From Nocardioides nematodiphilus (lineage in GTDB: Bacteria > Actinomycetota > Actinomycetes > Propionibacteriales > Nocardioidaceae), in NCBI RefSeq assembly GCF_020216525.1, contig NZ_JAIWOY010000001.1:496001-560000 (forward strand): a DNA stretch of 64,000 nt, given 5' to 3'. Positions 1 to 64,000 of the stretch are shown here, in pieces. The notes under the pieces are model-generated. The model made no database searches, had not been told where the DNA came from, and was given only the letters and a program-made list of their open reading frames with translations. The position numbers and the translations under genes are program-made. Position 1 is the stretch's first letter. Every line of letters starts with the position of its first letter.

Positions 1-534
1 GAACGGCTCGGCGTCGAGGCGGTCGTGGGCGATCACCATGAGCAGCGCGTTGAGCACGGCGCCGGCCAGGTTGCCCCAGTTGTTGACGTAGCTGAACTGC
101 CACCACCACAGCGCCTCGTCGACGTTGCCGAGGCGGTAGTGCCGCAGCCCGTTCTCGAGGTCGGTGACGACACTGGCCACGTCGTCGGAGATCTGGCTGA
201 CCAGGATCTCGGGCTCGTACGGGTCGAAGACGAAGCTGTACGTGTCGACGCTGTCGAGGATCTCCGCCAGGCCCATCCGCAGCTCGTCGACGTCGGCCTC
301 CTCGCCCACGTCGGGCTGGTACTCCTCGCGCGGCTCGAAGTCGCTCTGCGCGCCCAGGCGCGCACCGGTCAGCAGCACCTGGCTCACCTCGAGGAGGAGC
401 AGCGGGATGGCGCTGCCGCCGTCGCCGGAGGCCGCGATCGCGCGTACGGCGAGCAGGAAGCTCTCGACCGAGTCGGCGATCTGGGCGGAGAAGTCCTCGC
501 CCTCGCTGGTGGTGATCACTGGACTACTGGTCAT
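1..534 (-). CDS. DUF5063 domain-containing protein (C-terminus cut by window edge)
   Basis: The reading frame is open from an ATG at 534 to the left edge, giving 178 residues with no stop, so the C-terminus lies outside the window. The visible protein is acidic and helical, beginning [15 protein letters not shown], with a tryptophan-rich stretch ([18 protein letters not shown]) near residue 150. This matches the DUF5063 family, which I recall as a frequent neighbour of recR in actinobacteria. Its ATG overlaps the recR stop by 4 bp (ATGA), so the two are probably translationally coupled. Function is unknown. Confidence 0.8.
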
Positions 535-1127
535 TCGGCGCTCCGCCTTCCTACGAACGCTCGTCCGAGGGTGACCTCGTCGGCGTACTCCAAGTCTCCG
601 CCCACAGGCAGGCCGCTGGCCAGCCTCGTCACCCGCAACCCGAACGGGCTCAGCTGACGCGTCAGGTAGGTGGCGGTGGCCTCGCCCTCGAGGTTGGGGT
701 CGGTGGCGAGGATGATCTCGTTGATCTGGGTGTCGGTGAGCCGGCTCATCAGCTCGCGGATCCGCAGCTGGTCGGGGCCGATGCCGTCGATCGGGCTGAT
801 CGCGCCGCCGAGCACGTGGTAGCGACCCTTGAACTCGCGGGTGCGCTCGATGGCGACGACGTCCTTGTACTCCTCCACGACGCACAGCACGCTGGGGTCG
901 CGGCGCGGGTCGCGGCAGATCCGGCAGGTCTCCTCCTCGGAGACGTTGAAGCAGATCGAGCAGAACTTCACCCGCTGCTTGACCTCCACCAGGACACGCG
1001 CCAGCCGCTCCACGTCGGCCGGGTCGGCCTGGAGCAGGTGGAACGCGATGCGCTGCGCGCTCTTGGGACCCACGCCCGGCAGTCGGCCGAGCTCGTCGAT
1101 CAGGTCCTGGACGACGCCTTCGTACAA
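531..1127 (-). CDS. recR: Recombination mediator protein RecR
   Basis: RecR works with RecF and RecO to load RecA at gapped DNA. The 198-residue product has the usual family length. It shows an N-terminal helix-hairpin-helix ([14 protein letters not shown]), a four-cysteine zinc finger (Cys56, Cys59, Cys68, Cys71) and a Toprim region containing VVEEYKDV and [13 protein letters not shown] chose a TTG start at 1127 because an AAGGAA ribosome site sits about 7 bases upstream and family members begin MYEG. A longer in-frame reading back to 1253 would run through ybaB and is rejected. It lies between ybaB and the DUF5063 gene, the standard dnaX-ybaB-recR order. Confidence 0.97.
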
Positions 1128-1137
1128 GTGAGTTTCC

Positions 1138-1524
1138 TTAGAAGCCGAGCTGGCCGGGGGTGCCGGGGTCGGCGCCACCCATGCCCGGGAGTCCGCCGGC
1201 GATCGGGCCCAGCTGCTGCTGGGCCAGGGCGTCGGCCTGGGTCTTGGCGTCACGGTAGGCCGCGACGATCACCGAGGCGAGATCCTCGAGCTCATCGGGG
1301 TCGTTGCCGTCGAACTCGCCCTGGCGGATCTCGAGGCCGACGAGCTCGCCGACCCCGCTGACCTTGACCTTCACGGCGCCGCCGGCGACGGTGCCCTCGA
1401 CGATCGTCTCGGCCAGCTGCTCCTGGGCCGAGGCGATCTGCTGCTGCATCTGCTGGGCCTGCTGCATCAGGGCGTTGAGGTCGAAGCCTCCACCGCCGAG
1501 CGCGTCGAACGGGTTCTGCGTCAT
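1138..1524 (-). CDS. YbaB/EbfC family nucleoid-associated protein
   Basis: This 128-residue protein binds DNA as a dimer and is conserved between dnaX and recR in most bacteria. The sequence shows a glutamine-rich helix ([19 protein letters not shown]), a central sheet ([20 protein letters not shown]) and a second helix ([19 protein letters not shown]), the normal YbaB fold order. A glycine/proline-rich tail (residues about 105-128) is typical of actinobacterial members. The gene starts 14 bases after the dnaX stop and ends 10 bases before recR, so the three probably form one transcript. Confidence 0.95.
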
Positions 1525-1538
1525 CTCTGTCTCCCTGA

Positions 1539-3659
1539 CTAGTTGTGCTTGATCTCTTCGATGATCTGGGCGCCGAGCTCACGCTGGAGGAGCTCGGTGC
1601 CGCCGAGCTGCTCGTCCTCGAAGGCCTCGTCATCCGGTCGTACGTCGGCGTCGCGCGCCGCGAGCTCCTCGGCGCGGCTCTGCTCGGCGGCCTTCGCGTC
1701 GGGGTCCGGGGCGCCGATCCGGGTCGGCTGGATCGCCTCGCGGGCGGCACGCGTGATGTCCTGAGCCGGGGCGGCCGGCTCCGGAGCGTCATCGGTGGCC
1801 CACGGCGGCGGAGCCTGGTCGACCGGGGCCGCCGACTCCTGACGGGCCGGCTCCACGGGCGCCGGGGCCGCCTGCGGGGGCGCGGCGGCGGGTGGCGTGG
1901 CCGGCGCCTCGCCCTGGTGGACGATCGCCTCGATCCGCCACGATGCACCGATCACGTCGGTGATCGCCTGCTTGAGCGGGCCCTCGTGGTTGCCGCCGGT
2001 GAACTGCTCGCGCAGGCCCGGGGTGTTGAAGCCCAGCGTCAGCACGTCGCCCTCGAGGCCGACGACCTGCGCGTTGTGGCTGACCAGCGCCCACGTCGCC
2101 TTGCGCAGGCCGTTGAGCGCGTTGATCACGTCGGGCCACAGCCGGCGTACATCGACGGCGCCCAGGCCGCCGCTGCTCGCGGCAGGGGTCGCGGGCGCGG
2201 GCGCGGGTGACGGGGTGGGGGCCGGAGCGACCTTCGGGACCACCTCGGACTCGGTGGGCGCGCCCCACGGCTCGGGCTCGGCGGCCGACGGCGAGGGCGT
2301 CTCGGCGGGCGGCTGGACGGGCGCCTGGGCTGGCGGCTGGGGCGGCAGCGGAGCGACCCTCGAGACCACCTCGGGCTCCGCTGCCGGCGCGTGGCCGGGT
2401 GCGCCGACCGAGGGACGCAGGACGGGACGATCCTGGGCCGGGGGCGCCGCCGGGGCGGCGGGCGCAGCGGTCGGCACGCCGGAGACCGAGAGCCGGCGCT
2501 CGATCCGGTCGAGGCGCGCGGCCAGGCCGTCGACGCCGTGGTCGGCACCGGGGAGCAGGACGCGCGCGCAGATCAGCTCGAGCAGCAGCCGGGGCGCGGT
2601 CGCGCCGCGCATCTCGGTCAGACCGGTGGCCACCAGGTCGGCGGCGCGCGACAGGTCGTGGGCGCCGAAACGGGTCGCCTGCGCGACCAGCCGCTCGGCG
2701 GCGTCCTCGGCGACATCGATCAGGCCGGTCGCCGGCGCGTCCGGGACGGCGGCGACGATCACCAGGTCGCGCAGCCGGCGCAACAGGTCCTCGGTGAAGC
2801 GGCGGGGGTCCTGCCCGGTCTCGATCACCTTGTCGACAACGCCGAAGACGGCCGAGCCGTCACCGGCGGCGAACGCATCGATCACCTCGTCCAGGAGGCT
2901 GTCGGGCGTGTAGCCCAGCAGGCCGGCGGCGAGGTCGTACGTGACGCCCTCGGGGCCGGAGCCGCCGAGGAGCTGGTCCATCACCGAGAGCGTGTCCCGG
3001 GCGGAGCCGGCGCCGGCGCGTACGACCAGCGGCAGGGCGGCCGGCTCGACCTTCACGCCCTCCTTGTCGCACAGCTCGCCGAGATAGCTCGTCAGGAGCC
3101 GCGGCGGGATCAGCCGGAACGGGTAGTGGTGCGTGCGGGAGCGGATGGTCGGGATGACCTTCTCCGGCTCGGTGGTCGCGAAGATGAAGCGCAGGTGCTC
3201 CGGCGGCTCCTCGACCAGCTTGAGCAGGGCGTTGAAGCCCTGCGTGGAGACCATGTGGGCCTCGTCGATGATGTAGACCTTGTAGCGCGACCGGACCGGC
3301 GCGAAGAAGGCCTTCTCCCGCAGGTCGCGGGCGTCGTCGACACCGCCGTGGGAGGCCGCGTCGATCTCGATCACGTCGATGCTGCCCGGGCCGCCGCGGG
3401 CCAGGTCGCGACACGAGTCGCACTCGCCGCACGGGTCGGCGATCGGGGCCTTCTCGCAGTTCAGCGCGCGGGCCAGGATGCGGGCCGACGTGGTCTTGCC
3501 GCAACCGCGCGGACCGGAGAAGAGGTAGGCGTGGTTGACCCGGTTGTTCGCCAGCGCGGCGCGCAGCGGCGTGGTGACGTGCTCCTGGCCGATGACCTCA
3601 GCGAACGTCTCGGGCCGGTATCGGCGGTAGAGGGCGAGCGGCCCCTTCGATGCGTCCAC
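1539..3659 (-). CDS. dnaX: DNA polymerase III subunit gamma/tau
   Basis: This is the clamp-loader ATPase subunit that loads the beta clamp at replication forks. The 706-residue protein has Walker A GPRGCGKT at 49-56, zinc cysteines 68, 77, 80 and 83, a DEAH Walker B at 132-135, and a sensor-1/arginine region (FATTEPEKVIPTIRSR). Residues roughly 395-660 form a long Pro/Ala-rich linker typical of actinobacterial tau. I see no slippery frameshift signal, so a separate gamma product is not indicated. First gene of the dnaX-ybaB-recR-DUF5063 unit. No SRP RNA, which often lies beside dnaX, was found upstream. Confidence 0.97.
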   Translation of the reverse strand: MDASKGPLALYRRYRPETFAEVIGQEHVTTPLRAALANNRVNHAYLFSGPRGCGKTTSARILARALNCEKAPIADPCGECDSCRDLARGGPGSIDVIEIDAASHGGVDDARDLREKAFFAPVRSRYKVYIIDEAHMVSTQGFNALLKLVEEPPEHLRFIFATTEPEKVIPTIRSRTHHYPFRLIPPRLLTSYLGELCDKEGVKVEPAALPLVVRAGAGSARDTLSVMDQLLGGSGPEGVTYDLAAGLLGYTPDSLLDEVIDAFAAGDGSAVFGVVDKVIETGQDPRRFTEDLLRRLRDLVIVAAVPDAPATGLIDVAEDAAERLVAQATRFGAHDLSRAADLVATGLTEMRGATAPRLLLELICARVLLPGADHGVDGLAARLDRIERRLSVSGVPTAAPAAPAAPPAQDRPVLRPSVGAPGHAPAAEPEVVSRVAPLPPQPPAQAPVQPPAETPSPSAAEPEPWGAPTESEVVPKVAPAPTPSPAPAPATPAASSGGLGAVDVRRLWPDVINALNGLRKATWALVSHNAQVVGLEGDVLTLGFNTPGLREQFTGGNHEGPLKQAITDVIGASWRIEAIVHQGEAPATPPAAAPPQAAPAPVEPARQESAAPVDQAPPPWATDDAPEPAAPAQDITRAAREAIQPTRIGAPDPDAKAAEQSRAEELAARDADVRPDDEAFEDEQLGGTELLQRELGAQIIEEIKHN

Positions 3660-3796
3660 GCATGAACCCTAGACGACTGCGGGAGCGGCAGCGCGAGCGA
3701 GGAACGAGGTCAGGCGCTCGCCGCGAACGGAGGAGCGAGGGACGCAGCGCTCCACCCCCACCGACAGACGCGAGGTCGTCGACTAGCGTCGTCCGC

Positions 3797-4651
3797 ATGA
3801 GCGAGCGTGTGATCGTCACAGGTGGGTGCGGGAAGCTGGGCCGGGCGGTGGTCGAGGACCTCGTCGCGCACGGCCGACAGGTCATCGTGTTCGACCGCGC
3901 AGCACCCGAGCGCACCGACGTCACCTTCGTCCCGGTCGACCTCACCGACTACGCCCAGGTGCTCGACGCGATGCACGGCGTCGAGGAGCGGTACGAGGGC
4001 GTGGACGCCGTCGTCCACCTCGCCGCGATCCCCGCACCCGGCCTCGCGCCGGACGCGGCGACCTTCGCCAACAACATGAACGCGAGCTATCACGTCTTCC
4101 AGGCCGCGCGCCGCTGCGGCGTCAAGAACATCGTGTGGGCCTCGAGCGAGACGGTGCTCGGCCTGCCGTTCGACACCCCGCCGCCGTACGTCCCGGTCGA
4201 CGAGGAGTACGCACCCCGCCCGGAGAGCACGTACTCGATGGTGAAAACCCTCGAGGAGACGATGGCCGGCGAGCTCTGCCGCTGGGACCCCGCGCTCAAG
4301 ATGTACGGCCTGCGCTTCTCCAACGTGATGGAGCCGCAGGACTACGACGCCTTCCCCTCCTACGACGCCGACGCGCGCGCCCGGAAGTGGAACCTGTGGG
4401 GCTACATCGACGCTCGCGACGGCGCCCAGGCCGTCCGCAAGGCGCTCGAGCACCCCGGCACCGGCCGCGAGGTCTTCATCATCGCCAACGCCGACACCGT
4501 GATGTCGCGTCCCAACAGCGAGCTGCTCGACGAGGTCTTCCCCGGCGTCGAGCGCCGCGGCGAGATCGGTGAGCACGACACGCTGCTCTCGATCGCGAAG
4601 GCGCGTCGTGTGCTCGGCTACGAGCCGGAGCACAGCTGGCGTCAGCGGTAG
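3797..4651 (+). CDS. NAD(P)-dependent epimerase/dehydratase (extended SDR)
   Basis: The 284-residue protein has a Rossmann nucleotide loop TGGCGKLG at residues 8-15 and a YxxxK catalytic pair (Tyr146, Lys150 in TYSMVK), with an upstream serine pair in WASSET. This is the extended short-chain dehydrogenase fold used by nucleotide-sugar epimerases and uronate dehydrogenases. The substrate cannot be told from sequence. The ATG at 3797 was chosen because the Rossmann motif then begins at residue 8; the longer open frame to 3650 is low-quality sequence. Its last 10 bases overlap the end of the convergent antiporter gene. Confidence 0.85.
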   Translation: MSERVIVTGGCGKLGRAVVEDLVAHGRQVIVFDRAAPERTDVTFVPVDLTDYAQVLDAMHGVEERYEGVDAVVHLAAIPAPGLAPDAATFANNMNASYHVFQAARRCGVKNIVWASSETVLGLPFDTPPPYVPVDEEYAPRPESTYSMVKTLEETMAGELCRWDPALKMYGLRFSNVMEPQDYDAFPSYDADARARKWNLWGYIDARDGAQAVRKALEHPGTGREVFIIANADTVMSRPNSELLDEVFPGVERRGEIGEHDTLLSIAKARRVLGYEPEHSWRQR

Positions 4652-5796
4652 GCGGCCACCGACGTCACCATGCCGGCCCGCGTGGCGAGCCCGCCACCGA
4701 GGACCGCCAGCCCGATCGTGACCAGGGCGCCGAGCATGAGTGCGGCGGCCTCTCCCGGGCGCAGCACGCCGAGCTGTCCGCCGACGGTCGCCGCCGCCAC
4801 CGGCACCCCGAGCTGGGCGCAAGCCAGCAGCCCGAGCGGGATCGGCTGGCCGAGCACCCGGCCGCCGATCACGTGCGTCGCCCCGGCGGCGAGCCCGAGC
4901 GCGGCCCCGAGCCCGATCATCCCCGGGTGGGTGCCGAAGGCGCGCAGGTCGAGGCTCGAGCCGAGCCAGATGAAGAAGAGCGGCCCGAAGAAGCCCTCCG
5001 TCAGCGCGAAGAGCTGCTTGGCCAGCCGGCGGGGCTCGCCCACGGCGGTGACCGCCAGCCCGAACGCGAAGCCGGCCAGCATGATCGACACGTGCGTGCG
5101 CACGGCCAGCGCCGCCAGGGCGAAGAGCACGATCAGCTGGATCCGCAGCTCGGCGGCGAAGAGCCGCCGCTCGGAGACGTCGTGCACCCGCTTGCGCACG
5201 CCGTTGCGCTCGAGACGGCGGAAGACGATGAAGACCAGTGCGGAGGCTCCGACCACGGCGGCCGCCCCGCCGGCGGCCCGCAGCGCGTGGTGCGGGTCGA
5301 CCGCCAGGGGCAGCGCCACGATGCAGGCCGAGTCGGCGATGGCGATCTGCGGCAGCAGGCCCAGCACCTGTGGGCCGCCGAGGCCGAGCGAGTCCACGAT
5401 CGGCAGGACCAGCGCCGCGCTCGAGGAGGCGAGCAGCACCGCGAAGAGCGCACCGTGCGGCACGCCGCTGACCACCGCGATCAGCCAGCCACCGACGGCG
5501 GCGAGCACCCCGATCAGCACCGCCCGGAGCAGACCGCCGCGCAGCGCGGGCTCGATCGCCGGGTCCCGTACGGGCACGTGCGTCCCGGCCACGAACATCA
5601 CCAGGGCGAAGCCGATGTCGGCCAGGAACGTGAAGGTGACGTCGCCCGCGTCGAGATAGCCGAAGCCCGTACGCCCGACGACCACGCCCGCCAGCAGCTC
5701 GCCGAGCACGACCGGCAGGTGCCAGCCGCGCGGGTACGCGAGCACCGGACCGAGGAGTCCGAGCAGGCCGACGACGGCCAGCTGGGTGAACGTCAT
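4642..5796 (-). CDS. Cation:proton antiporter (CPA2/KefB-like)
   Basis: A 384-residue integral membrane protein with about 11-12 hydrophobic segments from residue 5 to the C-terminus, as in the Na+/H+ exchanger (CPA2) domain. Recognisable pieces include the N-terminal VLGELLAGVVVGRTGFG and a polar residue in a core helix (IAIADSACIVALPL). There is no C-terminal TrkA-N or RCK domain, so gating by nucleotide is not expected. The transported cation (Na+ or K+) cannot be assigned. It converges with the epimerase gene, overlapping by 10 bp. Confidence 0.85.
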   Translation of the reverse strand: MTFTQLAVVGLLGLLGPVLAYPRGWHLPVVLGELLAGVVVGRTGFGYLDAGDVTFTFLADIGFALVMFVAGTHVPVRDPAIEPALRGGLLRAVLIGVLAAVGGWLIAVVSGVPHGALFAVLLASSSAALVLPIVDSLGLGGPQVLGLLPQIAIADSACIVALPLAVDPHHALRAAGGAAAVVGASALVFIVFRRLERNGVRKRVHDVSERRLFAAELRIQLIVLFALAALAVRTHVSIMLAGFAFGLAVTAVGEPRRLAKQLFALTEGFFGPLFFIWLGSSLDLRAFGTHPGMIGLGAALGLAAGATHVIGGRVLGQPIPLGLLACAQLGVPVAAATVGGQLGVLRPGEAAALMLGALVTIGLAVLGGGLATRAGMVTSVAAYR

Positions 5797-5831
5797 GCCC
5801 GGACGCTAGCCCACCGGCCGCCCGGGGGCGG

Positions 5832-6065
5832 CTACCGCTCCTCGACCACGATCGGGCGCATCCTCGCCCAGGCCAGGAAGGCCAGGCCGACCACGAGCAG
5901 GGCGATCCCGCCCCACCAGTTGTCGCTGTTGTTCGTCCCCTTCGGCGCATCGGAGTGGAAGGCCGCGGTGGCCAGCAGGATGACGCCGTACAGCGCGAGC
6001 AGGGCGCCGATGACGTTGCGGATGTCGAACGCCCCGGCGGTCTTCTTCCCGTCGATGTCGGTCAT
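5832..6065 (-). CDS. Small two-TM membrane protein, partner of the symporter
   Basis: A 77-residue protein with two hydrophobic helices (about 18-36 and 51-66) joined by a polar loop with NNSDNWWGG. It starts 10 bases after the sodium:solute symporter stop, with a GGAGCT ribosome site in the gap, so it is almost certainly co-transcribed. Small membrane proteins often sit beside solute:sodium symporters, and a role as accessory subunit is inferred from this position only. No enzymatic motif is visible. Confidence 0.75.
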   Translation of the reverse strand: MTDIDGKKTAGAFDIRNVIGALLALYGVILLATAAFHSDAPKGTNNSDNWWGGIALLVVGLAFLAWARMRPIVVEER

Positions 6066-6075
6066 GGCAGAGCTC

Positions 6076-7800
6076 CTAGAAGATCACGTTGAGGACGATG
6101 ACGATGACGAGGGCGCACCCGGCGAGTGGCACAGGCCGGCGGAACCAGGGGTAGCCGGCCGCGTCCGCGTCGACCAGCGACTCCTTGGGCGTCTCGGAGT
6201 AGACCAGGCCGACCAGCTCGGAGTCGGGCTTGGGCCGGGTCACCAGCGAGACCACCACCGACAGCACGATGTCGACCACGAACGCCGTACCGGCGGCGAC
6301 GAACGACGCGCCCTGGCCGGAGAGGTTCAGGGCGCCCGTCGACCACGACCCGAAGGCATCCTTCGACAGGAACGCCACGACGACCGCCGACAGCGTGCCT
6401 GCGACCAGGCCGACCGCGCCCGCCGCAGCCGTCATCCGCTTCCAGAACATGCCGAGGATGAAGGTGGCGAACAGCGGTGCGTTGAAGAACCCGAAGAGCG
6501 TCTGCAGGTAGTTCATGATGTTGGAGAAGTTGGACGCCAACGAGGCGGTGAAGATCGCCACCACGGTCGCGAAGACGGTCGCGTAACGACCGATGGCGAG
6601 GTAGTACGAGTCCTCACGATCGCGGACGACGTAGTGCTCCCAGAGGTCGTAGGAGAGCACCGTGTTGAAGGCGGAGATGTTCGCCGCCATGCCGGCCATG
6701 AACGCCGCGAGCAGACCGGTGATGGCGATGCCGAGCAGGCCGTTGGGGAGCAGGTCGCGCATCATGTAGATCAGGGAGTCGTTGAACGTGACGCCGTCTC
6801 CTGAGGATCCGCCCGCGACCGATCCACCTGCCTTCACCTTGCCGATCTCGGTGACGAGCACGGCGGCGATCATGCCGGGGATGATCGTGATGAAGGGGAT
6901 GAAGATCTTCGGGAAGGCGCCGATGATCGGCGTCGTGCGCGCAGCGGTGATCGACTGGGAGGCCATCGCGCGCTGCACCTCGACGAAGTTCGTCGTCCAG
7001 TAGCCGAAGGAGAGCACGAAGCCGAGACCGAACACGATGCCGACCACCGAGAGGAAGTCGGAGGAGAAGCCGGTCAGGTCGGTGCCCGGCCAGGAGTTGA
7101 GCTGCTGCGCGGCGGTCGAGCCGTGGCCCTGGGCGGCGGCCGCGGTGATCTTGTCGGTCAGGCCGGACCAGCCGCCGACCCGGTGCAGCCCGATCACGGT
7201 CAGCGGGGTGAGCGCCGCGACGATCACGAAGAACTGCAGCACCTCGTTGTAGATCGCCGCCTTGAGACCGCCGAGCGTGATGTACGACAGCACGATCGCG
7301 GCTGCGACGATGAGCGCCACCCATAGCGGCCAACCGAGCAGCGCGTGCACGATCGAGCCGAGCAGGTAGAGGTTGATGCCGGCGATCAGCAGCTGCGCGA
7401 TCGCGAACGAGATCGCGTTGACCAGGTGCGCTGCCGGACCGAAGCGCCGCAGCATGAACTCGGGCACCGAGCGCACCTTGGAGCCGTAGTAGAACGGCAT
7501 CATCACCACGCCCAGGAAGAGCATGGCCGGGATCGCGCCGATCCAGAAGTAGTGCACCGATGGCAGGCCGTACTGCGCTCCGTTGGCGCTCATCCCCATG
7601 ATCTCGACGGCGCCGAGATTGGCCGAGATGAACGCCAGGCCGGTCACCCACGCGGGCAGCGAGCGCCCGGACAGGAAGAAGTCGACCGAGTCGGAGACGC
7701 CGCGGCTGGCGAGGATGCCGATGCCCAGCACGAACGCGAAGTACAGCGCGATGATCAGGTAGTCGATCCAGGACGCCTGGATCAGGGTCAGGGCGTACAC
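6076..7800 (-). CDS. Sodium:solute symporter family protein
   Basis: This is a 574-residue member of the SSS family, which couples Na+ entry to uptake of sugars, amino acids or organic acids. About 13-14 hydrophobic segments are visible, with family features such as VDFFLSGRSLPAWVTGLAFISANLGAVE split over TM2, and the later YNEVLQFFVI and ADLW-like (LSYDLWEHY) regions. The GRSLP and ANLGA-E features resemble the sugar (SglT-like) branch, but substrate assignment is only a suggestion. The annotated start is GTG at 7800; its ribosome site is weak, so a nearby alternative start is possible. Confidence 0.9.
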   Translation of the reverse strand: MYALTLIQASWIDYLIIALYFAFVLGIGILASRGVSDSVDFFLSGRSLPAWVTGLAFISANLGAVEIMGMSANGAQYGLPSVHYFWIGAIPAMLFLGVVMMPFYYGSKVRSVPEFMLRRFGPAAHLVNAISFAIAQLLIAGINLYLLGSIVHALLGWPLWVALIVAAAIVLSYITLGGLKAAIYNEVLQFFVIVAALTPLTVIGLHRVGGWSGLTDKITAAAAQGHGSTAAQQLNSWPGTDLTGFSSDFLSVVGIVFGLGFVLSFGYWTTNFVEVQRAMASQSITAARTTPIIGAFPKIFIPFITIIPGMIAAVLVTEIGKVKAGGSVAGGSSGDGVTFNDSLIYMMRDLLPNGLLGIAITGLLAAFMAGMAANISAFNTVLSYDLWEHYVVRDREDSYYLAIGRYATVFATVVAIFTASLASNFSNIMNYLQTLFGFFNAPLFATFILGMFWKRMTAAAGAVGLVAGTLSAVVVAFLSKDAFGSWSTGALNLSGQGASFVAAGTAFVVDIVLSVVVSLVTRPKPDSELVGLVYSETPKESLVDADAAGYPWFRRPVPLAGCALVIVIVLNVIF

Positions 7801-7837
7801 ACCCTCAGGGGTATCCCGAAACGCTCGTGCTCAACCA

Positions 7838-8710
7838 TCAGCCGCGCATGGCGACGCCCTCGCGCCAGTAGCCCATGAACGCGACCTGCTGGCGCGGCAT
7901 CCCGATCTCACCGACCAGGTGCCGGCGCAGCCCGGTGACCATGCGCGCCTCGCCGGCGATCCACGCGTACGCGCCGGCGGCGGGTCGGTCGGTGATCGCC
8001 TCCCCGGAGGAGGAGTACGTCGGCGTCTCCCACAGCAGGTCGGCCTCCTCCTCGTCGATCTCGGGGACGGCGCCGCCGCCCAGATGCTCGACGACCGCCG
8101 TCGTGGCGAGCTCGCCCACCGGCCGGCCCGCGCGCGGCAGCCAGCGCACGTCGACCCCCGGCGGCGCCGTCACGTCCTGCACGTCCTCGGCCAGGGGGAC
8201 CTCGAGGAAGGCCGCGCCGTTGGCCCCGGCCGGGAGGCTCTCCAGGATCGAGCAGGCGGCGGGCACGCCGGTCTCGTCGGCCACGATGAGGAGCCGGCCG
8301 GCCTCGCCGGGCGCCCACTCGATCCCGCTCGCCGGGGCACCCTGTGCGGGCACGAGCACCAGCACCTCGTCCCCCGGCGCCGCGCCGCCGGCCCAGGCGG
8401 ATCCCGGCCCGTGGGCTCCGGGGTGGACGACGACGTCGACGACCAGCTCGTCCGCGGCCGTGATCGCGCGCAGCGTGTACGTCCGCACCGCGCCGCGCCC
8501 GTCCTCGGGCAGGGCCTGGAAGTCGGCCCACCAGCACTCGGGCCGCAGCTGTGGCAGCCCGGCTGGGCCGGGGAGGATCAGCTTGATCCGCTGGTCGAGC
8601 ACCGGACCGGCGACGCCGAAGCCGGCGAGCTCCGGGCCGCCCAGCACCAGGCGTACGAACGACGGCGAGAGACGTGTCCTCGAGCGGACCGCGACCCGCG
8701 CGAGCATCAT
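7838..8710 (-). CDS. Siderophore-interacting protein (FAD ferric-siderophore reductase)
   Basis: This 290-residue SIP/ViuB-type flavoprotein reduces ferric siderophore in the cytoplasm to free the iron. The sequence shows the FAD-binding RTYTLR motif (residues about 75-80), the [11 protein letters not shown] motif in the NAD(P)H-binding half, and the C-terminal AFMGYWREG signature. It is the last gene of the uptake operon; its ATG overlaps the ABC ATPase stop by 4 bp. Iron regulation is implied by iron-box-like repeats before the first operon gene at 12571-12620. Confidence 0.94.
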
Positions 8711-9492
8711 CGCGGCACCACCAGCGGCGTGCCGGTGACCGGGTCGGCGACCACCATGCAGGGCAGCCCGAAGACCGCCTCGACGGTCTCCTCGGTGACC
8801 ACCTCGGCAGGCGTGCCGGCCGCCACCATCCGCCCGGCCCGCAGCGCGACCAGGTGGTCGGCGTAGCGGGCGGCCAGGTTGAGGTCGTGCAGCACCATCG
8901 CGATCGTCGTGCCGCGCTCGGCGTTGAGCCGGGCGAGCAGGTCGAGCACCTCGATCTGATGGGCCAGGTCGAGGTAGGTGGTCGGCTCGTCGAGCAGCAG
9001 CACGGAGGTCTCCTGGGCCAGCGCCATCGCGATCCAGACCCGCTGCCGCTGGCCGCCGGAGAGCTCGTCGACGGCGCGGTCGGCCAGATCGCTCACGCCC
9101 GTCGCCTCCAGCGCGGCGGCGACGGCCGCGTCGTCCGCCGCGCTCCAGCGGCCGAAGAGACCCTGGTGCGGATGGCGGCCGCGGGCGACCAGATCGGCGA
9201 CGACGATGCCTTCGGGCGCGATCGGCGCCTGCGGCATCAGCCCCAGGCGCCGGGCCAGCTGCCGGGTCGGGATCGTGTGCACGTCGCGGCCGTCGAGCAG
9301 CACCTGGCCGCCGGCCGGCCGGAGCAGCCGGGCGAGCGCCCGGAGCAGGGTGGACTTGCCGCAGGCGTTGGCGCCGACGATGACGGTCACCTGCCCCTCG
9401 GGCAGTGCCAGCGAGAGGTCGGTGACGATCGGGCGATCGCCGTACGAGAGCGAGGCGCGCTCCACGACGAGCGTGTTCCCGGGCGTGTTCAT
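8707..9492 (-). CDS. Ferric-siderophore ABC transporter ATP-binding protein
   Basis: The 261-residue FecE/FepC-type ATPase powers iron-siderophore import. Walker A is GANACGKST (residues 40-48), the signature is LSGGQRQR, Walker B is VLLLDEPT and the switch histidine lies in MVLHDLN. I chose the ATG at 9492, which gives the standard start before the first beta strand and overlaps the upstream permease stop by 4 bp (ATGA). A much longer open frame upstream runs inside the permease gene in another frame and is not real. It acts with the two permeases and the lipoprotein encoded upstream. Confidence 0.96.
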
Positions 9493-10520
9493 AGGGATCC
9501 TCCGAATCGGTGGGTACGGGCGAGCAGGTAGACGAGGAAGGGCGCCCCGAGCGCGCCGGTGACGACGCCGACCGGGTAGCGGGTGCCGAGCGCCCACTGC
9601 CCGATCTGGTCGGCGACGAGGACGACGAGCGCGCCGACCAGGCCCGCGGGCACCAGCAGCGAGGCGCCCGGGCCGACGATGCGCGCCGCGACCGGGCCGG
9701 AGAGGAACGCGACGAAGGCGATCGGGCCGGCGGCTGCGGTCGCGCACGCGATGAGCAGCACGGCGGCCACGATGACGACCAGTCGGGTGCGCTCGACCCG
9801 GACGCCGAGCGCGGCGGCCGCGTCGTCGCCGAGCTGGAGCAGCTCGAGCGGGCGCGACTGCGCGAGCAGCACCGGCACGACGAGCAGCACCACCGCGAGC
9901 AGAGGCACGACCAGCTCCCAGGAGGCCGCGTTGAGGCTGCCGGTCAGCCAGCGCATCGCGGTCTGCAGGTCCCACTGCGACGCCCGGACGAGCACCCACG
10001 ACACGACGCTGTCGAGCATCGCGGCGATGCCGATCCCGATCAGCACGAGCCGCGACCCGAGGACCCCGTCGCGCCAGGCGAGCACGTAGATCAGCAGCGC
10101 GACCCCGAGCGCCGCGGCGACGGCCACCAGGGAGACGGCGAGGCCGCTGAGCCCGAGCACGACGATCCCGAAGACGCCGGCGGCCGAGGCGCCGGAGCTG
10201 ATCCCGATCACGTCGGGGGCGGCCAGCGGGTTGCGCAGCATCGTCTGGAAGGTGACGCCGCCGATCCCGAACGCGAGGCCCGCGAGCAGTCCGAGGGACG
10301 CGCGCGGCACGCGAAGGTCGCCGACGGTGAAGGAGGCGCCCGGGACGTCCTGGCCGAGGATCACCCGGACGACGTCGACCGGTCCATAGAGCGTGTGGCC
10401 GATCATCAGGCTCGCCGCGAAGGCGATCGCCACCAGCGCCGCGAGCAGACCGAGCACCGAGCGCCGCCGCGTGGCGCGCCGACGGCGCTCGCCGACGAGG
10501 GTCACCGGGACCGTGCTCAC
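9489..10520 (-). CDS. FecCD-family iron-siderophore permease (second)
   Basis: A 343-residue inner-membrane permease of the FecCD/BtuC family with about 9-10 transmembrane segments. Family features include [38 protein letters not shown] and the coupling helix region [10 protein letters not shown]. It pairs with the permease encoded just upstream to form the heterodimeric channel. The GTG start at 10520 overlaps the previous stop by 4 bp (GTGA) and its own stop overlaps the ATPase start, so translation of the operon is tightly coupled. Confidence 0.95.
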
Positions 10521-11521
10521 AGCGCACGCACCGCGGCACGGCGCACGAGCGCGATGAAGAACGGCGCGCCGAGCACGGCGGTCACGATGCCGACGTCGAG
10601 CTCGGCGGGCCGCGCGACCACCCGGCCGAGCACGTCGGCGAGGGTCAGCAGCGCGGCGCCGACCAGGAGGCTGAGCGGCAGCAGCCAGCGGTGCGCGGAG
10701 CCGACGAGGAGCCGGCACAGGTGCGGGACGACCAGCCCGACGAAGCCGATCGGGCCGGCCACTGCGGTCGCCGAGCCGCACAGCACGATCGCCGCCAGGC
10801 CGGCGAGGAGGCGCGTACGCCCGACGTGGACGCCCAGCCCGGCGGCCGCGTCGTCGCCGAGCGCGAGCGCGTCGAGGCCGCGCGCCGCTCCCATACAGAC
10901 GACCAGCGCCGTCAGCACGAGCGGTGCGACCATCCCGATCCGGTGCCAGTCGGCGCCGCCGACACCGCCGATCTGCCAGAAGCGGAACTCGTTCATCACG
11001 TCGATGCGCGGCAGCAGCACCGCGCTGACCATCGAGGAGAAGGCCGCTGTGCACGCCGCTCCGGCGAGGGCGAGCTTGAGCGTGGTCGGGCCGCCCCGGC
11101 CCAGCGAGCCGATGGCGTGGACGAGGACGGCGGCGGCCGCCGCACCGAGGATCGCCACCGCGAGGTACGACGACGGGGCGGCCAGGCCGAAGAACGCGAT
11201 CCCGCACACCACCGCCAGCGCGGAGCCCGAGGTCACCCCGAGCAGAGCCGGGTCGGCGAGGGGGTTGCGGGTGACGCCCTGCATCACGGCGCCGGCCAGG
11301 CCCAGCGAACCGCCGACGAGCACTGCGAGGGCCGTGCGCGGGACCCGCTTGGCGACGGCCGCGGCCCCGACCGTGTCGTGGTCGCCGCTCAGGCCCGCCA
11401 CGATGTCGGACCAGCCGACCGCCCGGACGCCGAGCGCCACCGAGAGGAGTGCGGCGACGGCGAGTGCCGCCAGAGCGACGAACAGCCAGGTGGTGCGTCC
11501 GGCCCGGCCGGGCAGGCTCAC
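10517..11521 (-). CDS. FecCD-family iron-siderophore permease (first)
   Basis: A 334-residue FecCD permease with signature pieces [37 protein letters not shown] and [10 protein letters not shown], and about 9 hydrophobic helices. The GTG start at 11521 overlaps the binding-protein stop by 4 bp. It is a clear paralogue of the next permease, the usual arrangement for heterodimeric siderophore channels. Its conserved VVPHLCR region contains the family proline-histidine that the second permease lacks (FLSGPVAAR there). Confidence 0.95.
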
Positions 11522-12555
11522 GCCGCCGCGCGGTCCGCTGCGGCCGCGAGCAGGTCGAAGTAGCGGTCGATGCCCCAGTCGATGGACAGCGGCGACGGGT
11601 TCGCCGAGGCCGCGAGCGGCGTCGAGTCCTGCAGGATCGCCACCGCGCCCTTCTTCACCGCCGGGATGGTGCCGATGAGCGGGTCGGCCTGGAGCGTCGC
11701 CACGGTCGTGTCGTCGCCGTAGCCCACGAAGACGTCGACGTCGTCGAAGCTGGACGCCTTCTCCGAGCTGATCGTCTCGTAGAAGCTCTCCGAGCCCTCG
11801 GACCGCTCGGTGACGATGCTCGGCTGCGGGAGGCCGAGGCCGGCCAGGAAGCCGGGCCGGGTGTCGTGGGTGGTGTAGAAGCCGATCTGGCTCAGGTCCT
11901 TGGGGTCGACGTAGCTGAAGAGGATCTTCTTCCCCTTCAGCGACGGGTGCGCGTCCAGGGACGTCGTGATCGTGTCGTCGAGCCTGGTGACGAGGGCGTC
12001 GCCCTCGGCCTTCAGGCCCAGCGCCTCGGAGTCGAGCCGAATCATGTCCGCCATCGAGGTGGCCCACGGCAGGCCGGGCTCGGCGACGACCGGTGCGATC
12101 TTGGAGAGGGTGTCGTAGTCCTCCTGGGTCAGGCCGGAGTACGCCGCCAGGATCACGTCCGGGTGGGTGTCCGCGACGGCCTCGAAGTCGATGCCCTCTG
12201 ACTCGTCGAAGAGGGTCGGCGTGGCGGCGTCGAGCTGGGTCAGCTTGTCCTCGACCCAGGGCAGCACGCCGTCGCCGTCGTCGTCGCCCCAGGCGGCCTT
12301 GCTCATCCCGACCGGCACGATGCCGAGCGCGAGCGGGACCTCGTGGTTGGCCCAGGCGACGGCGGCGACGCGTTCCGGCTTCTTCTCGATCACGGTGTCA
12401 CCGAATGCGTGGTGGACGGTGACCGGGAACCGGTCACCCGCGGCGGCGGTCGGCGCGGCGTCGGCTGCGGAGGTCTTCTCCTCGGCGCCGCAGCCGGACA
12501 GGGCGAGGGTGCCGAGCAGGGTCGCGCCGACGAGGGCACGGAGGGGACGGATCAC
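11518..12555 (-). CDS. Iron-siderophore ABC transporter substrate-binding lipoprotein
   Basis: A 345-residue periplasmic-binding-type lipoprotein that captures ferric siderophore at the outer face of the membrane. A short signal peptide ends in the lipobox LALSGC, with Cys22 as the lipidated residue, followed by a low-complexity linker. The fold shows the class III (FepB/FhuD) pattern: PERVAAVAWANHEVPLALG, PDVILAAYSGLTQEDYD, a long backbone helix, and a C-terminal lobe. First gene of the operon; the promoter region at 12556-12625 holds the iron-box-like repeats. Confidence 0.94.
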   Translation of the reverse strand: MIRPLRALVGATLLGTLALSGCGAEEKTSAADAAPTAAAGDRFPVTVHHAFGDTVIEKKPERVAAVAWANHEVPLALGIVPVGMSKAAWGDDDGDGVLPWVEDKLTQLDAATPTLFDESEGIDFEAVADTHPDVILAAYSGLTQEDYDTLSKIAPVVAEPGLPWATSMADMIRLDSEALGLKAEGDALVTRLDDTITTSLDAHPSLKGKKILFSYVDPKDLSQIGFYTTHDTRPGFLAGLGLPQPSIVTERSEGSESFYETISSEKASSFDDVDVFVGYGDDTTVATLQADPLIGTIPAVKKGAVAILQDSTPLAASANPSPLSIDWGIDRYFDLLAAAADRAAA

Positions 12556-12570
12556 GGGGTCGCCTTCTAG

Positions 12571-12620
12571 TTAGGTGAGACTAAGGAAGGCTAGCCTAAC
12601 CATATTTAGGTTCCCCTAAG
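12571..12620 (-). promoter_or_regulatory. Cluster of iron-box-like (IdeR/DtxR-type) palindromes
   Basis: Three related elements sit 16-65 bp upstream of the siderophore operon: TTAGGTGAGACTAAG (12571-12585), AAGGCTAGCCTAA (12587-12599, with a perfect 10-bp palindrome at 12588-12597) and TTAGGTTCCCCTAAG (12606-12620). They resemble the actinobacterial iron-repressor consensus TTAGGTTAGGCTAACCTAA, matching the outer half-sites best. Assignment to an IdeR/DmdR-type repressor is inference from this resemblance and from the downstream iron-uptake genes. Confidence 0.85.
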
Positions 12621-12656
12621 CAAGCGGTCGTGGTCACATCGTGCGCCCGGAAATGG

Positions 12657-12688
12657 CGAACGCCCACGGGAGATCCCGTGGGCGTTCG
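12657..12688 (-). terminator. Hairpin terminator after dcd
   Basis: A perfect 14-bp stem (12657-12670 with 12675-12688) closes a 4-base loop. It lies 22 bp beyond the dcd stop. No strong T-run follows on either strand, as is common in GC-rich actinobacteria. Confidence 0.8.
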
Positions 12689-12710
12689 TGGCGGCGCTGC
12701 GGCCGCAGCG

Positions 12711-13286
12711 TCAGATGGCCGTGCGGTGGAAGTTCTGGAAGCTGCGCGAGGCGGTCGGGCCGCGCTGGCCCTGGTACCGGCTGCCGTACTTCTCCGAGCC
12801 GTACGGGTGCTCGCTGGGCGAGGTCAGCTTGAAGAAGCAGAACTGGCCGATCTTCATGCCCGGGTAGAGCTTGATGGGCAGCGTCGCGACGTTGGCCAGC
12901 TCGAGCGTCACGTGGCCGGAGAAGCCCGGGTCGACGAAGCCGGCGGTGGCGTGGGTGAGCAGCCCGAGGCGGCCCAGGGAGGACTTGCCCTCGACGCGGG
13001 CGGCGATGTCGTCGGGCAGCGTCACGGTCTCGTAGGTGGAGCCCAGCACGAACTCGCCCGGGTGCAGGATGAACGGCTCGTCGCCCTCGGTCTCGACCAT
13101 GCGCGTGAGGTCGGACTGGTCGGCGGCCGGGTCGATCGCGGCGTACTTGTGGTTGTCGAAGACCCGGAAGAACCGGTCCAGCCGGACGTCGATCGAGGAC
13201 GGCTGGAGCATGGCCTCGTCGTACGGCTCGAGCGCGATCCGCCCGTTGTCCAGCTCGGTCTTGATGTCCCGGTCACTCAGCAGCAC
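12711..13286 (-). CDS. dcd: dCTP deaminase (probably bifunctional with dUTPase activity)
   Basis: The 191-residue enzyme deaminates dCTP to dUTP; the closest characterised actinobacterial form (M. tuberculosis, about 190 residues) also hydrolyses dUTP to dUMP. Visible motifs are [10 protein letters not shown] (residues 28-37), [12 protein letters not shown] (98-109) and [21 protein letters not shown] (ending at 132), with the presumed catalytic glutamate at 129. The C-terminal tail ([16 protein letters not shown]) closes over the nucleotide. Divergent from the GDSL hydrolase gene, 55 bp apart. Confidence 0.96.
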
Positions 13287-13341
13287 GGGGTCAACCTACC
13301 CAATTCCGTCCCAGCGGGACCGTCGCGTCAGAATGCTGGGC

Positions 13342-14097
13342 ATGATCAAGCGGTACGTGGCTCTCGGGGACTCCTTCACCGAGGGCGTCGGCGACGTGGA
13401 TCCGACCCGGCCCAACGGGGTGCGCGGCTGGGCCGACCGGGTGGCCGAGGTGCTCGGCGGCTGCTGGGGCACCGAGTACGCGAACCTCGCGATCCGCGGC
13501 CGCAAGCTGGGTCAGGTGATCGACGAGCAGGTCCAGCCCGCACTCGACCTCGGCCCGGACCTGGTCACCATCTACGCTGGCGCGAACGACATCCTGCGCC
13601 CGTCGGTCGACATCGACGACCTGATGACCCGGTACGACGAGGCCATCGGCGCCCTGCGCTCGGGCGGCGCGACCGTGCTGGTGTGGAGCGCCTTCGGCGC
13701 CCGCAAGTCCAAGTTCTACGGGCTCCTGCGCGGCCGGTTCGCGTACTACAACGAGTGCGTGCGCGAGCTCGTCGACAACCACGGCGCGACGCTGGTCGAC
13801 TACTGGCGGATGGACGAGTACAACGACTGGGGCTACTGGGACGTCGACCGGCTCCACATGAGCACGCCCGGCCACGCGCTGATGGCGACGAAGGTCCTCG
13901 ACCGGCTCGGCCTGGGTCACGACCTGCCGACGCCCGAGCCGCTCAAGCGCCCGATCCTGAGCGTCGCCGAGCAGCGATCCGCCAACCTGGCCTGGACGCG
14001 CGAGCACCTCGGCCCCTGGGTGAAGCGCCGGCTCACCGGCACCTCGTCCGGCGATGGTCTCAGCCCGCGTTATCCGACGCCTCAGATCATCGGATAG
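13342..14097 (+). CDS. SGNH/GDSL-family hydrolase (cytoplasmic)
   Basis: A 251-residue SGNH hydrolase. Block I is YVALGDSFTEG with the nucleophile serine, block III is GANDIL, and the C-terminal catalytic pair lies in DVDRLHMS. There is no signal peptide, so it probably acts on an intracellular ester or acyl substrate that cannot be named. An alternative ATG three codons upstream (13333) is equally possible. The gene ends 31 bp before tRNA-Gly. Confidence 0.9.
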   Translation: MIKRYVALGDSFTEGVGDVDPTRPNGVRGWADRVAEVLGGCWGTEYANLAIRGRKLGQVIDEQVQPALDLGPDLVTIYAGANDILRPSVDIDDLMTRYDEAIGALRSGGATVLVWSAFGARKSKFYGLLRGRFAYYNECVRELVDNHGATLVDYWRMDEYNDWGYWDVDRLHMSTPGHALMATKVLDRLGLGHDLPTPEPLKRPILSVAEQRSANLAWTREHLGPWVKRRLTGTSSGDGLSPRYPTPQIIG

Positions 14098-14128
14098 GGT
14101 TCCTCACAGCCTGGCTGGCCCAGGTGTT

Positions 14129-14204
14129 GCGGATGTAGCTCAGTTGGTAGAGCGCGACCTTCCCAAGGTCGATGTCGCGAGTTCGAGTCTCGTCATCCGC
14201 TCCA
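14129..14204 (+). tRNA. tRNA-Gly (anticodon CCC)
   Basis: A full cloverleaf can be folded. The acceptor stem GCGGATG pairs with CATCCGC (14194-14200) and CCA is encoded at 14202-14204. The D arm holds GCTC/GAGC, the anticodon stem CGACC/GGTCG encloses loop TTCCCAA with CCC at 14162-14164, and the T arm GCGAG/CTCGT encloses TTCGAGT. The length is 76 nt. It is followed directly by three tandem 76-bp repeats. Confidence 0.97.
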
Positions 14205-14432
14205 ACAGCCCGAGAGGGCTCGAGCGCAACACTGCGCCCGATCGTCGATGTCGCGAGTTCGAGTCTCGTCATCCGCTCCAACAGCCCGAGAGGGCTCGAG
14301 CGCAACACTGCGCCCGATCGTCGATGTCGCGAGTTCGAGTCTCGTCATCCGCTCCAACAGCCCGAGAGGGCTCGAGCGCAACACTGCGCCCGATCGTCGA
14401 TGTCGCGAGTTCGAGTCTCGTCATCCGCTCCG
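14205..14432 (+). repeat. Three tandem 76-bp repeats, each ending in the tRNA-Gly 3' half
   Basis: Units lie at 14205-14280, 14281-14356 and 14357-14432 and are identical except for the last base. The final 37 bases of every unit copy tRNA positions 14168-14204 (variable region, T arm, 3' acceptor strand and CCA). The first 39 bases are not tRNA and begin with a small hairpin (AGCCC GAGA GGGCT). No unit has a D arm, anticodon arm or 5' acceptor strand, so none is a working tRNA. They look like tRNA-end duplications or attachment-site-like remnants amplified in tandem. Confidence 0.95.
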
Positions 14433-14437
14433 ACGAC

Positions 14438-14471
14438 AGAAGGTCGCCGCCCACCCGGGCGGCGACCTTCT
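14438..14471 (+). terminator. Strong terminator after the tRNA-Gly repeats
   Basis: A perfect 15-bp stem (14438-14452 with 14457-14471) with a 4-base ACCC loop is followed by the T-rich run TCTTTCC. It lies 6 bp past the last repeat, so the tRNA transcript probably runs through all three repeats before ending. Confidence 0.9.
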
Positions 14472-14591
14472 TCTTTCCTGGCAGATGCCTGTGTGACTGG
14501 TGGGATTGTTGCGACTTCTGGGATTCCGGCCGATAGTGGAGCGTCGATACGACCCGAAACTGCCTCTTCCCCAGCCCCTCGGAGTGACGCC

Positions 14592-15941
14592 ATGCACCGC
14601 CCTCGCCCTCGCACCATCGCCGCCGGCGCGCTGATCCTGCTGCTCGCCGCCGCGCCCTTCATCCCGCGCGGCGAGGACGACCACGGCAGCATCGCCCCCT
14701 CCAGCGAGCAGCCCCGCTTCCAGCCGCGCGACTCCTCCGCGGTCGGCACCACCCGGATCACGCCGGAGATGCGCAGCGAGATCGAGCGGGTCGCGGACGC
14801 GACCGCCGGCGTGCCGCAGGTCCACGGCCGCATCGACCCGCGCACCGCGGCCGCGATGGCCCAGTGCGCCGACCTCGACGGCCAGCACTACTGCCTGGGG
14901 GTCGGCTTCACCGAGGAGGCCCCGGCCGCCATCCAGGCCCGGGTCGCCGCCGATGCGGCGCCCGCCCGTCGTACGGCGCACCGCAGGCCGCGCGTCAACA
15001 CCGGCGACCTGTCCGCGCGGGGCGAGGCCAAGCGCCTGGCCGCCATGACGCCGGCGAAGCGCGCCGCGGCCACCCGCCGCGAGCTCACCCGCGCGGCCCG
15101 CTCGGTCGGCAAGGTCTGGATGCTGCGCCACGAGATCCAGGGCGTGCCGCTGCCGGACGGCTTCCTCGCCGCTCACCCGGAGGCCCGGGTCAGCACGACG
15201 ACGCCGGCCGCCCGCGCCGCGGTGACCACGGCCGCCGCGACGAAGAGCGCGTCCCCCACCCCGACCACGGTCAAGGCGACCACCGCGGCCGCCCCGCGTA
15301 CGGGCACCGCGAGCCCGAGCGCCACCGCCTCGGCGACCGCCGCCCCCACGATCGCCGCCTCCGTGCCGGTGACGTATCCGGTGAAGAAGCGGATCCTCAA
15401 GAGGACGCAGACCGCCGAGCAGATCCGGACCTACTGGTGTGGCCCGACGTCGATGCAGATGATCACCTGGGGCTGGAAGCAGAAGGACCGCGGCGCTGCG
15501 CACTGGGCCAGCAAGCTGCACACCACGACCGGCGGCACCGCGATCACCGACATGGTCCGGGTCGTCAACCGCTCCACCGGGTGGGACGACGCGGCCCACG
15601 CCGGCACGTACGTCGTGCTCGACGTCCGCGGCTGGTCGACCGCGCAGTTCTACGCCCTGATGCAGAAGCACATCGCGCAGTACAGGGCGCCGGTGATCCT
15701 GCACCCGCTGCTCTCGACGCGCTACTTCCCCTACTTGCCGTACAGCGGCAGCGGCCACTACCAGGTCGGTCGCGGCTACCGGACGACCGCGGACGGGGTG
15801 AAGGAGATCGGCTACTTCGAGCCGTGGAACCCGCAGCGCTTCCACCCGTCGGTGCCGTACGTCTCGCGCGTGCAGTGGCTCCCGGTGAGCAACGTCCTCG
15901 CCGCGAACAAGGCCAACTCGCTGCATAACATCGGCCTGTGA
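14592..15941 (+). CDS. Secreted C39-like family peptidase
   Basis: A 449-residue protein with an N-terminal signal segment (residues about 8-24), a helical prodomain-like region, a Thr/Ala/Pro-rich linker (about 200-260) and a C-terminal papain-fold domain. That domain has a candidate nucleophile cysteine in TYWCGPTSMQMI and a histidine in GSGHYQVGRGY, followed by a FEPWN motif, as in the C39-like (double-glycine peptidase-related) families. No ABC transporter is fused or adjacent, so bacteriocin export is unlikely; a secreted hydrolase is the better guess. Substrate unknown. Its stop overlaps the next gene by 4 bp. Confidence 0.82.
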   Translation: MHRPRPRTIAAGALILLLAAAPFIPRGEDDHGSIAPSSEQPRFQPRDSSAVGTTRITPEMRSEIERVADATAGVPQVHGRIDPRTAAAMAQCADLDGQHYCLGVGFTEEAPAAIQARVAADAAPARRTAHRRPRVNTGDLSARGEAKRLAAMTPAKRAAATRRELTRAARSVGKVWMLRHEIQGVPLPDGFLAAHPEARVSTTTPAARAAVTTAAATKSASPTPTTVKATTAAAPRTGTASPSATASATAAPTIAASVPVTYPVKKRILKRTQTAEQIRTYWCGPTSMQMITWGWKQKDRGAAHWASKLHTTTGGTAITDMVRVVNRSTGWDDAAHAGTYVVLDVRGWSTAQFYALMQKHIAQYRAPVILHPLLSTRYFPYLPYSGSGHYQVGRGYRTTADGVKEIGYFEPWNPQRFHPSVPYVSRVQWLPVSNVLAANKANSLHNIGL

Positions 15942-17131
15942 CCTCGCCCGTGCCCCTGTCCGCGACGCTGCGACGTACCGCCTGGGGGCTGCTCGCCGCC
16001 CTCGCGCTGACGGCCGTGGCCGGCTGCACCGGATCCGACGACCAGCCGGAGAACGCAGCGGCGCCACAGCCCGAGCCGTCGGTCGCCTCGTCGAGCGCGC
16101 CCGCGACGCCGTCGCCGACGGCCTCGGCGAGCGCGTCGCAGCCCCCGAGTGCGGGTGGTACGACCACTGCGTCGCCCACGACCGCGCTTCTCGCCTGGAA
16201 GCCGTTGCCCGGCGACCCGGCCGACACGATCACCACCAACGGCCGGTGGACCCTCACGATCGCCGCCGACGGCCGGTCGTGGAGGCTCACGCCGGCAGGC
16301 AAGGGGCCAGGCAGGACCTTCGGGGCGAGCGCGCCGCGCGGGGAGCGGATCATGAAGGCCGGGCTCAACGGATCCTTCGCCGTCGTCGTCTACGGCACCG
16401 AGGCCGGCACCAGGCCCGAGACCGCGGCGGTGACCGATCTCGGGAGGCAGCGGACCAGCACGATCGACGCCGACGCCGATGCCGCCCCCGCCTCCGACAC
16501 CTCGTGGTCGCTGTACGGCACGCACCTCTGGTACGCGACCGGGGGCCAGGGCGGCACGCCGTACTGCCTCGCGAGCGCGGACCTCGACACCGGCCGGTCG
16601 GCCGTCGGCTGGTGCGCCGACGCGCACCACGGATTCACCAACATCACGGCCGCCGACGGCCCGACCGCGATGATGACGTTCGACGACGCCCGCCCGACGT
16701 CCTGCCGCACCCTCGTCACCGTCTCCGGCGAAGCCCAGCGCCCCGGCAACGAGATCACCCCCGTGCCCGGCGTGCCGGCGTGCAAGGGCAGCCAGGCGGT
16801 CGCGCTGGCCGGCAGCACGGTCTGGTCGATGGTGCCCGACGAGCACCGCTACCAGCAGATCCACGTGTACGCGTCGGCCTCCGACGGCGGCGTCACCGAC
16901 CTCGGCCTGGGCGTGAACAACACGCTGGCCCGCTGCGGCGACTCGATCTTCTGGGCCAAGAACGCGACCGGCTCGGCCCCGGCCGCGCTGATGCGCTGGG
17001 ACGGCTCGGCGCTGACCACCGCGTACGAGACCAAGGGCTTCCTCGGCCAGCCGCTGTGTGCCGGAGACCGGATCAACATCGCCGAGTCCGGCACTGCCCG
17101 CGACCGCCAGCTCACCGCCACCGTCGACTGA
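15938..17131 (+). CDS. Secreted lipoprotein of unknown function
   Basis: A 397-residue protein from a GTG start that overlaps the peptidase stop (GTGA), so the two are co-expressed. The signal peptide ends with lipobox AVAGC (Cys30), then a Ser/Pro/Thr-rich stalk to about residue 85. The remainder is rich in beta structure with repeating units such as TPYCLASADLDTGRS and MTFDDARPTSC, and contains several cysteines likely to form disulfides. The pattern suggests a beta-propeller, but no family was recognised. Function unknown; the partner peptidase suggests a cell-envelope role. Confidence 0.75.
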   Translation: MTSPVPLSATLRRTAWGLLAALALTAVAGCTGSDDQPENAAAPQPEPSVASSSAPATPSPTASASASQPPSAGGTTTASPTTALLAWKPLPGDPADTITTNGRWTLTIAADGRSWRLTPAGKGPGRTFGASAPRGERIMKAGLNGSFAVVVYGTEAGTRPETAAVTDLGRQRTSTIDADADAAPASDTSWSLYGTHLWYATGGQGGTPYCLASADLDTGRSAVGWCADAHHGFTNITAADGPTAMMTFDDARPTSCRTLVTVSGEAQRPGNEITPVPGVPACKGSQAVALAGSTVWSMVPDEHRYQQIHVYASASDGGVTDLGLGVNNTLARCGDSIFWAKNATGSAPAALMRWDGSALTTAYETKGFLGQPLCAGDRINIAESGTARDRQLTATVD

Positions 17132-17140
17132 CCTGACGAT

Positions 17141-17171
17141 GGCCCCGGCTCCCTCCACGGGAGCCGGGGCC
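17141..17171. terminator. Bidirectional terminator between convergent genes
   Basis: A 13-bp perfect stem (17141-17153 with 17159-17171) with loop TCCAC lies between the ends of the lipoprotein gene (17131) and the convergent surface-protein gene (17190), so it can serve both. Confidence 0.85.
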
Positions 17172-17189
17172 ATCGCTGTTCCTACGGGA

Positions 17190-19706
17190 TCAGCGCACGC
17201 GGCCGACCCGGACGATCCTCACGATCGGCTCCTGGCCCGGCACCTCGATGGTGATCCTGACCTTGACCGAGCGGCCCTGGTCACCGTCCTTGACGGTGTA
17301 GCCCTTCCGCTGGCCGTGGTGCTTGACCTTCTTGCCGCCGACGAACCACTGGTAGCTCACGGTCGCGCCCTCGGGAAGGTCATCGATGGCGGCGATGAGC
17401 TTCTTGCCCGGCTTCGGCTTGCCGGCGACGTCGGCCGTGGGCTGGGTCTGCGGCGTGGGCGAGGCCGACGGCGTCGGCGTCGGGGTGGGCTTCGGTGTCA
17501 CGCTCGGGCTCGGCGATGTGGACGGCGACGTGGACGGGGTCGGCACCCCGCCACCGCCGCCTCCGGACGGTGGGCCACCCGGGGTGGCCACCGTGACCGT
17601 CAGGGCCGTACGGGAGCCGACCGTGTTGCTGTCGAGGTCCGGGCTGAAGATCGCGACCAGAGCATGCGTAGCCGGGCTGCTCGGGACCGTCCAGCTCACC
17701 GTGCGGCTGCTGGTGTCGGGGTCACCCACGTGACCGATCGGCAGCGGCTGGCCGATGATCACGCCGTTGTCGGTCAGGAGCAGGGTGCCGCGCAGGCCCT
17801 CGGTGTTCGTGTCCACGGTCACCGTGAGCGGGACGATCGAGCCCGCGGCCAGGCTCCCACCGGTGGCGCCCGCGACGGTGAAGTCGACACTCGTCGTGGC
17901 CGGCCGATTCGCCACCTCGCCGAGCTGCTCGAAGGAGACCGTCGCGGCGTCCAGGTCGACGACGACCCGGTAGTCGGCGCCGAGGACGAACTGGCGCGGA
18001 TCGATGGTGCCGGTGCTGATCGCGAACTCGCGCGCGTCATCCTCACCAGCGACGAGGAACGAGCCGGAGACGGTACCGCTGAGCAGCAGCGACGGGTCGT
18101 AGGCACCCGCGAAGCGGAAGCCGCTCACGCCGTCGACGGTCTGCATCACGACCTCGGGCTCGAAGTCGGGGTAGCCGATCGCGGAGGCGTTGATCCGGAT
18201 CGACGTCAGCACGGCGTTCGGCAGCTGGTCACCGTTGCCGAAGTTCCAGTGGGAGGAGAGGAGCACGCCGCTGTCGAGCCGTGCCGGTGCCAGGACGTTG
18301 ATCCGCAGGTCCTGATCGACGAAGCCGCTGCCGACGGTGACGCTCGCGCTCGGGCTGGTCACGTCCGTGCCGTGGCCGCAGACGTAGGCATAGACGTCGT
18401 ACGACCCGGCCGGGACCGGAGCGCTGTAGTGGCCGCTCACGTCGGCGGTCACGTCCATCGACAAGTCATCGTTGTCCAGGTGGACACACATACCCGCACC
18501 GCCGTCGTTGCGGGTCGCGGTGCCCTCGACACCATCGGTGGGAGCCACCGGCTGGACCAGGAGCCGGAAGAGGCCGGCACCCGCCGCGGACCAGCTGCCG
18601 ACGAGGACCCGGTAGGTGGTGCCCGCGACGGCTTCGAACTGCACCGTGCGCCGCGCATCGGCGACGACGGGCTCGACGTCGGCGAGGGACTGCCCCGTGA
18701 AGACACCCGTGACCTGCCCGTTGCCGGCGGCCTGGACGGAGACGAGACCGCTCGTGCTCGGGGTCCAGGAGTACCAGACGGTGTGGGTGAGGTCGCCCAG
18801 AGCGTCCTCACCCTCCTCGTGCGTCCCTCCGTCCGAGTTGTTGCCGAGCGCGAAGCTCGGCAGGGCGCCGCTGAGCGTCAGCGCATCCGCGAAGTCCGCG
18901 CCCCAGTGCACCGCCGGCGCTGTGACCGTGACGCCGGCCTCGGCGGTGGTCAGGTCGACGTCGAGGACGGTGGTGGCGCCGGCGACGATCTGCTGGGTCA
19001 CGTCGTGGGAGACCGAGTGCTCGTCGTTCCCGTAGTACCGGTACGTGATCGTGCGCGGCCCGTCGGCGCGGAGCGCCACGGGCAGCTCGTAGTGGCCGTC
19101 CTCGTCGACCTGGGCCTGGACGTCGCTGCCGGTGACCCAGATCTGGACGTTGCTGAGAGGGATGCCGTCCGGCACGACCACCGTGCCACGCACGGCGGTC
19201 GGCGCCGCGGTGATCGCGAGGTCGAACGGCTGGGTGGCCGTCTCCCCGTCGTAGCGGTCCACCATGATGCGGTACGTCTGACCCGCGACGGCGTTGAAGT
19301 CGACGGCGCTCTGCAGGTCGTAGAAGTCGTCGTTGTCGACGATCCAGTTCAGGTCGGCGACGTCGTCGCCGGTCATGACCGCGAGGACGGTGTCGAACCT
19401 CGACCCGGCGAGATTGACCTCGATGGGCCCGCTCGTCGTCGCCGTCCAGGAGTACCAGACGGTGCTTCCCCCGCCGAAGTCGGCGGACTCGCCGTCCTCC
19501 AGGGTGGCACCGGCGACGGTGCCCGTCGTGTGGAGCGGCAGTGCGCCGCTCAGCGTGATCGCGTTCGCAAGGTCGTCGTTGGACGGCGCGGTGTCCGCGT
19601 GGGCGGCCGGCGCGACGACGCCGAGGCCGGTCAGGGCCAGGGCCGTCGTGGCGATCGCGGCCGCGAGCCGGCGGCGGCGCAGGGACGCGCCAAGTGTTCT
19701 CGTCAT
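17190..19706 (-). CDS. Large secreted PPC/Ig-domain surface protein
   Basis: An 838-residue exported protein. The signal peptide ends near AHADTA (residue about 37). Two similar bacterial pre-peptidase C-terminal-like domains follow (about 40-170 and 265-395), each with NDDLANAITL/ADFADALTL, HTVWYSWT and a TYRVLV-type strand. Carboxypeptidase-regulatory-like segments follow each, then an Ig-like domain (about 590-680), a Pro/Thr/Ser linker (about 685-745) and a C-terminal domain (ATVSYQWFVGGKKV) common in actinobacterial surface proteins. No catalytic residues are visible, so an adhesin or structural role is the better inference. No sortase motif or anchor was seen. Confidence 0.85.
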   Translation of the reverse strand: MTRTLGASLRRRRLAAAIATTALALTGLGVVAPAAHADTAPSNDDLANAITLSGALPLHTTGTVAGATLEDGESADFGGGSTVWYSWTATTSGPIEVNLAGSRFDTVLAVMTGDDVADLNWIVDNDDFYDLQSAVDFNAVAGQTYRIMVDRYDGETATQPFDLAITAAPTAVRGTVVVPDGIPLSNVQIWVTGSDVQAQVDEDGHYELPVALRADGPRTITYRYYGNDEHSVSHDVTQQIVAGATTVLDVDLTTAEAGVTVTAPAVHWGADFADALTLSGALPSFALGNNSDGGTHEEGEDALGDLTHTVWYSWTPSTSGLVSVQAAGNGQVTGVFTGQSLADVEPVVADARRTVQFEAVAGTTYRVLVGSWSAAGAGLFRLLVQPVAPTDGVEGTATRNDGGAGMCVHLDNDDLSMDVTADVSGHYSAPVPAGSYDVYAYVCGHGTDVTSPSASVTVGSGFVDQDLRINVLAPARLDSGVLLSSHWNFGNGDQLPNAVLTSIRINASAIGYPDFEPEVVMQTVDGVSGFRFAGAYDPSLLLSGTVSGSFLVAGEDDAREFAISTGTIDPRQFVLGADYRVVVDLDAATVSFEQLGEVANRPATTSVDFTVAGATGGSLAAGSIVPLTVTVDTNTEGLRGTLLLTDNGVIIGQPLPIGHVGDPDTSSRTVSWTVPSSPATHALVAIFSPDLDSNTVGSRTALTVTVATPGGPPSGGGGGGVPTPSTSPSTSPSPSVTPKPTPTPTPSASPTPQTQPTADVAGKPKPGKKLIAAIDDLPEGATVSYQWFVGGKKVKHHGQRKGYTVKDGDQGRSVKVRITIEVPGQEPIVRIVRVGRVR

Positions 19707-19802
19707 ACGCGCTGTCTATGCGGACCCTGTGTCCGGAAGTGGACGTTGACAGCGAACGGACAGGTACACGACCCGATCCGACCCCCTACCCGGGACAGAC
19801 AC

Positions 19803-19820
19803 CGGGGACGTTCGTCCCCG
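19803..19820. promoter_or_regulatory. Inverted repeat upstream of the DUF2461 gene
   Basis: CGGGGACG-TT-CGTCCCCG is a perfect 8-bp inverted repeat with a 2-base centre, flanked by two copies of CCCGGGACA (19790-19798 and 19824-19832). It lies 48 bp before the GTG of the DUF2461 gene. It could be an operator or a leader hairpin; no regulator was identified. Confidence 0.45.
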
Positions 19821-19867
19821 AAACCCGGGACACCAGCAGCGGTCGCAGCGGTCGTAGGCTCGGGCGC

Positions 19868-20500
19868 GTGACCTTCGAAGGCTTCCCGTCCGCCGCGCTC
19901 GACTTCTACGACGACCTCGAGGTCGACAACACGAAGAGCTTCTGGGAGGCCAACCAGCAGGTCTACAAGGACTCCGTGCTGGCGCCGATGAGGGCGCTGA
20001 CCGAGGCGCTGGAGCCCGAGTTCGGGAAGGCGAAGATCTTCCGCCCGTACCGCGACGTCCGCTTCGCGAAGGACAAGACGCCGTACAAGACCCACCAGGG
20101 CGCCTTCGTCGGCCTCGCGCCGGCGACCGGGTTCTACATCGAGGTCTCCCCGCGCGGCGTGCGGACCGGCGGCGGCTGCTACGACTTCGACTCGGCCCGG
20201 CTGGCGTCCTTCCGCGCGGCGATCGCCCACGACACGTACGGCGTCGAGCTCGAGCGCCTGCTCGCGCAGACCGAGAAGGACGGGTATGAGACCGGCGGTG
20301 ATCTGCTCAAGACCGCCCCGCGCGGCTTCGACAAGGACCACGCTCGCATCGGTCTGCTGCGCCACCGGAGCCTCTTCGTCGGCCACCTGATCGGCTTCGA
20401 GCCGGTCATCCACACCGCCGAGCTCCTCGACCTGGTCCGCGACGACTGGCGCGCGGTCCGCCCGGTCGTCGACTGGATCGTCCGGAACGCCGGCGCCTGA
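19868..20500 (+). CDS. DUF2461 (TIGR02453-type) family protein
   Basis: A 210-residue soluble protein beginning at GTG 19868 with FEGFPSAALDFYDDLEVDN. It carries the family features FRPYRDVRFAKDKTPYKTH (residues about 58-76) and FYIEVSPRGVRTGGGCYDF. DUF2461 proteins are widespread and of unknown function. The chosen start gives the usual family N-terminus; the longer open frame upstream crosses the palindromic region. It converges with the SnoaL-like gene, 9 bp apart. Confidence 0.9.
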   Translation: MTFEGFPSAALDFYDDLEVDNTKSFWEANQQVYKDSVLAPMRALTEALEPEFGKAKIFRPYRDVRFAKDKTPYKTHQGAFVGLAPATGFYIEVSPRGVRTGGGCYDFDSARLASFRAAIAHDTYGVELERLLAQTEKDGYETGGDLLKTAPRGFDKDHARIGLLRHRSLFVGHLIGFEPVIHTAELLDLVRDDWRAVRPVVDWIVRNAGA

Positions 20501-20509
20501 GACCGACGG

Positions 20510-20950
20510 TCAGGGCGCCGGCGTGAAGCTCGCCATCGAGCGCTCCGGCTCCCAGTAGGCCCGCATCGACGCCACCCGGCCCTCCTCGTCGACGACGTAG
20601 ACCATGACCAGCTCGGTCGTCGTGTACGAGCCGTCGGGGAACGTCGTCGTGATCCGGCCGATGTTCGCGCAGGTGTTGGAGCCGGGGTTCGCGAACGAGT
20701 CGTCGATCTCGAAGGCGAACGCCGCGATCGGCGCGATCGCCTTCTCCCAGAACGCCGTGATCCCCGCGTGCCCGTGGTGACCGAGGCCCTCGGGGTCGAA
20801 CATCGACGGACCGACCGGGTCCTCCAGCACGGCGTCCTCGGCGTAGACCGTCAGCCACTCGGCGAGGTCGCCCTTGGCGACCGCGGAGTACGACCGCTGC
20901 GACGCCAGCCGGGCCGGATGCGGGTCGTTGGGCGCGTTCCAGGTGATCAT
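20510..20950 (-). CDS. SnoaL-like / NTF2-superfamily protein
   Basis: A 146-residue protein with the cone-shaped NTF2 fold pattern: an N-terminal helix ([29 protein letters not shown]), then strands ending in [11 protein letters not shown]. Relatives include steroid delta-isomerase-like and polyketide-cyclase-like enzymes, but active-site residues cannot be assigned by eye. The ATG at 20950 was chosen; an in-frame upstream start would pass through the KstR-like box at 20962-20975. That box makes a link to steroid or lipid catabolism plausible (inference). Confidence 0.78.
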
Positions 20951-20961
20951 GCCGGGCAGTC

Positions 20962-20975
20962 TAGAACGTGTTCTA
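20962..20975 (-). promoter_or_regulatory. KstR-like operator
   Basis: TAGAACGTGTTCTA fits the published mycobacterial KstR consensus TnnAACnnGTTnnA at every fixed position. It lies 12-25 bp upstream of the SnoaL-like gene ATG and about 115 bp upstream of the divergent fadE5. KstR is a TetR-family repressor of sterol catabolism. No kstR gene is in the window. Confidence 0.65.
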
Positions 20976-21042
20976 TTTTCCGGCGAGACCTCCTTCACGT
21001 CCACCCGGTGTTGCCTGGAGCAAGCACCCAACTTAGACTTTA

Positions 21043-21058
21043 GTTACCGGCCAGTAGC
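21043..21058 (+). promoter_or_regulatory. TACYSGSSRGTA palindrome before fadE5
   Basis: GTTACCGGCCAGTAGC lies 32 bp before the fadE5 start. The core TACCGGCCAGTA is an imperfect palindrome shared with sites at 26471, 35906 and 40896, all next to acyl-CoA genes. A TetR-type fatty-acid regulator is the likely binder, by inference. Confidence 0.6.
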
Positions 21059-21089
21059 CGGGCGATCCCCGAGCCAGAAGGTGCAAGCA

Positions 21090-22949
21090 GTGAGCCACTA
21101 CAAGAGCAACCTGCGCGACGTCGAGTTCAACCTCTTCGAGGTGTTCGGTCGCGAGAAGGTCTACGGCCAGGGCCCGTTCGCCGAGATCGACGTCGACACG
21201 GCCAAGGAGCTCCTTGCCGAGATCGAGCGCATCTCGGTCAACGAGCTCGCCGCGTCCTACGAGGACAGCGACCGCAACCCGCCGGTCTTCGACCCCCAGA
21301 CCAACACCGCCCCGGTCCCCGCCTCGTTCAAGAAGTCGTACGACGCCTGGATGGAGTCGGGCATGTGGGCCATCCAGACCCCTGCCGCCGTCGGCGGCCA
21401 GGACGCCCCGCCGAGCCTGATCTGGTCCACCGCCGAGTTCATCCTGGGTGCCAACGCACCGGTCTGGATGTACGCCGCCGGCCCGTTCTTCGCCTCCGTC
21501 GTCCACAAGAACGCCAACGGCGTCGAGCGCGACCTGAAGATCGCGAAGCACATGGTCGAGCGCCTCTGGGGCGCCACCATGGTGCTGACCGAGCCGGACG
21601 CCGGCTCCGACGTGGGCGCCGGCAAGACCTACGCCACCGACAACGGCGACGGCACCTGGAACGTCACCGGCGTGAAGCGCTTCATCACCTCCGCAGAGTC
21701 CGACCTGCAGGAGAACATCATGCACCTCGTCCTCGCCCGCCCGCGCGGCGTCGAGGGCGTCGGCGGCCCGGGCACCAAGGGCCTCTCGCTGTTCCTGGTC
21801 CCGAAGTACCACTTCGACGTCGAGACCGGCGAGCTGACCGGCGAGCGCAACGGCGCCTACGTCACCAACGTCGAGCACAAGATGGGCATCAAGTCCTCCA
21901 ACACCTGCGAGGTCACCTTCGGCGACCCGCAGGTCGGTGGCGGCGAGCCCGCCCGCGGCTGGCTGCTCGGCGAGGTCCACGACGGCATCCGCCAGATGTT
22001 CGACGTCATCGAGAACGCTCGCATGATGGTCGGCACGAAGGCCATCGCGACCCTGTCGACCGGCTACCTCAACGCCCTCGAGTACGCCAAGACCCGCGCG
22101 CAGGGCGCCGACCTCACCAACTCGGCCAAGGACGCCCCGCGCGTCACGATCACCCACCACCCCGACGTGCGACGCTCCCTGCTGGTGCAGAAGTCGTTCG
22201 CCGAGGCCATGCGCGCCCTGGTCGTCTACACCTCCTGCTGGCAGGACGACATCATGGCGGCGAAGGCAGCCGGCGAGGAGAGCGCGCTCGCCGAGGCCGT
22301 CAACGACCTGCTGCTGCCGATCGTGAAGGGCTACGGCTCGGAGCGCTCATGGACCCTGCTCGGCACCGAGTCGCTGCAGACCTTCGGTGGCTCCGGCTTC
22401 CTCCAGGAGTACCCGCTGGAGCAGTACGTCCGCGACGCCAAGATCGACTCGATCTACGAGGGCACCACCGCGATCCAGGGCCAGGACTTCTTCTTCCGCA
22501 AGATCGTGAAGAACCAGGGCCAGGCGCTCGGCCACATCGCCGGCGAGATCAAGGCGTTCCTCGAGGCCGACGGCAACGCCGAGCTCAAGGAGAGCCGCGC
22601 CCTGCTCGGCACCGCGCTCGAGGACGTCAACGCGATCGCCGGCCACATGTTCAACGACCTCATGTCCGCGCAGGAGGAGATCTCGAACATCTACAAGGTC
22701 GCGCAGAACACCTCCCGCCTCCTGATGGCGGTCGGCGACGTGGTCTGCGCCTGGCTGCTGCTGCGTCAGGCCGAGGTCGCGCTGACGGCGCTCGCAGGTG
22801 AGCCGGGCAAGGACAAGGACTTCTACACCGGCAAGGTCGCCGCCGCGAAGTTCTTCGCCGCCTACAACCTGCCCAAGATCACCGCCGAGCGCGCGATCGC
22901 CGAGGCGATCGACAACTCGATCATGGAGCTGGACGAGTCCGCCTTCTGA
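21090..22949 (+). CDS. fadE5: Acyl-CoA dehydrogenase, FadE5 type
   Basis: A 619-residue flavoenzyme catalysing the first dehydrogenation of beta-oxidation. It starts at GTG 21090 ([19 protein letters not shown]), the same N-terminus as mycobacterial FadE5, and the length agrees. FAD/acyl-CoA features include [15 protein letters not shown] and [12 protein letters not shown]. The catalytic glutamate is probably Glu457 in [15 protein letters not shown], and an extra C-terminal domain past residue 470 is typical of this long subfamily. FadE5 in mycobacteria accepts a broad chain-length range. The promoter region carries the KstR-like box and the TAC palindrome. Confidence 0.94.
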
Positions 22950-23003
22950 GCGCGCTGCTGCTCGCATGATCGACCTGATCTGACCTCCTTCTGGGTCAAG
23001 AAG

Positions 23004-23036
23004 CTGTGGGGTCCGGCCAAAAGCCGGACCCCACAG
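23004..23036 (+). terminator. Terminator after fadE5
   Basis: A perfect 14-bp stem (23004-23017 with 23023-23036) with loop CAAAA, followed by TCGTTTC, lies 54 bp past the fadE5 stop. It separates fadE5 from the GH43-like gene. Confidence 0.9.
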
Positions 23037-23109
23037 TCGTTTCAAAGCGAAAAAGCAGCCGCGCCGGGTTAGCCTCATTCGTCACTTTCGTCACGTCCCG
23101 GGGTCACTC

Positions 23110-24609
23110 ATGCGTCTCGCTCCCTCCCGTCCGCCTGCCCGCTTCTCCCGCCGCCTGGCCGTCGGCGTCGTCGCGCTGCTCGCCCTGGTCGCGCCCGCGG
23201 CCGTCGCGCTGAAGCCCGTACCCCTGGACTGGAAGCACACCGTCGGCGACCCCAGCATCGTGCGGACGGCGACCGACTACGTCGTGATCGCGACCGGCGC
23301 GAAGGTCAACCGCGCGCTGTCGAAGAACGGCAAGGTCTGGAAGTGGCACTCCTCAGCGCTGGGCAGGCTGCCCTCCTGGGCGCGGCCCGCCGGCGGCGAC
23401 ATCTGGGCCGCCGACATGGAGAAGGTCGGCTCGCAGTACGTCCTCTACTTCTCGGCCCCGATCCGCGGACGAACGGGCAGTAGCCGCTGCATCGGCGCCG
23501 CGACCTCGGCCTCGGCGACCGGCACCTTCGTCCCGGTGGCGGGGCCGCCGCTCGTCTGCCCGTCGTGGTTCACCGTCGCGCCCGCGCAGGACCGCATCAT
23601 CGACCAGTCGGTGATCGCCGCCTACCCGTCCGCCTCGGCCGCCGCCCAGCAGAAGCGGAAGCTCGCCAGTGCCCAGTGCACCAGCGCCAGCGCCAGCGCC
23701 GTGGCGGTCGCCAACCTCGCCAACTCCCAGGCGGAGGCCGACGCGCGGGCCTCCGCCTCGGCGCGGGCCGGAGCCGAGTCGCAGGCCGCTGCCGCCGCCA
23801 ACGCTGCGGCCGCCACCGCCACCGCCCCGGCGACCGCGACCGGGACGGCCACCGCCACCGCCACGTCATCGGCCACACCGCACGCCACCGCGACGGCGAC
23901 CGCCACCGCGACGATGGTCACCATGCCGAGCACCTCGACCACTCCGGCCCAGGTGCTGCCGACCTGGAGCCCGGTCGCGCCCACCATCCCCGCCTGCGTG
24001 CTGCCGCCGAAGGCACCCAAGCCCGCGACCGCCGCTCCCGTGATCGGCGCGATCGACCCGTCGTTCTTCCTCGACACCGACGGCAAGCCGTACCTGCTCT
24101 ACAAGACCGACGGCCGGCCCTCCTCCATCCGGATCCTGGCCCTCACCGCGGACGGCCTCCACCCGGCGGCGGGCGCGTACAGCCAGGAGCTGGTCAACAA
24201 CTCCGGCGTGCTGGAGAACCCGGTGATGATCCACCAGGGCGCGCGCTACTACCTGTTCAACTCCTACGGCGACTACGCGCGGTGCAGCTACTCGACCGTG
24301 TGGCGCTCCTCCACCTCGCTGCTCAACTGGCGAGGCGCGAGCCAGCACCCGCTGCTGAGCCGCTACCGGACGCACAAGCTCTGCGGCCCCGGCGGCGCTG
24401 ACGTGCTCACCCGGCCCAGCGGCGCGGTGATGTACTTCGAGGCCTGGACCTGCAAGCGCAGCTGGCACCCGTGCGGCAAGAGCTTCTGGTCCTACAGCAG
24501 CACCTGGCAGCGCCAGCACCCCGTCCGGGCGCTCTACGCGGTCCGGCTCGGCTTCAACAGCGCCGGCGCGCCGTACGTCAGCCACTTCCTCAAGGGCTCC
24601 AAGCACTGA
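23110..24609 (+). CDS. Secreted GH43-like beta-propeller protein with low-complexity insertion
   Basis: A 499-residue exported protein (signal segment about 14-33). It has the five-bladed GH43/arabinanase pattern with the catalytic triad plausibly Asp47 (GDPSIV), Asp316 (AIDPSFF) and Glu369 (LENPVM), plus WAADM and CGPGGADV blade motifs. About 140 extra residues, mostly Ala/Ser/Thr repeats (about 176-290), lie between the first and second catalytic aspartates. A paralogue without this insert is encoded at 40959-41975. Substrate (arabinan, xylan or other) cannot be named. Confidence 0.85.
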   Translation: MRLAPSRPPARFSRRLAVGVVALLALVAPAAVALKPVPLDWKHTVGDPSIVRTATDYVVIATGAKVNRALSKNGKVWKWHSSALGRLPSWARPAGGDIWAADMEKVGSQYVLYFSAPIRGRTGSSRCIGAATSASATGTFVPVAGPPLVCPSWFTVAPAQDRIIDQSVIAAYPSASAAAQQKRKLASAQCTSASASAVAVANLANSQAEADARASASARAGAESQAAAAANAAAATATAPATATGTATATATSSATPHATATATATATMVTMPSTSTTPAQVLPTWSPVAPTIPACVLPPKAPKPATAAPVIGAIDPSFFLDTDGKPYLLYKTDGRPSSIRILALTADGLHPAAGAYSQELVNNSGVLENPVMIHQGARYYLFNSYGDYARCSYSTVWRSSTSLLNWRGASQHPLLSRYRTHKLCGPGGADVLTRPSGAVMYFEAWTCKRSWHPCGKSFWSYSSTWQRQHPVRALYAVRLGFNSAGAPYVSHFLKGSKH

Positions 24610-24721
24610 CCCTCGCGGTGGCTCGCTCGGTCGCCTCCTGCGCTGCTCGCGAGCCGGCTCCTTGCTCGCCACCCACGAGCAAGCTCGCGGTGGCTCGCTT
24701 CGTTCGCCTAAGTTGAGCGCC

Positions 24722-25645
24722 ATGACCTGGACGACGGCTGACATGGGCGACCTCGACGGCATGACGGTGGTGGTCACCGGCCCCTCCGTCGGCGGCATCG
24801 GGTACGACACCGCGCTCGAGCTGGCTCGGCACGGCGCCCGGGTGGTGCTCGCCGGGCGCTCCGTGGCCAAGCTCGACGAGGCCGAGGCGGAGATCCGGCG
24901 GGTCGTCCCCCGCGCCGACCTCGTCCAGGTCGTCCTGGACCTCAGCGAGCTCGCGTCGGTGCGCCGCGCGGCTTCAGAGATCGCCGCGCTCGGCCCGCTG
25001 CACCGGCTGATCAACAACGCCGGGATCATGGCCACGTCGCACGGACGCACCGTCGACGGGCTCGAGCAGCAGCTGGCGACGAACCACTTCGGCCCGTTCC
25101 TGTTGACCGGCCTGCTGCTGCCCTCGCTGCTCGAGGCGGGCACGAGCCCGTACGGCGCCCGGGTGGTCACAGTGGCGAGCGTCGGGCACAAGCTGGCCCC
25201 GAAGGCGCCGCTCGCGGACCCGCGGGTCGAGGGCCGCTACCTGCGCTGGCCCACCTACTTCCAGACCAAGCTGGCCAACCTGCTCTTCACCTACGAGCTC
25301 GACCGGAGGCTGCGCGGCGCCGCGCTGCCCGTACGGGCGCTGGCGGCGCACCCGGGCGCGGTCAACAGCCGGCTGATCAGCAACGGGACCTCGTTCGGGC
25401 CGCTGTCGCGGATCGCCGACGCCGCGTACCCGCTGGTCTCGCAGCGTCCTGCCCAGGGTGCGTGGCCCTCGCTGATGGCAGCCACCGCCGACCTGCCCGG
25501 AGGCACGTACGTCGGGCCGTCAGGCATCGGCGAGATGCAGGGGCCGCCGCGGGTGGTGGGCTCGACCAAGCTGTCCCACGACCAGATCGCGCAGCGACGC
25601 CTGTGGGAGATCTCCGAGCAGACGACCGGGATCAGCTACCCCTGA
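24722..25645 (+). CDS. Short-chain dehydrogenase/reductase
   Basis: A 307-residue NAD(P)-dependent oxidoreductase of the retinol-dehydrogenase-like SDR branch. The coenzyme loop reads VTGPSVGGIG (an expanded TGxxxGIG), followed by NNAG (residues about 97-100), an active-site serine in TVASVGHK and YFQTK as the YxxxK pair. The ATG at 24722 leaves a normal short leader before the first strand. The 112 bp upstream hold two direct copies of CTCGCGGTGGCTCGCT but no other gene. It converges with the crotonase gene. Substrate unknown. Confidence 0.88.
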   Translation: MTWTTADMGDLDGMTVVVTGPSVGGIGYDTALELARHGARVVLAGRSVAKLDEAEAEIRRVVPRADLVQVVLDLSELASVRRAASEIAALGPLHRLINNAGIMATSHGRTVDGLEQQLATNHFGPFLLTGLLLPSLLEAGTSPYGARVVTVASVGHKLAPKAPLADPRVEGRYLRWPTYFQTKLANLLFTYELDRRLRGAALPVRALAAHPGAVNSRLISNGTSFGPLSRIADAAYPLVSQRPAQGAWPSLMAATADLPGGTYVGPSGIGEMQGPPRVVGSTKLSHDQIAQRRLWEISEQTTGISYP

Positions 25646-25654
25646 GGGGCCAGA

Positions 25655-26446
25655 TCAGCGCCGCGGCTCGTAGACCGGCTTCTCCTTCTTGAAGGCGGCC
25701 TTCTGGGCGATCTTGGTGTTGGTGCCGACGAGCAGCTTGAGCTGCTCGAAGCGCTCGCGCCGGAAGACCTTGCGCGGCGAGGCGCCCCACGTGTCGAGGA
25801 AGATCCGCTTGGTCGCGGCGAGCGCGTCCGGGGAGCGCTCGGCCAGCTGGCGGGCGAACGCGGTCGCCGAGGCGATCGGGTCAGCAGAGAGCTCGCCGAC
25901 CAGGCCGAGGCGGTGCGCCTCCTCGCCGGTGAGCATCTGGGCGGTCATGGTGAGCCGCTTGGCGGTCTCGAGCCCGACGACCTCGGCCATCGAGCGCATG
26001 CCGCTCATGTCCGGGATGATGCCCCACTTGCCCTCGAGGACCGACCAGGTCGAGTCGGGGGTGGCGAAGCGGAAGTCCGCGCCGAGGGCGATCTGCACGC
26101 CGCCGCCGAGGCAGTGCCCCTCGATGGCCGCGATCACCGGCACCGGCACCCGACGCCACGCCCATGCGGCCTCCTGGAAGGTGTTGGTGCCTCGCCACGG
26201 ACGGGGCGCGAAGGCCGTCCACATCTTCTTCGGCTCCTTGAGCACGGAGGCGAAGTCCAGGCCGGCGGTGAAGGAGCCACCCTCGCCGGCGATGACGACC
26301 GCACGCAGGCTCTTGTCCTTGCCCAGCGTCCGCGCGGTCTCGACCAGCTCGGTGAGCAGGTCGAGGGTGAGCGCGTTGAGCTTGTCGGGCCGGTTGAGCC
26401 GGACCTGGGCGATGCCGTCGGAGATCGTGGTGGTGACGAGAGCCAT
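25655..26446 (-). CDS. Enoyl-CoA hydratase/isomerase (crotonase) family protein
   Basis: A 263-residue crotonase-fold enzyme acting on acyl-CoA. Oxyanion-hole segments GGSFTAGLDF and CLGGGVQIALGADFRFA are present, and a glutamate is retained in VLEGKWG. The following IIPDMSG segment replaces the PGAGG of true hydratases with an aspartate, closer to dienoyl-CoA isomerases, so hydratase versus isomerase is not settled. The C-terminal tail with many lysines is normal. A TAC palindrome sits 22 bp upstream of its ATG, suggesting the same regulation as fadE5. Confidence 0.88.
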   Translation of the reverse strand: MALVTTTISDGIAQVRLNRPDKLNALTLDLLTELVETARTLGKDKSLRAVVIAGEGGSFTAGLDFASVLKEPKKMWTAFAPRPWRGTNTFQEAAWAWRRVPVPVIAAIEGHCLGGGVQIALGADFRFATPDSTWSVLEGKWGIIPDMSGMRSMAEVVGLETAKRLTMTAQMLTGEEAHRLGLVGELSADPIASATAFARQLAERSPDALAATKRIFLDTWGASPRKVFRRERFEQLKLLVGTNTKIAQKAAFKKEKPVYEPRR

Positions 26447-26467
26447 GGCCGCAGCCTACGACCACAT

Positions 26468-26485
26468 CCCTACCGGCGAGTAACC
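26468..26485 (-). promoter_or_regulatory. TACYSGSSRGTA palindrome before the crotonase gene
   Basis: CCCTACCGGCGAGTAACC (core TACCGGCGAGTA, 26471-26482) lies in the 49-bp gap between the small 131-aa gene and the crotonase ATG. On the crotonase strand it reads GGTTACTCGCCGGTAGGG. It is the second of four related sites. Confidence 0.6.
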
Positions 26486-26495
26486 ACGTCTCGGA

Positions 26496-26891
26496 TCAGA
26501 GGAAGTCCGGTACCACGAACGCCTCGGGGTCGGCCTTCGGCGGGATCGACTCGAGCGCGATCCGCACCAGCGCGACCCGGGCGGTGAGCAGCATCTTGCG
26601 GCGCAGCCGGCCCTCGTCGCCGAGCTGGGCCTCGACCGCCTCGGTGATCTGCTCGTCGGTGTACTGCGGGCGCTCGCCGATCGCCACCTCCACGTCGGGC
26701 AGCGCCACCAGGACGGGCAGCACCTGGTCGCCGAGGCCGTTGAGGACGACGTACCGCTGGTAACGGGTCATCAACTCCCACAGCTCGTCGACGCTGACCT
26801 TCCCCTTGCGGACGCTCTTGTCCTGCGCCGCCACGACCTGCTTGGCGACGCCCGTCAGGGCGGCGGTCATCTCCTTCTCGGTGAGCCTCAT
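26496..26891 (-). CDS. Conserved hypothetical protein, 131 aa
   Basis: A small soluble protein, MRLTEKEMTAALTG onward, largely helical with alternating charged segments (QYTDEQITEAVEAQLGDEGR) and no signal peptide or membrane span. I do not recognise a family. The ATG at 26891 is the first plausible start; a far longer open frame upstream overlaps the desaturase in another frame and is not real. It lies between the desaturase operon and the crotonase on the same strand and may be read with either. Confidence 0.7.
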   Translation of the reverse strand: MRLTEKEMTAALTGVAKQVVAAQDKSVRKGKVSVDELWELMTRYQRYVVLNGLGDQVLPVLVALPDVEVAIGERPQYTDEQITEAVEAQLGDEGRLRRKMLLTARVALVRIALESIPPKADPEAFVVPDFL

Positions 26892-26929
26892 GCGCACATG
26901 ATGCCCGGCCCACCGAGAAGGAGTGATGA

Positions 26930-28159
26930 TCAGGCCAGGTAGGCGGCCTCGAGGTCGAGCTGCTCCTGGAGCTTGCGGCGCTGCGCACGCGAGCCGCGCG
27001 ACATCTTCCACAGCACCTTCATCTGCTTGGGCAGGTTCTTCGGCGTCGTGGTCGCGAGCCAGTTGTTCGGCAGCGAGAGGCGCACGACCTTGTGCCAGGC
27101 CGAGTAGACCTGGGCCGGCATCGAGGCCTCGTGGTAGTTCAGCCCGTACTTCTCGAAGAGCGCCTTGACCTGCGGCGCGACCTCGGCGTAGCGGTTGGAG
27201 GGCAGGTCCGGCCAGAGGTGGTGCTCGATCTGGTGGGACAGGTTGCCGGTCATGACGTGCATGGCCTTGGAGCCGGAGATGTTGGCCGAGCCGAGCATCT
27301 GGCGCAGGTACCACTCGCCACGCGTCTCGTTCGGGTCGATCGAGGCCTTCTCGTACGTCTCGACGCCCTCCGGGAAGTGGCCGCACATGATGACGCTGTG
27401 GGACCAGACATTGCGCACGACGTTGGCGATCACGTTGGCCGCCAGCGTGGGCAGCGCGGCGCCGAGGGGGAGCGCGAGGAGCGGGTGGACGACGTAGTCC
27501 TTCGTGGCCTGCTTGCGGACCTTCCGCAGCGTCTTGCCGACGTTCTCCGTGAACTCCTGCGGACGCTTCTCCTTCGGCAGGCGCAGGTTGCGGCCCAGCT
27601 CGAGGTCGTAGGCGGCGATGCCGTACTCGAAGAAGATCATGTTGATGAAGTTGTAGAGCGGCTGGCCCAGCGACGCCGGCGTCCAGCGCTGGTCCTCGTC
27701 CACGCGCATGATGCCGTAGCCGAGGTCGTTGTCCTTGCCGATGATGTTCGTGTACGTGTGGTGCAGCTCGTTGTGGCTGTGCTTCCACGACTCCGCGGTC
27801 GAGGCGCTGTCCCACTCCCAGACGCTGGAGTGGATCTTCGGGTCGCGCATCCAGTCCCACTGGCCGTGCAGGATGTTGTGGCCGATCTCCATGTTGTCGA
27901 GGATCTTGGCCACCGAGAGACCGGCGGTGCCGAGGAAGAAGGCCGGCGGGAAGAACCCGCTGGCGAGCAGCGTCGCGCGCGAGCCCAGCTCGAGGTAGCG
28001 CTGCGTCTTGATCATCCGGCGGATGTAGCGCGCGTCGGCCTCGCCACGGGTCTCCATCACGGACTGGCGGATGGCGTCGAGCTCGCGGCCGATCGCCTCG
28101 ATGTCCTCGGGGCTGAGGTGCGCGACGGGTGAGGTGGGCTTCTTGGTGATGACGGTCAT
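26930..28159 (-). CDS. desA3: Acyl-CoA desaturase, DesA3 type
   Basis: A 409-residue membrane di-iron desaturase that introduces a delta-9 double bond into stearoyl-CoA (known for the mycobacterial homologue, Rv3229c). The three histidine boxes are intact: HNILH (94-98), HNELHH (129-134) and HQIEHH near residue 307. Surrounding residues (EIGHNILHGQWDWMRDP, WYLRQMLGSAN, HHLWPDLPSNRYAEV) closely resemble DesA3. Its ATG overlaps the upstream reductase stop by 4 bp, so electron donor and desaturase are made together. A PucR regulator is divergent from the operon. Confidence 0.95.
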   Translation of the reverse strand: MTVITKKPTSPVAHLSPEDIEAIGRELDAIRQSVMETRGEADARYIRRMIKTQRYLELGSRATLLASGFFPPAFFLGTAGLSVAKILDNMEIGHNILHGQWDWMRDPKIHSSVWEWDSASTAESWKHSHNELHHTYTNIIGKDNDLGYGIMRVDEDQRWTPASLGQPLYNFINMIFFEYGIAAYDLELGRNLRLPKEKRPQEFTENVGKTLRKVRKQATKDYVVHPLLALPLGAALPTLAANVIANVVRNVWSHSVIMCGHFPEGVETYEKASIDPNETRGEWYLRQMLGSANISGSKAMHVMTGNLSHQIEHHLWPDLPSNRYAEVAPQVKALFEKYGLNYHEASMPAQVYSAWHKVVRLSLPNNWLATTTPKNLPKQMKVLWKMSRGSRAQRRKLQEQLDLEAAYLA

Positions 28160-29322
28160 CGAACGCTCTCCTTCATGGGGGTGGCGCTGGTCGGACGGGG
28201 GTGGTGGTCGATGGTGCAGGCGCCGGCGGCGGCACTGATGCACGTCTGGATCGGGAGGCCGCCCTCGGGCGTCTCACCGGGCACGGCGCGGGTGACGTCG
28301 CCGTTGCGCAGATCGCGTACGGCCCCCTCGCGCAGCGGAAGGACGCAGCCCATGCAGATGCCCATCCGGCAGCCGCTGGGCATGATCAGGCCGGCCTCCT
28401 CGGCGGCGTCGAGGATCGGCGTGGTGCCGTCGACCTCGATCTCCTGGCCGCCGATGGCGACCGTGCCGCCCTCACCCGCCTCGACCTGACCGAGGCGGAA
28501 CTGCTCGGTGAAGAGCGGCAGGCCCAGCGCGTCGTGGTGGGACTGGAGGGCGTCGAGCAGGCCGTGCGGACCGCAGGCGTAGGTGACGCGGTCGTGGAGG
28601 TCCGGCACGAGCTCGGCGAGGGACTCGACGCTGAAGAGGCCGTGCTGGTCGTCGTACCGGGGGATCAGGGTGATGGCGCCGGAGGCGCCGAGCTCGCTGA
28701 GGTTCTCGCGGAAGATCGTCTGCGGCTCGCTCGGCGCGAGGTGCACGACGGTGATGTCGAGGTTGCGGTCCTTCGCTCCCAGGACGCCGGAGTCGGTGAC
28801 CGGGTAGAGGTTGCGCAACATGCCGATCACCGGGGTGATGCCCGAGCCCGCGGTGACGAAGAGCAGCTTGCGGTGGCTCTCGTCGAGGACGAACTCGCCG
28901 GCCGCCTGCTCGAGGTGGACCATCGTGCCCGGCGTGGCCTGGTGCACGAGGAAGGGGCTGACGACACCGTCGGGCACTGCCTTCACGGTGATCGAGATGC
29001 GGCGATCGGCACGCGGGCCGTGGGTCAGCGAGTAGGCGCGCCAGTGGCGACGGCCCTCGACGTCGATGCCGATCCGGATGTACTGGCCCGGCACGTGGCC
29101 GGCCCAGTCCTTGCCCGGCTTGAGCTCGATGGTGGCGGCGTCGTCGGTCTCGGCACGCACGGCGGTGATCCGGGCGCGGAGGTCGGCGCCGCGGCGCAGC
29201 GGGCTGAAGAGGTCGAGGACGTCGGCGGGCTCCATCGGGGTGACCGCCGCGGAGAAGGCCTGGTGGAGAGCGCGCCGCAGACCGCCCGATCGGGTCTGCT
29301 CGGCGATGGATGCACTGCTCAT
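28156..29322 (-). CDS. Ferredoxin reductase with 2Fe-2S domain (desaturase electron donor)
   Basis: A 388-residue flavoprotein passing electrons from NADPH to the desaturase, like Rv3230c beside desA3 in mycobacteria. Order: an N-terminal extension, FAD domain (GQYIRIGI, RAYSLT), NAD(P)H domain (FVTAGSGITPVIGMLRN, YACGPHGLLDAL) and a C-terminal plant-type ferredoxin with cysteines in SGCRMGICMGC and the distant IQTC. The ATG at 29322 fits the family; the extra upstream codons contain no ribosome site. First gene of the two-gene operon. Confidence 0.95.
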   Translation of the reverse strand: MSSASIAEQTRSGGLRRALHQAFSAAVTPMEPADVLDLFSPLRRGADLRARITAVRAETDDAATIELKPGKDWAGHVPGQYIRIGIDVEGRRHWRAYSLTHGPRADRRISITVKAVPDGVVSPFLVHQATPGTMVHLEQAAGEFVLDESHRKLLFVTAGSGITPVIGMLRNLYPVTDSGVLGAKDRNLDITVVHLAPSEPQTIFRENLSELGASGAITLIPRYDDQHGLFSVESLAELVPDLHDRVTYACGPHGLLDALQSHHDALGLPLFTEQFRLGQVEAGEGGTVAIGGQEIEVDGTTPILDAAEEAGLIMPSGCRMGICMGCVLPLREGAVRDLRNGDVTRAVPGETPEGGLPIQTCISAAAGACTIDHHPRPTSATPMKESVR

Positions 29323-29408
29323 GGAACCAGAGTGCCTGGCGGATGGGGTTAAACTCTTGTGGTCACGACGCGAATCTACGCGCCGGTTTTGTTCGCAGGA
29401 GACAAACA

Positions 29409-30554
29409 ATGACCCGTCCGCCGGAGCTGTTGCTGCCGCCCCAGGTCGTCGAGGCCCTCGGCCCCATCCTGCCCCGGGTGGGCGAGCAGGTGGTCGCCGC
29501 GGTGATCAGCGAGGTCCCCGCCTATCAGGGCGCCTGGTCCGACCAGATGAGCAAGACGATCCAGAGCGCGGTGAAGGTGGCGCTCGGCGGCTTCCTCGCC
29601 GTCGCCTCCGGCGAGATGTCCGACGCCGGCCAGGCGACGCCCCCGGCGGTCAAGGGCGCGTACGAGCTGGGCCGCGGCGAGGCCCGCAGCGGGCGCTCCA
29701 CCGAGGCGCTGCTCGCCGCCTACCGGATCGGCGCGCGGGTGGCGTGGCGCGAGCTGTCCACCGCCGCGGTCGCCGCGGGGCTCCCCTCCGAGACGCTGGT
29801 CGAGCTGGCCGCGCTGGTCTTCGCGTGGATCGACGAGGTCTCCGACGCCTCGGTCGCCGGGCACGGCGACGAGCTCGCCACCGCCGGCCGGGTCCGCCAG
29901 CAGCTGATGTCGCGCCTGGGCCGGATGATCCTGCGCGGCGACCCGCCCGACGCCCTCGACGCCGCGGCCGAGCGGGCCAGCTGGGAGCGGCCGTCGACGC
30001 TGACCGCCGCCCTGGTGCCGGCCGCGCAGGTCGGGCCGGTGCTGGCGATGGCCTCCCAGGCGACGATCGTGCTCTCCGAGCTCAGCGAGCTCGACGAGGT
30101 CACCCTCCTGCTGGTCCCCGACGTGCACGGTCGCGCCCGCGGCGCGCTGCTGCGGGTGCTGGAGGGTCGCGACGCGGTCTGCGGCCCGGCCAAGCCGTGG
30201 CGCGATGCGCGCATCTCGTACGAGCGGGCGATGCGGGCTCGCGACGCCGGGCTCGGTCTCGACACCGACAAGGCGCTGGTAGCACTGGTCCTCGACGCCG
30301 ACCCCGAGGCCCGCGCCGACCTGCGCGCCGCGGTGCTCGCGCCCCTCGCCGACCTGCGCCCCTCGACCGCGGAGAAGCTCACCGAGACGCTGCGCTCCTG
30401 GCTGCTGCACCAGGGGCGGCGCGAGGAGATCGCCTCCGAGCTCTTCGTGCACCCGCAGACCGTCCGCTACCGCATCGGTCAGCTGCGTGAGGTCTACGGC
30501 GACAAGCTCGAGGACCCGAAGTGGCTGCTGGCTTTGACCGTCGCGCTCGGCTGA
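29409..30554 (+). CDS. PucR/CdaR-type transcriptional regulator
   Basis: A 381-residue regulator with a helical sensory region (about 1-180), a middle domain with GGDEF-like beta pattern, and a C-terminal PucR helix-turn-helix (EIASELFVHPQTVRYRIGQLREVYG, residues about 345-370, split here over the recognition helix). GCAGGAGAC gives a good ribosome site before ATG 29409. It is divergent from the reductase-desaturase operon across 86 bp, so it is the natural candidate to control desaturation of membrane lipids; the effector is unknown. Confidence 0.9.
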   Translation: MTRPPELLLPPQVVEALGPILPRVGEQVVAAVISEVPAYQGAWSDQMSKTIQSAVKVALGGFLAVASGEMSDAGQATPPAVKGAYELGRGEARSGRSTEALLAAYRIGARVAWRELSTAAVAAGLPSETLVELAALVFAWIDEVSDASVAGHGDELATAGRVRQQLMSRLGRMILRGDPPDALDAAAERASWERPSTLTAALVPAAQVGPVLAMASQATIVLSELSELDEVTLLLVPDVHGRARGALLRVLEGRDAVCGPAKPWRDARISYERAMRARDAGLGLDTDKALVALVLDADPEARADLRAAVLAPLADLRPSTAEKLTETLRSWLLHQGRREEIASELFVHPQTVRYRIGQLREVYGDKLEDPKWLLALTVALG

Positions 30555-30574
30555 GGCCACGTACGGTGGGTCGC

Positions 30575-31429
30575 ATGCTTCGCTCGCTCGGTCCGGTCCT
30601 GCTCGCGCTCGCCCTCCTGACGGGGTGCGGCGCGGAGTCGAGCGACGTCGCAGGACCCACCGGCGCGCCCGCTCCGGGCGGCCTGGGGCGCTATGTCGCG
30701 CTGGGCGACTCCTACTCGGCGGCGCCCGGCGTGCCCGATGCCGTCCCCGACACCAGCTGCTTCCGCTCGACGCACAACTATCCGCACCTGATCGCCGCCG
30801 CCGTCTCGGGCCTGGAGCTGGTCGACGTGACCTGCTCCGGCGCCGCCACCGCGGACATGACGTCGCGACAGCAGACCGACCGGGCGCACGGGCTGAGCGA
30901 GGCACCTCAGTTCGACGCCCTCACGCCCTCGACCCGGTTCGTGTCCGTGAGCATCGGCGGCAACGACCTCCACTTCTTCCAGCGGATGCTGATGTGCCTG
31001 ACGCACGGCGGCTGCGCGCAGCGCTTCGGCGGCAGCGCGAGCGACGAGGTCGTCGAGATCGGCCACCGCCTCGATCGGGTGCTGCGCGGCGTCCACCAGC
31101 TCGCGCCGCAGGCCAAGGTCGTCGTCGTCGGCTACCCGCGCATCCTGCCGACTAAGGACAGCTGCCCGCTGCTGCACTCGGATCCGACGGCGCTCGCCTT
31201 CGCCCGTACGGCCTGGGCGGACCTGGTCGGCGAGATGCGGCGCGCGGCGAGGTCCGCCGGCGACAGCTTCGTGGACCTGAGCGACGCGGCCTCCGGCCAC
31301 GACCTCTGCGCGGCCGAGCCGTGGTTCAACGGGCCGGTCGACAACGAGCAGGCGATCGCCTGGCACCCCTACGCACCCGAGCAGGCCGCCGCGGCGAAGC
31401 TCGTGGGCGCGGCGCTCGCCGCTCGGTGA
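30575..31429 (+). CDS. SGNH/GDSL-family secreted lipoprotein hydrolase
   Basis: A 284-residue lipoprotein (lipobox LLTGC, Cys18) with an SGNH lipase domain. The nucleophile is in YVALGDSYSAAPG, the oxyanion-hole glycine and asparagine are in SIGGNDLHF, and the C-terminal histidine is in WHPYAPEQ. Four or more cysteines (SCF, VTCSG, CLTHGGC) suggest disulfides, as in the Streptomyces scabies esterase-like group. The chosen ATG follows the PucR gene by 20 bp. It probably hydrolyses an extracellular ester or lipid. Confidence 0.92.
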   Translation: MLRSLGPVLLALALLTGCGAESSDVAGPTGAPAPGGLGRYVALGDSYSAAPGVPDAVPDTSCFRSTHNYPHLIAAAVSGLELVDVTCSGAATADMTSRQQTDRAHGLSEAPQFDALTPSTRFVSVSIGGNDLHFFQRMLMCLTHGGCAQRFGGSASDEVVEIGHRLDRVLRGVHQLAPQAKVVVVGYPRILPTKDSCPLLHSDPTALAFARTAWADLVGEMRRAARSAGDSFVDLSDAASGHDLCAAEPWFNGPVDNEQAIAWHPYAPEQAAAAKLVGAALAAR

Positions 31430-31441
31430 CGCCGCGCCGGC

Positions 31442-32680
31442 TCAGCGCCAGGCGGGCGCGCTGGCGGCGTAGCCGCTGATCGACCGCTCCAGGGTCTCGC
31501 CGTCGAGGAGGATCGGCGGCGGGACGGCGACCACCGGGCCGTACGGGGAAGGCACCTCGACGGTGTGTGCGCGAGGCGACCCGACCGGGCCGTCCGACGG
31601 CGCCGGTCGCCCGAGGAGCGTCCGGGCGGCACCGAGCAGGCTCGCGCGCACCACGCCCGCCTCGCCGCGGGCGAGCATGCCGATGACATGGGCGGCGAGC
31701 TCGTAGCCGGTGGCGTAGTCGAGGGCCTGGACCGGGAGTGCGCCGGGCCTGCCGTCGGCGGCGCACCGCTCGGCGATGCCGCTCGCGGCCTGGACGATCG
31801 AGTCGAAGCCGGGGCGCTCGGCCCACGGGCCGTGCTCGCCCCAGGCGGAGAGCGACCCGACGACGAGCCCCGGCCTGTGCTCGATCAGCTGCGCGGGCGT
31901 CAGACCGAAGCGGGCCAGCGACCGAGGGCGGTAGCCGAGGATCACGACGTCGGCCCGCGGCACGAGTCCGTCACGCACCAGATCGCACGAGTCCGCCAGA
32001 TCGAGCTCCGCCGAGCGCTTGCCCATGGCGTTGGAGATGTACTGGTCGAGCAGCTCCGGTCGCGCCGGCGCGTCGATCCGGAGGACCTCGGCGCCGAGGC
32101 AGGCGAGCAGCTGGGTGCAGGCCGGGCCGGCGAGGACGCGGGTGAGGTCGAGGACCCGTACGCCCGCCAGTGGGAGGCCGTCTCCGGTGGGAACGGCCGG
32201 GCGCGTGCCGGTGGTCTCCTGGGTCACCCAGGCGTCGCCGGCTGTGGCGAGCGCGTGCGGGTGAGCACCCCACTCCCGCTCGCTGCGCACGACCGTCGCG
32301 ATGCCGCCGGCGACGACGATGCGGTCGGCGGCCTCTGCTGCCGGCAGCGCGGCCACCTTCGCGTCGAGCTCGTCGCGGGTGGTGGCGCCGAGCGCGCGTG
32401 TGATCGCGGCGGCGTGGTGCGGGAAGTTCGCGTGGGTCCGGATCCAGCCGTCGGTGGCCCGGACGAAGCCGGACATCGGCGCCCACGCCTGGGGTGCACG
32501 GCCGTCGATGCGGAGGTGGTCGACCGCGGCGAAGGACGACGCGACCAGGCTGGGCGTGGCGCTGACCTCGCGCCCGGGCGCGCACTCGGCGACGGCGCCG
32601 CGGACCGCCTCGACCGCGCTCGTCGCGAACGCCTCGACGTCGAAGGGGCCGGGCCACCACCGGGGGCGATCGTCAGCCAT
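31442..32680 (-). CDS. CaiB/BaiF-family CoA-transferase
   Basis: A 412-residue class III CoA-transferase. The conserved core is LAGVRVLDLTRVLAGPACTQLLACLGAEVLRID (residues about 168-200, cited here only as positions and key residues), followed by the region YISNAMGKRSAELDL that precedes the usual catalytic aspartate. The N-terminal 165 residues are an extra half-domain, as in some fused family members. Donor and acceptor are unknown. It converges with the GDSL lipoprotein gene, and 22-bp tandem repeats lie directly upstream. Confidence 0.85.
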   Translation of the reverse strand: MADDRPRWWPGPFDVEAFATSAVEAVRGAVAECAPGREVSATPSLVASSFAAVDHLRIDGRAPQAWAPMSGFVRATDGWIRTHANFPHHAAAITRALGATTRDELDAKVAALPAAEAADRIVVAGGIATVVRSEREWGAHPHALATAGDAWVTQETTGTRPAVPTGDGLPLAGVRVLDLTRVLAGPACTQLLACLGAEVLRIDAPARPELLDQYISNAMGKRSAELDLADSCDLVRDGLVPRADVVILGYRPRSLARFGLTPAQLIEHRPGLVVGSLSAWGEHGPWAERPGFDSIVQAASGIAERCAADGRPGALPVQALDYATGYELAAHVIGMLARGEAGVVRASLLGAARTLLGRPAPSDGPVGSPRAHTVEVPSPYGPVVAVPPPILLDGETLERSISGYAASAPAWR

Positions 32681-32702
32681 GACAGCACCCTAGCCAGCCG
32701 GA

Positions 32703-32790
32703 GGGCCGGGTCGGCGGGGCGCAAGGGCCGGGTCGGCGGGGTGCGAGGGCCGAGTCGGCGGGGTGCGAGGGCCGAGTCGGCGGGGTGCGA
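32703..32790. repeat. Four tandem 22-bp repeats
   Basis: Units begin at 32703, 32725, 32747 and 32769 and share GGGCCGRGTCGGCGGGGYGC plus RA. A decayed fifth unit starts at 32791 and runs into the stop codon of the amidohydrolase gene. They fill most of the 114-bp gap upstream of the CoA-transferase. Confidence 0.92.
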
Positions 32791-32794
32791 GGGC

Positions 32795-34237
32795 CTACTC
32801 GACGGGGCGGCCGGCGACCAGGGTGCGCTCCACCGGCATCGTCCGCAGCTCGGCGGGCGTGGCGGCGAGAGGGTCGCGGTCGAGGAGGACCAGGTCCGCA
32901 CGGCTGCCGACGCCCACGGTCGGCTGGCCGTCGACGCTGGCGGCGAGCGCCTCCCGTACGGTCAGCGCCTGGGCCGGGTGCCACGGCTCGCGCTCGTCGC
33001 CGCTGCGGTGCACCGCGGCCGCGATCGCGAGCCACGGGTCGAGCGGCGCGACCGGGGCGTCACTGCCCAGCGCCAGCGTGACTCCGGCGTCGCGCAGCCA
33101 GCCGAACGCGAAGCTGCGCTCCCCCGCGGCCGGCCAGACCCGGTCGGCGACGTCGCGGTCGTCGAGCAGATGGGCCGGCTGGACGCTCGCGATCAGCCCC
33201 AGCTCGGCCATCCGGACGGCGTGCTCGCGCTGGATGAGCTGGGCGTGCTCGATGCTGCCACCGGCTCCGGTGCGGGCGTAGGCGTCGAGGGCGATGCCGA
33301 CGGCCCGGTCGCCGATCGCGTGGGTCGCCACCGTCACGCCCTGGGCGTGGGCGCGCGCGAGCGCCGCCTCGAGGTCAGCGGCCGTCAGGTTGGGGGCGCC
33401 GTGGGCGCCGGTGTCGGCGTACGGATCGCAGCACCAGGCCGTCCGGCTGCCGAGCGAGCCGTCGCTGATGATCTTGAGCGAGCCGAGGGTCAGCCCGGGC
33501 CTGATCTCGTCACCCGTGCGGCCGCCCCGGAAGGCGTCCAGGTCGTAGGTCGCGCACCGTACGCGCAGGAGGTCGCAGCCCGCGTCCCAGCGCTGCGCCC
33601 AGTCATCGTGGTGGACCCCGAACTCGAGGTCGACGAGGCCGACCACGCCGAGCCGGGCGGCGGAGCGCAACATCCGCGCGTAGGCGGCGGGCGTGGCCGC
33701 CTCCGCCTCCAGGGCGTCGAGTCGCGGGCTGGCGGCGTACCACTCGGTCTCGCGGACGACGGTGTCGCGCCGCGGGAGACCGAGGAGGTCCAGCGCGGCG
33801 GTCGACATCCAGGCGTGGTGGAAGTCGGAGTTGATCAGCACGACCGGGGTCGGCCCGGCGACGGCGTCGAGCTCGGCGACGGTGACCGGTCGGGGCCACG
33901 TGCCGGCGCGGTGGCCGGCACCGACGACCGGGTCGCCGGGCCGCTCCCGCAGCCGCTCGGCGACCGCGGCCAGGGCCTCCTCGGGCGAGCCCGCGGCGCC
34001 CAGATCCAGGCGCGTGGTGGTCCGCGCCCACTGGCCGGCGTGCACGTGCTGATCCCACAGGCCCGGGATGAGCCAGCGCCCCTCCGCGTCGTACGTCTCG
34101 CGCCGCCCGGACGGATCGAGGCGGGGACCGATCTCGGCGACGCGGCCGTCCGCGATGAGGACGTCGACCGGCACGGCTGGCGCAGGCGTCGTCACGGGCA
34201 CGACCCGGGCGTTCCTGATCAGCACGTCGCTCAGCAT
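32795..34237 (-). CDS. Amidohydrolase family protein (YtcJ-like)
   Basis: A 480-residue metal-dependent hydrolase with the TIM-barrel layout: N-terminal beta sandwich, metal pair HVH at 64-66 (GLWDQHVHAG), further histidines in ATHAIGDRAV and SIEHAQLI, and a conserved aspartate in LGSDAPVAPLDP. YtcJ-like enzymes cut amide bonds in varied small molecules; the substrate is not evident. Its ATG (34237) overlaps the ABC-F stop by 7 bp. Its end abuts the 22-bp repeats. Confidence 0.9.
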   Translation of the reverse strand: MLSDVLIRNARVVPVTTPAPAVPVDVLIADGRVAEIGPRLDPSGRRETYDAEGRWLIPGLWDQHVHAGQWARTTTRLDLGAAGSPEEALAAVAERLRERPGDPVVGAGHRAGTWPRPVTVAELDAVAGPTPVVLINSDFHHAWMSTAALDLLGLPRRDTVVRETEWYAASPRLDALEAEAATPAAYARMLRSAARLGVVGLVDLEFGVHHDDWAQRWDAGCDLLRVRCATYDLDAFRGGRTGDEIRPGLTLGSLKIISDGSLGSRTAWCCDPYADTGAHGAPNLTAADLEAALARAHAQGVTVATHAIGDRAVGIALDAYARTGAGGSIEHAQLIQREHAVRMAELGLIASVQPAHLLDDRDVADRVWPAAGERSFAFGWLRDAGVTLALGSDAPVAPLDPWLAIAAAVHRSGDEREPWHPAQALTVREALAASVDGQPTVGVGSRADLVLLDRDPLAATPAELRTMPVERTLVAGRPVE

Positions 34238-35865
34238 TCGGTGACGGTGCCCCCTTCGACGCGGAGCTGTCGGGTGGTGTGCACCGCGGCGAGCATCCGA
34301 CGGTCGTGGGTGACCAGCAGCAGCGTGCCGGGATAGGTGTCGAGGGCCTGCTCGAGCTGCTCGATCGCCGGCAGGTCGAGATGGTTGGTCGGCTCGTCGA
34401 GGACCAGCAGGTTGACGCCGCGTGCCTGGAGCAGCGCGAGCGCCGCGCGGGTGCGCTCGCCGGGGCTGAGGCTGGCGGCCGGCCGGGTCACGTGGTCGGA
34501 CTTGAGGCCGTACTTGGCCAGCAGCGTCCGGACCTCCTCGGGATTCTGGTCCGGGACGTGCGCCTGGAAGGCGTCGACCAGGATCGCCTCGCCCTCGAAC
34601 AGCCGACGGGCCTGGTCGACCTCGCCGACGACGACACCGGGGCCGAGGTAGGCGGTGCCCTCGTCGAGCGGGATCCGGCCGAGGAGGGCGGCCAGCAGGG
34701 TGGACTTGCCGGCGCCGTTGGGGCCGGTGATCGCGACCTTCTCCGCCCACCCGATCTCGAGGTCGACCGGGCCGAGGACGAAGCCGCCGCGGCGGACGAC
34801 GGCCCTGGCCAGCGCGGCGGTGACCGCGCCGGATCGGGGAGCGGCGGCGATCTCCATCCGCAGCTCCCACTCCTTGCGGGGCTCCTCGACGGCGTTCTTC
34901 TCCAGGCGCTCGATCGCCTTCTCGGACTGGCGGACCTTGGCGGCCTGCTTCTCGGAGCGATCGGCCTGCCGGTTGCGCAGCGACTTGTCGGGCTCGCTGC
35001 CCTGCTTGCGCATCGCGTTGCGGACGCCCTGGGTCATCCAGTTGCGCTGGGTGACCATCCGGTCGCCGAGGGCGCCGAGCTTGCCGGCGTACTCCTCGTA
35101 CTCCTCACGGGCGTGTTGCCGGGCGATCTCGCGCTCGCGCAGGTAGGCGTCGTAGCCGCCGCCGTAGAGGTTGACCTGGTGCTGGTGCAGGTCGAGCTCG
35201 AGGACGCGAGTGACGGTGCGGGCGAGGAACTCACGGTCGTGGCTGACCACGATCACCCCCGCGCGCAGGCTCGTGACGAAGCGCTCGAGCCGGTCGAGAC
35301 CGTCGAGGTCGAGGTCGTTGGTCGGCTCGTCGAGCAGGAAGAGGTCGTAGCGGCTCAGGAGGAGGGAGGCGAGGTTCGCGCGCGCAGCCTGCCCGCCGGA
35401 CAGGCCCGTCATCAGGGCGTCGGTGCCGACCGTCAGGCCGAGGTCGGCGAGCACCTCGTCGCTGCGCTCCTCCAGGTCGGCGCCGCCGAGGGCGAGCCAG
35501 TGGTCGAGCGCCTCGGCGTACTCGTCGGGGTCCTGGTCGTAGTGGGCGGTCGCGTGGTCGTAGCGGGCCTGGGCGGCCGCGACACCCGTACGGCGGGCGA
35601 GGAACTGCGCCACGGTCTCGCCCTCGCGGCGCTCGGGCTCCTGCGGGAGGTAGCCGATGGTCGCCGACGGCGGGCTGGTGGCGACCGAGCCGGCCTCGGG
35701 CGCGAGCTCGCCCGCGATCGTACGAAGGAGGGTGGACTTGCCGGCGCCGTTGGGACCGACCAGGCCCACTACGTCACCGGGCGCGACGACGAGGTCGAGC
35801 GCGTCGAACAGGACCTTGGCGCCGTGCCCGCTGGAGAGATCCTTGACCTGCAGGGTGGCGCTCAT
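34231..35865 (-). CDS. ABC-F family ATPase (ribosome-associated)
   Basis: A 544-residue soluble protein with two ATP-binding domains and no membrane segment, the ABC-F layout that acts on the ribosome rather than in transport. Walker A motifs are GPNGAGKST in both halves; signatures are LSGGQ (first) and LSPGE (second). Walker B regions read LFLLDEPTNDLD and LLVLDEPTNHLD. A charged linker (about 245-335) joins them. ATG 35865 is preferred over a TTG three codons upstream. Whether it confers antibiotic protection or a housekeeping function is not decidable here. Confidence 0.93.
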   Translation of the reverse strand: MSATLQVKDLSSGHGAKVLFDALDLVVAPGDVVGLVGPNGAGKSTLLRTIAGELAPEAGSVATSPPSATIGYLPQEPERREGETVAQFLARRTGVAAAQARYDHATAHYDQDPDEYAEALDHWLALGGADLEERSDEVLADLGLTVGTDALMTGLSGGQAARANLASLLLSRYDLFLLDEPTNDLDLDGLDRLERFVTSLRAGVIVVSHDREFLARTVTRVLELDLHQHQVNLYGGGYDAYLREREIARQHAREEYEEYAGKLGALGDRMVTQRNWMTQGVRNAMRKQGSEPDKSLRNRQADRSEKQAAKVRQSEKAIERLEKNAVEEPRKEWELRMEIAAAPRSGAVTAALARAVVRRGGFVLGPVDLEIGWAEKVAITGPNGAGKSTLLAALLGRIPLDEGTAYLGPGVVVGEVDQARRLFEGEAILVDAFQAHVPDQNPEEVRTLLAKYGLKSDHVTRPAASLSPGERTRAALALLQARGVNLLVLDEPTNHLDLPAIEQLEQALDTYPGTLLLVTHDRRMLAAVHTTRQLRVEGGTVTEC

Positions 35866-35904
35866 GAGGCGCAACGCTAGCGATAGTTGCCAACGCGCTT
35901 TCCA

Positions 35905-35920
35905 CTACCGGGCGGTAACC
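35905..35920 (+). promoter_or_regulatory. TACYSGSSRGTA palindrome before the carboxyltransferase
   Basis: CTACCGGGCGGTAACC (core TACCGGGCGGTA, 35906-35917) ends 9 bp before the ATG at 35929, over the place where a ribosome site would be. No AGGAGG-like site is visible, so a leaderless mRNA is possible. Third of four related sites. Confidence 0.6.
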
Positions 35921-35928
35921 TCCGGGCC

Positions 35929-37413
35929 ATGGGCAAGCGACCGAGCGCGACCGAGCTGATCGACCTCGTCCTCGACGAGGGGTCCTGGGAGTCGTGGGAC
36001 GCACCGCCGTCCTACGGCGAGATCTCGGAGGCCTATCAGGCGGATCTGGTGGCGGCGCGGGAGAAATCGGGTGTCGACGAGGCGGTGATCACCGGCGCCG
36101 GCGCGATGCACGGACGCCGGGTCGCGGTCGTGGCCTCGGAGTTCCGCTTCCTGGCCGGCTCGATCGGGCGCGCGACCGCGGAGCGGTTGATCTCCGCGAT
36201 CCAGCGCGCGACCGCTGAGGGCCTCCCGCTGCTCGCCGCACCCGCGTCCGGCGGCACCCGGATGCAGGAGGGCACGCCCGCCTTCGTCCAGATGGTGCGG
36301 ATCGGCGAGGCCGTGGCCGCGCACCGCGCCGCCGGGCTCCCCTACCTCGTCTACCTGCGCCACCCCACCACGGGCGGCGTGATGGCCTCGTGGGGATCGC
36401 TCGGCCACGTCACCGTCGCCGAGCCCGGCGCGCTGCTGGGGTTCCTCGGCCCGAAGGTCTACGAGGTGCTGCAGGGCCGGGCGTTCCCCGAGGGGATCCA
36501 GCAGGCGGAGAACCTCTACGCGCACGGGATCATCGACGGCGTGGTGCCGCCCGAGGAGATCGCGGCGCTGCTCGACCGGGCACTGACGATCCTGACCGCC
36601 CGGCCCGCTCCCGCTGCTCGTCCGGCGAGCGCCGGCGAGCGCACCGAGACCCCTGTCGCGTCCCCCGACACGTGGGACGCGATCACCCGCTCCCGCCGCC
36701 CGGACCGCCCCGGCGTACGGGCGCTGCTGAAGCTGGCCGCCACCGACGTCGTACCGCTGAACGGCACCGGGCAGGGCGAGCGTGACCCGGGCGTGATGAC
36801 CGCGCTGGCGCGGTTCGGCGACGCGCCGTGCCTGGTGCTGGCGCAGGACCGCCGCGAGCAGGCGGTGCAGCCGTTCGGTCCGGAGGGTCTGCGCGAGGCG
36901 CAGCGCGGGCTGCGGCTCGCGGCCGAGCTGCGGCTGCCGGTGCTGACCGTGATCGACACGCGCGGCGCGGCGCTGTCGCCCGAGGCCGAGAACGGCGGCC
37001 TGGCCGGCGAGATCGCGCGCTGCCTGGCGGCACTGGTGACCGTGAAGGCGCCGACGCTGTGCCTGATGCTCGGTGAGGGCAACGGTGGCGGAGCGCTGGC
37101 CTTCCTGCCGGCCGACCGCGTGGTCGCCGCACAGCACGCCTGGCTCTCGCCGCTGCCGCCCGAGGGCGCCTCCGCGATCGTGTACGGCGACGGGTCGCAC
37201 GCGGCCGAGATGGCGGCCAAGCAGCGCGTGCTCGCCAGCGAGCTGGCCGAGCTGGGCGTGGTGGACCGGATCGTCGCGGAGATGCCGGACGCGGCCGACG
37301 AGCCGCTGGACTTCTGCCGCCGGGTCGGCGCCGTGCTCCAGGAGGAGCTGACCGCGCTGCTCGCGGCCGGTCCGGGGACCCCGGAGACGCGAGCGGCCCG
37401 CTACAGCTTCTGA
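35929..37413 (+). CDS. Fused acyl-CoA carboxylase carboxyltransferase
   Basis: A 494-residue carboxyltransferase joining beta-type (residues about 1-225) and alpha-type (about 265-494) halves with no zinc finger. Beta-half features are ASGGTRMQEGTPAFVQM and HPTTGGVMASWGSLGH; alpha-half features are VIDTRGAALSPEAE and GEGNGGGALAFLPADRV. Length and layout resemble M. tuberculosis AccD3 (495 aa), whose role is unclear. It needs a biotinylated carboxylase subunit, which is not in this window. The palindrome at 35905-35920 suggests acyl-CoA-linked control. Confidence 0.88.
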   Translation: MGKRPSATELIDLVLDEGSWESWDAPPSYGEISEAYQADLVAAREKSGVDEAVITGAGAMHGRRVAVVASEFRFLAGSIGRATAERLISAIQRATAEGLPLLAAPASGGTRMQEGTPAFVQMVRIGEAVAAHRAAGLPYLVYLRHPTTGGVMASWGSLGHVTVAEPGALLGFLGPKVYEVLQGRAFPEGIQQAENLYAHGIIDGVVPPEEIAALLDRALTILTARPAPAARPASAGERTETPVASPDTWDAITRSRRPDRPGVRALLKLAATDVVPLNGTGQGERDPGVMTALARFGDAPCLVLAQDRREQAVQPFGPEGLREAQRGLRLAAELRLPVLTVIDTRGAALSPEAENGGLAGEIARCLAALVTVKAPTLCLMLGEGNGGGALAFLPADRVVAAQHAWLSPLPPEGASAIVYGDGSHAAEMAAKQRVLASELAELGVVDRIVAEMPDAADEPLDFCRRVGAVLQEELTALLAAGPGTPETRAARYSF

Positions 37414-37414
37414 C

Positions 37415-38650
37415 TCAGCCGAGCTGCGCGGCGACGTCAGCGAGGAAGGCCGATCCGGCCGCGCCGTCGATGTGACGGTGGTCGAAGCTGAGGCTCAGCG
37501 TGCAGACGTCGCGGATCGCGAGCCGGTCCTCACCGTCCACCGAGACCACCCAGGGCCGCTTGTCGATGGCACCGAAGCACAGGATCGCGGACTCACCCGG
37601 GTTGATGATCGGGGTGCCGCCCTCCATCCCGAGCGGGCCGATGTTGCTGATCGTGAAGGTGCCGCCCTGCTGCTCGGCCGGCTGGGTGCGACCCTCGCGC
37701 GCCACCCCGATCAGGTCGGCGATCGCGCGCCCGAGATCGGGGGTGCCCATCAGGTCGGCGTCCTTGATGTTGGGCACGATGAGACCGCGCGGGGTCGCCG
37801 CCGCGATGCCGAGATTGACGTAGTGCCGCAGCACCACCTCCTGGGCGTCCTCGTCCCACAGCGCGTTGAGCAGGGGATGACGGCGCAGTGCCTCGACGCA
37901 CGCCTGGGCGAGGACCAGCAGCGGGCTGACCTTGACGCCGTCGTACGCCCGATCCTGCTTGAGCTCCTCGACGCGGCGCATCGTGGCGGTGACGTCGACC
38001 GTCGTCCACACCGTGACGTGCGGGACGGTGAAGGCGCTCGCCGCCATCGCCTGGCCCATCATCTTGCGCACGCCCTTGATCGGCTCGCGGGTCGTCCGTC
38101 CGGTGAAGACCGGCGCCGGGACGTCGTACGCCCTGCGCCTGTCCGCGGTGGGCGCCGTATGACGTCCCGCGAGGTCGGCGGTGGTGATCACGCCGTCCGT
38201 GCGGGCGGGAGTCACGTCGGCCAGATCGATGCCCTGCTCGCGGGCCGCCGCGCGGGCGGTCGGCTTGGCCAGGAACCGCGGACGGCGGGCGACCGCGGCC
38301 GTCCTCGGGCCGGAGCCGACCAGGGTGAGCGGCTGCTCCTCCTCGACGACGACGGCTCCCGCGGACTCGGCGGGCTTCTCCGCCGACGCGTCCGGATCTT
38401 CTCCCGATCCGGCGGTGTCACCGACCCGGATGATGGGGGTGCCGACGTCGACGGTCTCGCCCTCCTGCACCAGCAGCGCCTGCACGTAGCCGGCGAAGGG
38501 TGACGGCAGCTCGACGACGGACTTGGCGGTCTCGATGTCGCACACGACGTCGTTGACCTTGATCTGGTCCCCGACCTTGACGTGCCAGCTGACGAGCTCG
38601 GCCTCGGTCAGGCCCTCACCGACGTCGGGCAGCTTGAACTCGTTCACCAT
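37415..38650 (-). CDS. bkdC: 2-oxoacid dehydrogenase E2 (dihydrolipoamide acyltransferase)
   Basis: A 411-residue E2 core. A single lipoyl domain carries the lipoylated Lys43 (DIETAKSVVELP). A peripheral-subunit-binding domain spans about 125-165 (ARAAAREQGIDLADVTP), and the catalytic domain ends with DHRHIDGAAG, where His391 is the acyl-transfer base. One lipoyl domain and neighbouring E1 genes match the actinobacterial branched-chain 2-oxoacid dehydrogenase (BkdABC) rather than the AceE-type pyruvate complex. Last gene of the operon, 34 bp after E1 beta. E3 is not in the window. Confidence 0.93.
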   Translation of the reverse strand: MVNEFKLPDVGEGLTEAELVSWHVKVGDQIKVNDVVCDIETAKSVVELPSPFAGYVQALLVQEGETVDVGTPIIRVGDTAGSGEDPDASAEKPAESAGAVVVEEEQPLTLVGSGPRTAAVARRPRFLAKPTARAAAREQGIDLADVTPARTDGVITTADLAGRHTAPTADRRRAYDVPAPVFTGRTTREPIKGVRKMMGQAMAASAFTVPHVTVWTTVDVTATMRRVEELKQDRAYDGVKVSPLLVLAQACVEALRRHPLLNALWDEDAQEVVLRHYVNLGIAAATPRGLIVPNIKDADLMGTPDLGRAIADLIGVAREGRTQPAEQQGGTFTISNIGPLGMEGGTPIINPGESAILCFGAIDKRPWVVSVDGEDRLAIRDVCTLSLSFDHRHIDGAAGSAFLADVAAQLG

Positions 38651-38684
38651 CTGACTCGCTCCCTCGCTCGCTCGTCTCCGTCGG

Positions 38685-39656
38685 TCACCACGCGAGACTC
38701 CGATCGACCGCGTCGAGCAGCTTGTCGAGGTCGGGCAGGAAGTGCTCCTCGGCCCGGGCCGGCGGGTAGGGGGTGTCGAAGCCGCCGACGCGCAGCACCG
38801 GAGCCTCGAGGGAGTGGAAGCACTCCTCGGTGATCCGGGCAGCCACCTCGGCGCCGACCCCGAAGGAGACGTGGGCCTCGTGCATCACGATCGCGCGCCC
38901 CGTCCTCCGTACCGACGCGAACACCGGCGCGAGGTCGAGCGGCGAGAGCGTGCGCAGGTCGATCACCTCGAGCGACCGGCCCTCGCTCTCCGCGGCCGCC
39001 GCGGCCGCGAGCGCCGTCTTCACCGTCGGGCCGTAGGCGAGCACGGTGACGTCCTCACCGGCGCGGGCGACGCGCGAGGCCCACAGCGGCATCGGCGGCA
39101 CGGCGAGGTCGAGCTCGGCCTTGTCGGAGTAGTAGAGCCGCTTCGGCTCGAGGAAGACGACCGGGTCCGGCGAGGCGATCGCCTGCTGGATCATCCAATA
39201 GGCGTCGACCGGGTTCGAGCAGGCCACCACCTTGAGCCCCGGCGTATGGCAGAACTGCGCCTCCGGCGACTCGCTGTGGTGCTCCACGGCGCCGATGCCA
39301 CCGGCGAACGGGATCCGGATGACCATCGGCATCGACACCTTGCCGCTGGTGCGGAAGTGCATCTTCGCGACCTGGTTCACGATCTGGTCGTACGCCGGGT
39401 AGACGAACCCGTCGAACTGGATCTCGACCACGGGGCGGTAGCCGCGCAGCGCGAGGCCGACCGCGGAGCCGACGATGCCCGACTCCGCGAGCGGCGTGTC
39501 CATGACACGCTCCTCGCCGAAGTCCTTCTGCAGACCGTCGGTGATCCGGAAGACACCGCCGAGGCGGCCGATGTCCTCACCCATCAAGACGACCTTCGGG
39601 TCGTTCTCCATCGCCTTGCGCAGGCCGGCGTTGAGCGCCTTCGCGAGCGTGATCAT
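38685..39656 (-). CDS. bkdB: 2-oxoacid dehydrogenase E1 beta subunit
   Basis: A 323-residue transketolase-like beta subunit. It shows GEDIGRLGGVFRITDGL (residues about 27-43), the TPLAESGIVG motif containing the conserved glutamate that activates thiamine diphosphate, and a C-terminal transketolase domain (DLRTLSPLD). Its ATG overlaps the E1 alpha stop by 4 bp. With E1 alpha it decarboxylates branched-chain 2-oxoacids and passes the acyl group to the E2 lipoyl domain. Confidence 0.94.
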   Translation of the reverse strand: MITLAKALNAGLRKAMENDPKVVLMGEDIGRLGGVFRITDGLQKDFGEERVMDTPLAESGIVGSAVGLALRGYRPVVEIQFDGFVYPAYDQIVNQVAKMHFRTSGKVSMPMVIRIPFAGGIGAVEHHSESPEAQFCHTPGLKVVACSNPVDAYWMIQQAIASPDPVVFLEPKRLYYSDKAELDLAVPPMPLWASRVARAGEDVTVLAYGPTVKTALAAAAAAESEGRSLEVIDLRTLSPLDLAPVFASVRRTGRAIVMHEAHVSFGVGAEVAARITEECFHSLEAPVLRVGGFDTPYPPARAEEHFLPDLDKLLDAVDRSLAW

Positions 39657-40759
39657 GACGCGGCCCCCTCGAACGTCGCGAGGTAGGCGTCGAACGCATC
39701 ACGCTGCGCGGCCAGCTCCTCGCTGATCTCGGCGTTGACCCGGTCGAAGAGCTGGTGCGCGGTCGGCTCGGCCATCGCCCTCACCCCGGCGCGCAGCCGC
39801 TCGCCCAGGGCGTCGCCCTCGGCGTCGAGGTCGTCGAAGAAGGCCTGGTCGGCGAGGTCGTCGGTCCGCAGGTAGGCCTCCGCCCGGGCCAGGGGATCGC
39901 GCTGCCGCCATTGCTCGAGCTCGTCGTCCAGCCGGTAGCGGGTCGGGTCGTCGGTGGTGGTGTGCGCGCCCATCCGGTACGTGTACGCCTCGATCAGCGT
40001 CGGGCCCCCGCCGTCGCGGGCCCGCTGGAGCGCGGCCTCGGTGACCGCCCGTACGGCCAGCACGTCGTTGCCGTCGACCTGGACGCCGGGGAAGCCGAAG
40101 CCCTCGGCGCGCCGGTAGAGCGGGATCCGCGACTGCCGCTCGAGCGGCTCGGAGATGGCCCACTGGTTGTTCTGGCAGAAGAAGACGACCGGCGCCTGGT
40201 AGGAGGCGGCGAAGACGAAGGCCTCGTTGACGTCACCCTGCGAGGTGGCGCCGTCGCCGAAGTGCGCGACCACGGCGGTGTCGCGGTCGGGGTCGCCGGT
40301 GCCGATGGCGTGGTCTCGCTGGACGCCGAGGGCGTAGCCGACGGCATGCAGCGCCTGCGCGCCGATCACCAGCGTGTAGAGCTGGAAGCCGGTCTCGAGC
40401 GGGTCCCAGGAGCCGTAGTCGATGCCCCGGAAGAGCGAGAGCACCTGGAGCGGGTCGATGCCGCGACACCACGCTACGCCGTGCTCGCGGTAGGTCGGGA
40501 AGACGTAGTCCTGGGGGCGCAGCGAACGACCGGCGCCCACCTGCGCGGCCTCCTGACCGGCCAGTGGCGCCCAGAGGCCGAGCTCGCCGTGGCGCTGCAA
40601 GGCGGTCGCCTCGAGATCGAAGCGCCGTACCAGTGCCATGTCGCGGTAGAGGGACCTGATCTCCTCAGGGCCTCCGCGGAAGTCGTAGTCCGGATGCTCG
40701 AGGCGCTCGCCGGTGGGAGTGAGCAACTGCACGAACCCGGCCTGATCCAACCCAGCCAT
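39653..40759 (-). CDS. bkdA: 2-oxoacid dehydrogenase E1 alpha subunit
   Basis: A 368-residue thiamine-diphosphate enzyme subunit. The cofactor motif is FGDGATSQGDVNEAF with the paired QNNQWAIS, and the regulatory-type loop YRMGAHTTTDDPTRYR is present. I chose ATG 40759 because AAGGAGCAC lies directly upstream; the further in-frame start at 40828 has no ribosome site. First gene of the bkd operon. A TACYSGSSRGTA-type site lies 135 bp upstream (40894-40909). Confidence 0.94.
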   Translation of the reverse strand: MAGLDQAGFVQLLTPTGERLEHPDYDFRGGPEEIRSLYRDMALVRRFDLEATALQRHGELGLWAPLAGQEAAQVGAGRSLRPQDYVFPTYREHGVAWCRGIDPLQVLSLFRGIDYGSWDPLETGFQLYTLVIGAQALHAVGYALGVQRDHAIGTGDPDRDTAVVAHFGDGATSQGDVNEAFVFAASYQAPVVFFCQNNQWAISEPLERQSRIPLYRRAEGFGFPGVQVDGNDVLAVRAVTEAALQRARDGGGPTLIEAYTYRMGAHTTTDDPTRYRLDDELEQWRQRDPLARAEAYLRTDDLADQAFFDDLDAEGDALGERLRAGVRAMAEPTAHQLFDRVNAEISEELAAQRDAFDAYLATFEGAAS

Positions 40760-40893
40760 CCTGTGCTCCTTCGTCCTGCGGCTCGCACGGGATCGCCGCG
40801 CTGCCGTCGCCGAGGGATCTCCGTCCACCGCCGCAGGGGTGGCGCGCCTGTGGTCCAGGTCACCCGCTGCTGTCCAAAGTAGCGCGCCGGAAA

Positions 40894-40909
40894 GTTACTC
40901 GCGAGTGGG
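40894..40909. promoter_or_regulatory. TACYSGSSRGTA-like palindrome upstream of bkd operon
   Basis: GTTACTCGCGAGTGGG contains a perfect 10-bp palindrome ACTCGCGAGT; the core TACTCGCGAGTG differs from the shared motif only at its last base. It lies between the divergent bkdA and GH43-like genes and could serve either. Confidence 0.5.
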
Positions 40910-40958
40910 CTCGGCGTGCCGATAGGACCGCGACACATATCGGTTCTGGAGCAACACG

Positions 40959-41975
40959 TTGAAGCAGCGGTTCACGGCGAGCATCGCCACCCTCATCCTG
41001 GTCCTCGGTGCACTCGCCGCCACCGTCGGCGCCGGCCCGGCCGACGCCCGCCGGCACAGCCCCCGCCCGATCACCGAGCACACCATCGCGGACCCGTCCG
41101 TCGTGCCGTACGCGTCCGGCTTCCTGGCGATCAGCACCGGCGTCGGCGCCCCCGGTGCGGTCGCCTCCAGCGTCTCGGGACAGTGGCACCGCACCGGTCC
41201 GCTGCTGCGTCACCTCCCGCCCTGGGCGAAGAACCATGTGGTCTGGGCGGCTGACGCGGCCCACGAGGGCCGACGCTGGGTGATGTACTACTCAGCCCCT
41301 GTCCGCGGCCTGGGACACGACGCCCGCTGCATCGGGGTCGCGGTCTCCAGCAACCCCGCTCGGGGCTTCGACGCGCGCGGCCGCCGGCCGCTGGTCTGCC
41401 CGTACGGCGCCCACGCCCGGGCCGACGACCGGCTCCCCGGCCGCGCCCGCTCGCTCCCGCACCGCGGCGTGATCGACCCGTCCTACTTCCGCAGCGGCAG
41501 GCACAGCTACCTGCTCTACCGGACCCAGGGGACGCCCGCCACGATCCGGATCGTGCGGCTGCGCCACCACGGCCTGCGGGCCACGCGGCACAGCCACCAG
41601 ATCCTGCGCACCCGCCACGTCACCGAGAACCCGGTCCTGGTCAGGCGCCACCACCGATACGTCCTCTTCGCCTCCCAGGGCTTCTACGGCAGCTGCGCGT
41701 ACCGGACCTCGTGGCGCGCCTCCCGCTCGCTGCGCCACTTCCCGAGCCGCGGTCATCAGCTGCTCTCCCGCCGCCGCACCCGGATCTGCGGCCCGGGCGG
41801 TCTCGACGTCGCCGGGCGGACCGTCTTCTTCCACGGCTGGCTCTGCGGCGACCGCGGACGCCACTGCCGCCACAGTCGCGACTACACCCATCGGGCGGCC
41901 GCCCACCGCAGGATGTACGCGGGTCGGCTGCAGTGGCACCACGGCCGGCCGCACGTGCAGGTGCTGCGCGGCTGA
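40959..41975 (+). CDS. Secreted GH43-like beta-propeller protein
   Basis: A 338-residue exported protein (signal about 5-30) and clear paralogue of the product at 23110-24609. The same triad is visible: Asp45 (ADPSVV), Asp173 (VIDPSYF) and Glu223 (TENPVL), with shared WAAD, YSAPVRG, DARCIG, LLYRTQG and CGPGGLDV blocks. It is unusually rich in His and Arg and lacks the Ala/Ser/Thr insertion of its paralogue. The TTG start at 40959 has GGAG 7 bases upstream. Substrate unknown; likely a glycan-active enzyme acting outside the cell. Confidence 0.85.
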   Translation: MKQRFTASIATLILVLGALAATVGAGPADARRHSPRPITEHTIADPSVVPYASGFLAISTGVGAPGAVASSVSGQWHRTGPLLRHLPPWAKNHVVWAADAAHEGRRWVMYYSAPVRGLGHDARCIGVAVSSNPARGFDARGRRPLVCPYGAHARADDRLPGRARSLPHRGVIDPSYFRSGRHSYLLYRTQGTPATIRIVRLRHHGLRATRHSHQILRTRHVTENPVLVRRHHRYVLFASQGFYGSCAYRTSWRASRSLRHFPSRGHQLLSRRRTRICGPGGLDVAGRTVFFHGWLCGDRGRHCRHSRDYTHRAAAHRRMYAGRLQWHHGRPHVQVLRG

Positions 41976-41986
41976 TCACTCCCTGA

Positions 41987-42706
41987 TCACCTGCCGATCA
42001 GCGTCCGCCAGGCGGTCGGGATCGGCACGTCCCGCGCCGGGAGGTCCGGATCCACGTCACGGGTGACCTGCCCGGGCGGCGGTGCCGTCCAGGATGCCTG
42101 CGCCGGACGCGTGGCGAGCCGGACGTACGGCGCCGGGGCGTCGAGCACCAGCTCGGCGCAGACCAGGGCCGCGAGCGGCTGCAGGGTGGCGCTCGCCCAG
42201 TGCGAACGCACCCAGGTATCGCCGGCCAGGGTCCCCTGCTCGGGCAGGAGCATCAGCCACTGCGGCGGCACCCGTACGGCCTGGGCGACCGGCGGCAGGC
42301 CGGCGGTCGTGAGGAGCGCTTCGCCCGCGCTCCCGCGTGGCACCCGGTAGCGCGCGGCATGCTGACCGCCGTCCATCGCGACCAGCCACGCGTCGACGCC
42401 GTCGGCACTCACCACGGCGCCCGTGCCCGAGGCGGTGACGACCGCCCGCGCCGGCCTCGCCGCCACCGCGAGGCCGGCCCTGTCGGCGGTGCAGGCGCTC
42501 GCCGTCATCGGGGGCCCGGGTGTGAGCAGCGCCCTGATCCCGTATCCCGCGACGAGAAGGACTCCGAGGACGACGCTCGCCACCGCCGCGCCGCCGCGCG
42601 CCCGGTGGGTCTCGCCGGGGACGGCGACCAGGGCGTCGACGAGTCGCCGGCGCTCGTACGCGTCGGCCTCGGCCTGCTCGGCCCGGGTGAGTCCCGTGGT
42701 GATCAC
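41987..42706 (-). CDS. Short EccB-like type VII secretion protein
   Basis: A 239-residue protein with a cytoplasmic N-terminus (YERRRLVDALV), one membrane helix (about 40-60, VASVVLGVLLVAGYGIRALL) and an extracytoplasmic domain. The order and spacing match the N-terminus of EccB, but EccB is usually about 480-500 residues, so about half of the external core is absent. It ends without obvious frameshift. Placement beside eccD-, WXG100- and eccC-type genes supports the call; the family assignment by eye is moderate. A dedicated short EccB variant is the likeliest reading. Confidence 0.65.
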   Translation of the reverse strand: MITTGLTRAEQAEADAYERRRLVDALVAVPGETHRARGGAAVASVVLGVLLVAGYGIRALLTPGPPMTASACTADRAGLAVAARPARAVVTASGTGAVVSADGVDAWLVAMDGGQHAARYRVPRGSAGEALLTTAGLPPVAQAVRVPPQWLMLLPEQGTLAGDTWVRSHWASATLQPLAALVCAELVLDAPAPYVRLATRPAQASWTAPPPGQVTRDVDPDLPARDVPIPTAWRTLIGR

Positions 42707-42709
42707 GGC

Positions 42710-43528
42710 TCACACCGGGAGCCGGTCGAGGAGCCCGCCGGCCAGGACGAAGAGCGGCACCAGCGCGGCCAGCAGGATCGCCTCGCCGAGATCGAGCAGC
42801 CGCTCGCCACGGCCGCTGTGGGGCCGGACGGCGCCCACCAGCACCGCCAGGCAGGCGGTGGCCGCGAGGCAGGTCCCCGACCGGCCGAGGGTGGCGACGA
42901 AGGGCGCCGCGCCCACCAGGATGACGCCGGCGGCGATGGTCAGCGCGGTCAGGATCGCGTACGCGCGGCGGGCCTCGGCGGCCCCCGCACCCGCCGACGC
43001 ACCACCTGGCGCACCGCTCAGCGCGAGCGCGAGTCGCGGGAACAGTCCGCGGCCGAGCACCACGCCGACCAGCAGCGATGCCAGCGACACCGCGACCCCG
43101 TGACCTGGCATCGGGAGGCCGCGCCCGAGGACGATGCCGAGCAGGGTCCCGCCCGCCACCGCCGCACCGGCGTGGGCGAGGGCCACGGCGCGACCCGCAT
43201 GCTCGCGCGCGACGGAGTCGGCGAGTGCCTCGACCGGGTCGTCGTACCGTCGCGGCGCGGGCGGCGCGACACCGGTGGTGAGCGTGAGGATGCTCCCGTC
43301 GGCCACACCCTGGCCCTGCAGACCGGTCTCCGGGGCGAGACGCCGCCCGTCGAGCCGCGTCAGCGCGTAGCCGCGGTGCGCCGTCGTGGCGTCGAGCAGC
43401 CCGACGTCGCGGGCGAGGTCGCCGATGAGCTCCGCGACCGGCACCGCGCCGGGCACGGCGAGATCGACCCGCCGTTCGCCCGCGGCGACGGTGATCCGCA
43501 CGAGCCCGGCGGGGAACAGGTCAGCCAC
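42710..43528 (-). CDS. Short EccD-like type VII secretion membrane protein
   Basis: A 272-residue protein from GTG 43528, overlapping the WXG100 stop by 8 bp; an ATG at 43555 is an alternative. Residues about 1-85 form a ubiquitin-like (YukD) domain (LVRITVAAGERRVDLAVPG, GYALTRLDGRRLAPETGL). About five to six hydrophobic helices follow, against 11 in typical EccD (450-500 aa). It would build the membrane channel with EccB and EccC. The gene stops 4 bp before the EccB-like gene starts. Confidence 0.75.
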   Translation of the reverse strand: MADLFPAGLVRITVAAGERRVDLAVPGAVPVAELIGDLARDVGLLDATTAHRGYALTRLDGRRLAPETGLQGQGVADGSILTLTTGVAPPAPRRYDDPVEALADSVAREHAGRAVALAHAGAAVAGGTLLGIVLGRGLPMPGHGVAVSLASLLVGVVLGRGLFPRLALALSGAPGGASAGAGAAEARRAYAILTALTIAAGVILVGAAPFVATLGRSGTCLAATACLAVLVGAVRPHSGRGERLLDLGEAILLAALVPLFVLAGGLLDRLPV

Positions 43529-43829
43529 CGAAGTAGCCCGCGGCCTTCCGGTCACCGGCGGCGTAGTTCTCCCGCGAGGTCAGCACCCCTTGCCGGGCGT
43601 CGGCGATGATCTGCTGCATCTGGGCGATCTGAGCGGTCCATTCCGCGTGGGCGACGTCGAACGCGTCGCGCGATCGGCCCTCCCAGCCGGCCCCGAAGAT
43701 CCGGCGCAGCGTCGCGCTCAGCTCGTCGAGGCGGCTCTGCAGGGCCGCGTTGGCGGTGCCGAGGTCCGCGGCCATCTGGCCGAGATCGGCTCCGGCGACG
43801 CGGATGGTCCCGTCCGCGTGGTCAGCCAT
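43521..43829 (-). CDS. WXG100-family protein (EsxA-like)
   Basis: A 102-residue helical hairpin protein. The turn motif is Trp49-Glu-Gly51 (GAGWEGRSRDAFD), and a C-terminal YAAGD near residue 91 fits the YxxxD/E secretion signal of type VII substrates. It lies 30 bp downstream of a second WXG100 gene, and the pair would form a heterodimer exported by the EccC machine encoded divergently. Confidence 0.92.
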   Translation of the reverse strand: MADHADGTIRVAGADLGQMAADLGTANAALQSRLDELSATLRRIFGAGWEGRSRDAFDVAHAEWTAQIAQMQQIIADARQGVLTSRENYAAGDRKAAGYFGG

Positions 43830-43859
43830 GTCGTCGTCTCCTTCTCACGTACGCGCTCG

Positions 43860-44180
43860 TCAGCCGAGCCGGTCGGCGATCGCGCGGTAGGCGCTGGACT
43901 CGGTCTCGTCGATCCGGGTCGTGGTCGTCCGGGTCGCGCCGATCGCCTCGCTGAAGCCGGTGAGGATCGTGACGATCTGCTGCTCGCGCTGCTGCCAGCT
44001 CTGGTGGAAGCCGAAGAACGCACCGGCACCCGCCCCCTGCCACGTCGCCGCCATCGGCTCCACCTGGGCCGCGAGTCGCCGTGCGATCGCGTCGAGATCG
44101 CTCTTCGCCGCCGCCACCTCGCGCGCAGCCTGCTCCAGGACGCCCGCGCCCTGATCGATGACACCTGCGGGACCGGTCAT
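43860..44180 (-). CDS. WXG100-family protein (EsxB-like)
   Basis: A 106-residue helical protein with WXG motif Trp47-Gln-Gly49 (ATWQGAGAGAFFGFHQSW). ATG 44180 has a strong AGGAGGGG ribosome site; an upstream in-frame start at 44249 lacks one. It is the first gene of the minus-strand operon (two esx, eccD-like, eccB-like). Residues after the second helix (IDETESSAYRAIADRLG) could hold the export signal. Confidence 0.9.
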   Translation of the reverse strand: MTGPAGVIDQGAGVLEQAAREVAAAKSDLDAIARRLAAQVEPMAATWQGAGAGAFFGFHQSWQQREQQIVTILTGFSEAIGATRTTTTRIDETESSAYRAIADRLG

Positions 44181-44289
44181 GGCCCCTCCTCTCCTGACGG
44201 CTTGGCCGTCGGTCGACACCGGATCCCGAATCGCCCGGACCTCCTTCACCTTCCCGGCACCCGTCGCCGGAAACGCGGGCCGGATCGTC

Positions 44290-44312
44290 TGTGGATAACC
44301 CGCTGTGGATAA
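44290..44312. other. Two perfect DnaA-box sequences between divergent esx and eccC genes
   Basis: TGTGGATAA (reverse of TTATCCACA) occurs at 44290-44298 and 44304-44312, 14 bp apart, in the 179-bp region that must also hold both divergent promoters. A third perfect copy is at 53708-53716. They may be DnaA binding sites with a regulatory role, or chance copies. Confidence 0.5.
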
Positions 44313-44359
44313 CTCGGCGGCCCGGTTTCGGGCCGCCGAGGGGCGGGAAGGGCACGCTC

Positions 44360-47300
44360 ATGGGATCTCTCGTGCTGCAGCCGCCGCCGGTGCCGGACCG
44401 GGCGGAGTCGGGCGGTGTGCTCATGGCCGCCGTCCCGTTGCTCGGCAGCCTCGGCTCGGTCACGCTGATCGTCACGATGGGCGGCCGCGGCGCCCCGGCC
44501 TACCTCGCCGCGGGGCTGTGCCTGGTCGCGAGCCTCGGCTTCGTGGCCGCCCAGGTCGGGGGTCGACGACGCCAGCGCCGGCAGCGGATCGTCGCCCAGC
44601 GCAGCGACTATCTGGCGTACCTCGCCTCGGTCCGCGATCGGGTGCGCGCCACCGAGGAGCAGCAGCGCGACACCGCACTGCGACGCCACCCGAGTCCTGC
44701 GGCGCTGCCGGCTCTCGCGGCGGAGGGCTCGCACCTCGCCGAGCGCGGCCCGGCCGATCCCGACTTCCTCCGGATCCGGTACGGCGTCCGCTCGGCGCCG
44801 CCCGACCTCGAGCTGTCGCTCCCCGACCCGGCGGCCCCAGGTCGACCGGACCCGGTCTGTGTCCGGGCACTCGATCGGCTGGTCGCGGTCCACCGCGATG
44901 TGCCGGATCAACCGGTCACGCTCGATCTGCGTGAGCACCGCCGCCTCCGGGTCGTGGGCGAGCCGGACGCGGCCCGCGCGACGGCCCGCGCCCTGATCTG
45001 CTCCGCGACCGCCCGCCACGCGCCGGAGCACGTGCTCGTCGCCGTGCTGACCACACCCGCCGCCCGGGCGCAGTGGGACTGGCTGAAGTGGCTGCCGCAC
45101 GCCCTCAGCCCGCGTCGTGCGGATGCGGTCGGCGCCTGCCGGCTGGTCGCGACGTCCACCGACGAGCTCGACGCGCTGCTGCCGGGCGACGACGACCCCG
45201 AGCAGCCGCACATCCTCCTCGTCCGCGACGGGGACCTCGCCCCCACGGCCGAGCGGCCGGGTGTCACCGTCGTCGAGCTGGGCCCGGCCGCCGCCGGACC
45301 CGATCCCGGCGGCACCGTCCTCGACGCGGCGGGCCTGCTGGGCGATCGACTCGACCCGATCGTCGCGGAGGCCTACGCGCGCCGCTGGGCGCCGCACCGC
45401 CGTACCCGCTCGATCACGCGCGGCCCGCGCGACCTGATGGCCCTGCTGGGCGCCGGTGACGTGCGGGCGCTGGATCCGGCCGCCGGCTGGCGTCCGCGCC
45501 CCGAGCGCGAGCGGCTGCGCGTCCCGATCGGGGTCGACGACACCGGCGAGCCGGTCCATCTCGACCTCAAGGAGTCCGCGCAGCAGGGCATGGGTCCGCA
45601 CGGGCTGCTCGTCGGCGCCACCGGCTCGGGCAAGTCTGAGCTGCTGCGCACGCTGGTGGTCGGGCTGGCGGCCACCCATGCACCGGACGAGCTCAACCTG
45701 GTGCTCATCGACTTCAAGGGCGGCGCGACCTTCGCCGGGACGGCCGGGCTGCCCCACGTCTCGGCGGTGATCACCAACCTCGCCGACGACCTCGCCCTGG
45801 TCGACCGGATGCAGGACGCGCTCCTCGGGGAGCTGACGCGGCGACAGGAGCTGCTGCGGGCGGCCGGCAACCTGGCCTCGATCACCGAGCACGCCCGCGC
45901 GCGGCGCACCGACCCGACGCTGGCGCCGCTGCCGACGCTGCTGATCGTGGTGGACGAGTTCTCCGAGCTGCTCACCGCCAAGCCCGAGCTGAGCGATCTC
46001 TTCGTCGCGATCGGCCGGCTCGGTCGCTCGCTCGGGCTCCATCTGCTGCTCGCCTCGCAGCGCCTCGAGGAGGGCCGGCTACGGGGGCTCGAGTCGCATC
46101 TGTCCTACCGGATCGGGCTGCGCACCTTCTCGGCACACGAGTCGCGGGCGGTGCTCGGTGTCCCCGACGCGTACGACCTGCCGGCCAGGCCCGGCGCCGG
46201 CTATCTGCGCAGCGGACCCGAGACGCTGGTGCGGTTCCAGGCGGCCTACGTATCGGGCCCGGCGCCGGTGCCCGTCCCGGAGCAGGCGCACGCGGCCGGG
46301 ATCCTCCCGTACGACGTGAGGCCCATCGAGCAGCCCGACGAGCCGATTGTGGACCGCGAGCAGCCGCCGGTGCGCACGGTGCTCGACCTCGCGGTCGAGA
46401 GGCTGACCGGGCGAGGGGCGCCCGCGCACCGGGTCTGGCTGCCACCGCTCGACGAGCCGCCGCGGCTGACGGCCCTGATCGGCGAGCACGCCGAGCTCGT
46501 CGTCCCGGTCGGCGTCGTCGACCGGCCACGGGCGCAGCGCCGCGACACCCTCGCCCTGGACCTGCGCGGCGCCGCCGGCCACGTGGCGATCGTCGGAGGT
46601 CCCCGCTCCGGGAAGTCGGCCCTGCTGCGCACGATCGTCTCGACGCTCGCCCTGACGCTGTCGCCGCGCGAGGCGCAGATCTATGCGATCGACCTGGGCG
46701 GCGCGCTCACCGGGTGGAGCGGGCTGCCGCACCTCTCCGGGCTCGGCACGCGCAGCACGCCGGACGTCGTGCGCCGGATCGTGGCCGAGGTCCGCCAGCT
46801 CCTCGAGCAGCGCGAGGGGGCACCGGACGGTGGCACGATCCGTCACCCGCATCTCTTCCTGGTGGTCGACGGCTGGGCCGGGCTGCGGGCCGAGTTCGAG
46901 GACCTGGAGGGCGAGCTCCAGCAGGTGGCAGAGCGCGGTCTCGCGTACGGCATCCACCTCGTGACGTCCGCCGCCCGCTGGACCGACTACCGACCCGCGC
47001 TGCGCGACCTCCTCGGCTCGCGCCTGGAGCTGCGCCTCGGCGAGGTGAGCGACTCCGCAATCGATCGCCGGCTCGCCGCGACGGTCCCCGCCGGACGTCC
47101 CGGGCGCGGCCTCACCCCCGAGGGGCTGCACTTCCTCGCCGCCCGCCCCGGCGACCCGGACAGGGTGATCGCGCAGACGCGTGCGCTGTGGCCCGGCGCG
47201 AGCGCGCCTCGGCTGCGGCTGCTCCCGGAGCGGATCGACCTCCACGAGCTGCGGCGGGCCGCCGGAGTCACGGCGGAGACACCCGGCAGGCGGCTGCTCC

Positions 47301-47992
47301 TCGGCATCGACGAGCGCGTCCTACGGCCCGTCACGCTCGACCCCGACACCGACCCGCACCTGCTGATCCTCGGCGACGCCCGCTCCGGCAAGAGCTCCCT
47401 GCTGCGCGCCTACGCGCACGAGGTGATCCGCACGCGGAACCCAGCCGAGGCCCAGCTGGTGGTGGTCGATCCGCGGCGCGCGCTGCTCGGCGACCTGCCG
47501 GAGGAGTACGTCGTGCACCACCTGACGTCGGCCGCGCGCTCGGCTCCCGCACTCGAGGAGCTGGCCGCGTACCTCACCCGGCGGCTCCCGGGACCGGACG
47601 TCGCGCCCGCACAGCTGCGCGCCCGGTCGTGGTGGCAGGGAGCGGAGGTCTTCGTGCTGGTCGACGACCACGACCTGGTGACCACCGCCTCCGGCTCACT
47701 GCTCCTCCCCCTGCTGCCGCTGGTGGCGCAGGCGGGCGATGTCGGGCTCCACCTCGTCGTGGCGCGGCGCTGCGGCGGTGCCTCCCGGGCGCTCTACGAG
47801 CCGGTGCTCCAGACCCTGCGCGATCTGGCCACGCCGGGGCTGCTCCTCGACGGCGATCCCGCTGAGGGGCCGCTCCTGGGCACGACCAGGCCCGTCCGTG
47901 CGCAGCCCGGCCGGGCGCGCTTCGTCACCCGCGACCGCACCGAGGTGGTCCAGACCCCCTGGATCGATCCGGAGAGCCGGCGTACCGTTTAA
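44360..47992 (+). CDS. eccC: Type VII secretion ATPase EccC
   Basis: A 1210-residue motor protein. Two N-terminal membrane helices (about 15-65) are followed by three FtsK/SpoIIIE-type ATPase domains with Walker A motifs GATGSGKS (about 418), GGPRSGKS (about 745) and GDARSGKS (about 1004). Domain 1 keeps a full Walker B (LIVVDEFSELL); domains 2 and 3 have LVVDGWAGL and VLVDDHDLV, as is normal for EccC, where these domains bind substrate. ATG 44360 gives MGSLVLQPPP, matching the usual EccC N-terminus (MG..VLQ.PP). It is divergent from the WXG100 operon. Confidence 0.95.
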   Translation: MGSLVLQPPPVPDRAESGGVLMAAVPLLGSLGSVTLIVTMGGRGAPAYLAAGLCLVASLGFVAAQVGGRRRQRRQRIVAQRSDYLAYLASVRDRVRATEEQQRDTALRRHPSPAALPALAAEGSHLAERGPADPDFLRIRYGVRSAPPDLELSLPDPAAPGRPDPVCVRALDRLVAVHRDVPDQPVTLDLREHRRLRVVGEPDAARATARALICSATARHAPEHVLVAVLTTPAARAQWDWLKWLPHALSPRRADAVGACRLVATSTDELDALLPGDDDPEQPHILLVRDGDLAPTAERPGVTVVELGPAAAGPDPGGTVLDAAGLLGDRLDPIVAEAYARRWAPHRRTRSITRGPRDLMALLGAGDVRALDPAAGWRPRPERERLRVPIGVDDTGEPVHLDLKESAQQGMGPHGLLVGATGSGKSELLRTLVVGLAATHAPDELNLVLIDFKGGATFAGTAGLPHVSAVITNLADDLALVDRMQDALLGELTRRQELLRAAGNLASITEHARARRTDPTLAPLPTLLIVVDEFSELLTAKPELSDLFVAIGRLGRSLGLHLLLASQRLEEGRLRGLESHLSYRIGLRTFSAHESRAVLGVPDAYDLPARPGAGYLRSGPETLVRFQAAYVSGPAPVPVPEQAHAAGILPYDVRPIEQPDEPIVDREQPPVRTVLDLAVERLTGRGAPAHRVWLPPLDEPPRLTALIGEHAELVVPVGVVDRPRAQRRDTLALDLRGAAGHVAIVGGPRSGKSALLRTIVSTLALTLSPREAQIYAIDLGGALTGWSGLPHLSGLGTRSTPDVVRRIVAEVRQLLEQREGAPDGGTIRHPHLFLVVDGWAGLRAEFEDLEGELQQVAERGLAYGIHLVTSAARWTDYRPALRDLLGSRLELRLGEVSDSAIDRRLAATVPAGRPGRGLTPEGLHFLAARPGDPDRVIAQTRALWPGASAPRLRLLPERIDLHELRRAAGVTAETPGRRLLLGIDERVLRPVTLDPDTDPHLLILGDARSGKSSLLRAYAHEVIRTRNPAEAQLVVVDPRRALLGDLPEEYVVHHLTSAARSAPALEELAAYLTRRLPGPDVAPAQLRARSWWQGAEVFVLVDDHDLVTTASGSLLLPLLPLVAQAGDVGLHLVVARRCGGASRALYEPVLQTLRDLATPGLLLDGDPAEGPLLGTTRPVRAQPGRARFVTRDRTEVVQTPWIDPESRRTV

Positions 47993-48122
47993 GTAATGTA
48001 ATCTGAGCGACTTAGATAGATTGATTCACCGGATCGTTACCTGACGACAACGTCGCGGCGATCTTGGCGGGCAACGCTTACGACGCACGAACCACCAGAC
48101 ACCCCGGAAGGAGGGGCCCGAC
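47993..48122 (+). other. Intergenic region with AT-rich block before the 58-aa gene
   Basis: Positions 47989-48035 are far richer in A and T than the surroundings (TAAGTAATGTAATCTGAG and on through TTAGATAGATTGATTC). No clear -10/-35 pair could be fixed, but this is the likely promoter for the small gene at 48123. A strong GGAAGGAGG ribosome site lies at the 3' end. Confidence 0.5.
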
Positions 48123-48299
48123 ATGGAGAACACCACCCCGATCGAGCCGATCGCCCTGGACCGCACCACCCTGCAGCAGTCCAGCCTGCGCGACCGCCAC
48201 GCCAGCGCCCTGGCCAAGCTGATGGAGGAGCGCGACGACCTGCGCGGCACGTACGCGTTCGCCGACATGGTCGACGACTCGCTGCGCTGGTCCGCCTGA
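48123..48299 (+). CDS. Small uncharacterised protein, 58 aa
   Basis: The frame starts at ATG 48123 behind GGAAGGAGG and ends at TGA 48297. The product begins MENTTPIEPIALDRTTLQQ, is predicted to be mostly helical and charged (HASALAKLMEERDDLRGTY), and ends MVDDSLRWSA. There is no signal peptide, cysteine or membrane helix. The strong ribosome site, actinobacterial codon bias and following hairpin support a real gene. It follows eccC by 130 bp, but any tie to secretion is speculative. I do not recognise the family. Confidence 0.7.
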   Translation: MENTTPIEPIALDRTTLQQSSLRDRHASALAKLMEERDDLRGTYAFADMVDDSLRWSA

Positions 48300-48353
48300 G
48301 GCGCGTCGACGAGAGAGTGTTTGAAGCTGGCGCCGTTGGGTTACTAGGCGCTT

Positions 48354-48388
48354 CCGGCCGGATCCCGTTACGCACGGGGCCCGGCCGG
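48354..48388. terminator. Hairpin between the 58-aa gene and the HerA-like gene
   Basis: A 15-bp stem with two imperfect pairs (48354-48368 with 48374-48388) and loop TACGC lies between convergent gene ends and can end both transcripts. Confidence 0.8.
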
Positions 48389-48407
48389 TCGGCTTTCTGC
48401 GGGCGGA

Positions 48408-50027
48408 TCAGCGACGCTTGCCGAAGACGCCCTTCAGCACGTTGGTGATGTTGCGCGCCATCTGCTTCTTGCCACGGGGCGCCAACGCCGCCGCGATGTC
48501 GTCGGCGCTGTTCCAGGCGGCGTCGGCGATCGAGCCACCGTGGGCGCCGCTCTTCTTCTCGGCCCGCTGTGTCTTGTGGGCTGCGGCCTCGTCGGCCTTC
48601 GCCTGCTTCGCCGCGACCTTGGCGTCGGCCTCGGCCTTCTCGGCCGCCTGGGCGGCCTGCATCTTCGCGCCGAGGGTGTCGGCCGCGGAGTCCGTCGGAT
48701 CGATGGCGGCGCCGTACTTGGCGAACAGCGGCGAGGCCTGCACGGCCGCGCTCACCACCGACGCATCGGTCGCGCCCATCAGCGACTCGGGCGCCCGCAA
48801 CCGTGTCCACGCCACCGGGGTGGGTGCGCCGCGCTCGTTCATCACGGTCACGATCGCCTCGCCGATGCCGAGGGTCTGGATCACCTGACCCAGATCCGCG
48901 TACGAGGAGGTCGGGTAGGTGTTGACGGTCTGCTTGAGCGCCTTCGCGTCGTTGGGGGTGTTGGCCCGCAGCTGGTGCTGGACGCGCGAGCCGAGCTGGG
49001 CGAGCACGTCCTCGTGGATGTCGGTCGGCGACTGGCTGATGAAGAAGACGCCGACACCCTTCGAGCGGATGAGCCGGACGGTCTGGGTGATCGTGTCCAG
49101 GAAGTCCTTGGAGGCGCCGTTGAAGAGCAGGTGCGCCTCGTCGAAGAAGAAGACCAGCTTCGGCTTGTCCGGGTCGCCGACCTCGGGCAGCTTGCGGTAG
49201 AGGTCCGCGAGCAGCCACATCAGGAAGGTGGAGAAGACGGCCGGCTTGTCCGCGACGTTGGGCAGCTCGAGGAGCGAGATCCGGCCGCGGCCGTCGCCCT
49301 CGACGACGAGGAACTCGCTGGAGTCGAACTCCGGCCGGCCGAAGAAGGCGTCCGCGCCCTGGTCGGAGAACGCGATCAGCTCGCGCAGGATGACGCCGAC
49401 CGTGGCCGAGGACAGGCCGCCGAGTCCGGTCAGGTCCGCCTTGCCCTGCTCGGAGGTCAGGTACGTGAGGACGCTGCGCAGATCCGCCAGGTCGACCAGC
49501 TCGAGGCCGGCGCTCCTGGCGTAGTGGAAGACCAGCCCGAGCGACGACTCCTGGGTGTCGTTGAGCTCGAGCACCCGCGAGAGCAGGGTGGAGCCGAAGG
49601 TGTCGACACTGACCCGGATGGGGACGCCGGAGCCGTTCGCGCCCAGCGCGAAGTACTCCACCGGGAAGCTCTTCGCCGCCCACGTCTGGCCCACCGAGGC
49701 CGTCCGCGCGGTCAGCTTGTCGCTGGTCACGCCCGGCGTGGCCAACCCGGAGAGGTCGCCCTTCATGTCGGCGGCGAAGACCGCGACGCCCGCCGAGGAG
49801 AGCTGCTCGGCGATCAGCTGCAGGGTCTTGGTCTTGCCGGTGCCGGTGGCACCCGCGACCAGGCCGTGCCGGTTGAGCATGCCGATCGGGATCTTGATGT
49901 GGACGTCGGTCAGCGTCTCGGCGTCGGCCATCAGACCGCCCAGCTCGAGCGCCGCGCCGTCGAACACGTAGCCGGGCCGCACGGCCTCGGCGATCGGATT
50001 CGTGGACTCCCCCGGGGTCACCGTCAT
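48408..50027 (-). CDS. HerA-like/DUF853 ATPase
   Basis: A 539-residue P-loop ATPase of the DUF853 (helicase HerA-like) group. Walker A is GATGTGKT (59-66), Walker B is LVFFFDEAHLLF, and the arginine-finger region is LGSRVQHQLRA. The C-terminal 90 residues are Ala/Lys-rich and predicted coiled coil. The family is common in proteobacteria and actinobacteria with no settled role; DNA translocation is inferred from HerA. ATG 50027 is in frame; an overlapping ATG at 50031 is not. Confidence 0.9.
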   Translation of the reverse strand: MTVTPGESTNPIAEAVRPGYVFDGAALELGGLMADAETLTDVHIKIPIGMLNRHGLVAGATGTGKTKTLQLIAEQLSSAGVAVFAADMKGDLSGLATPGVTSDKLTARTASVGQTWAAKSFPVEYFALGANGSGVPIRVSVDTFGSTLLSRVLELNDTQESSLGLVFHYARSAGLELVDLADLRSVLTYLTSEQGKADLTGLGGLSSATVGVILRELIAFSDQGADAFFGRPEFDSSEFLVVEGDGRGRISLLELPNVADKPAVFSTFLMWLLADLYRKLPEVGDPDKPKLVFFFDEAHLLFNGASKDFLDTITQTVRLIRSKGVGVFFISQSPTDIHEDVLAQLGSRVQHQLRANTPNDAKALKQTVNTYPTSSYADLGQVIQTLGIGEAIVTVMNERGAPTPVAWTRLRAPESLMGATDASVVSAAVQASPLFAKYGAAIDPTDSAADTLGAKMQAAQAAEKAEADAKVAAKQAKADEAAAHKTQRAEKKSGAHGGSIADAAWNSADDIAAALAPRGKKQMARNITNVLKGVFGKRR

Positions 50028-50076
50028 GCATGGAACGGTATCCGCGGATCCCAGGTCGTGGCGATAAGGTCGCAGG

Positions 50077-50397
50077 GTGATCTTCAAGCGCGTCGGCTCG
50101 GACCGGCCTTACCCCGATCACGGCCTGACCGCGCGTGAATGGGCCGCCCTTCCGCCGCGTCAGCTGCGCCTCGACGAGCTGATCACCACCAAGGACACGC
50201 TCCAGCTCAGCTCCCTGCTGGACGAGGACTCCACGTTCTACGGCGACCTGTTCGCCCACGTCGTGGAGTGGCGCGGCGAGTACTACCTCGAGGACGGCCT
50301 GCATCGAGCCCTGCGCGCGGCCCTCCAGCAGCGCCACGTGCTGCACGCGCGGGTCCACACCCTGACCGACGCCGCTGCCGCGCCGCAGGGGGCCTGA
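50077..50397 (+). CDS. Conserved actinobacterial protein (annotated elsewhere as VapB-like)
   Basis: A 106-residue protein from GTG 50077 (ribosome site GCAGG) with IFKRVGSDRPYPDHGLTAREWAALP split over its start and a C-terminal EDGLHRALRAALQQR. The family is conserved in actinobacteria, and I recall database names calling it a VapB-family antitoxin. No toxin gene lies beside it, so a toxin-antitoxin role is not supported here. The HRALRAALQQR segment recalls ParB-nuclease-like folds. It is followed directly by the LytR_C gene (TGAGTG junction). Confidence 0.7.
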   Translation: MIFKRVGSDRPYPDHGLTAREWAALPPRQLRLDELITTKDTLQLSSLLDEDSTFYGDLFAHVVEWRGEYYLEDGLHRALRAALQQRHVLHARVHTLTDAAAAPQGA

Positions 50398-50901
50398 GTG
50401 CTCCCCGGCCTCCGTACGCTCCTGTCCCTCACGGTGCTGGCCCTGCTCGTGGTCGCCGTCGGCGGCTGGGGCTGGTCGATGCTCACCGAGCCGTTCCCGA
50501 AGAAGGCCGAGGCGCCGGTCTGCAGCTCGGTCGACGTGAAGGCGGGAGATCACGTCTTCCCGGCGCAGGTGACCGTCAGCGTCCTCAACGCCTCCAAGCG
50601 CGAGGGGCTGGCCGGCCGCACGATGGCCTCGCTGATCGAGGACGGCTTCGCGCGCGGCACCTCGGGCAACGCGTCCAAGCGCGCCGGAGTGAGCACGGTG
50701 CAGATCTGGACCAGCGATCCGCAGAGCCCCGCCGTCCAGCTGGTCGCGGCCTGGCTGCCCGGTGCGAAGGTCGTCCGCCACGCGACGACCGACCCCGGCG
50801 TGGTGGTCGTGGTCGGCGACAAGTTCGGCGGAGCCGACAACGGCCCGAAGTCGTACACGGCCAAGACCGACGCGACGATCTGCAGCCCGACGCTCTCGTA
50901 G
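50398..50901 (+). CDS. LytR C-terminal domain membrane protein
   Basis: A 167-residue protein with one N-terminal membrane helix (about 7-27) and an extracytoplasmic LytR_C domain (VTVSVLNASKREGLAGRTMA onward). It lacks the LCP catalytic domain that attaches glycopolymers to peptidoglycan, so it is a stand-alone accessory of cell-wall assembly. GTG 50398 starts right at the preceding stop, so the two genes are coupled. Confidence 0.88.
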   Translation: MLPGLRTLLSLTVLALLVVAVGGWGWSMLTEPFPKKAEAPVCSSVDVKAGDHVFPAQVTVSVLNASKREGLAGRTMASLIEDGFARGTSGNASKRAGVSTVQIWTSDPQSPAVQLVAAWLPGAKVVRHATTDPGVVVVVGDKFGGADNGPKSYTAKTDATICSPTLS

Positions 50902-50986
50902 GCGACCAGCCGAGCGACGACCGAGCCCGGAGCGCGCGCAGCCGCCGGCCGCGGTCGCGGGAGACCGCCGCGAAGCGCCCCGGGGG

Positions 50987-52477
50987 CTAGATCCGCCCGA
51001 CCCAGCCGGCCAGGCGCCCGTGCCGGGAGACCTGGCGCAGCCGACGCTCGGCCTTCTCCCGCAGGGCGCGCGGCACCACGACCAGCATGTCGTCGCCGCG
51101 CCGCAGGACGGTGCGCGGCTCGGCCGGGATGCTCTCGCCCTCGCGGATCACCATCGAGACCGAGGCGCCGCGCGGCAGGCGCAGCTCGCCCACCTCGACG
51201 CCGTGCAGCAGGGAGGCCGGCGTGATGGTGATCTGGAGCAGGTCGGCCGCGACCCGCTCGAGCACGGCGACCTCGAGCTCGAAGGCGCGCGCGTCACGTG
51301 GTTGCACCAGGCCGAGCAGCTTGGCGATGCCGGGCAGGGTCGGCGCGGTGACCAGGGTGTAGACGACGACCAGCACGAAGACCAGGTCGAAGAGGTGGAG
51401 CGAGCCCGGCACCCCGTCGGCCAGCGGGATCGTCATCAGCACGACCGGCACCGCACCGCGCAGCCCGGCCCAGCTGAGGAAGATCGCGTCACGCAGACCC
51501 AAGGGCTGCACGATCATCGCCACCAGCACGGCCAGCGGTCTCGCCACGAAGGTGAGGACCAGCCCGGCGACCAGGGCGCGCCCGACGATGTCCCAGGTGA
51601 GCGTCTCCGGGCTGAGCAGCAGTCCGAGCATGACGAAGAGCCCGATCTGGGCCAACCACGCGACGCCCTCGGCGAAGCCGCGCGTCACCTGCCGGTGCGG
51701 CAGCTCGGCGTTGCCGAGCACCACCGCCGCGACGTAGATCGCGGCGAATCCGCTGCCGTGCAGCACCGCAGCGCCGCCGTCGGCGAGGAAGCAGAGCGCC
51801 AGCACGCTGATCGAGTAGAGCCCGGAGGTCGGCAGGGAGACCCGGCGCAGCAGCCACGCGCCTGCCGCGCCGACGACGACCCCGATCAGGACGCCGAGCG
51901 CCAGCTCACCGGCCACGATGGCCAGCACGACCCACCACGGGTGATCGTGGACCGTGCCGGCCGAGATGAGGCTCACCAGGACGACTGTCGGGGCGTCGTT
52001 GAGACCGGACTCGGCCTCGAGCGCGCCGGTGAGCCGCCGGGGCAGCGGCACCACCCGGAGTACGGAGAACACCGCGGCCGCGTCCGTCGGGGAGGTGACC
52101 GCGCCGAGGAGGACCGCGAGCTCCCACGGCAGCCCGAGCAGGTAGTGCGCGCCGAGCGCCATCACGCCCACCGAGACAGCGACGCCGATGGTGGCCAGGG
52201 AGAGTCCCAGTCGCATCGAGGGACGCAGAACGCGCCATGACGTCGTGACACCGCCCTCCGCCAGGATCAACGCCAGGGCGGCGAAGCCGAGCGAGTGCGC
52301 CATCTCGGCGTTGTCGAAGTGGATCCCCAGCCCGGCCTCGCCGAGCGCGACGCCCATCAGGAGATAGACGAGCAGGGACGGCAGCCCGGCGACCGAGGTC
52401 AGCCGGACGGCGAGGATGGCGCAGAGGGTGACGGTGGAGCCCACAAGCAGGAAGAGATCGAGCTCATGGATGCTCAC
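50987..52477 (-). CDS. K+/H+ (or Na+/H+) antiporter with TrkA-C domain
   Basis: A 496-residue CPA1 antiporter. About 12-13 membrane helices span residues 8-385 with the ion-site motif AVTSPTDAAAVFSVLR and ESGLNDAP, then LSWAGLRGAVPVVL. A C-terminal TrkA-C regulatory domain (about 400-480, ITITPASLLHGVEVGELRLP region) points to the NhaP2/CvrA potassium/proton group. Expected role: pH and K+ homeostasis. Upstream, 84 bp separate it from the divergent aminotransferase. Confidence 0.92.
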   Translation of the reverse strand: MSIHELDLFLLVGSTVTLCAILAVRLTSVAGLPSLLVYLLMGVALGEAGLGIHFDNAEMAHSLGFAALALILAEGGVTTSWRVLRPSMRLGLSLATIGVAVSVGVMALGAHYLLGLPWELAVLLGAVTSPTDAAAVFSVLRVVPLPRRLTGALEAESGLNDAPTVVLVSLISAGTVHDHPWWVVLAIVAGELALGVLIGVVVGAAGAWLLRRVSLPTSGLYSISVLALCFLADGGAAVLHGSGFAAIYVAAVVLGNAELPHRQVTRGFAEGVAWLAQIGLFVMLGLLLSPETLTWDIVGRALVAGLVLTFVARPLAVLVAMIVQPLGLRDAIFLSWAGLRGAVPVVLMTIPLADGVPGSLHLFDLVFVLVVVYTLVTAPTLPGIAKLLGLVQPRDARAFELEVAVLERVAADLLQITITPASLLHGVEVGELRLPRGASVSMVIREGESIPAEPRTVLRRGDDMLVVVPRALREKAERRLRQVSRHGRLAGWVGRI

Positions 52478-52561
52478 GTGTCACCTCGCTCTTTCCAGCA
52501 GGGGCGGCGGGGTGCCAGCCTAGAGGACCACGCGACCAGGCCCTGCCCTTAACCTCGGGGC

Positions 52562-53731
52562 ATGGATTCCCGTCTCGGTGTGGCCCGACGCGCGAACGTG
52601 CCGCCGTTCCACGTGATGGACATGATCGAGGCCGCCGCCCGGCGCCAGCGCGAGCACGGCGACGTTCTCTCGCTCCTGGCCGGTCAGCCGCTGACCGGGG
52701 CGCCCGCTGCGGTGACCGCCGAGGCGATCCGCCTGCTGAGCAGCGGCGATCCGCTCGGCTACACCCCGGCCACCGGCATCCTGGAGCTGCGCGAGGCGAT
52801 CGCCGGCCACCACCTCCGGACGCGCGGGATCGCGGTCGATCCCGACGACGTGGTCGTGACGACGGGCGCCAGCGGCGGCTTCCTGCTGGCGTTCCTCGCG
52901 GCCTTCGAGGCCGGCGACCGGGTCGCGATGGCGCGGCCGAACTACCCCTGCTACCGCAACGTGCTGACCGCTCTGGGCTGCGAGGTGGTCGAGCTGGAGA
53001 GCGGCCCGGAGACACGGTTCCAGCCGACCCTTGAGCAGCTCGCCGCCGTGCCCGACCTCAAGGGCGTCGTCATCGCCAGCCCGGCCAACCCGACCGGCAC
53101 GATCATGCTGCCCGAGGAGCTCGCCGCGATCGCGACGTGGTGCGAGGCCAACGGCGTGCAGCTCATCTCCGACGAGATCTACCACGGGATCGAGTACGGC
53201 GCCGGGGCGACCACGAGCAGCGCCTGGGAGACCAGCCGCGAGGCGGTCGTCTTCGCCAGCTTCTCGAAGTACTTCTCCATGACCGGCTGGCGGATCGGCT
53301 GGATGCTCGTGCCGCGGCGGCTGCGCCGCGCCGTCGACGTGCTCACCGGGAACTTCACCATCTGCCCGCCGGCGCTGGCGCAGTACGCGGCGGTGGCCGC
53401 GTTCAGCGAGGAGTCGTACGCCGAGCTCGACGGGCACGTCGCGCGCTACGCCTCCAACCGGGAGCTGCTCCTGGGCGGGCTCACGGAGCTCGGCATCGAC
53501 CGGTTCGCCCCGGCCGACGGCGCGTTCTACGTCTACGCCGACGTCAGCCACCTCACCGACGACACCATGGCCTGGGCGAGGTGGCTGCTCGCCACCCACG
53601 GGGTCGCACTGGCGCCCGGCGCCGACTTCGACACCGAGGACGGCCATCGCTTCGTCCGCTTCAGCTTCGCCGGGGACGCCCTCGAGATCACCCGGGCGCT
53701 CGACCGGTTATCCACAGCCGTGCGCGGCTGA
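52562..53731 (+). CDS. Class I/II PLP-dependent aminotransferase
   Basis: A 389-residue fold-type I enzyme. The PLP lysine is Lys236 in FASFSKYFSMTGWRIGW; the cofactor is also held by NPTGT, DEIYHG and the final RFSF arginine. It belongs to the aspartate aminotransferase superfamily (subgroup I alpha), and the amino-donor specificity is not clear. The end of the gene contains a perfect DnaA-box sequence (53708-53716). The WXG100-hydrolase pair follows after 64 bp. Confidence 0.92.
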   Translation: MDSRLGVARRANVPPFHVMDMIEAAARRQREHGDVLSLLAGQPLTGAPAAVTAEAIRLLSSGDPLGYTPATGILELREAIAGHHLRTRGIAVDPDDVVVTTGASGGFLLAFLAAFEAGDRVAMARPNYPCYRNVLTALGCEVVELESGPETRFQPTLEQLAAVPDLKGVVIASPANPTGTIMLPEELAAIATWCEANGVQLISDEIYHGIEYGAGATTSSAWETSREAVVFASFSKYFSMTGWRIGWMLVPRRLRRAVDVLTGNFTICPPALAQYAAVAAFSEESYAELDGHVARYASNRELLLGGLTELGIDRFAPADGAFYVYADVSHLTDDTMAWARWLLATHGVALAPGADFDTEDGHRFVRFSFAGDALEITRALDRLSTAVRG

Positions 53732-53795
53732 CGTTTCGCGGGCTCCTCCGCGGGCAGCGTCCTGGACGGGACGGCACGACCTGAGGAGGAGAACG

Positions 53796-54098
53796 ATGAT
53801 CGGAGATCCTGGGGCGATCCGCGCCCTGGCCCGTCCCCTGCGCCGCCGCGCCGACGAGCTGCACACCCTGAGTGATCGGCTGCTCGACCAGGCCCGGGCG
53901 ACGTCCTGGCAGGGCGTGGCGGCCGACGCGATGCTGGTCGCCGTGGGCGGCTCGGCGAACGGCCTGCGGCGCACCGCCGACCTGCACGACGAGGCCGCCG
54001 ACGCCCTCGAACGGCACGCCGACCACGTCGCCGCGGCCCTGGCCGCGATCGAGGGCGCCCTGCACGCGCTCAAGAGGGTGATGGGAGCGGTGACATGA
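53796..54098 (+). CDS. WXG100-like protein paired with an alpha/beta hydrolase
   Basis: A 100-residue all-helical protein with WXG motif Trp38-Gln-Gly40 (ATSWQGVAADAM) and a second helix (EAADALERHADHVAAALAAIEGALHAL). It overlaps the next gene by 4 bp (ATGA), the arrangement of an export partner with its cargo. It is not part of the operon near eccC, so it is a separate substrate module, about 6 kb away. Chaperone/co-secreted role is inference. Confidence 0.8.
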   Translation: MIGDPGAIRALARPLRRRADELHTLSDRLLDQARATSWQGVAADAMLVAVGGSANGLRRTADLHDEAADALERHADHVAAALAAIEGALHALKRVMGAVT

Positions 54099-55321
54099 GC
54101 GCCGACATCACCGGGATCAGCGGCGGCCCGGTGCTGAGCGCGGAGTACGACCAGCTGGAGCGGCTCGCCGGGACGTTCGCGCACGCCGGGCTCGTGCTCG
54201 GGGAGTGGCTGGCACTGCCGACCGCCACGCTCCTCGACCCCGACCTGGTCGCGTCCGCATCCCTCGCGCCGGTCAGCTTCGCGCAGGTCGAGGCCCGCCT
54301 GGGCCTGACCATGATCGGGCCCGACTCGCTGGTCCAGGCGGCCGCCTCGTGGGCCGAGCTCGCCCTCGGCGTGATCGCGGCGCGCGGCGTCATCGAGGAG
54401 GTCGACAGCGGCGAGGTGCAGCGGCTGTGGACCGATGCTGACGAGGTGATCCGGCTCAGGACGGCCGGTCTCCCCTCGATGGACACGCTGACCGCAGCGG
54501 CCGGGGGCGGCCTCGGCCTGATCACCGCCACTCTCGGCGCAGCGAACGTGAGCGCGGGCGCCGGGCTGCTGGCCCGGCACCAGGGCCCGGACACCGCGAC
54601 CACCACCCAGCCCGTGACCGTCGGACCGTCCGCGGGCCCGCGGGATCTCGCCGACCTCACACGTCACCTCGGCCTGCTCGCCGACGCGGCCGACGGCAGC
54701 GTCGAGGTGCAGACCCTGACGGCGGTGGACGGCAGCATCCGGCACATCGTCTACCTGCCCGGCACCGACGACATGAACCCCTTCAGCCACGACGCGCAGG
54801 TCCGCGACATGGCCGAGAACGTCCGCCTCATCGCAGGCGAGCCGACCGCGTACGGCGCCGGGATCCTCGCGGCGATGGCGCAGGCCGGCGTGCGACGGGG
54901 GCAACCGGTCCTGCTGGTCGGGCACAGCCAGGGCGGGATGCAGGCGGTCGCGCTCGCCTCGCACGGCACCCCGTACGACGTGACCGACGTGGTCACGCTC
55001 GGCAGCCCGACCGCGCAGATCCGGCACTATCCCGCGGGTGTCCAGGTGCTGTCGCTGGAGCACGTCGGCGACGCGGTGCCCGAGCTCGACGGCGCACCGG
55101 CCTCGACCAACCCGGCGCAGGTCACCGTCCGCTTCGACGACGGCGTCGAGGGGCTGGTCGCGAACCACTCGTACGGGCACTACCTCGCCGGCTCGCGGGC
55201 CGTCGACGCCTCCCACGACGCGACGATCCGGGCGAACGTCGGTGGCCTGGGCAACTTCCTCGCCCCCGGCCAGCACGCCACCTCGCACGTCTTCCAGATC
55301 ACCCGCGTCCGGGGCGGTTGA
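54095..55321 (+). CDS. Alpha/beta-hydrolase, candidate type VII-secreted effector
   Basis: A 408-residue protein. Residues 1-165 are helical and signal-peptide-free. Residues about 200-380 carry a lipase-like domain with nucleophile Ser278 in GHSQGGMQAVALA, an aspartate in EHVGDAVPELD and a histidine in NHSYGHYL. Fusion of an ESX-type helical region to a lipase/esterase and coupling to a WXG100 partner suggest secretion through the EccC system. No immunity protein is obvious next to it. Substrate unknown. Confidence 0.85.
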   Translation: MSADITGISGGPVLSAEYDQLERLAGTFAHAGLVLGEWLALPTATLLDPDLVASASLAPVSFAQVEARLGLTMIGPDSLVQAAASWAELALGVIAARGVIEEVDSGEVQRLWTDADEVIRLRTAGLPSMDTLTAAAGGGLGLITATLGAANVSAGAGLLARHQGPDTATTTQPVTVGPSAGPRDLADLTRHLGLLADAADGSVEVQTLTAVDGSIRHIVYLPGTDDMNPFSHDAQVRDMAENVRLIAGEPTAYGAGILAAMAQAGVRRGQPVLLVGHSQGGMQAVALASHGTPYDVTDVVTLGSPTAQIRHYPAGVQVLSLEHVGDAVPELDGAPASTNPAQVTVRFDDGVEGLVANHSYGHYLAGSRAVDASHDATIRANVGGLGNFLAPGQHATSHVFQITRVRGG

Positions 55322-55410
55322 TGAGAGCTTCCTGAGCGCACGGCCGTGGTCACCTGATTAGCGCCGCCGAACCTCTCGTCCGGGCGTCTCCTCGGTGTCA
55401 CTCTTCCCCT

Positions 55411-56853
55411 GTGCGTCGTGTCGTCCTGCCCGTCATCGCGGTGGCCGCGCTGGCCGTCCGGCTGGTGCCGTTGCTGGCCGCGTCCGGGCTGGTGAGCGTC
55501 GATCACTATGACGACGGCGTCTACTACGCGGCGGCCGCGTCGCTCGTCGACGGCCGGCTGCCGTACCGCGACTTCGTGCTGCTCCACCCGCCGCTGATCG
55601 CGTTGGTGCTGACGCCGTTCGCCGCTCTCGGCCGGCTGACCAGCGACCCGACCGGCTTCCTCCTCGCTCGCCTGGCCTGGATCCTGGTCGGCACCGCCAC
55701 CGCGGTGCTCGCGGCGCGCTTCGCCGCTCGCTGGGGCACCGGGGCCGCTCTCGTCGCGGGACTGTGGGTGGCGTGCTCGGCCACCGCCTCGTACGCCTCG
55801 CAGAGCACGTTCATCGAGCCGGCCGCCGATCTCGCGCTCCTGGGCGGCGTGGTGCTGATCTCCGGCGACCACGAGCGCCCTCGGCGCGAGCTGGCCGCCG
55901 GCGTCCTGCTCGGCGTCGCCCTCACCGGGAAGATCTGGTACGTCGCACCGGTCGGCGTCCTGCTGCTGGTGCTCCTGCTCCAACGTCGGTTCCGGCCGGC
56001 GCTGCGGGCCGCCGCGACCGCGTCGGTGACCGCCACCGCCATCCTGCTGCCGTTCTTCGTCGCGGACCCCGCCGCCATGTGGCGGATGGTGGTCCACGAC
56101 CAGCTGACGCGCCGCCCGACCGAGCGGGCGACGCTCGCCGACCGGCTCGCGCTCGGCACCATCGGGCACGACCTCGGCCTCGGGCACCCGGGGATGGTGG
56201 CCGCAGCCACGGTCGCGACGGTGCTCCTGGTCGCGGCCACCGTGGCCATCGCACGGTACGAGCGGCAGGCCTGGCCGGTGGCTGCCGTGGCGGCCGCCAC
56301 GCTGGGGCTCCTCCTGCTCAGCCCGAGCAGCTTCCGGCACTACGGCTCGCTGACCGCGGCGCCGGTCGGGATCACCCTCGCGGTCGGGCTCTCGCTCCTC
56401 GGACCACGGATGCTCCCGCACGGACGCACACGGCGGGTCGCCACCGTCGCGCTGGTGGCCACGATCGCGGCCACCGGTGTGCTCACGATCGCGACCTCGC
56501 ACCTCCGCCCCTTCCCCCGGGCGCAGGTCGCCGCCGTGCTGCCCGCGGGCTGCATCACAGCCGACAGCCCGAGCTCGCTCATCCTCACCGACCGGCTCAC
56601 CAGCGACCTCCGCGACCGCTGCCCGGTGCCGGTCGACGTCAGCGGGACCAGCTACGGCGTCGGGATCGCCCGGAGCCGCGACGTGCCCTACCTGACGTGG
56701 CTGCGGGGCTACCTCACGTCGGGGAGCGCGATGATCCTGACCCGCCGGCCGCACGGCGACGGGCTGAGCCGGCCGGAGCTCGCCGCCCTCGGCCGCCCCG
56801 TCTACGACAGCGGCCGGGTACGGGTGCAGCTGCCGCTCAGGCGAGGTCCTTGA
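55411..56853 (+). CDS. GT-C fold membrane glycosyltransferase
   Basis: A 480-residue membrane protein with about 10-11 hydrophobic helices from residue 5 to 365. The first external loop has YDDGVYYAAA (Asp34, Asp35), the acidic pair expected in polyprenyl-sugar-using GT-C enzymes of the GT39/GT87 group, and LLHPPL follows. The C-terminal 110 residues are soluble. Start is GTG 55411, the first plausible codon. It would add a sugar from a lipid donor to a cell-wall glycan or protein; acceptor unknown. Confidence 0.82.
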   Translation: MRRVVLPVIAVAALAVRLVPLLAASGLVSVDHYDDGVYYAAAASLVDGRLPYRDFVLLHPPLIALVLTPFAALGRLTSDPTGFLLARLAWILVGTATAVLAARFAARWGTGAALVAGLWVACSATASYASQSTFIEPAADLALLGGVVLISGDHERPRRELAAGVLLGVALTGKIWYVAPVGVLLLVLLLQRRFRPALRAAATASVTATAILLPFFVADPAAMWRMVVHDQLTRRPTERATLADRLALGTIGHDLGLGHPGMVAAATVATVLLVAATVAIARYERQAWPVAAVAAATLGLLLLSPSSFRHYGSLTAAPVGITLAVGLSLLGPRMLPHGRTRRVATVALVATIAATGVLTIATSHLRPFPRAQVAAVLPAGCITADSPSSLILTDRLTSDLRDRCPVPVDVSGTSYGVGIARSRDVPYLTWLRGYLTSGSAMILTRRPHGDGLSRPELAALGRPVYDSGRVRVQLPLRRGP

Positions 56854-58240
56854 TGAAGGTCTGCAGCTGGACCAGGTTGCGGCACTCCACCATCGGCACG
56901 AGCGCCGCATAGCGGGAGGCCGCCGAGTCGCCGGTGTCCCACTGGCGCCGCACCTCCGGGTTGAGCCACCACTGGTGACGGCTGCGGTCGACGACCTCCT
57001 GCAGCGCGGGCAGCGCGAGGTCGGCGTAGTTGGAGCGGGCGTCGCCGAGGATGAGCACCGACGACTTCGGGGTGAGGGCGTCGCCGTGCAGCTCGACGAA
57101 GCGGGTGAGCGCGCGGCCGTAGTTGGTCCGACCCATCCGGGCGGCGTGCGCCGAGGACTCGACCAGGCCGGTCATCACGTCGACCAGGTCGGCTCCCGGT
57201 CGGAACTGGTCGGTGACCTCGACGATGTCGTCGACGAACGTGAAGGCGCGGACCTTGGTGAAGACCTCGCGCAGCGCGAAGACCAGCATCAGGGTGAAGG
57301 TGGCGAAGTTGGCCACCGAGCCGGACACGTCGCACAGCACCACCAGCTCGCTGCGGTGGGGCCGCTTCGGCTTGTGGTGGGTGGTGATCGGGACACCGCC
57401 GGAGGCCATCGAGGCGCGGACCGTACGACGGAAGTCGAGCGGGCCGCGATGACGCGACCGCTGCTCGCGCGCCAGCCGGGTGGCCATCCGGCGGGCGAGC
57501 GGATAGAGCTCGCGGCGCAGCTCCTCGACGTCGGCTCGGCGCATGTGCAGGAAGTCGAGCCGGTCGATCGTCGGACGCACCGTCACCTGGGCGATGTGCT
57601 CGGGCCCCTTCTCCTCCGCGATCCGGCGCCGCGCGTCGGCCTCGACCATCGCGACGTAGGAGCCCGTACGACGCCCGGCGGCGCGCTCGGCCTCCTCCTC
57701 GGTCCAGCCGTGGCTGCGCAGCGCCTCGGCCAGCCGCTGGGTGAGATCGTCGGTGGAGAGCCGGCGCAGCGCGGTGTAGGACGACCACGACGACAGCCCC
57801 GGCCCACGCCCCGGCATCGACCCGAACCGGCCGACCGCCTCGGCCGCGAGCTCGCGCAGCCGCTCCACGTCATCGGCCGCCAGCGCCTCGAGGATCTGCT
57901 CCTGCATCGCGGCGAGCGCCTCGCCGTTGTCCATCGACTCGGCCCTCGGGCCACCCTCAACCGGCCCTCCGGCGCCGTCGACCTGGCCCTCGAGCAGACC
58001 GTCGGCGGCGCCCTCCCCGACCAGCCGCGGGAAGTAGAGCTCGAAGAGCTGGTCGAAGGTCGCCCGCTGACCCTGCCGCTTGACCACCGTGGCCGCGTAC
58101 ACGTCGCGCACGGTCGTCCGTGACGACCAGCCGACCGCACCGAGCGCGGTGACCGCGTCCAGGTCCTCCGACAGCGAGACCGGGAGCCCCGCGCCGCGCA
58201 GGGCCTCGAGGAACGCGATATGCCGATCGAGCAGGGTCAT
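56837..58240 (-). CDS. VWA-domain CoxE-like protein
   Basis: A 467-residue protein whose C-terminal half is a von Willebrand factor A domain with MIDAS motif DVSGSV (Asp304 first). Residues about 1-90 are the short CoxE-type N-terminus. Together with the adjacent MoxR ATPase (8-bp gap) it forms a pair that typically remodels or inserts metal centres in other proteins, as CoxD/CoxE do for CO dehydrogenase; the client here is unknown because no oxidoreductase lies nearby. The gene's 3' end overlaps the glycosyltransferase end by 17 bp. Confidence 0.88.
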   Translation of the reverse strand: MTLLDRHIAFLEALRGAGLPVSLSEDLDAVTALGAVGWSSRTTVRDVYAATVVKRQGQRATFDQLFELYFPRLVGEGAADGLLEGQVDGAGGPVEGGPRAESMDNGEALAAMQEQILEALAADDVERLRELAAEAVGRFGSMPGRGPGLSSWSSYTALRRLSTDDLTQRLAEALRSHGWTEEEAERAAGRRTGSYVAMVEADARRRIAEEKGPEHIAQVTVRPTIDRLDFLHMRRADVEELRRELYPLARRMATRLAREQRSRHRGPLDFRRTVRASMASGGVPITTHHKPKRPHRSELVVLCDVSGSVANFATFTLMLVFALREVFTKVRAFTFVDDIVEVTDQFRPGADLVDVMTGLVESSAHAARMGRTNYGRALTRFVELHGDALTPKSSVLILGDARSNYADLALPALQEVVDRSRHQWWLNPEVRRQWDTGDSAASRYAALVPMVECRNLVQLQTFIKDLA

Positions 58241-58248
58241 CGACGCGC

Positions 58249-59184
58249 CTAACGGAACGGGTGGGCCGACGTCGTGCTCGCGACCGGGCCGCCGGTGGCG
58301 AGTCGCAGCTCGCGGCGCGCCCGGTCCTGGTCCGAGACGTGCTTGAGCACCACGCCGAGGGTGGCGTCGATGGTGGCGGCGTCCAGCGTGCCGGCCTGCA
58401 GCGCGATCAGGGTGCGCGCCCAGTCGACCGACTCCGCGATCGAGGGCGCCTTCTTCAGCTCCAGCTCGCGCAGCCGCGCCACCACGTCCACGAGCTGTGC
58501 GACCACGCCCTCGTCGAGCTCCGGTACGTGCCGGGTGACGATCTCGCGCTCCCGCGACGCCGACGGATAGTCCAGGTGCAGGTAGAGGCAGCGGCGCTTC
58601 ACCGCCTCGGAGAGCTCGCGGGCGGCGTTGGAGGTGAGCACGACGAACGGGCGGCGCACCGCCTCGATCGTGCCGAGCTCGGGCACGGTCACCTGGAAGT
58701 CGGACAGCACCTCGAGCAGCAGGCCCTCCACCTCGACGTCGGTCTTGTCGACCTCGTCGATGAGGAGCACCGTCGGCTCCGTGCGGCGGATGGCGGTGAG
58801 CAGCGGGCGCGACAGCAGGAACTCCTCGCCGAAGATCTCGTCGTGTGCCTCGGCCCAGCTCTGCGACCCGGTGCCCTCGACGCCGGCGGCCTGGATCCGC
58901 AGCAGCTGCTTCTTGTAGTTCCACTCGTACAGGGCCCGCGCCTCGTCGAGGCCCTCGTAGCACTGCAGCCGGACCAGCTCGGCGTCCGCGGCCCGCGCGA
59001 CCGCCTTCGCGAACTCGGTCTTCCCGACGCCGGCCGGGCCCTCGATCAGCACCGGCTTCTCCAGCGCACCGGCCAGGAAGGCGACCGTCGCGGTCGCCTC
59101 GTCGGCGAGGTAGCCCGTCGCACCCAGGCGGGTGAGGGCGTCGGACGGCGAGGAGAACCAAGCGGGAGCTGCCATGCAGGGCAT
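58249..59184 (-). CDS. MoxR-family AAA+ ATPase
   Basis: A 311-residue AAA+ chaperone. Walker A is GPAGVGKTE (49-57), Walker B is VLLIDEVDKTD, with sensor LTSNAARELSEAVKRRCLYLHLDYP split over residues about 195-220. ATG 59184 has AGGG at good spacing; ATG 59175 is an in-frame alternative. It is coupled to the VWA protein and divergent from a small secreted protein 47 bp away. Confidence 0.92.
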   Translation of the reverse strand: MPCMAAPAWFSSPSDALTRLGATGYLADEATATVAFLAGALEKPVLIEGPAGVGKTEFAKAVARAADAELVRLQCYEGLDEARALYEWNYKKQLLRIQAAGVEGTGSQSWAEAHDEIFGEEFLLSRPLLTAIRRTEPTVLLIDEVDKTDVEVEGLLLEVLSDFQVTVPELGTIEAVRRPFVVLTSNAARELSEAVKRRCLYLHLDYPSASREREIVTRHVPELDEGVVAQLVDVVARLRELELKKAPSIAESVDWARTLIALQAGTLDAATIDATLGVVLKHVSDQDRARRELRLATGGPVASTTSAHPFR

Positions 59185-59231
59185 CTTGCCCTACTGGCGT
59201 CACGTCCTGGGCGGAGCCTCGTTGAGCCTGT

Positions 59232-59555
59232 GTGCAGTTGTTCCGCCACCTCCTCGGGATCGTCTTGGGCCTGGCCCTGACGGCGCTCGTGGTGATCCCG
59301 GTGACCGCCGCCGTCGTCTCCTCCGCCGAGGAGGACACGCCGCACGGATCGGTGACCGCGGGCCTGGCGCGCGACCTCACCACCCCCGCTGCGGACGTGC
59401 CGGATCGCTGTCACGGCACCGGCGCGCTCATCCGCACGCATGGCCGGATCCACCAGGTCAGCCTCGCCCGCGGTCTGCGGACCTACGAGCACAAGGCGCC
59501 CGGCACGTTTCTCAGCCTGTGCCCACGCGGGGACGCGACACCTCAGGGTTCGTGA
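59232..59555 (+). CDS. Small secreted protein, 107 aa
   Basis: From GTG 59232, a signal segment ([20 protein letters not shown], residues 4-23) is followed by an 80-residue exported part with two cysteines (DRCHGTG and LSLCPRG) that could form a disulfide. No family recognised. It lies between the MoxR/VWA pair and the two-component system; a link to either is only positional. Confidence 0.65.
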
Positions 59556-59601
59556 GCCGCAATCTCAGCGCCGGCTCAGCCAGCGATGGCACAGTGACCC
59601 C

Positions 59602-60306
59602 GTGAGCACTCCGAGCCCTGGCAAGCCGCGCGCGCTGGTCGTCGACGACGACAAGGCCGTCCGGGAGTCGCTGCGTCGCTCGCTGGAGTTCAACGGGTAC
59701 GACGTGGTGCTCGCCTCCGACGGCGCCGAGGCGCTGGCCGGCATCTCCGCCGCCGCCCCCGACATCGTCGTGATGGACGTGATGATGCCGCGCCTGGACG
59801 GCATCGAGACCACGAAGGCGCTGCGCCAGGCCGGGAACGACCTCCCGATCATCGTGCTCACCGCCCGCGACGCGGTCGGCGACCGGGTCGACGGTCTCGA
59901 CGCCGGCGCGGACGACTACCTCACCAAGCCGTTCGCACTGCAGGAGCTCCTCGCCCGGATGCGGGCGCTGCTGCGCCGCGCCGTCCCGACCGCGCCCGGC
60001 GAGAGCGACGAGGTCCTCTCCTACAGCGACCTCACGATGAACATCGCCTCGCGCGAGGTCACCCGCGCGGGTCGCTCGATCGAGCTGACCCGCACCGAGT
60101 TCACCCTGCTCGAGATGTTCCTGCGCCGGCCCAAGCGGGTGCTCGAGCGCTCGTTCATCCTCGAGGAGGTCTGGGGCTACGACTTCCCGACCACCGCCAA
60201 CTCCCTCGAGGTCTACGTCGGCTACCTGCGCCGCAAGACCGAGGCGGAGGGCGAGTCGCGACTGCTGCACACCGTGCGCGGCGTGGGGTACGTGCTCAAG
60301 GAATGA
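59602..60306 (+). CDS. mprA: OmpR-family response regulator (MprA-like)
   Basis: A 234-residue regulator from GTG 59602. The receiver domain has the acidic pair in VVDDDKAV, phosphoacceptor Asp59 ([12 protein letters not shown]) and Lys109 (YLTKPFAL). The winged-helix output domain (about 140-234) has [20 protein letters not shown] and ends [12 protein letters not shown]. Overall sequence closely follows mycobacterial MprA, a regulator of envelope stress. The histidine kinase start overlaps its stop by 4 bp. Confidence 0.93.
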
Positions 60307-61721
60307 CCCCCGAGATGACGCTGCCCTTCCCTCAGCGCGTCGCACTCGCCTGGCACCGCCGATCGCTCGCCAGCCGCGTCACGTTGCTCACCACCCTCGC
60401 CGTCGGCCTGGTCGTCGCCCTGATCGCGGTGACCGGCTACTTCACCGTCCGCATGCAACTGCAGTCGACGACCGACGAGTCGCTCGTGCAGCGTGCCCGC
60501 ACCGCGGCGGCGAGCTACAGCAGCCCGGTCGGCCAGCCGGTGCCGCTGTGGGTCCTCGGCGCCGGCGAGACCCGGGTGGCGGTCCTCGCCGCCGGCAGGG
60601 TCTACAAGCCCGACTTCGACTCGCGGCCCTTCCCCGAGCCGGGCGCGCCCGAGCGGGCGGTCGCCGACGGTCAGACCACCGGAAGCCTGCGCACCATCTC
60701 CGCGGGCGGCGTGACCTATCGGGTCGCGGCAGTCCCCCTCACGCGCGGCAGCGCCCTGGTCGTCGCCCAGTCCCTGGAGTCCCAGGAACGGGTCCTGGCC
60801 AAGCTCGGGATCCTGATGCTCATCCTCGGCCTGGCCGGGGTCATCGCCGCCGGCTTCGCCGGCTGGGGCGTCGCGACCGGGGGCCTGCGGCCGGTGCGCC
60901 GGCTCACCGACGACGTCGAGCGGATCGCCCGTACGGAGGACCTCACGCCGATCCCGGTCGAGGGCCATGACGAGATCGCCCGGCTCGCCACGTCCTTCAA
61001 CGGCATGCTGATCGCGCTCTCCGCCTCCCGTGACCGGCAGCGCCAGCTGGTCGCCGACGCCGGCCACGAGCTGCGCACCCCGCTCACCTCGATGCGGACC
61101 AACATCGACCTGCTCACCCAGGCCGGCCTCTCCCTCACGGAGGCACAGCGCGAGGAGCTCCTCGACGACGTCCGCGCGCAGATGGAGGAGCTCACCACCC
61201 TCATCGGCGATCTGGTCGAGCTCGCCCGCGACGAGCCACTGCCGCCGGTTGTCGAGACCGTCGAGCTACCCGAGGTCCTCGACCACGCCGTCACCCGCGT
61301 GCGCCGCCGCGCCCCGTCCTTGGCGTGGGTCGTCGAAGCGGAGCCGTGGTGGGTCGTCGGCGAGGCCCCCGGCCTGGAGCGCGCCATCACCAACCTGCTG
61401 GACAACGCCGCGAAGTTCTCCCCCGACGGCGCCACCGTGCACGTGTCCCTCGACAACGGCGTCCTCACCGTCGACGACGAGGGCCCCGGCATCCCCGAGG
61501 ACGACCTTCCGCACGTCTTCGACCGGTTCTACCGCGCCATGGAGTCGCGCTCGATGCCCGGCTCCGGCCTCGGCCTGTCGATCGTGCGCCAGATCGCCGA
61601 GCGCCACGGCGGTACGGTCACCGCCAGCCGTTCCCCGTACGGTGGGGCGCGCCTCGAGTTGCGCCTGCCCGGCGCGGCCGCGCCCATGCCCCGGACGACA
61701 CCTGTGGAGATCTCCTCGTGA
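60303..61721 (+). CDS. mprB: HAMP-domain sensor histidine kinase (MprB-like)
   Basis: A 472-residue membrane kinase. TM1 is at about 26-48, an extracytoplasmic sensing region about 50-160, TM2 about 165-188, then HAMP ([17 protein letters not shown]). The phosphorylated residue is His255 in [13 protein letters not shown], and the ATPase domain has [18 protein letters not shown] and GSGLGLSIV. It pairs with the overlapping regulator gene and is in turn coupled (GTGA) to a DUF3558 lipoprotein gene. Confidence 0.94.
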
Positions 61722-62302
61722 ACCTGACGCGCGCTGCGCTCCTGCTCCTCGCGCCGCTCGCGCTCGCCGGCTGCGGCGGTGCAGCGGACAACGGCGCCAC
61801 CAGCGACCCGACGCCGGCGCCCGCCTCCGCGAGCACCCCGGCCACGTCCAGTGCTTCGTCCAGTGCTTCGCCGACCGGCAAGCCGTTCAACCCGTGCGAC
61901 GGCCTCGATGTGGCCGCCATCTCCCAGGCACTCGGCTCGCCGCTGAAGCTCGCCACCGGCACCGCAGCTGAGCCGCGCTGCGCGCTGCTGCCGAAGAAGC
62001 ACGGCGACCCGACCTTCGAGCTCTCCTACCTGTGGTTCGACGGCGGGCTCGACGCGGCCTGGCAGGCCATCACCGACAAGCCGGCCGGCGCGGTCACCGA
62101 GCCGCAGATCAAGGGCGCCGACGCGACCAAGCTGATCGTGCAGCGGAAGAAGAGCGGTTACCTGGTGTCGGCGTTCATGCAGAACGGCGACCTCATCCAG
62201 TCGCTCAACGGCGCCGCCCTGCCGCCGTACGACGCCAGCGCGATGCAGCGTGCCACCACGGCGATCCTCACCCAGCTCTCGGCGGCTGCCCCGGCCGGAT
62301 GA
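61718..62302 (+). CDS. DUF3558-like lipoprotein coupled to the two-component system
   Basis: A 194-residue lipoprotein (lipobox LALAGC, Cys19), a short Ser/Thr/Ala-rich spacer, then a DUF3558-like domain with cysteines in FNPCDGLD and EPRCALLP that probably form a disulfide. GTG 61718 overlaps the kinase stop by 4 bp, so expression is tied to the sensor. It may sit at the sensor's outer face, by inference. Its last 35 bp overlap the convergent TetR gene. Confidence 0.82.
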   Translation: MNLTRAALLLLAPLALAGCGGAADNGATSDPTPAPASASTPATSSASSSASPTGKPFNPCDGLDVAAISQALGSPLKLATGTAAEPRCALLPKKHGDPTFELSYLWFDGGLDAAWQAITDKPAGAVTEPQIKGADATKLIVQRKKSGYLVSAFMQNGDLIQSLNGAALPPYDASAMQRATTAILTQLSAAAPAG

Positions 62303-63083
62303 TCGTGTAGGGCGGCCGGGTCGCCTCCTCGAACGATCGTGCAGGGATCGGGGCTGCCTCGTCCGCGTCGAACGATGGTGCGGCGAGCGAGCGCCGCCAC
62401 TGCGGAGCGGACATCTGTTCGACAGGAGGGCCCTTCTCCTGCGGAGCGGACATCTGTTCGGCGTCGTCGGAATGCCCCGCCGAACGGGACAGCTGTTCGA
62501 CGCGCGCCACGGGGTCGCCGCCGGCGAACATCTGTGCGGCCCCGAGCAGGATCAGCGTGCACGCGACCTCGAACTCCGCTCGGGCGGCGGCGCGATCCGG
62601 GTGGCGGCGCGCGTCCCAGAGCGCGACGGCACTGGCGTGGAGCGCGTCGACCGTCGGGGCGTCGATCGGCCGTGGAGGGTCGTACCTGCTCCACGAGCGC
62701 GCCGGGACATAGCGCTGCACCCAGACGACGAGCAGCTCCCGCTCGAAGGCGACGATCTCCTCGAGCACCTCGGCGAGCGCCGGGTCGGAGCGGGCGAGCT
62801 CGTCGTAGGCGAGCCGCAGGCGCGCATGCTCCATGCCCCTGTCCTCGGCCGGGATCGGGTGCCGATCCAGCGTCTGGCGCCACCGGACGCCGAGCGCCAG
62901 CAGCGCCCTGCGATGTAGCTCCCGCTTGCTGCCGAACCATGCCAGCAGCGTCGAAGGGCTGCGCGACGCCGTACGGGCGATCTCACGCAGGCTCGGGGAG
63001 TCGAGCCCGACGCGCGCGACGAGCGTCGAGAGCGCGACCCGAGCGTCCTCGCCCTCGTACTCCCGGAGCAGTGTGAAGTCCAT
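62268..63083 (-). CDS. TetR-family regulator with repeat-built C-terminal tail
   Basis: A 271-residue regulator. The N-terminal helix-turn-helix (about 27-50, SLREIARTASRSPSTLLAWF) is the TetR DNA-binding fold, followed by a helical ligand domain to about residue 190. The C-terminal tail (about 192-271) is low in structure and contains two EQMSAPQ units 13 residues apart plus weaker EQLSRSAG and AQMFAGG copies, matching 39-bp DNA repeats at 62401-62460. Target and ligand unknown. The tail overlaps the DUF3558 gene end. Confidence 0.8.
   Translation of the reverse strand: MDFTLLREYEGEDARVALSTLVARVGLDSPSLREIARTASRSPSTLLAWFGSKRELHRRALLALGVRWRQTLDRHPIPAEDRGMEHARLRLAYDELARSDPALAEVLEEIVAFERELLVVWVQRYVPARSWSRYDPPRPIDAPTVDALHASAVALWDARRHPDRAAARAEFEVACTLILLGAAQMFAGGDPVARVEQLSRSAGHSDDAEQMSAPQEKGPPVEQMSAPQWRRSLAAPSFDADEAAPIPARSFEEATRPPYTIIRPGQPPRAG
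62401..62460. repeat. Two 39-bp-spaced direct repeats inside the TetR gene
   Basis: A 21-bp sequence starting GCGGAGCGGACATCTGTTCG is present at 62401-62421 and 62440-62460. Degenerate copies of its ACATCTGTTCG end lie near 62485-62500 and 62525-62540. The exact copies encode the EQMSAPQ units of the TetR tail. Confidence 0.8.
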
Positions 63084-63186
63084 GTCAGGACCCTAGGGAG
63101 CGATCCGCCGTGACGGGTCGCCGTGGAGCTCACCTGTGGATGAGCGTGTCCCGAAGCCCTCCTGTGGACGATTTCCGGCCGGCGGC

Positions 63187-64000
63187 TCAGGCCCGCCAGG
63201 TCCGCTCGAACGGCAGCCGCCACGCGTGCGGCGCGATCAGCTGGTGGATGGCGTTCGGACCCCAGGAGCCGGGCGAGTACAGCCGCACCGGCGGCGGGCT
63301 GTCGAGCAGCGGCTGGGAGACCTCCCAGAGCGTCTCGATGCCCTCGGCGGTGGTGAAGAGGGTGTGGTCGCCGCGCATCGCGTCGTGGATGAGCCGCTCG
63401 TACGCCTCCAGCACGCCGGTCGACGTCGAGGTCTCCGAGGTGTCGAACTGCATGGAGAGCTTCTCCAGCTTCATGCCCGGACCCGGGCGCTTGCCGTAGA
63501 ACGACAGCGACATCTTGGACTGGTCGGCCAGGTCGAAGGTCAGGTGGTCCGGACCCTGCGTGCCGGCGTTGGAGCCCGCCGGGAACATCGTCAGCGGGGG
63601 CTCCTTGAACGCGATCGAGATGATGCGCGCGCCCTCGGCCATCTTCTTGCCCGTCCGGAGGAAGAACGGCACGCCGGCCCAGCGCCAGTTGTCGATCTCG
63701 ACCTTGAGCGCCACGAAGGTCTCGGTGTCGGAGTCGTCGGCGACCTCGTTCTTGCCGCGGTAGCCGGTGTACTGACCGCGCACGACGTTCTTCGGGTCGA
63801 GCGGGCGGATGGAGCGGAAGACCTTGTTCTTCTCATCCGAGATCGGGCCCGACGCCAGCGACGTCGGCGGCTCCATCGCCATGAAGGCGAGGATCTGCAT
63901 GAGGTGCGTGACGACCATGTCGCGGTAGGCGCCGGTGCCCTCGTAGAAGGCCGTACGGCCCTCGAGCCCGAGCGTCTCGGGGACGTCGATCTGGACGTGA
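63187..64000 (-). CDS. zwf: Glucose-6-phosphate 1-dehydrogenase (N-terminus beyond window)
   Basis: The frame is open to the right edge with no start visible, giving about 271 C-terminal residues. They include FYEGTGAYRDMVVTHLMQ, ALKVEIDNWRWAGVPFFLRTGK, and LHDAMRGDHTLF-type (LIHDAMRGDHTLF) blocks diagnostic of G6PD, the first enzyme of the oxidative pentose phosphate pathway. The conserved RTGKKM lysine region for substrate phosphate binding is present. Partial at its 5' end because of the window, not from mutation. Confidence 0.96.
   Translation of the reverse strand, partial: HVQIDVPETLGLEGRTAFYEGTGAYRDMVVTHLMQILAFMAMEPPTSLASGPISDEKNKVFRSIRPLDPKNVVRGQYTGYRGKNEVADDSDTETFVALKVEIDNWRWAGVPFFLRTGKKMAEGARIISIAFKEPPLTMFPAGSNAGTQGPDHLTFDLADQSKMSLSFYGKRPGPGMKLEKLSMQFDTSETSTSTGVLEAYERLIHDAMRGDHTLFTTAEGIETLWEVSQPLLDSPPPVRLYSPGSWGPNAIHQLIAPHAWRLPFERTWRA

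Follow-up and report, generated by a model that had tools for sequence, protein, structure and literature searches.

Firmicutes type VII secretion systems (T7SSb) consist of EssC, EsxA, YukD, YukC/EssB, and EsaA. The ESX-4 clusters described in PMC4791881 encode EccB, EccC, EccD, MycP, and two WXG proteins. In our judgment, two points about the large type VII complex are unsettled: which of its components transport requires, and the reason for a protease being among its structural parts. Here, we describe a compact locus in the window (the whole 64,000-nucleotide stretch of DNA analyzed). It is probably a Nocardioides ESX-4-like locus that was cut down in place: mycP and a second eccD-like gene were lost, and eccB, eccD, and eccC each underwent internal deletions. 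The machine is predicted still to export its WXG100 pair.

The locus resembles ESX-4 in encoding EccC, two WXG100 proteins, and EccB and EccD homologs in the Nocardioides order and in lacking EccE; it differs in having neither mycP nor a second EccD-like gene, in an EccB and EccD of about half the usual size, and in a shorter EccC, the ESX-4 assignment being one of gene content rather than of a tree with mycobacterial systems. With the solved ESX-5 and ESX-3 complexes it shares the EccB core and R2, helices 6 and 11 of EccD as well as its ubiquitin-like domain, and the membrane helices and nucleotide-binding domains (NBDs) of EccC; unlike them, it has no EccE, and the segments that form EccB dimers and the chamber capped by MycP are missing, as is much of the interface between paired EccDs. 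Like T7SSb, it has few parts and combines an FtsK-type ATPase with WXG100 proteins, whereas its EccC is actinobacterial, its ubiquitin-like domain and membrane helices belong to a single protein, and no YukC/EssB was found in the genome at an E value of 0.1 (4 of 14 control genomes gave a match, B. subtilis among them).

Gene content and shortened proteins

As the initial annotation had stated, the five reading frames are all open and intact, and their codon composition is of the coding type. The eccC gene lies divergent from those for the two WXG100 proteins, EccD, and EccB (Table 1).

Table 1. Genes and protein segments of the locus, in window coordinates
Feature	Position	Strand	Remarks
eccC	44360..47992	+	1210 aa; TIGR03924/TIGR03925 over cut-off; longest frame from 44291
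esxB-like WXG100	43860..44249	-	129 aa (longest frame); PF06013, 48.9 bits; syntenic with canonical loci
esxA-like WXG100	43521..43829	-	102 aa; PF06013, 53.6 bits
short eccD	42710..43555	-	281 aa (272 with start at 43528); YukD match, alignments, tree, model
EccD ubiquitin-like domain	43274..43504	-	residues 18-94
EccD linker and five membrane helices	42737..43237	-	residues 107-273
short eccB	41987..42706	-	239 aa; PF05108 at 2-78, series alignment, tree, model superposed on EccB1
EccB membrane helix	42524..42592	-	residues 39-61
EccB remaining extracytoplasmic domain	41990..42517	-	residues 64-239

Translated from the ATG at 44360, EccC has two N-terminal membrane helices, a degenerate first domain, and three NBDs, with Walker A motifs at residues 419, 746, and 1005. 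The initial annotation had called it full length and had missed that it is about 100 amino acids shorter than its relatives: 78 of 80 named relatives measure 1288 to 1344 amino acids, and the remaining two, as extracted, 1178 and 2125. The protein is of the actinobacterial type, scoring 783 bits against TIGR03924 and 730 bits against TIGR03925, both far above the cut-offs, and 395.7 bits against the Firmicutes EssC model, below its cut-off of 778.4. The best-conserved part is NBD1, 77% identical to that of Nocardioides sp. Iso805N; NBD1 is also best conserved in complete systems (92% between loci L078 and L081). The genome has a second EccC/EssC-like ATPase, on contig C27.

Both annotated WXG100 proteins exceed the PF06013 cut-off, so that the pair is present in the locus. 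The EsxA-like protein carries W-x-G and a C-terminal YxxxD (NYAAGD) and stands with NBD1 among the best-conserved parts, at 70% identity to Iso805N and 33 to 36% to three other Nocardioides.

EccB and EccD have lost entire internal segments and are therefore only about half as long as usual. What is left of EccB is an N-terminal tail, one membrane helix, a core domain with Cys72 and Cys183, R2, and the last helix of R4; it is thus a homolog with the core and R2 rather than an EccB over the curated cut-off with the core and four repeats. PF05108 scores 24.7 bits (cut-off, 27) over the matched segment alone, a second curated EccB model gives 17.8 bits (cut-off, 154), and the predicted structure superposes on solved EccB1. 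EccD keeps its YukD/ubiquitin-like domain (72.6 bits) and scores 58.5 bits against TIGR03920, below the cut-off of 94.95. An AlphaFold2 model of modest confidence (mean pLDDT, 75.7; pTM, 0.56) places five long helices after this domain, which points to five membrane helices; alignments, tree, and model identify them as helices 1, 6, 7, 8, and 11 of the usual 11. The initial annotation, which had recognized a short EccB-like protein and an EccD-like protein with a ubiquitin-like domain and few helices, is borne out: profile searches recover both relationships, although the EccB and TIGR03920 scores lie below their cut-offs.

Whole-genome searches covered a 3.79-Mb assembly that is 99.2% complete. 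The short EccB is the only EccB match in it, and the full-length eccB or eccD looked for elsewhere was not found. PF19053, the EccD membrane-domain model, has no match in the genome; the 14 control genomes likewise gave none over cut-off for EccB, EccE, or PF19053 and therefore do not serve as a positive control. As annotated, the locus has no eccE and no mycP, not even a mycP remnant. EccE has no match in the whole genome and none over cut-off in five other Nocardioides genomes (two weak matches, with E values of 0.05 and 0.09); in view of these genomes and of the contents of published ESX-4 clusters, its absence is ordinary. The sole mycosin-model match in the genome is a 473-amino-acid subtilase on another contig, which scores 169 bits (cut-off, 278.75; the Iso805N mycP scores 127) and lacks a C-terminal membrane helix. 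Iso805N encodes its counterpart (61% over 414 amino acids), a subtilase distinct from MycP. The 473-amino-acid protein could in principle stand in for MycP.

Complete and intermediate loci in relatives

Named Nocardioides have a complete version of the locus, mycP-eccB-eccD1-esx-esx-eccD2 divergent from eccC, and where positions were compared it occupies the same site in the chromosome. Compared with it, the window has lost mycP and eccD2 and carries internal deletions in EccB and EccD. The downstream neighbors are the same as in Iso805N; some neighbors, too, are only 72% (LytR_C-like), 59% (hydrolase), and 57% (WXG100-like) identical to L078. Trees put the short and halfway EccB and EccD series beside the full-length Iso805N proteins, with which the window's EccB and EccD group at 100/99 and 96/86.

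Four of 67 loci lack eccD2, and all four also lack an intact mycP; MycP thus tends to disappear together with the second EccD-like protein. L148, L150, and L156 (Nocardioides sp. Yes46-02, Nocardioides sp. RYN_190, and N. soli) share both losses but, unlike the window, encode full-length EccB and EccD1, and L148 retains a truncated mycP remnant. Apart from the case of the window, these losses arose at least twice; a single shared origin of L148, L150, and L156 was rejected (AU P = 0.0006).

The survey of relatives also found conserved short forms among metagenome proteins; among the matches listed, the only one of 215 genus and 391 order genomes with short forms is the window's own. Hydropathy shows only 4 helices in two other short EccDs (P0008 and P0009) and 10 in the EccD of L081. 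Halfway forms, namely an EccB without R3 in P0005, P0126, and P0127 and an EccD with 7 helices in P0010, are isolated metagenome proteins, not seen together in one locus. The series suggests a stepwise order from full through halfway to short, and it constitutes a natural deletion series of dispensable EccB repeats and EccD helices.

Alternative readings

The locus might instead be decaying, with secretion no longer needed, structural proteins eroding first, and other frames to follow. We consider this unlikely. The losses in EccC, EccB, and EccD, the prior loss of mycP and eccD2, and the mycP remnant of L148 would accord with decay, as would the very long EccC branch (1.41), since relaxed selection would likewise produce one. 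(In the EccC tree, the window is joined to another long branch, L146, although the most identical sequence is that of L078, at 61%.) However, all frames are open, the deletions respect domain and hairpin boundaries, and NBD1, the three Walker A motifs, and the EsxA-like protein remain well conserved. In addition, short EccBs that differ from the window's by 26 to 38% (P0002 to P0004) or by 52% (P0128, which may have arisen separately) show nearly equal boundaries and intact frames.

Repurposing, in which the complex would tether EccC to the membrane in some other role and no longer export WXG100 proteins, seems very improbable: most parts that face outside in ESX-5 are lost, but the WXG100 pair is kept in the operon, and its EsxA-like member retains both motifs. 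The initial annotation had proposed a primitive minimal machine between actinobacterial and Firmicutes types, as small size and an EccD of ubiquitin-like domain with few helices might suggest; this we find practically untenable, because the nested placement of EccB and EccD with Iso805N inside Nocardioides, the halfway forms, the shared downstream neighbors and synteny, the EccC scores, and the missing YukC/EssB fit reduction and not an ancient intermediate. An assembly or frameshift artifact of full-length genes is hardly credible: such cases exist (genes of G298 are split over frames), but here each gene is a single open frame whose deletions preserve the frame, a further Nocardioides MAG record contains an EccB of equal length (P0001) and a 276-amino-acid EccD (P0007) at 96 to 97% identity, and P0002 to P0004, P0128, P0008, and P0009 are alike.

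A possible export route

The locus most likely encodes a functioning miniaturized ESX-4-like exporter without a periplasmic chamber. In the predicted scheme, EccC, of which the catalytic NBD1 is best conserved, would take up the EsxA/EsxB-like pair as substrate and push it through a pore formed by its own membrane helices, around which those of EccB would form a ring. The parts deleted here include those that in mycobacterial structures bind MycP, dimerize EccB, and help to pair two EccDs, while the helices that hold EccB are retained; EccD helices 6 and 11 would continue to hold each EccB helix. With the second EccD-like protein missing, along with helices 2, 9, and 10, which face the dimer partner, the lipid-filled barrel of paired EccDs would shrink greatly or disappear. 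Nor would there be a MycP-capped chamber on the outer side of the membrane: the EccB segments that form it and bind MycP in ESX-5 (R1, R3, most of R4, and the C terminus) have been lost along with mycP. All that would be left is the disulfide core and R2, as a small collar above the pore. Two observations speak against parts of this scheme: the ESX-5 pocket for the EccB N terminus also uses TMH10, which the short EccD has lost, and TMH1, a dimer-contact helix, is kept.

We find it plausible, if somewhat short of probable, that this is a type VII system exporting through a membrane pore alone, with no mycosin, EccB chamber, or paired EccD barrel. Such a system would have arisen through modular losses: mycP went with the second EccD; the loss of R3 was followed by that of R1 with R4, a step that may have occurred twice; and EccD lost four helices, then two. 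If so, the locus would mark the minimal core of the actinobacterial T7SS found in nature and make MycP, the dome of EccB, and the second EccD one dispensable module. Purification, and structure determination in an open state, might also be simpler with so small a machine.

Elsewhere, the initial annotation had seen no PPE gene in the window, which is qualified by a 100-amino-acid protein at 53796-54098 whose score narrowly exceeds the PPE cut-off (26.2 versus 26).

Position and gene content of the type VII locus

The window occupies positions 496001-560000 of contig C1 in a genome of 3.79 Mb that is 99.2% complete. Its type VII locus comprises five genes, all intact in an ORF check. The initial annotation had described eccC as divergent from two WXG100 genes, a short eccD, and a short eccB; this arrangement holds, with all five frames intact, and profile searches find homology of the two short proteins to EccB and EccD at scores below the model cut-offs.

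Features in the window and in related or additional stretches (L, stretch handles; C, contigs)
Feature	Coordinates	Strand	Assignment
eccC	window 44360-47992	+	EccC models, far over cut-offs
WXG100 protein, 129 aa		opposite to eccC	over WXG100 cut-off
WXG100 protein, 102 aa		opposite to eccC	over WXG100 cut-off
EccD, 281 aa		opposite to eccC	homologous, under cut-off
EccB, 239 aa		opposite to eccC	homologous, under cut-off
Helicase gene	window 48408-50087		HerA_C type
WXG100-like (100 aa), then alpha/beta-hydrolase-like (408 aa) protein	window 53796-55321
Further downstream frame	window 56837-59410
Iso805N gap	L078 13002-13514
Subtilase	L021:8851-10272 (C24)		mycosin model, 169 bits
Truncated mycP	L148:4405-5082		last third of model only
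ATPase frame, 1571 aa	L019:4304-9406 (C27:150304-155406)		EssC/EccC-like; TIGR03928, 562 bits, under cut-off
Protein, 733 aa	L018:5131-7332 (C27)		WXG100/PPE-like N terminus, under cut-offs

An EccC scan of relatives confirmed 260 stretches, and the best 80 of these 260 were kept (73 of the 80 from Nocardioides). Among these, the usual gene order is mycP-eccB-eccD1-esxA-esxB-eccD2, divergent from eccC. In Nocardioides sp. Iso805N (L078), EccB (167 bits; cut-off, 154) and EccD1 (112.7 bits; cut-off, 94.95) are recognized, and mycP scores 127 bits, below the mycosin cut-off of 278.75 yet above the Pfam subtilase cut-off. Because its eccD2 product matches EccD only weakly (17.9 bits; cut-off, 30), we refer to it as an EccD-like second protein. 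Two distinct EccD-like proteins are encoded in Iso805N and in most of the named Nocardioides loci; each may supply one half of the EccD pair, which is a homodimer in mycobacterial structures.

Downstream genes of the window have counterparts in Iso805N in the same order, with identities of 87% (106-aa protein), 86% (antiporter), 87% (aminotransferase), and 88% over 179 aa (further downstream frame); less similar are the LytR_C-like (72%), hydrolase (59%), and WXG100-like (57%) proteins. Neighbors in a second relative, L081, likewise match. From this synteny, we therefore take the window locus to be the ordinary Nocardioides locus at the same place, with acceleration; its proteins rank among the lowest identities to Iso805N (EccB, 46%; EsxB-like, 50%; EccD, 51%; EccC, 55%; EsxA-like, 70%). 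The helicase gene adjoins eccC, and the counterpart gap in Iso805N is too small to hold it. The 100-aa WXG100-like protein, also just above the PPE cut-off, and the 408-aa hydrolase-like protein both have Iso805N counterparts and are possible candidate substrates.

Parts missing from EccB, EccD, and EccC

With the domain borders given in PMC4769845, the alignment shows that the membrane helix of the window EccB leads directly into the core domain, repeat R1 being lost; the core, R2, and the second core part are kept, R3 is lost, and only the last helix remains of the mostly lost R4. Its predicted model superposes on EccB1 residues 142 to 447. Protein searches returned further short EccBs (P0001, 239 aa; P0002, 235 aa; P0003 and P0004, 238 aa; P0128, 230 aa), part-reduced forms that lack R3 and keep R1 and R4 (P0005, 367 aa; P0126, 371 aa; P0127, 369 aa), and a complete one (P0129, 465 aa). 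In a tree of shared columns, the nine reduced EccBs, including that of the window, form one clade (100/100) beside Iso805N and P0129. Because reduced forms sit among complete ones, we infer from the sequences that the series ran from complete to small; in the EccC tree, the window branch is too long to inform on this direction. P0128 pairs with P0127 (support, 92/94; not starred), and thus the second reduction step may have happened twice.

Relative to full-length relatives, the window EccD has two internal gaps; it retains the ubiquitin-like domain and helices 1, 6 to 8, and 11 and has lost helices 2 to 5 and 9 to 10. In its predicted model, five long helices accompany a ubiquitin-like fold. 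By hydropathy, Iso805N and N. soli (L156) each have 11 helices, L081 has 10, P0010 has 7, and the window protein has 5; P0008 and P0009 have 4 apiece, helix 1 dropping below threshold in both. Three short database EccDs (P0007 to P0009) and the part-reduced P0010 form one clade beside Iso805N. The window EccC is shorter by about 100 aa, spread over nine deletions, with 90 of 101 lost positions in the DUF and second nucleotide-binding domain (domain borders are rough). NBD1 keeps its length within 3 to 5 aa and is 77% identical to that of Iso805N.

Since acceleration and shrinkage occur jointly, the locus could be decaying, and the conservation of NBD1 is not special to the window, this being the most conserved part of EccC in complete systems too. 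We nevertheless consider decay less likely, because EccBs diverging from that of the window by 26 to 38% (P0128, 52%) have near-identical boundaries and open frames, because conservation is seen in NBD1 and in the EsxA-like protein, and because EccD helices were lost in even numbers.

Joint absence of mycP and eccD2

Compared with Iso805N and the other named loci, the window locus contains neither mycP nor eccD2, nor a remnant of either, which bears out the lack of a MycP gene first noted from the sequence. The sole other mycosin-model match in the genome is a subtilase with a C-terminal YSWD-type repeat; it corresponds to an additional subtilase in Iso805N, distinct from its mycP.

Of the 67 loci (66 named and the window) that contain eccB and 1,500 or more bases beyond it, four are without eccD2: the window, N. 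sp. Yes46-02 (L148), N. sp. RYN_190 (L150), and N. soli. All four lack an intact mycP, which is present in 61 of the 63 loci with eccD2 (exceptions, L143 and L151). A single clade of the three named loci is rejected (AU test, P = 0.0006). We infer that eccD2 and mycP are one functional module. Yes46-02, whose eccB and eccD1 are full length, retains a mycP fragment; other subtilases in the Yes46-02, RYN_190, and N. soli genomes match the mycosin model at best with 241, 187, and 92 bits, respectively.

Predicted architecture and occurrence

According to published structures, EccB dimers form via R1, R4, and the C terminus, R3 joins dimers, and MycP binds R4 and the C terminus; the EccB helix rests on EccD helices 6 and 11, EccD helices 9/10 pair against 1/2, the loop between EccD helices 6 and 7 lies beside the EccC stalk, and EccC helices form the central pore. 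Against this scheme, the window retains the pieces holding EccB and EccC together and is without much of what builds the chamber and barrel. Retained EccD helix 1 does not sit easily with this scheme, nor does the loss of helix 10, which contributes to the pocket that takes the EccB N terminus. By this analogy, EccC, EccB, and EccD would form a ring with no chamber, predicted to export the WXG100 pair into the wall.

EccD is matched in 195 of 215 genus genomes; among those listed, the frames reach 451 aa or more, the exceptions being the window genome's own (289 aa), a frameshifted one (277 aa, G298), and one near a contig start (123 aa, G306). The short-EccB profile matches 153 of 391 order genomes; among those listed, a short EccB occurs only in the window's genome, besides one cut by a contig end (G139). 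The short form is therefore rare. Besides the window's genome, short forms, for which the initial annotation had proposed a survey of related genomes, occur in a single close MAG record and in a small number of metagenome proteins. Among the papers searched, none was found to describe such short EccB/EccD forms.

Contig C27 of the same genome carries the second ATPase frame, followed by a single WXG100 protein; adjoining ORFs resemble Tad/CpaF pilus genes (named by eye). The 733-aa protein on this contig lies between two ORFs, one small and the other lipoprotein-like, with which it possibly makes up a type VII substrate set.
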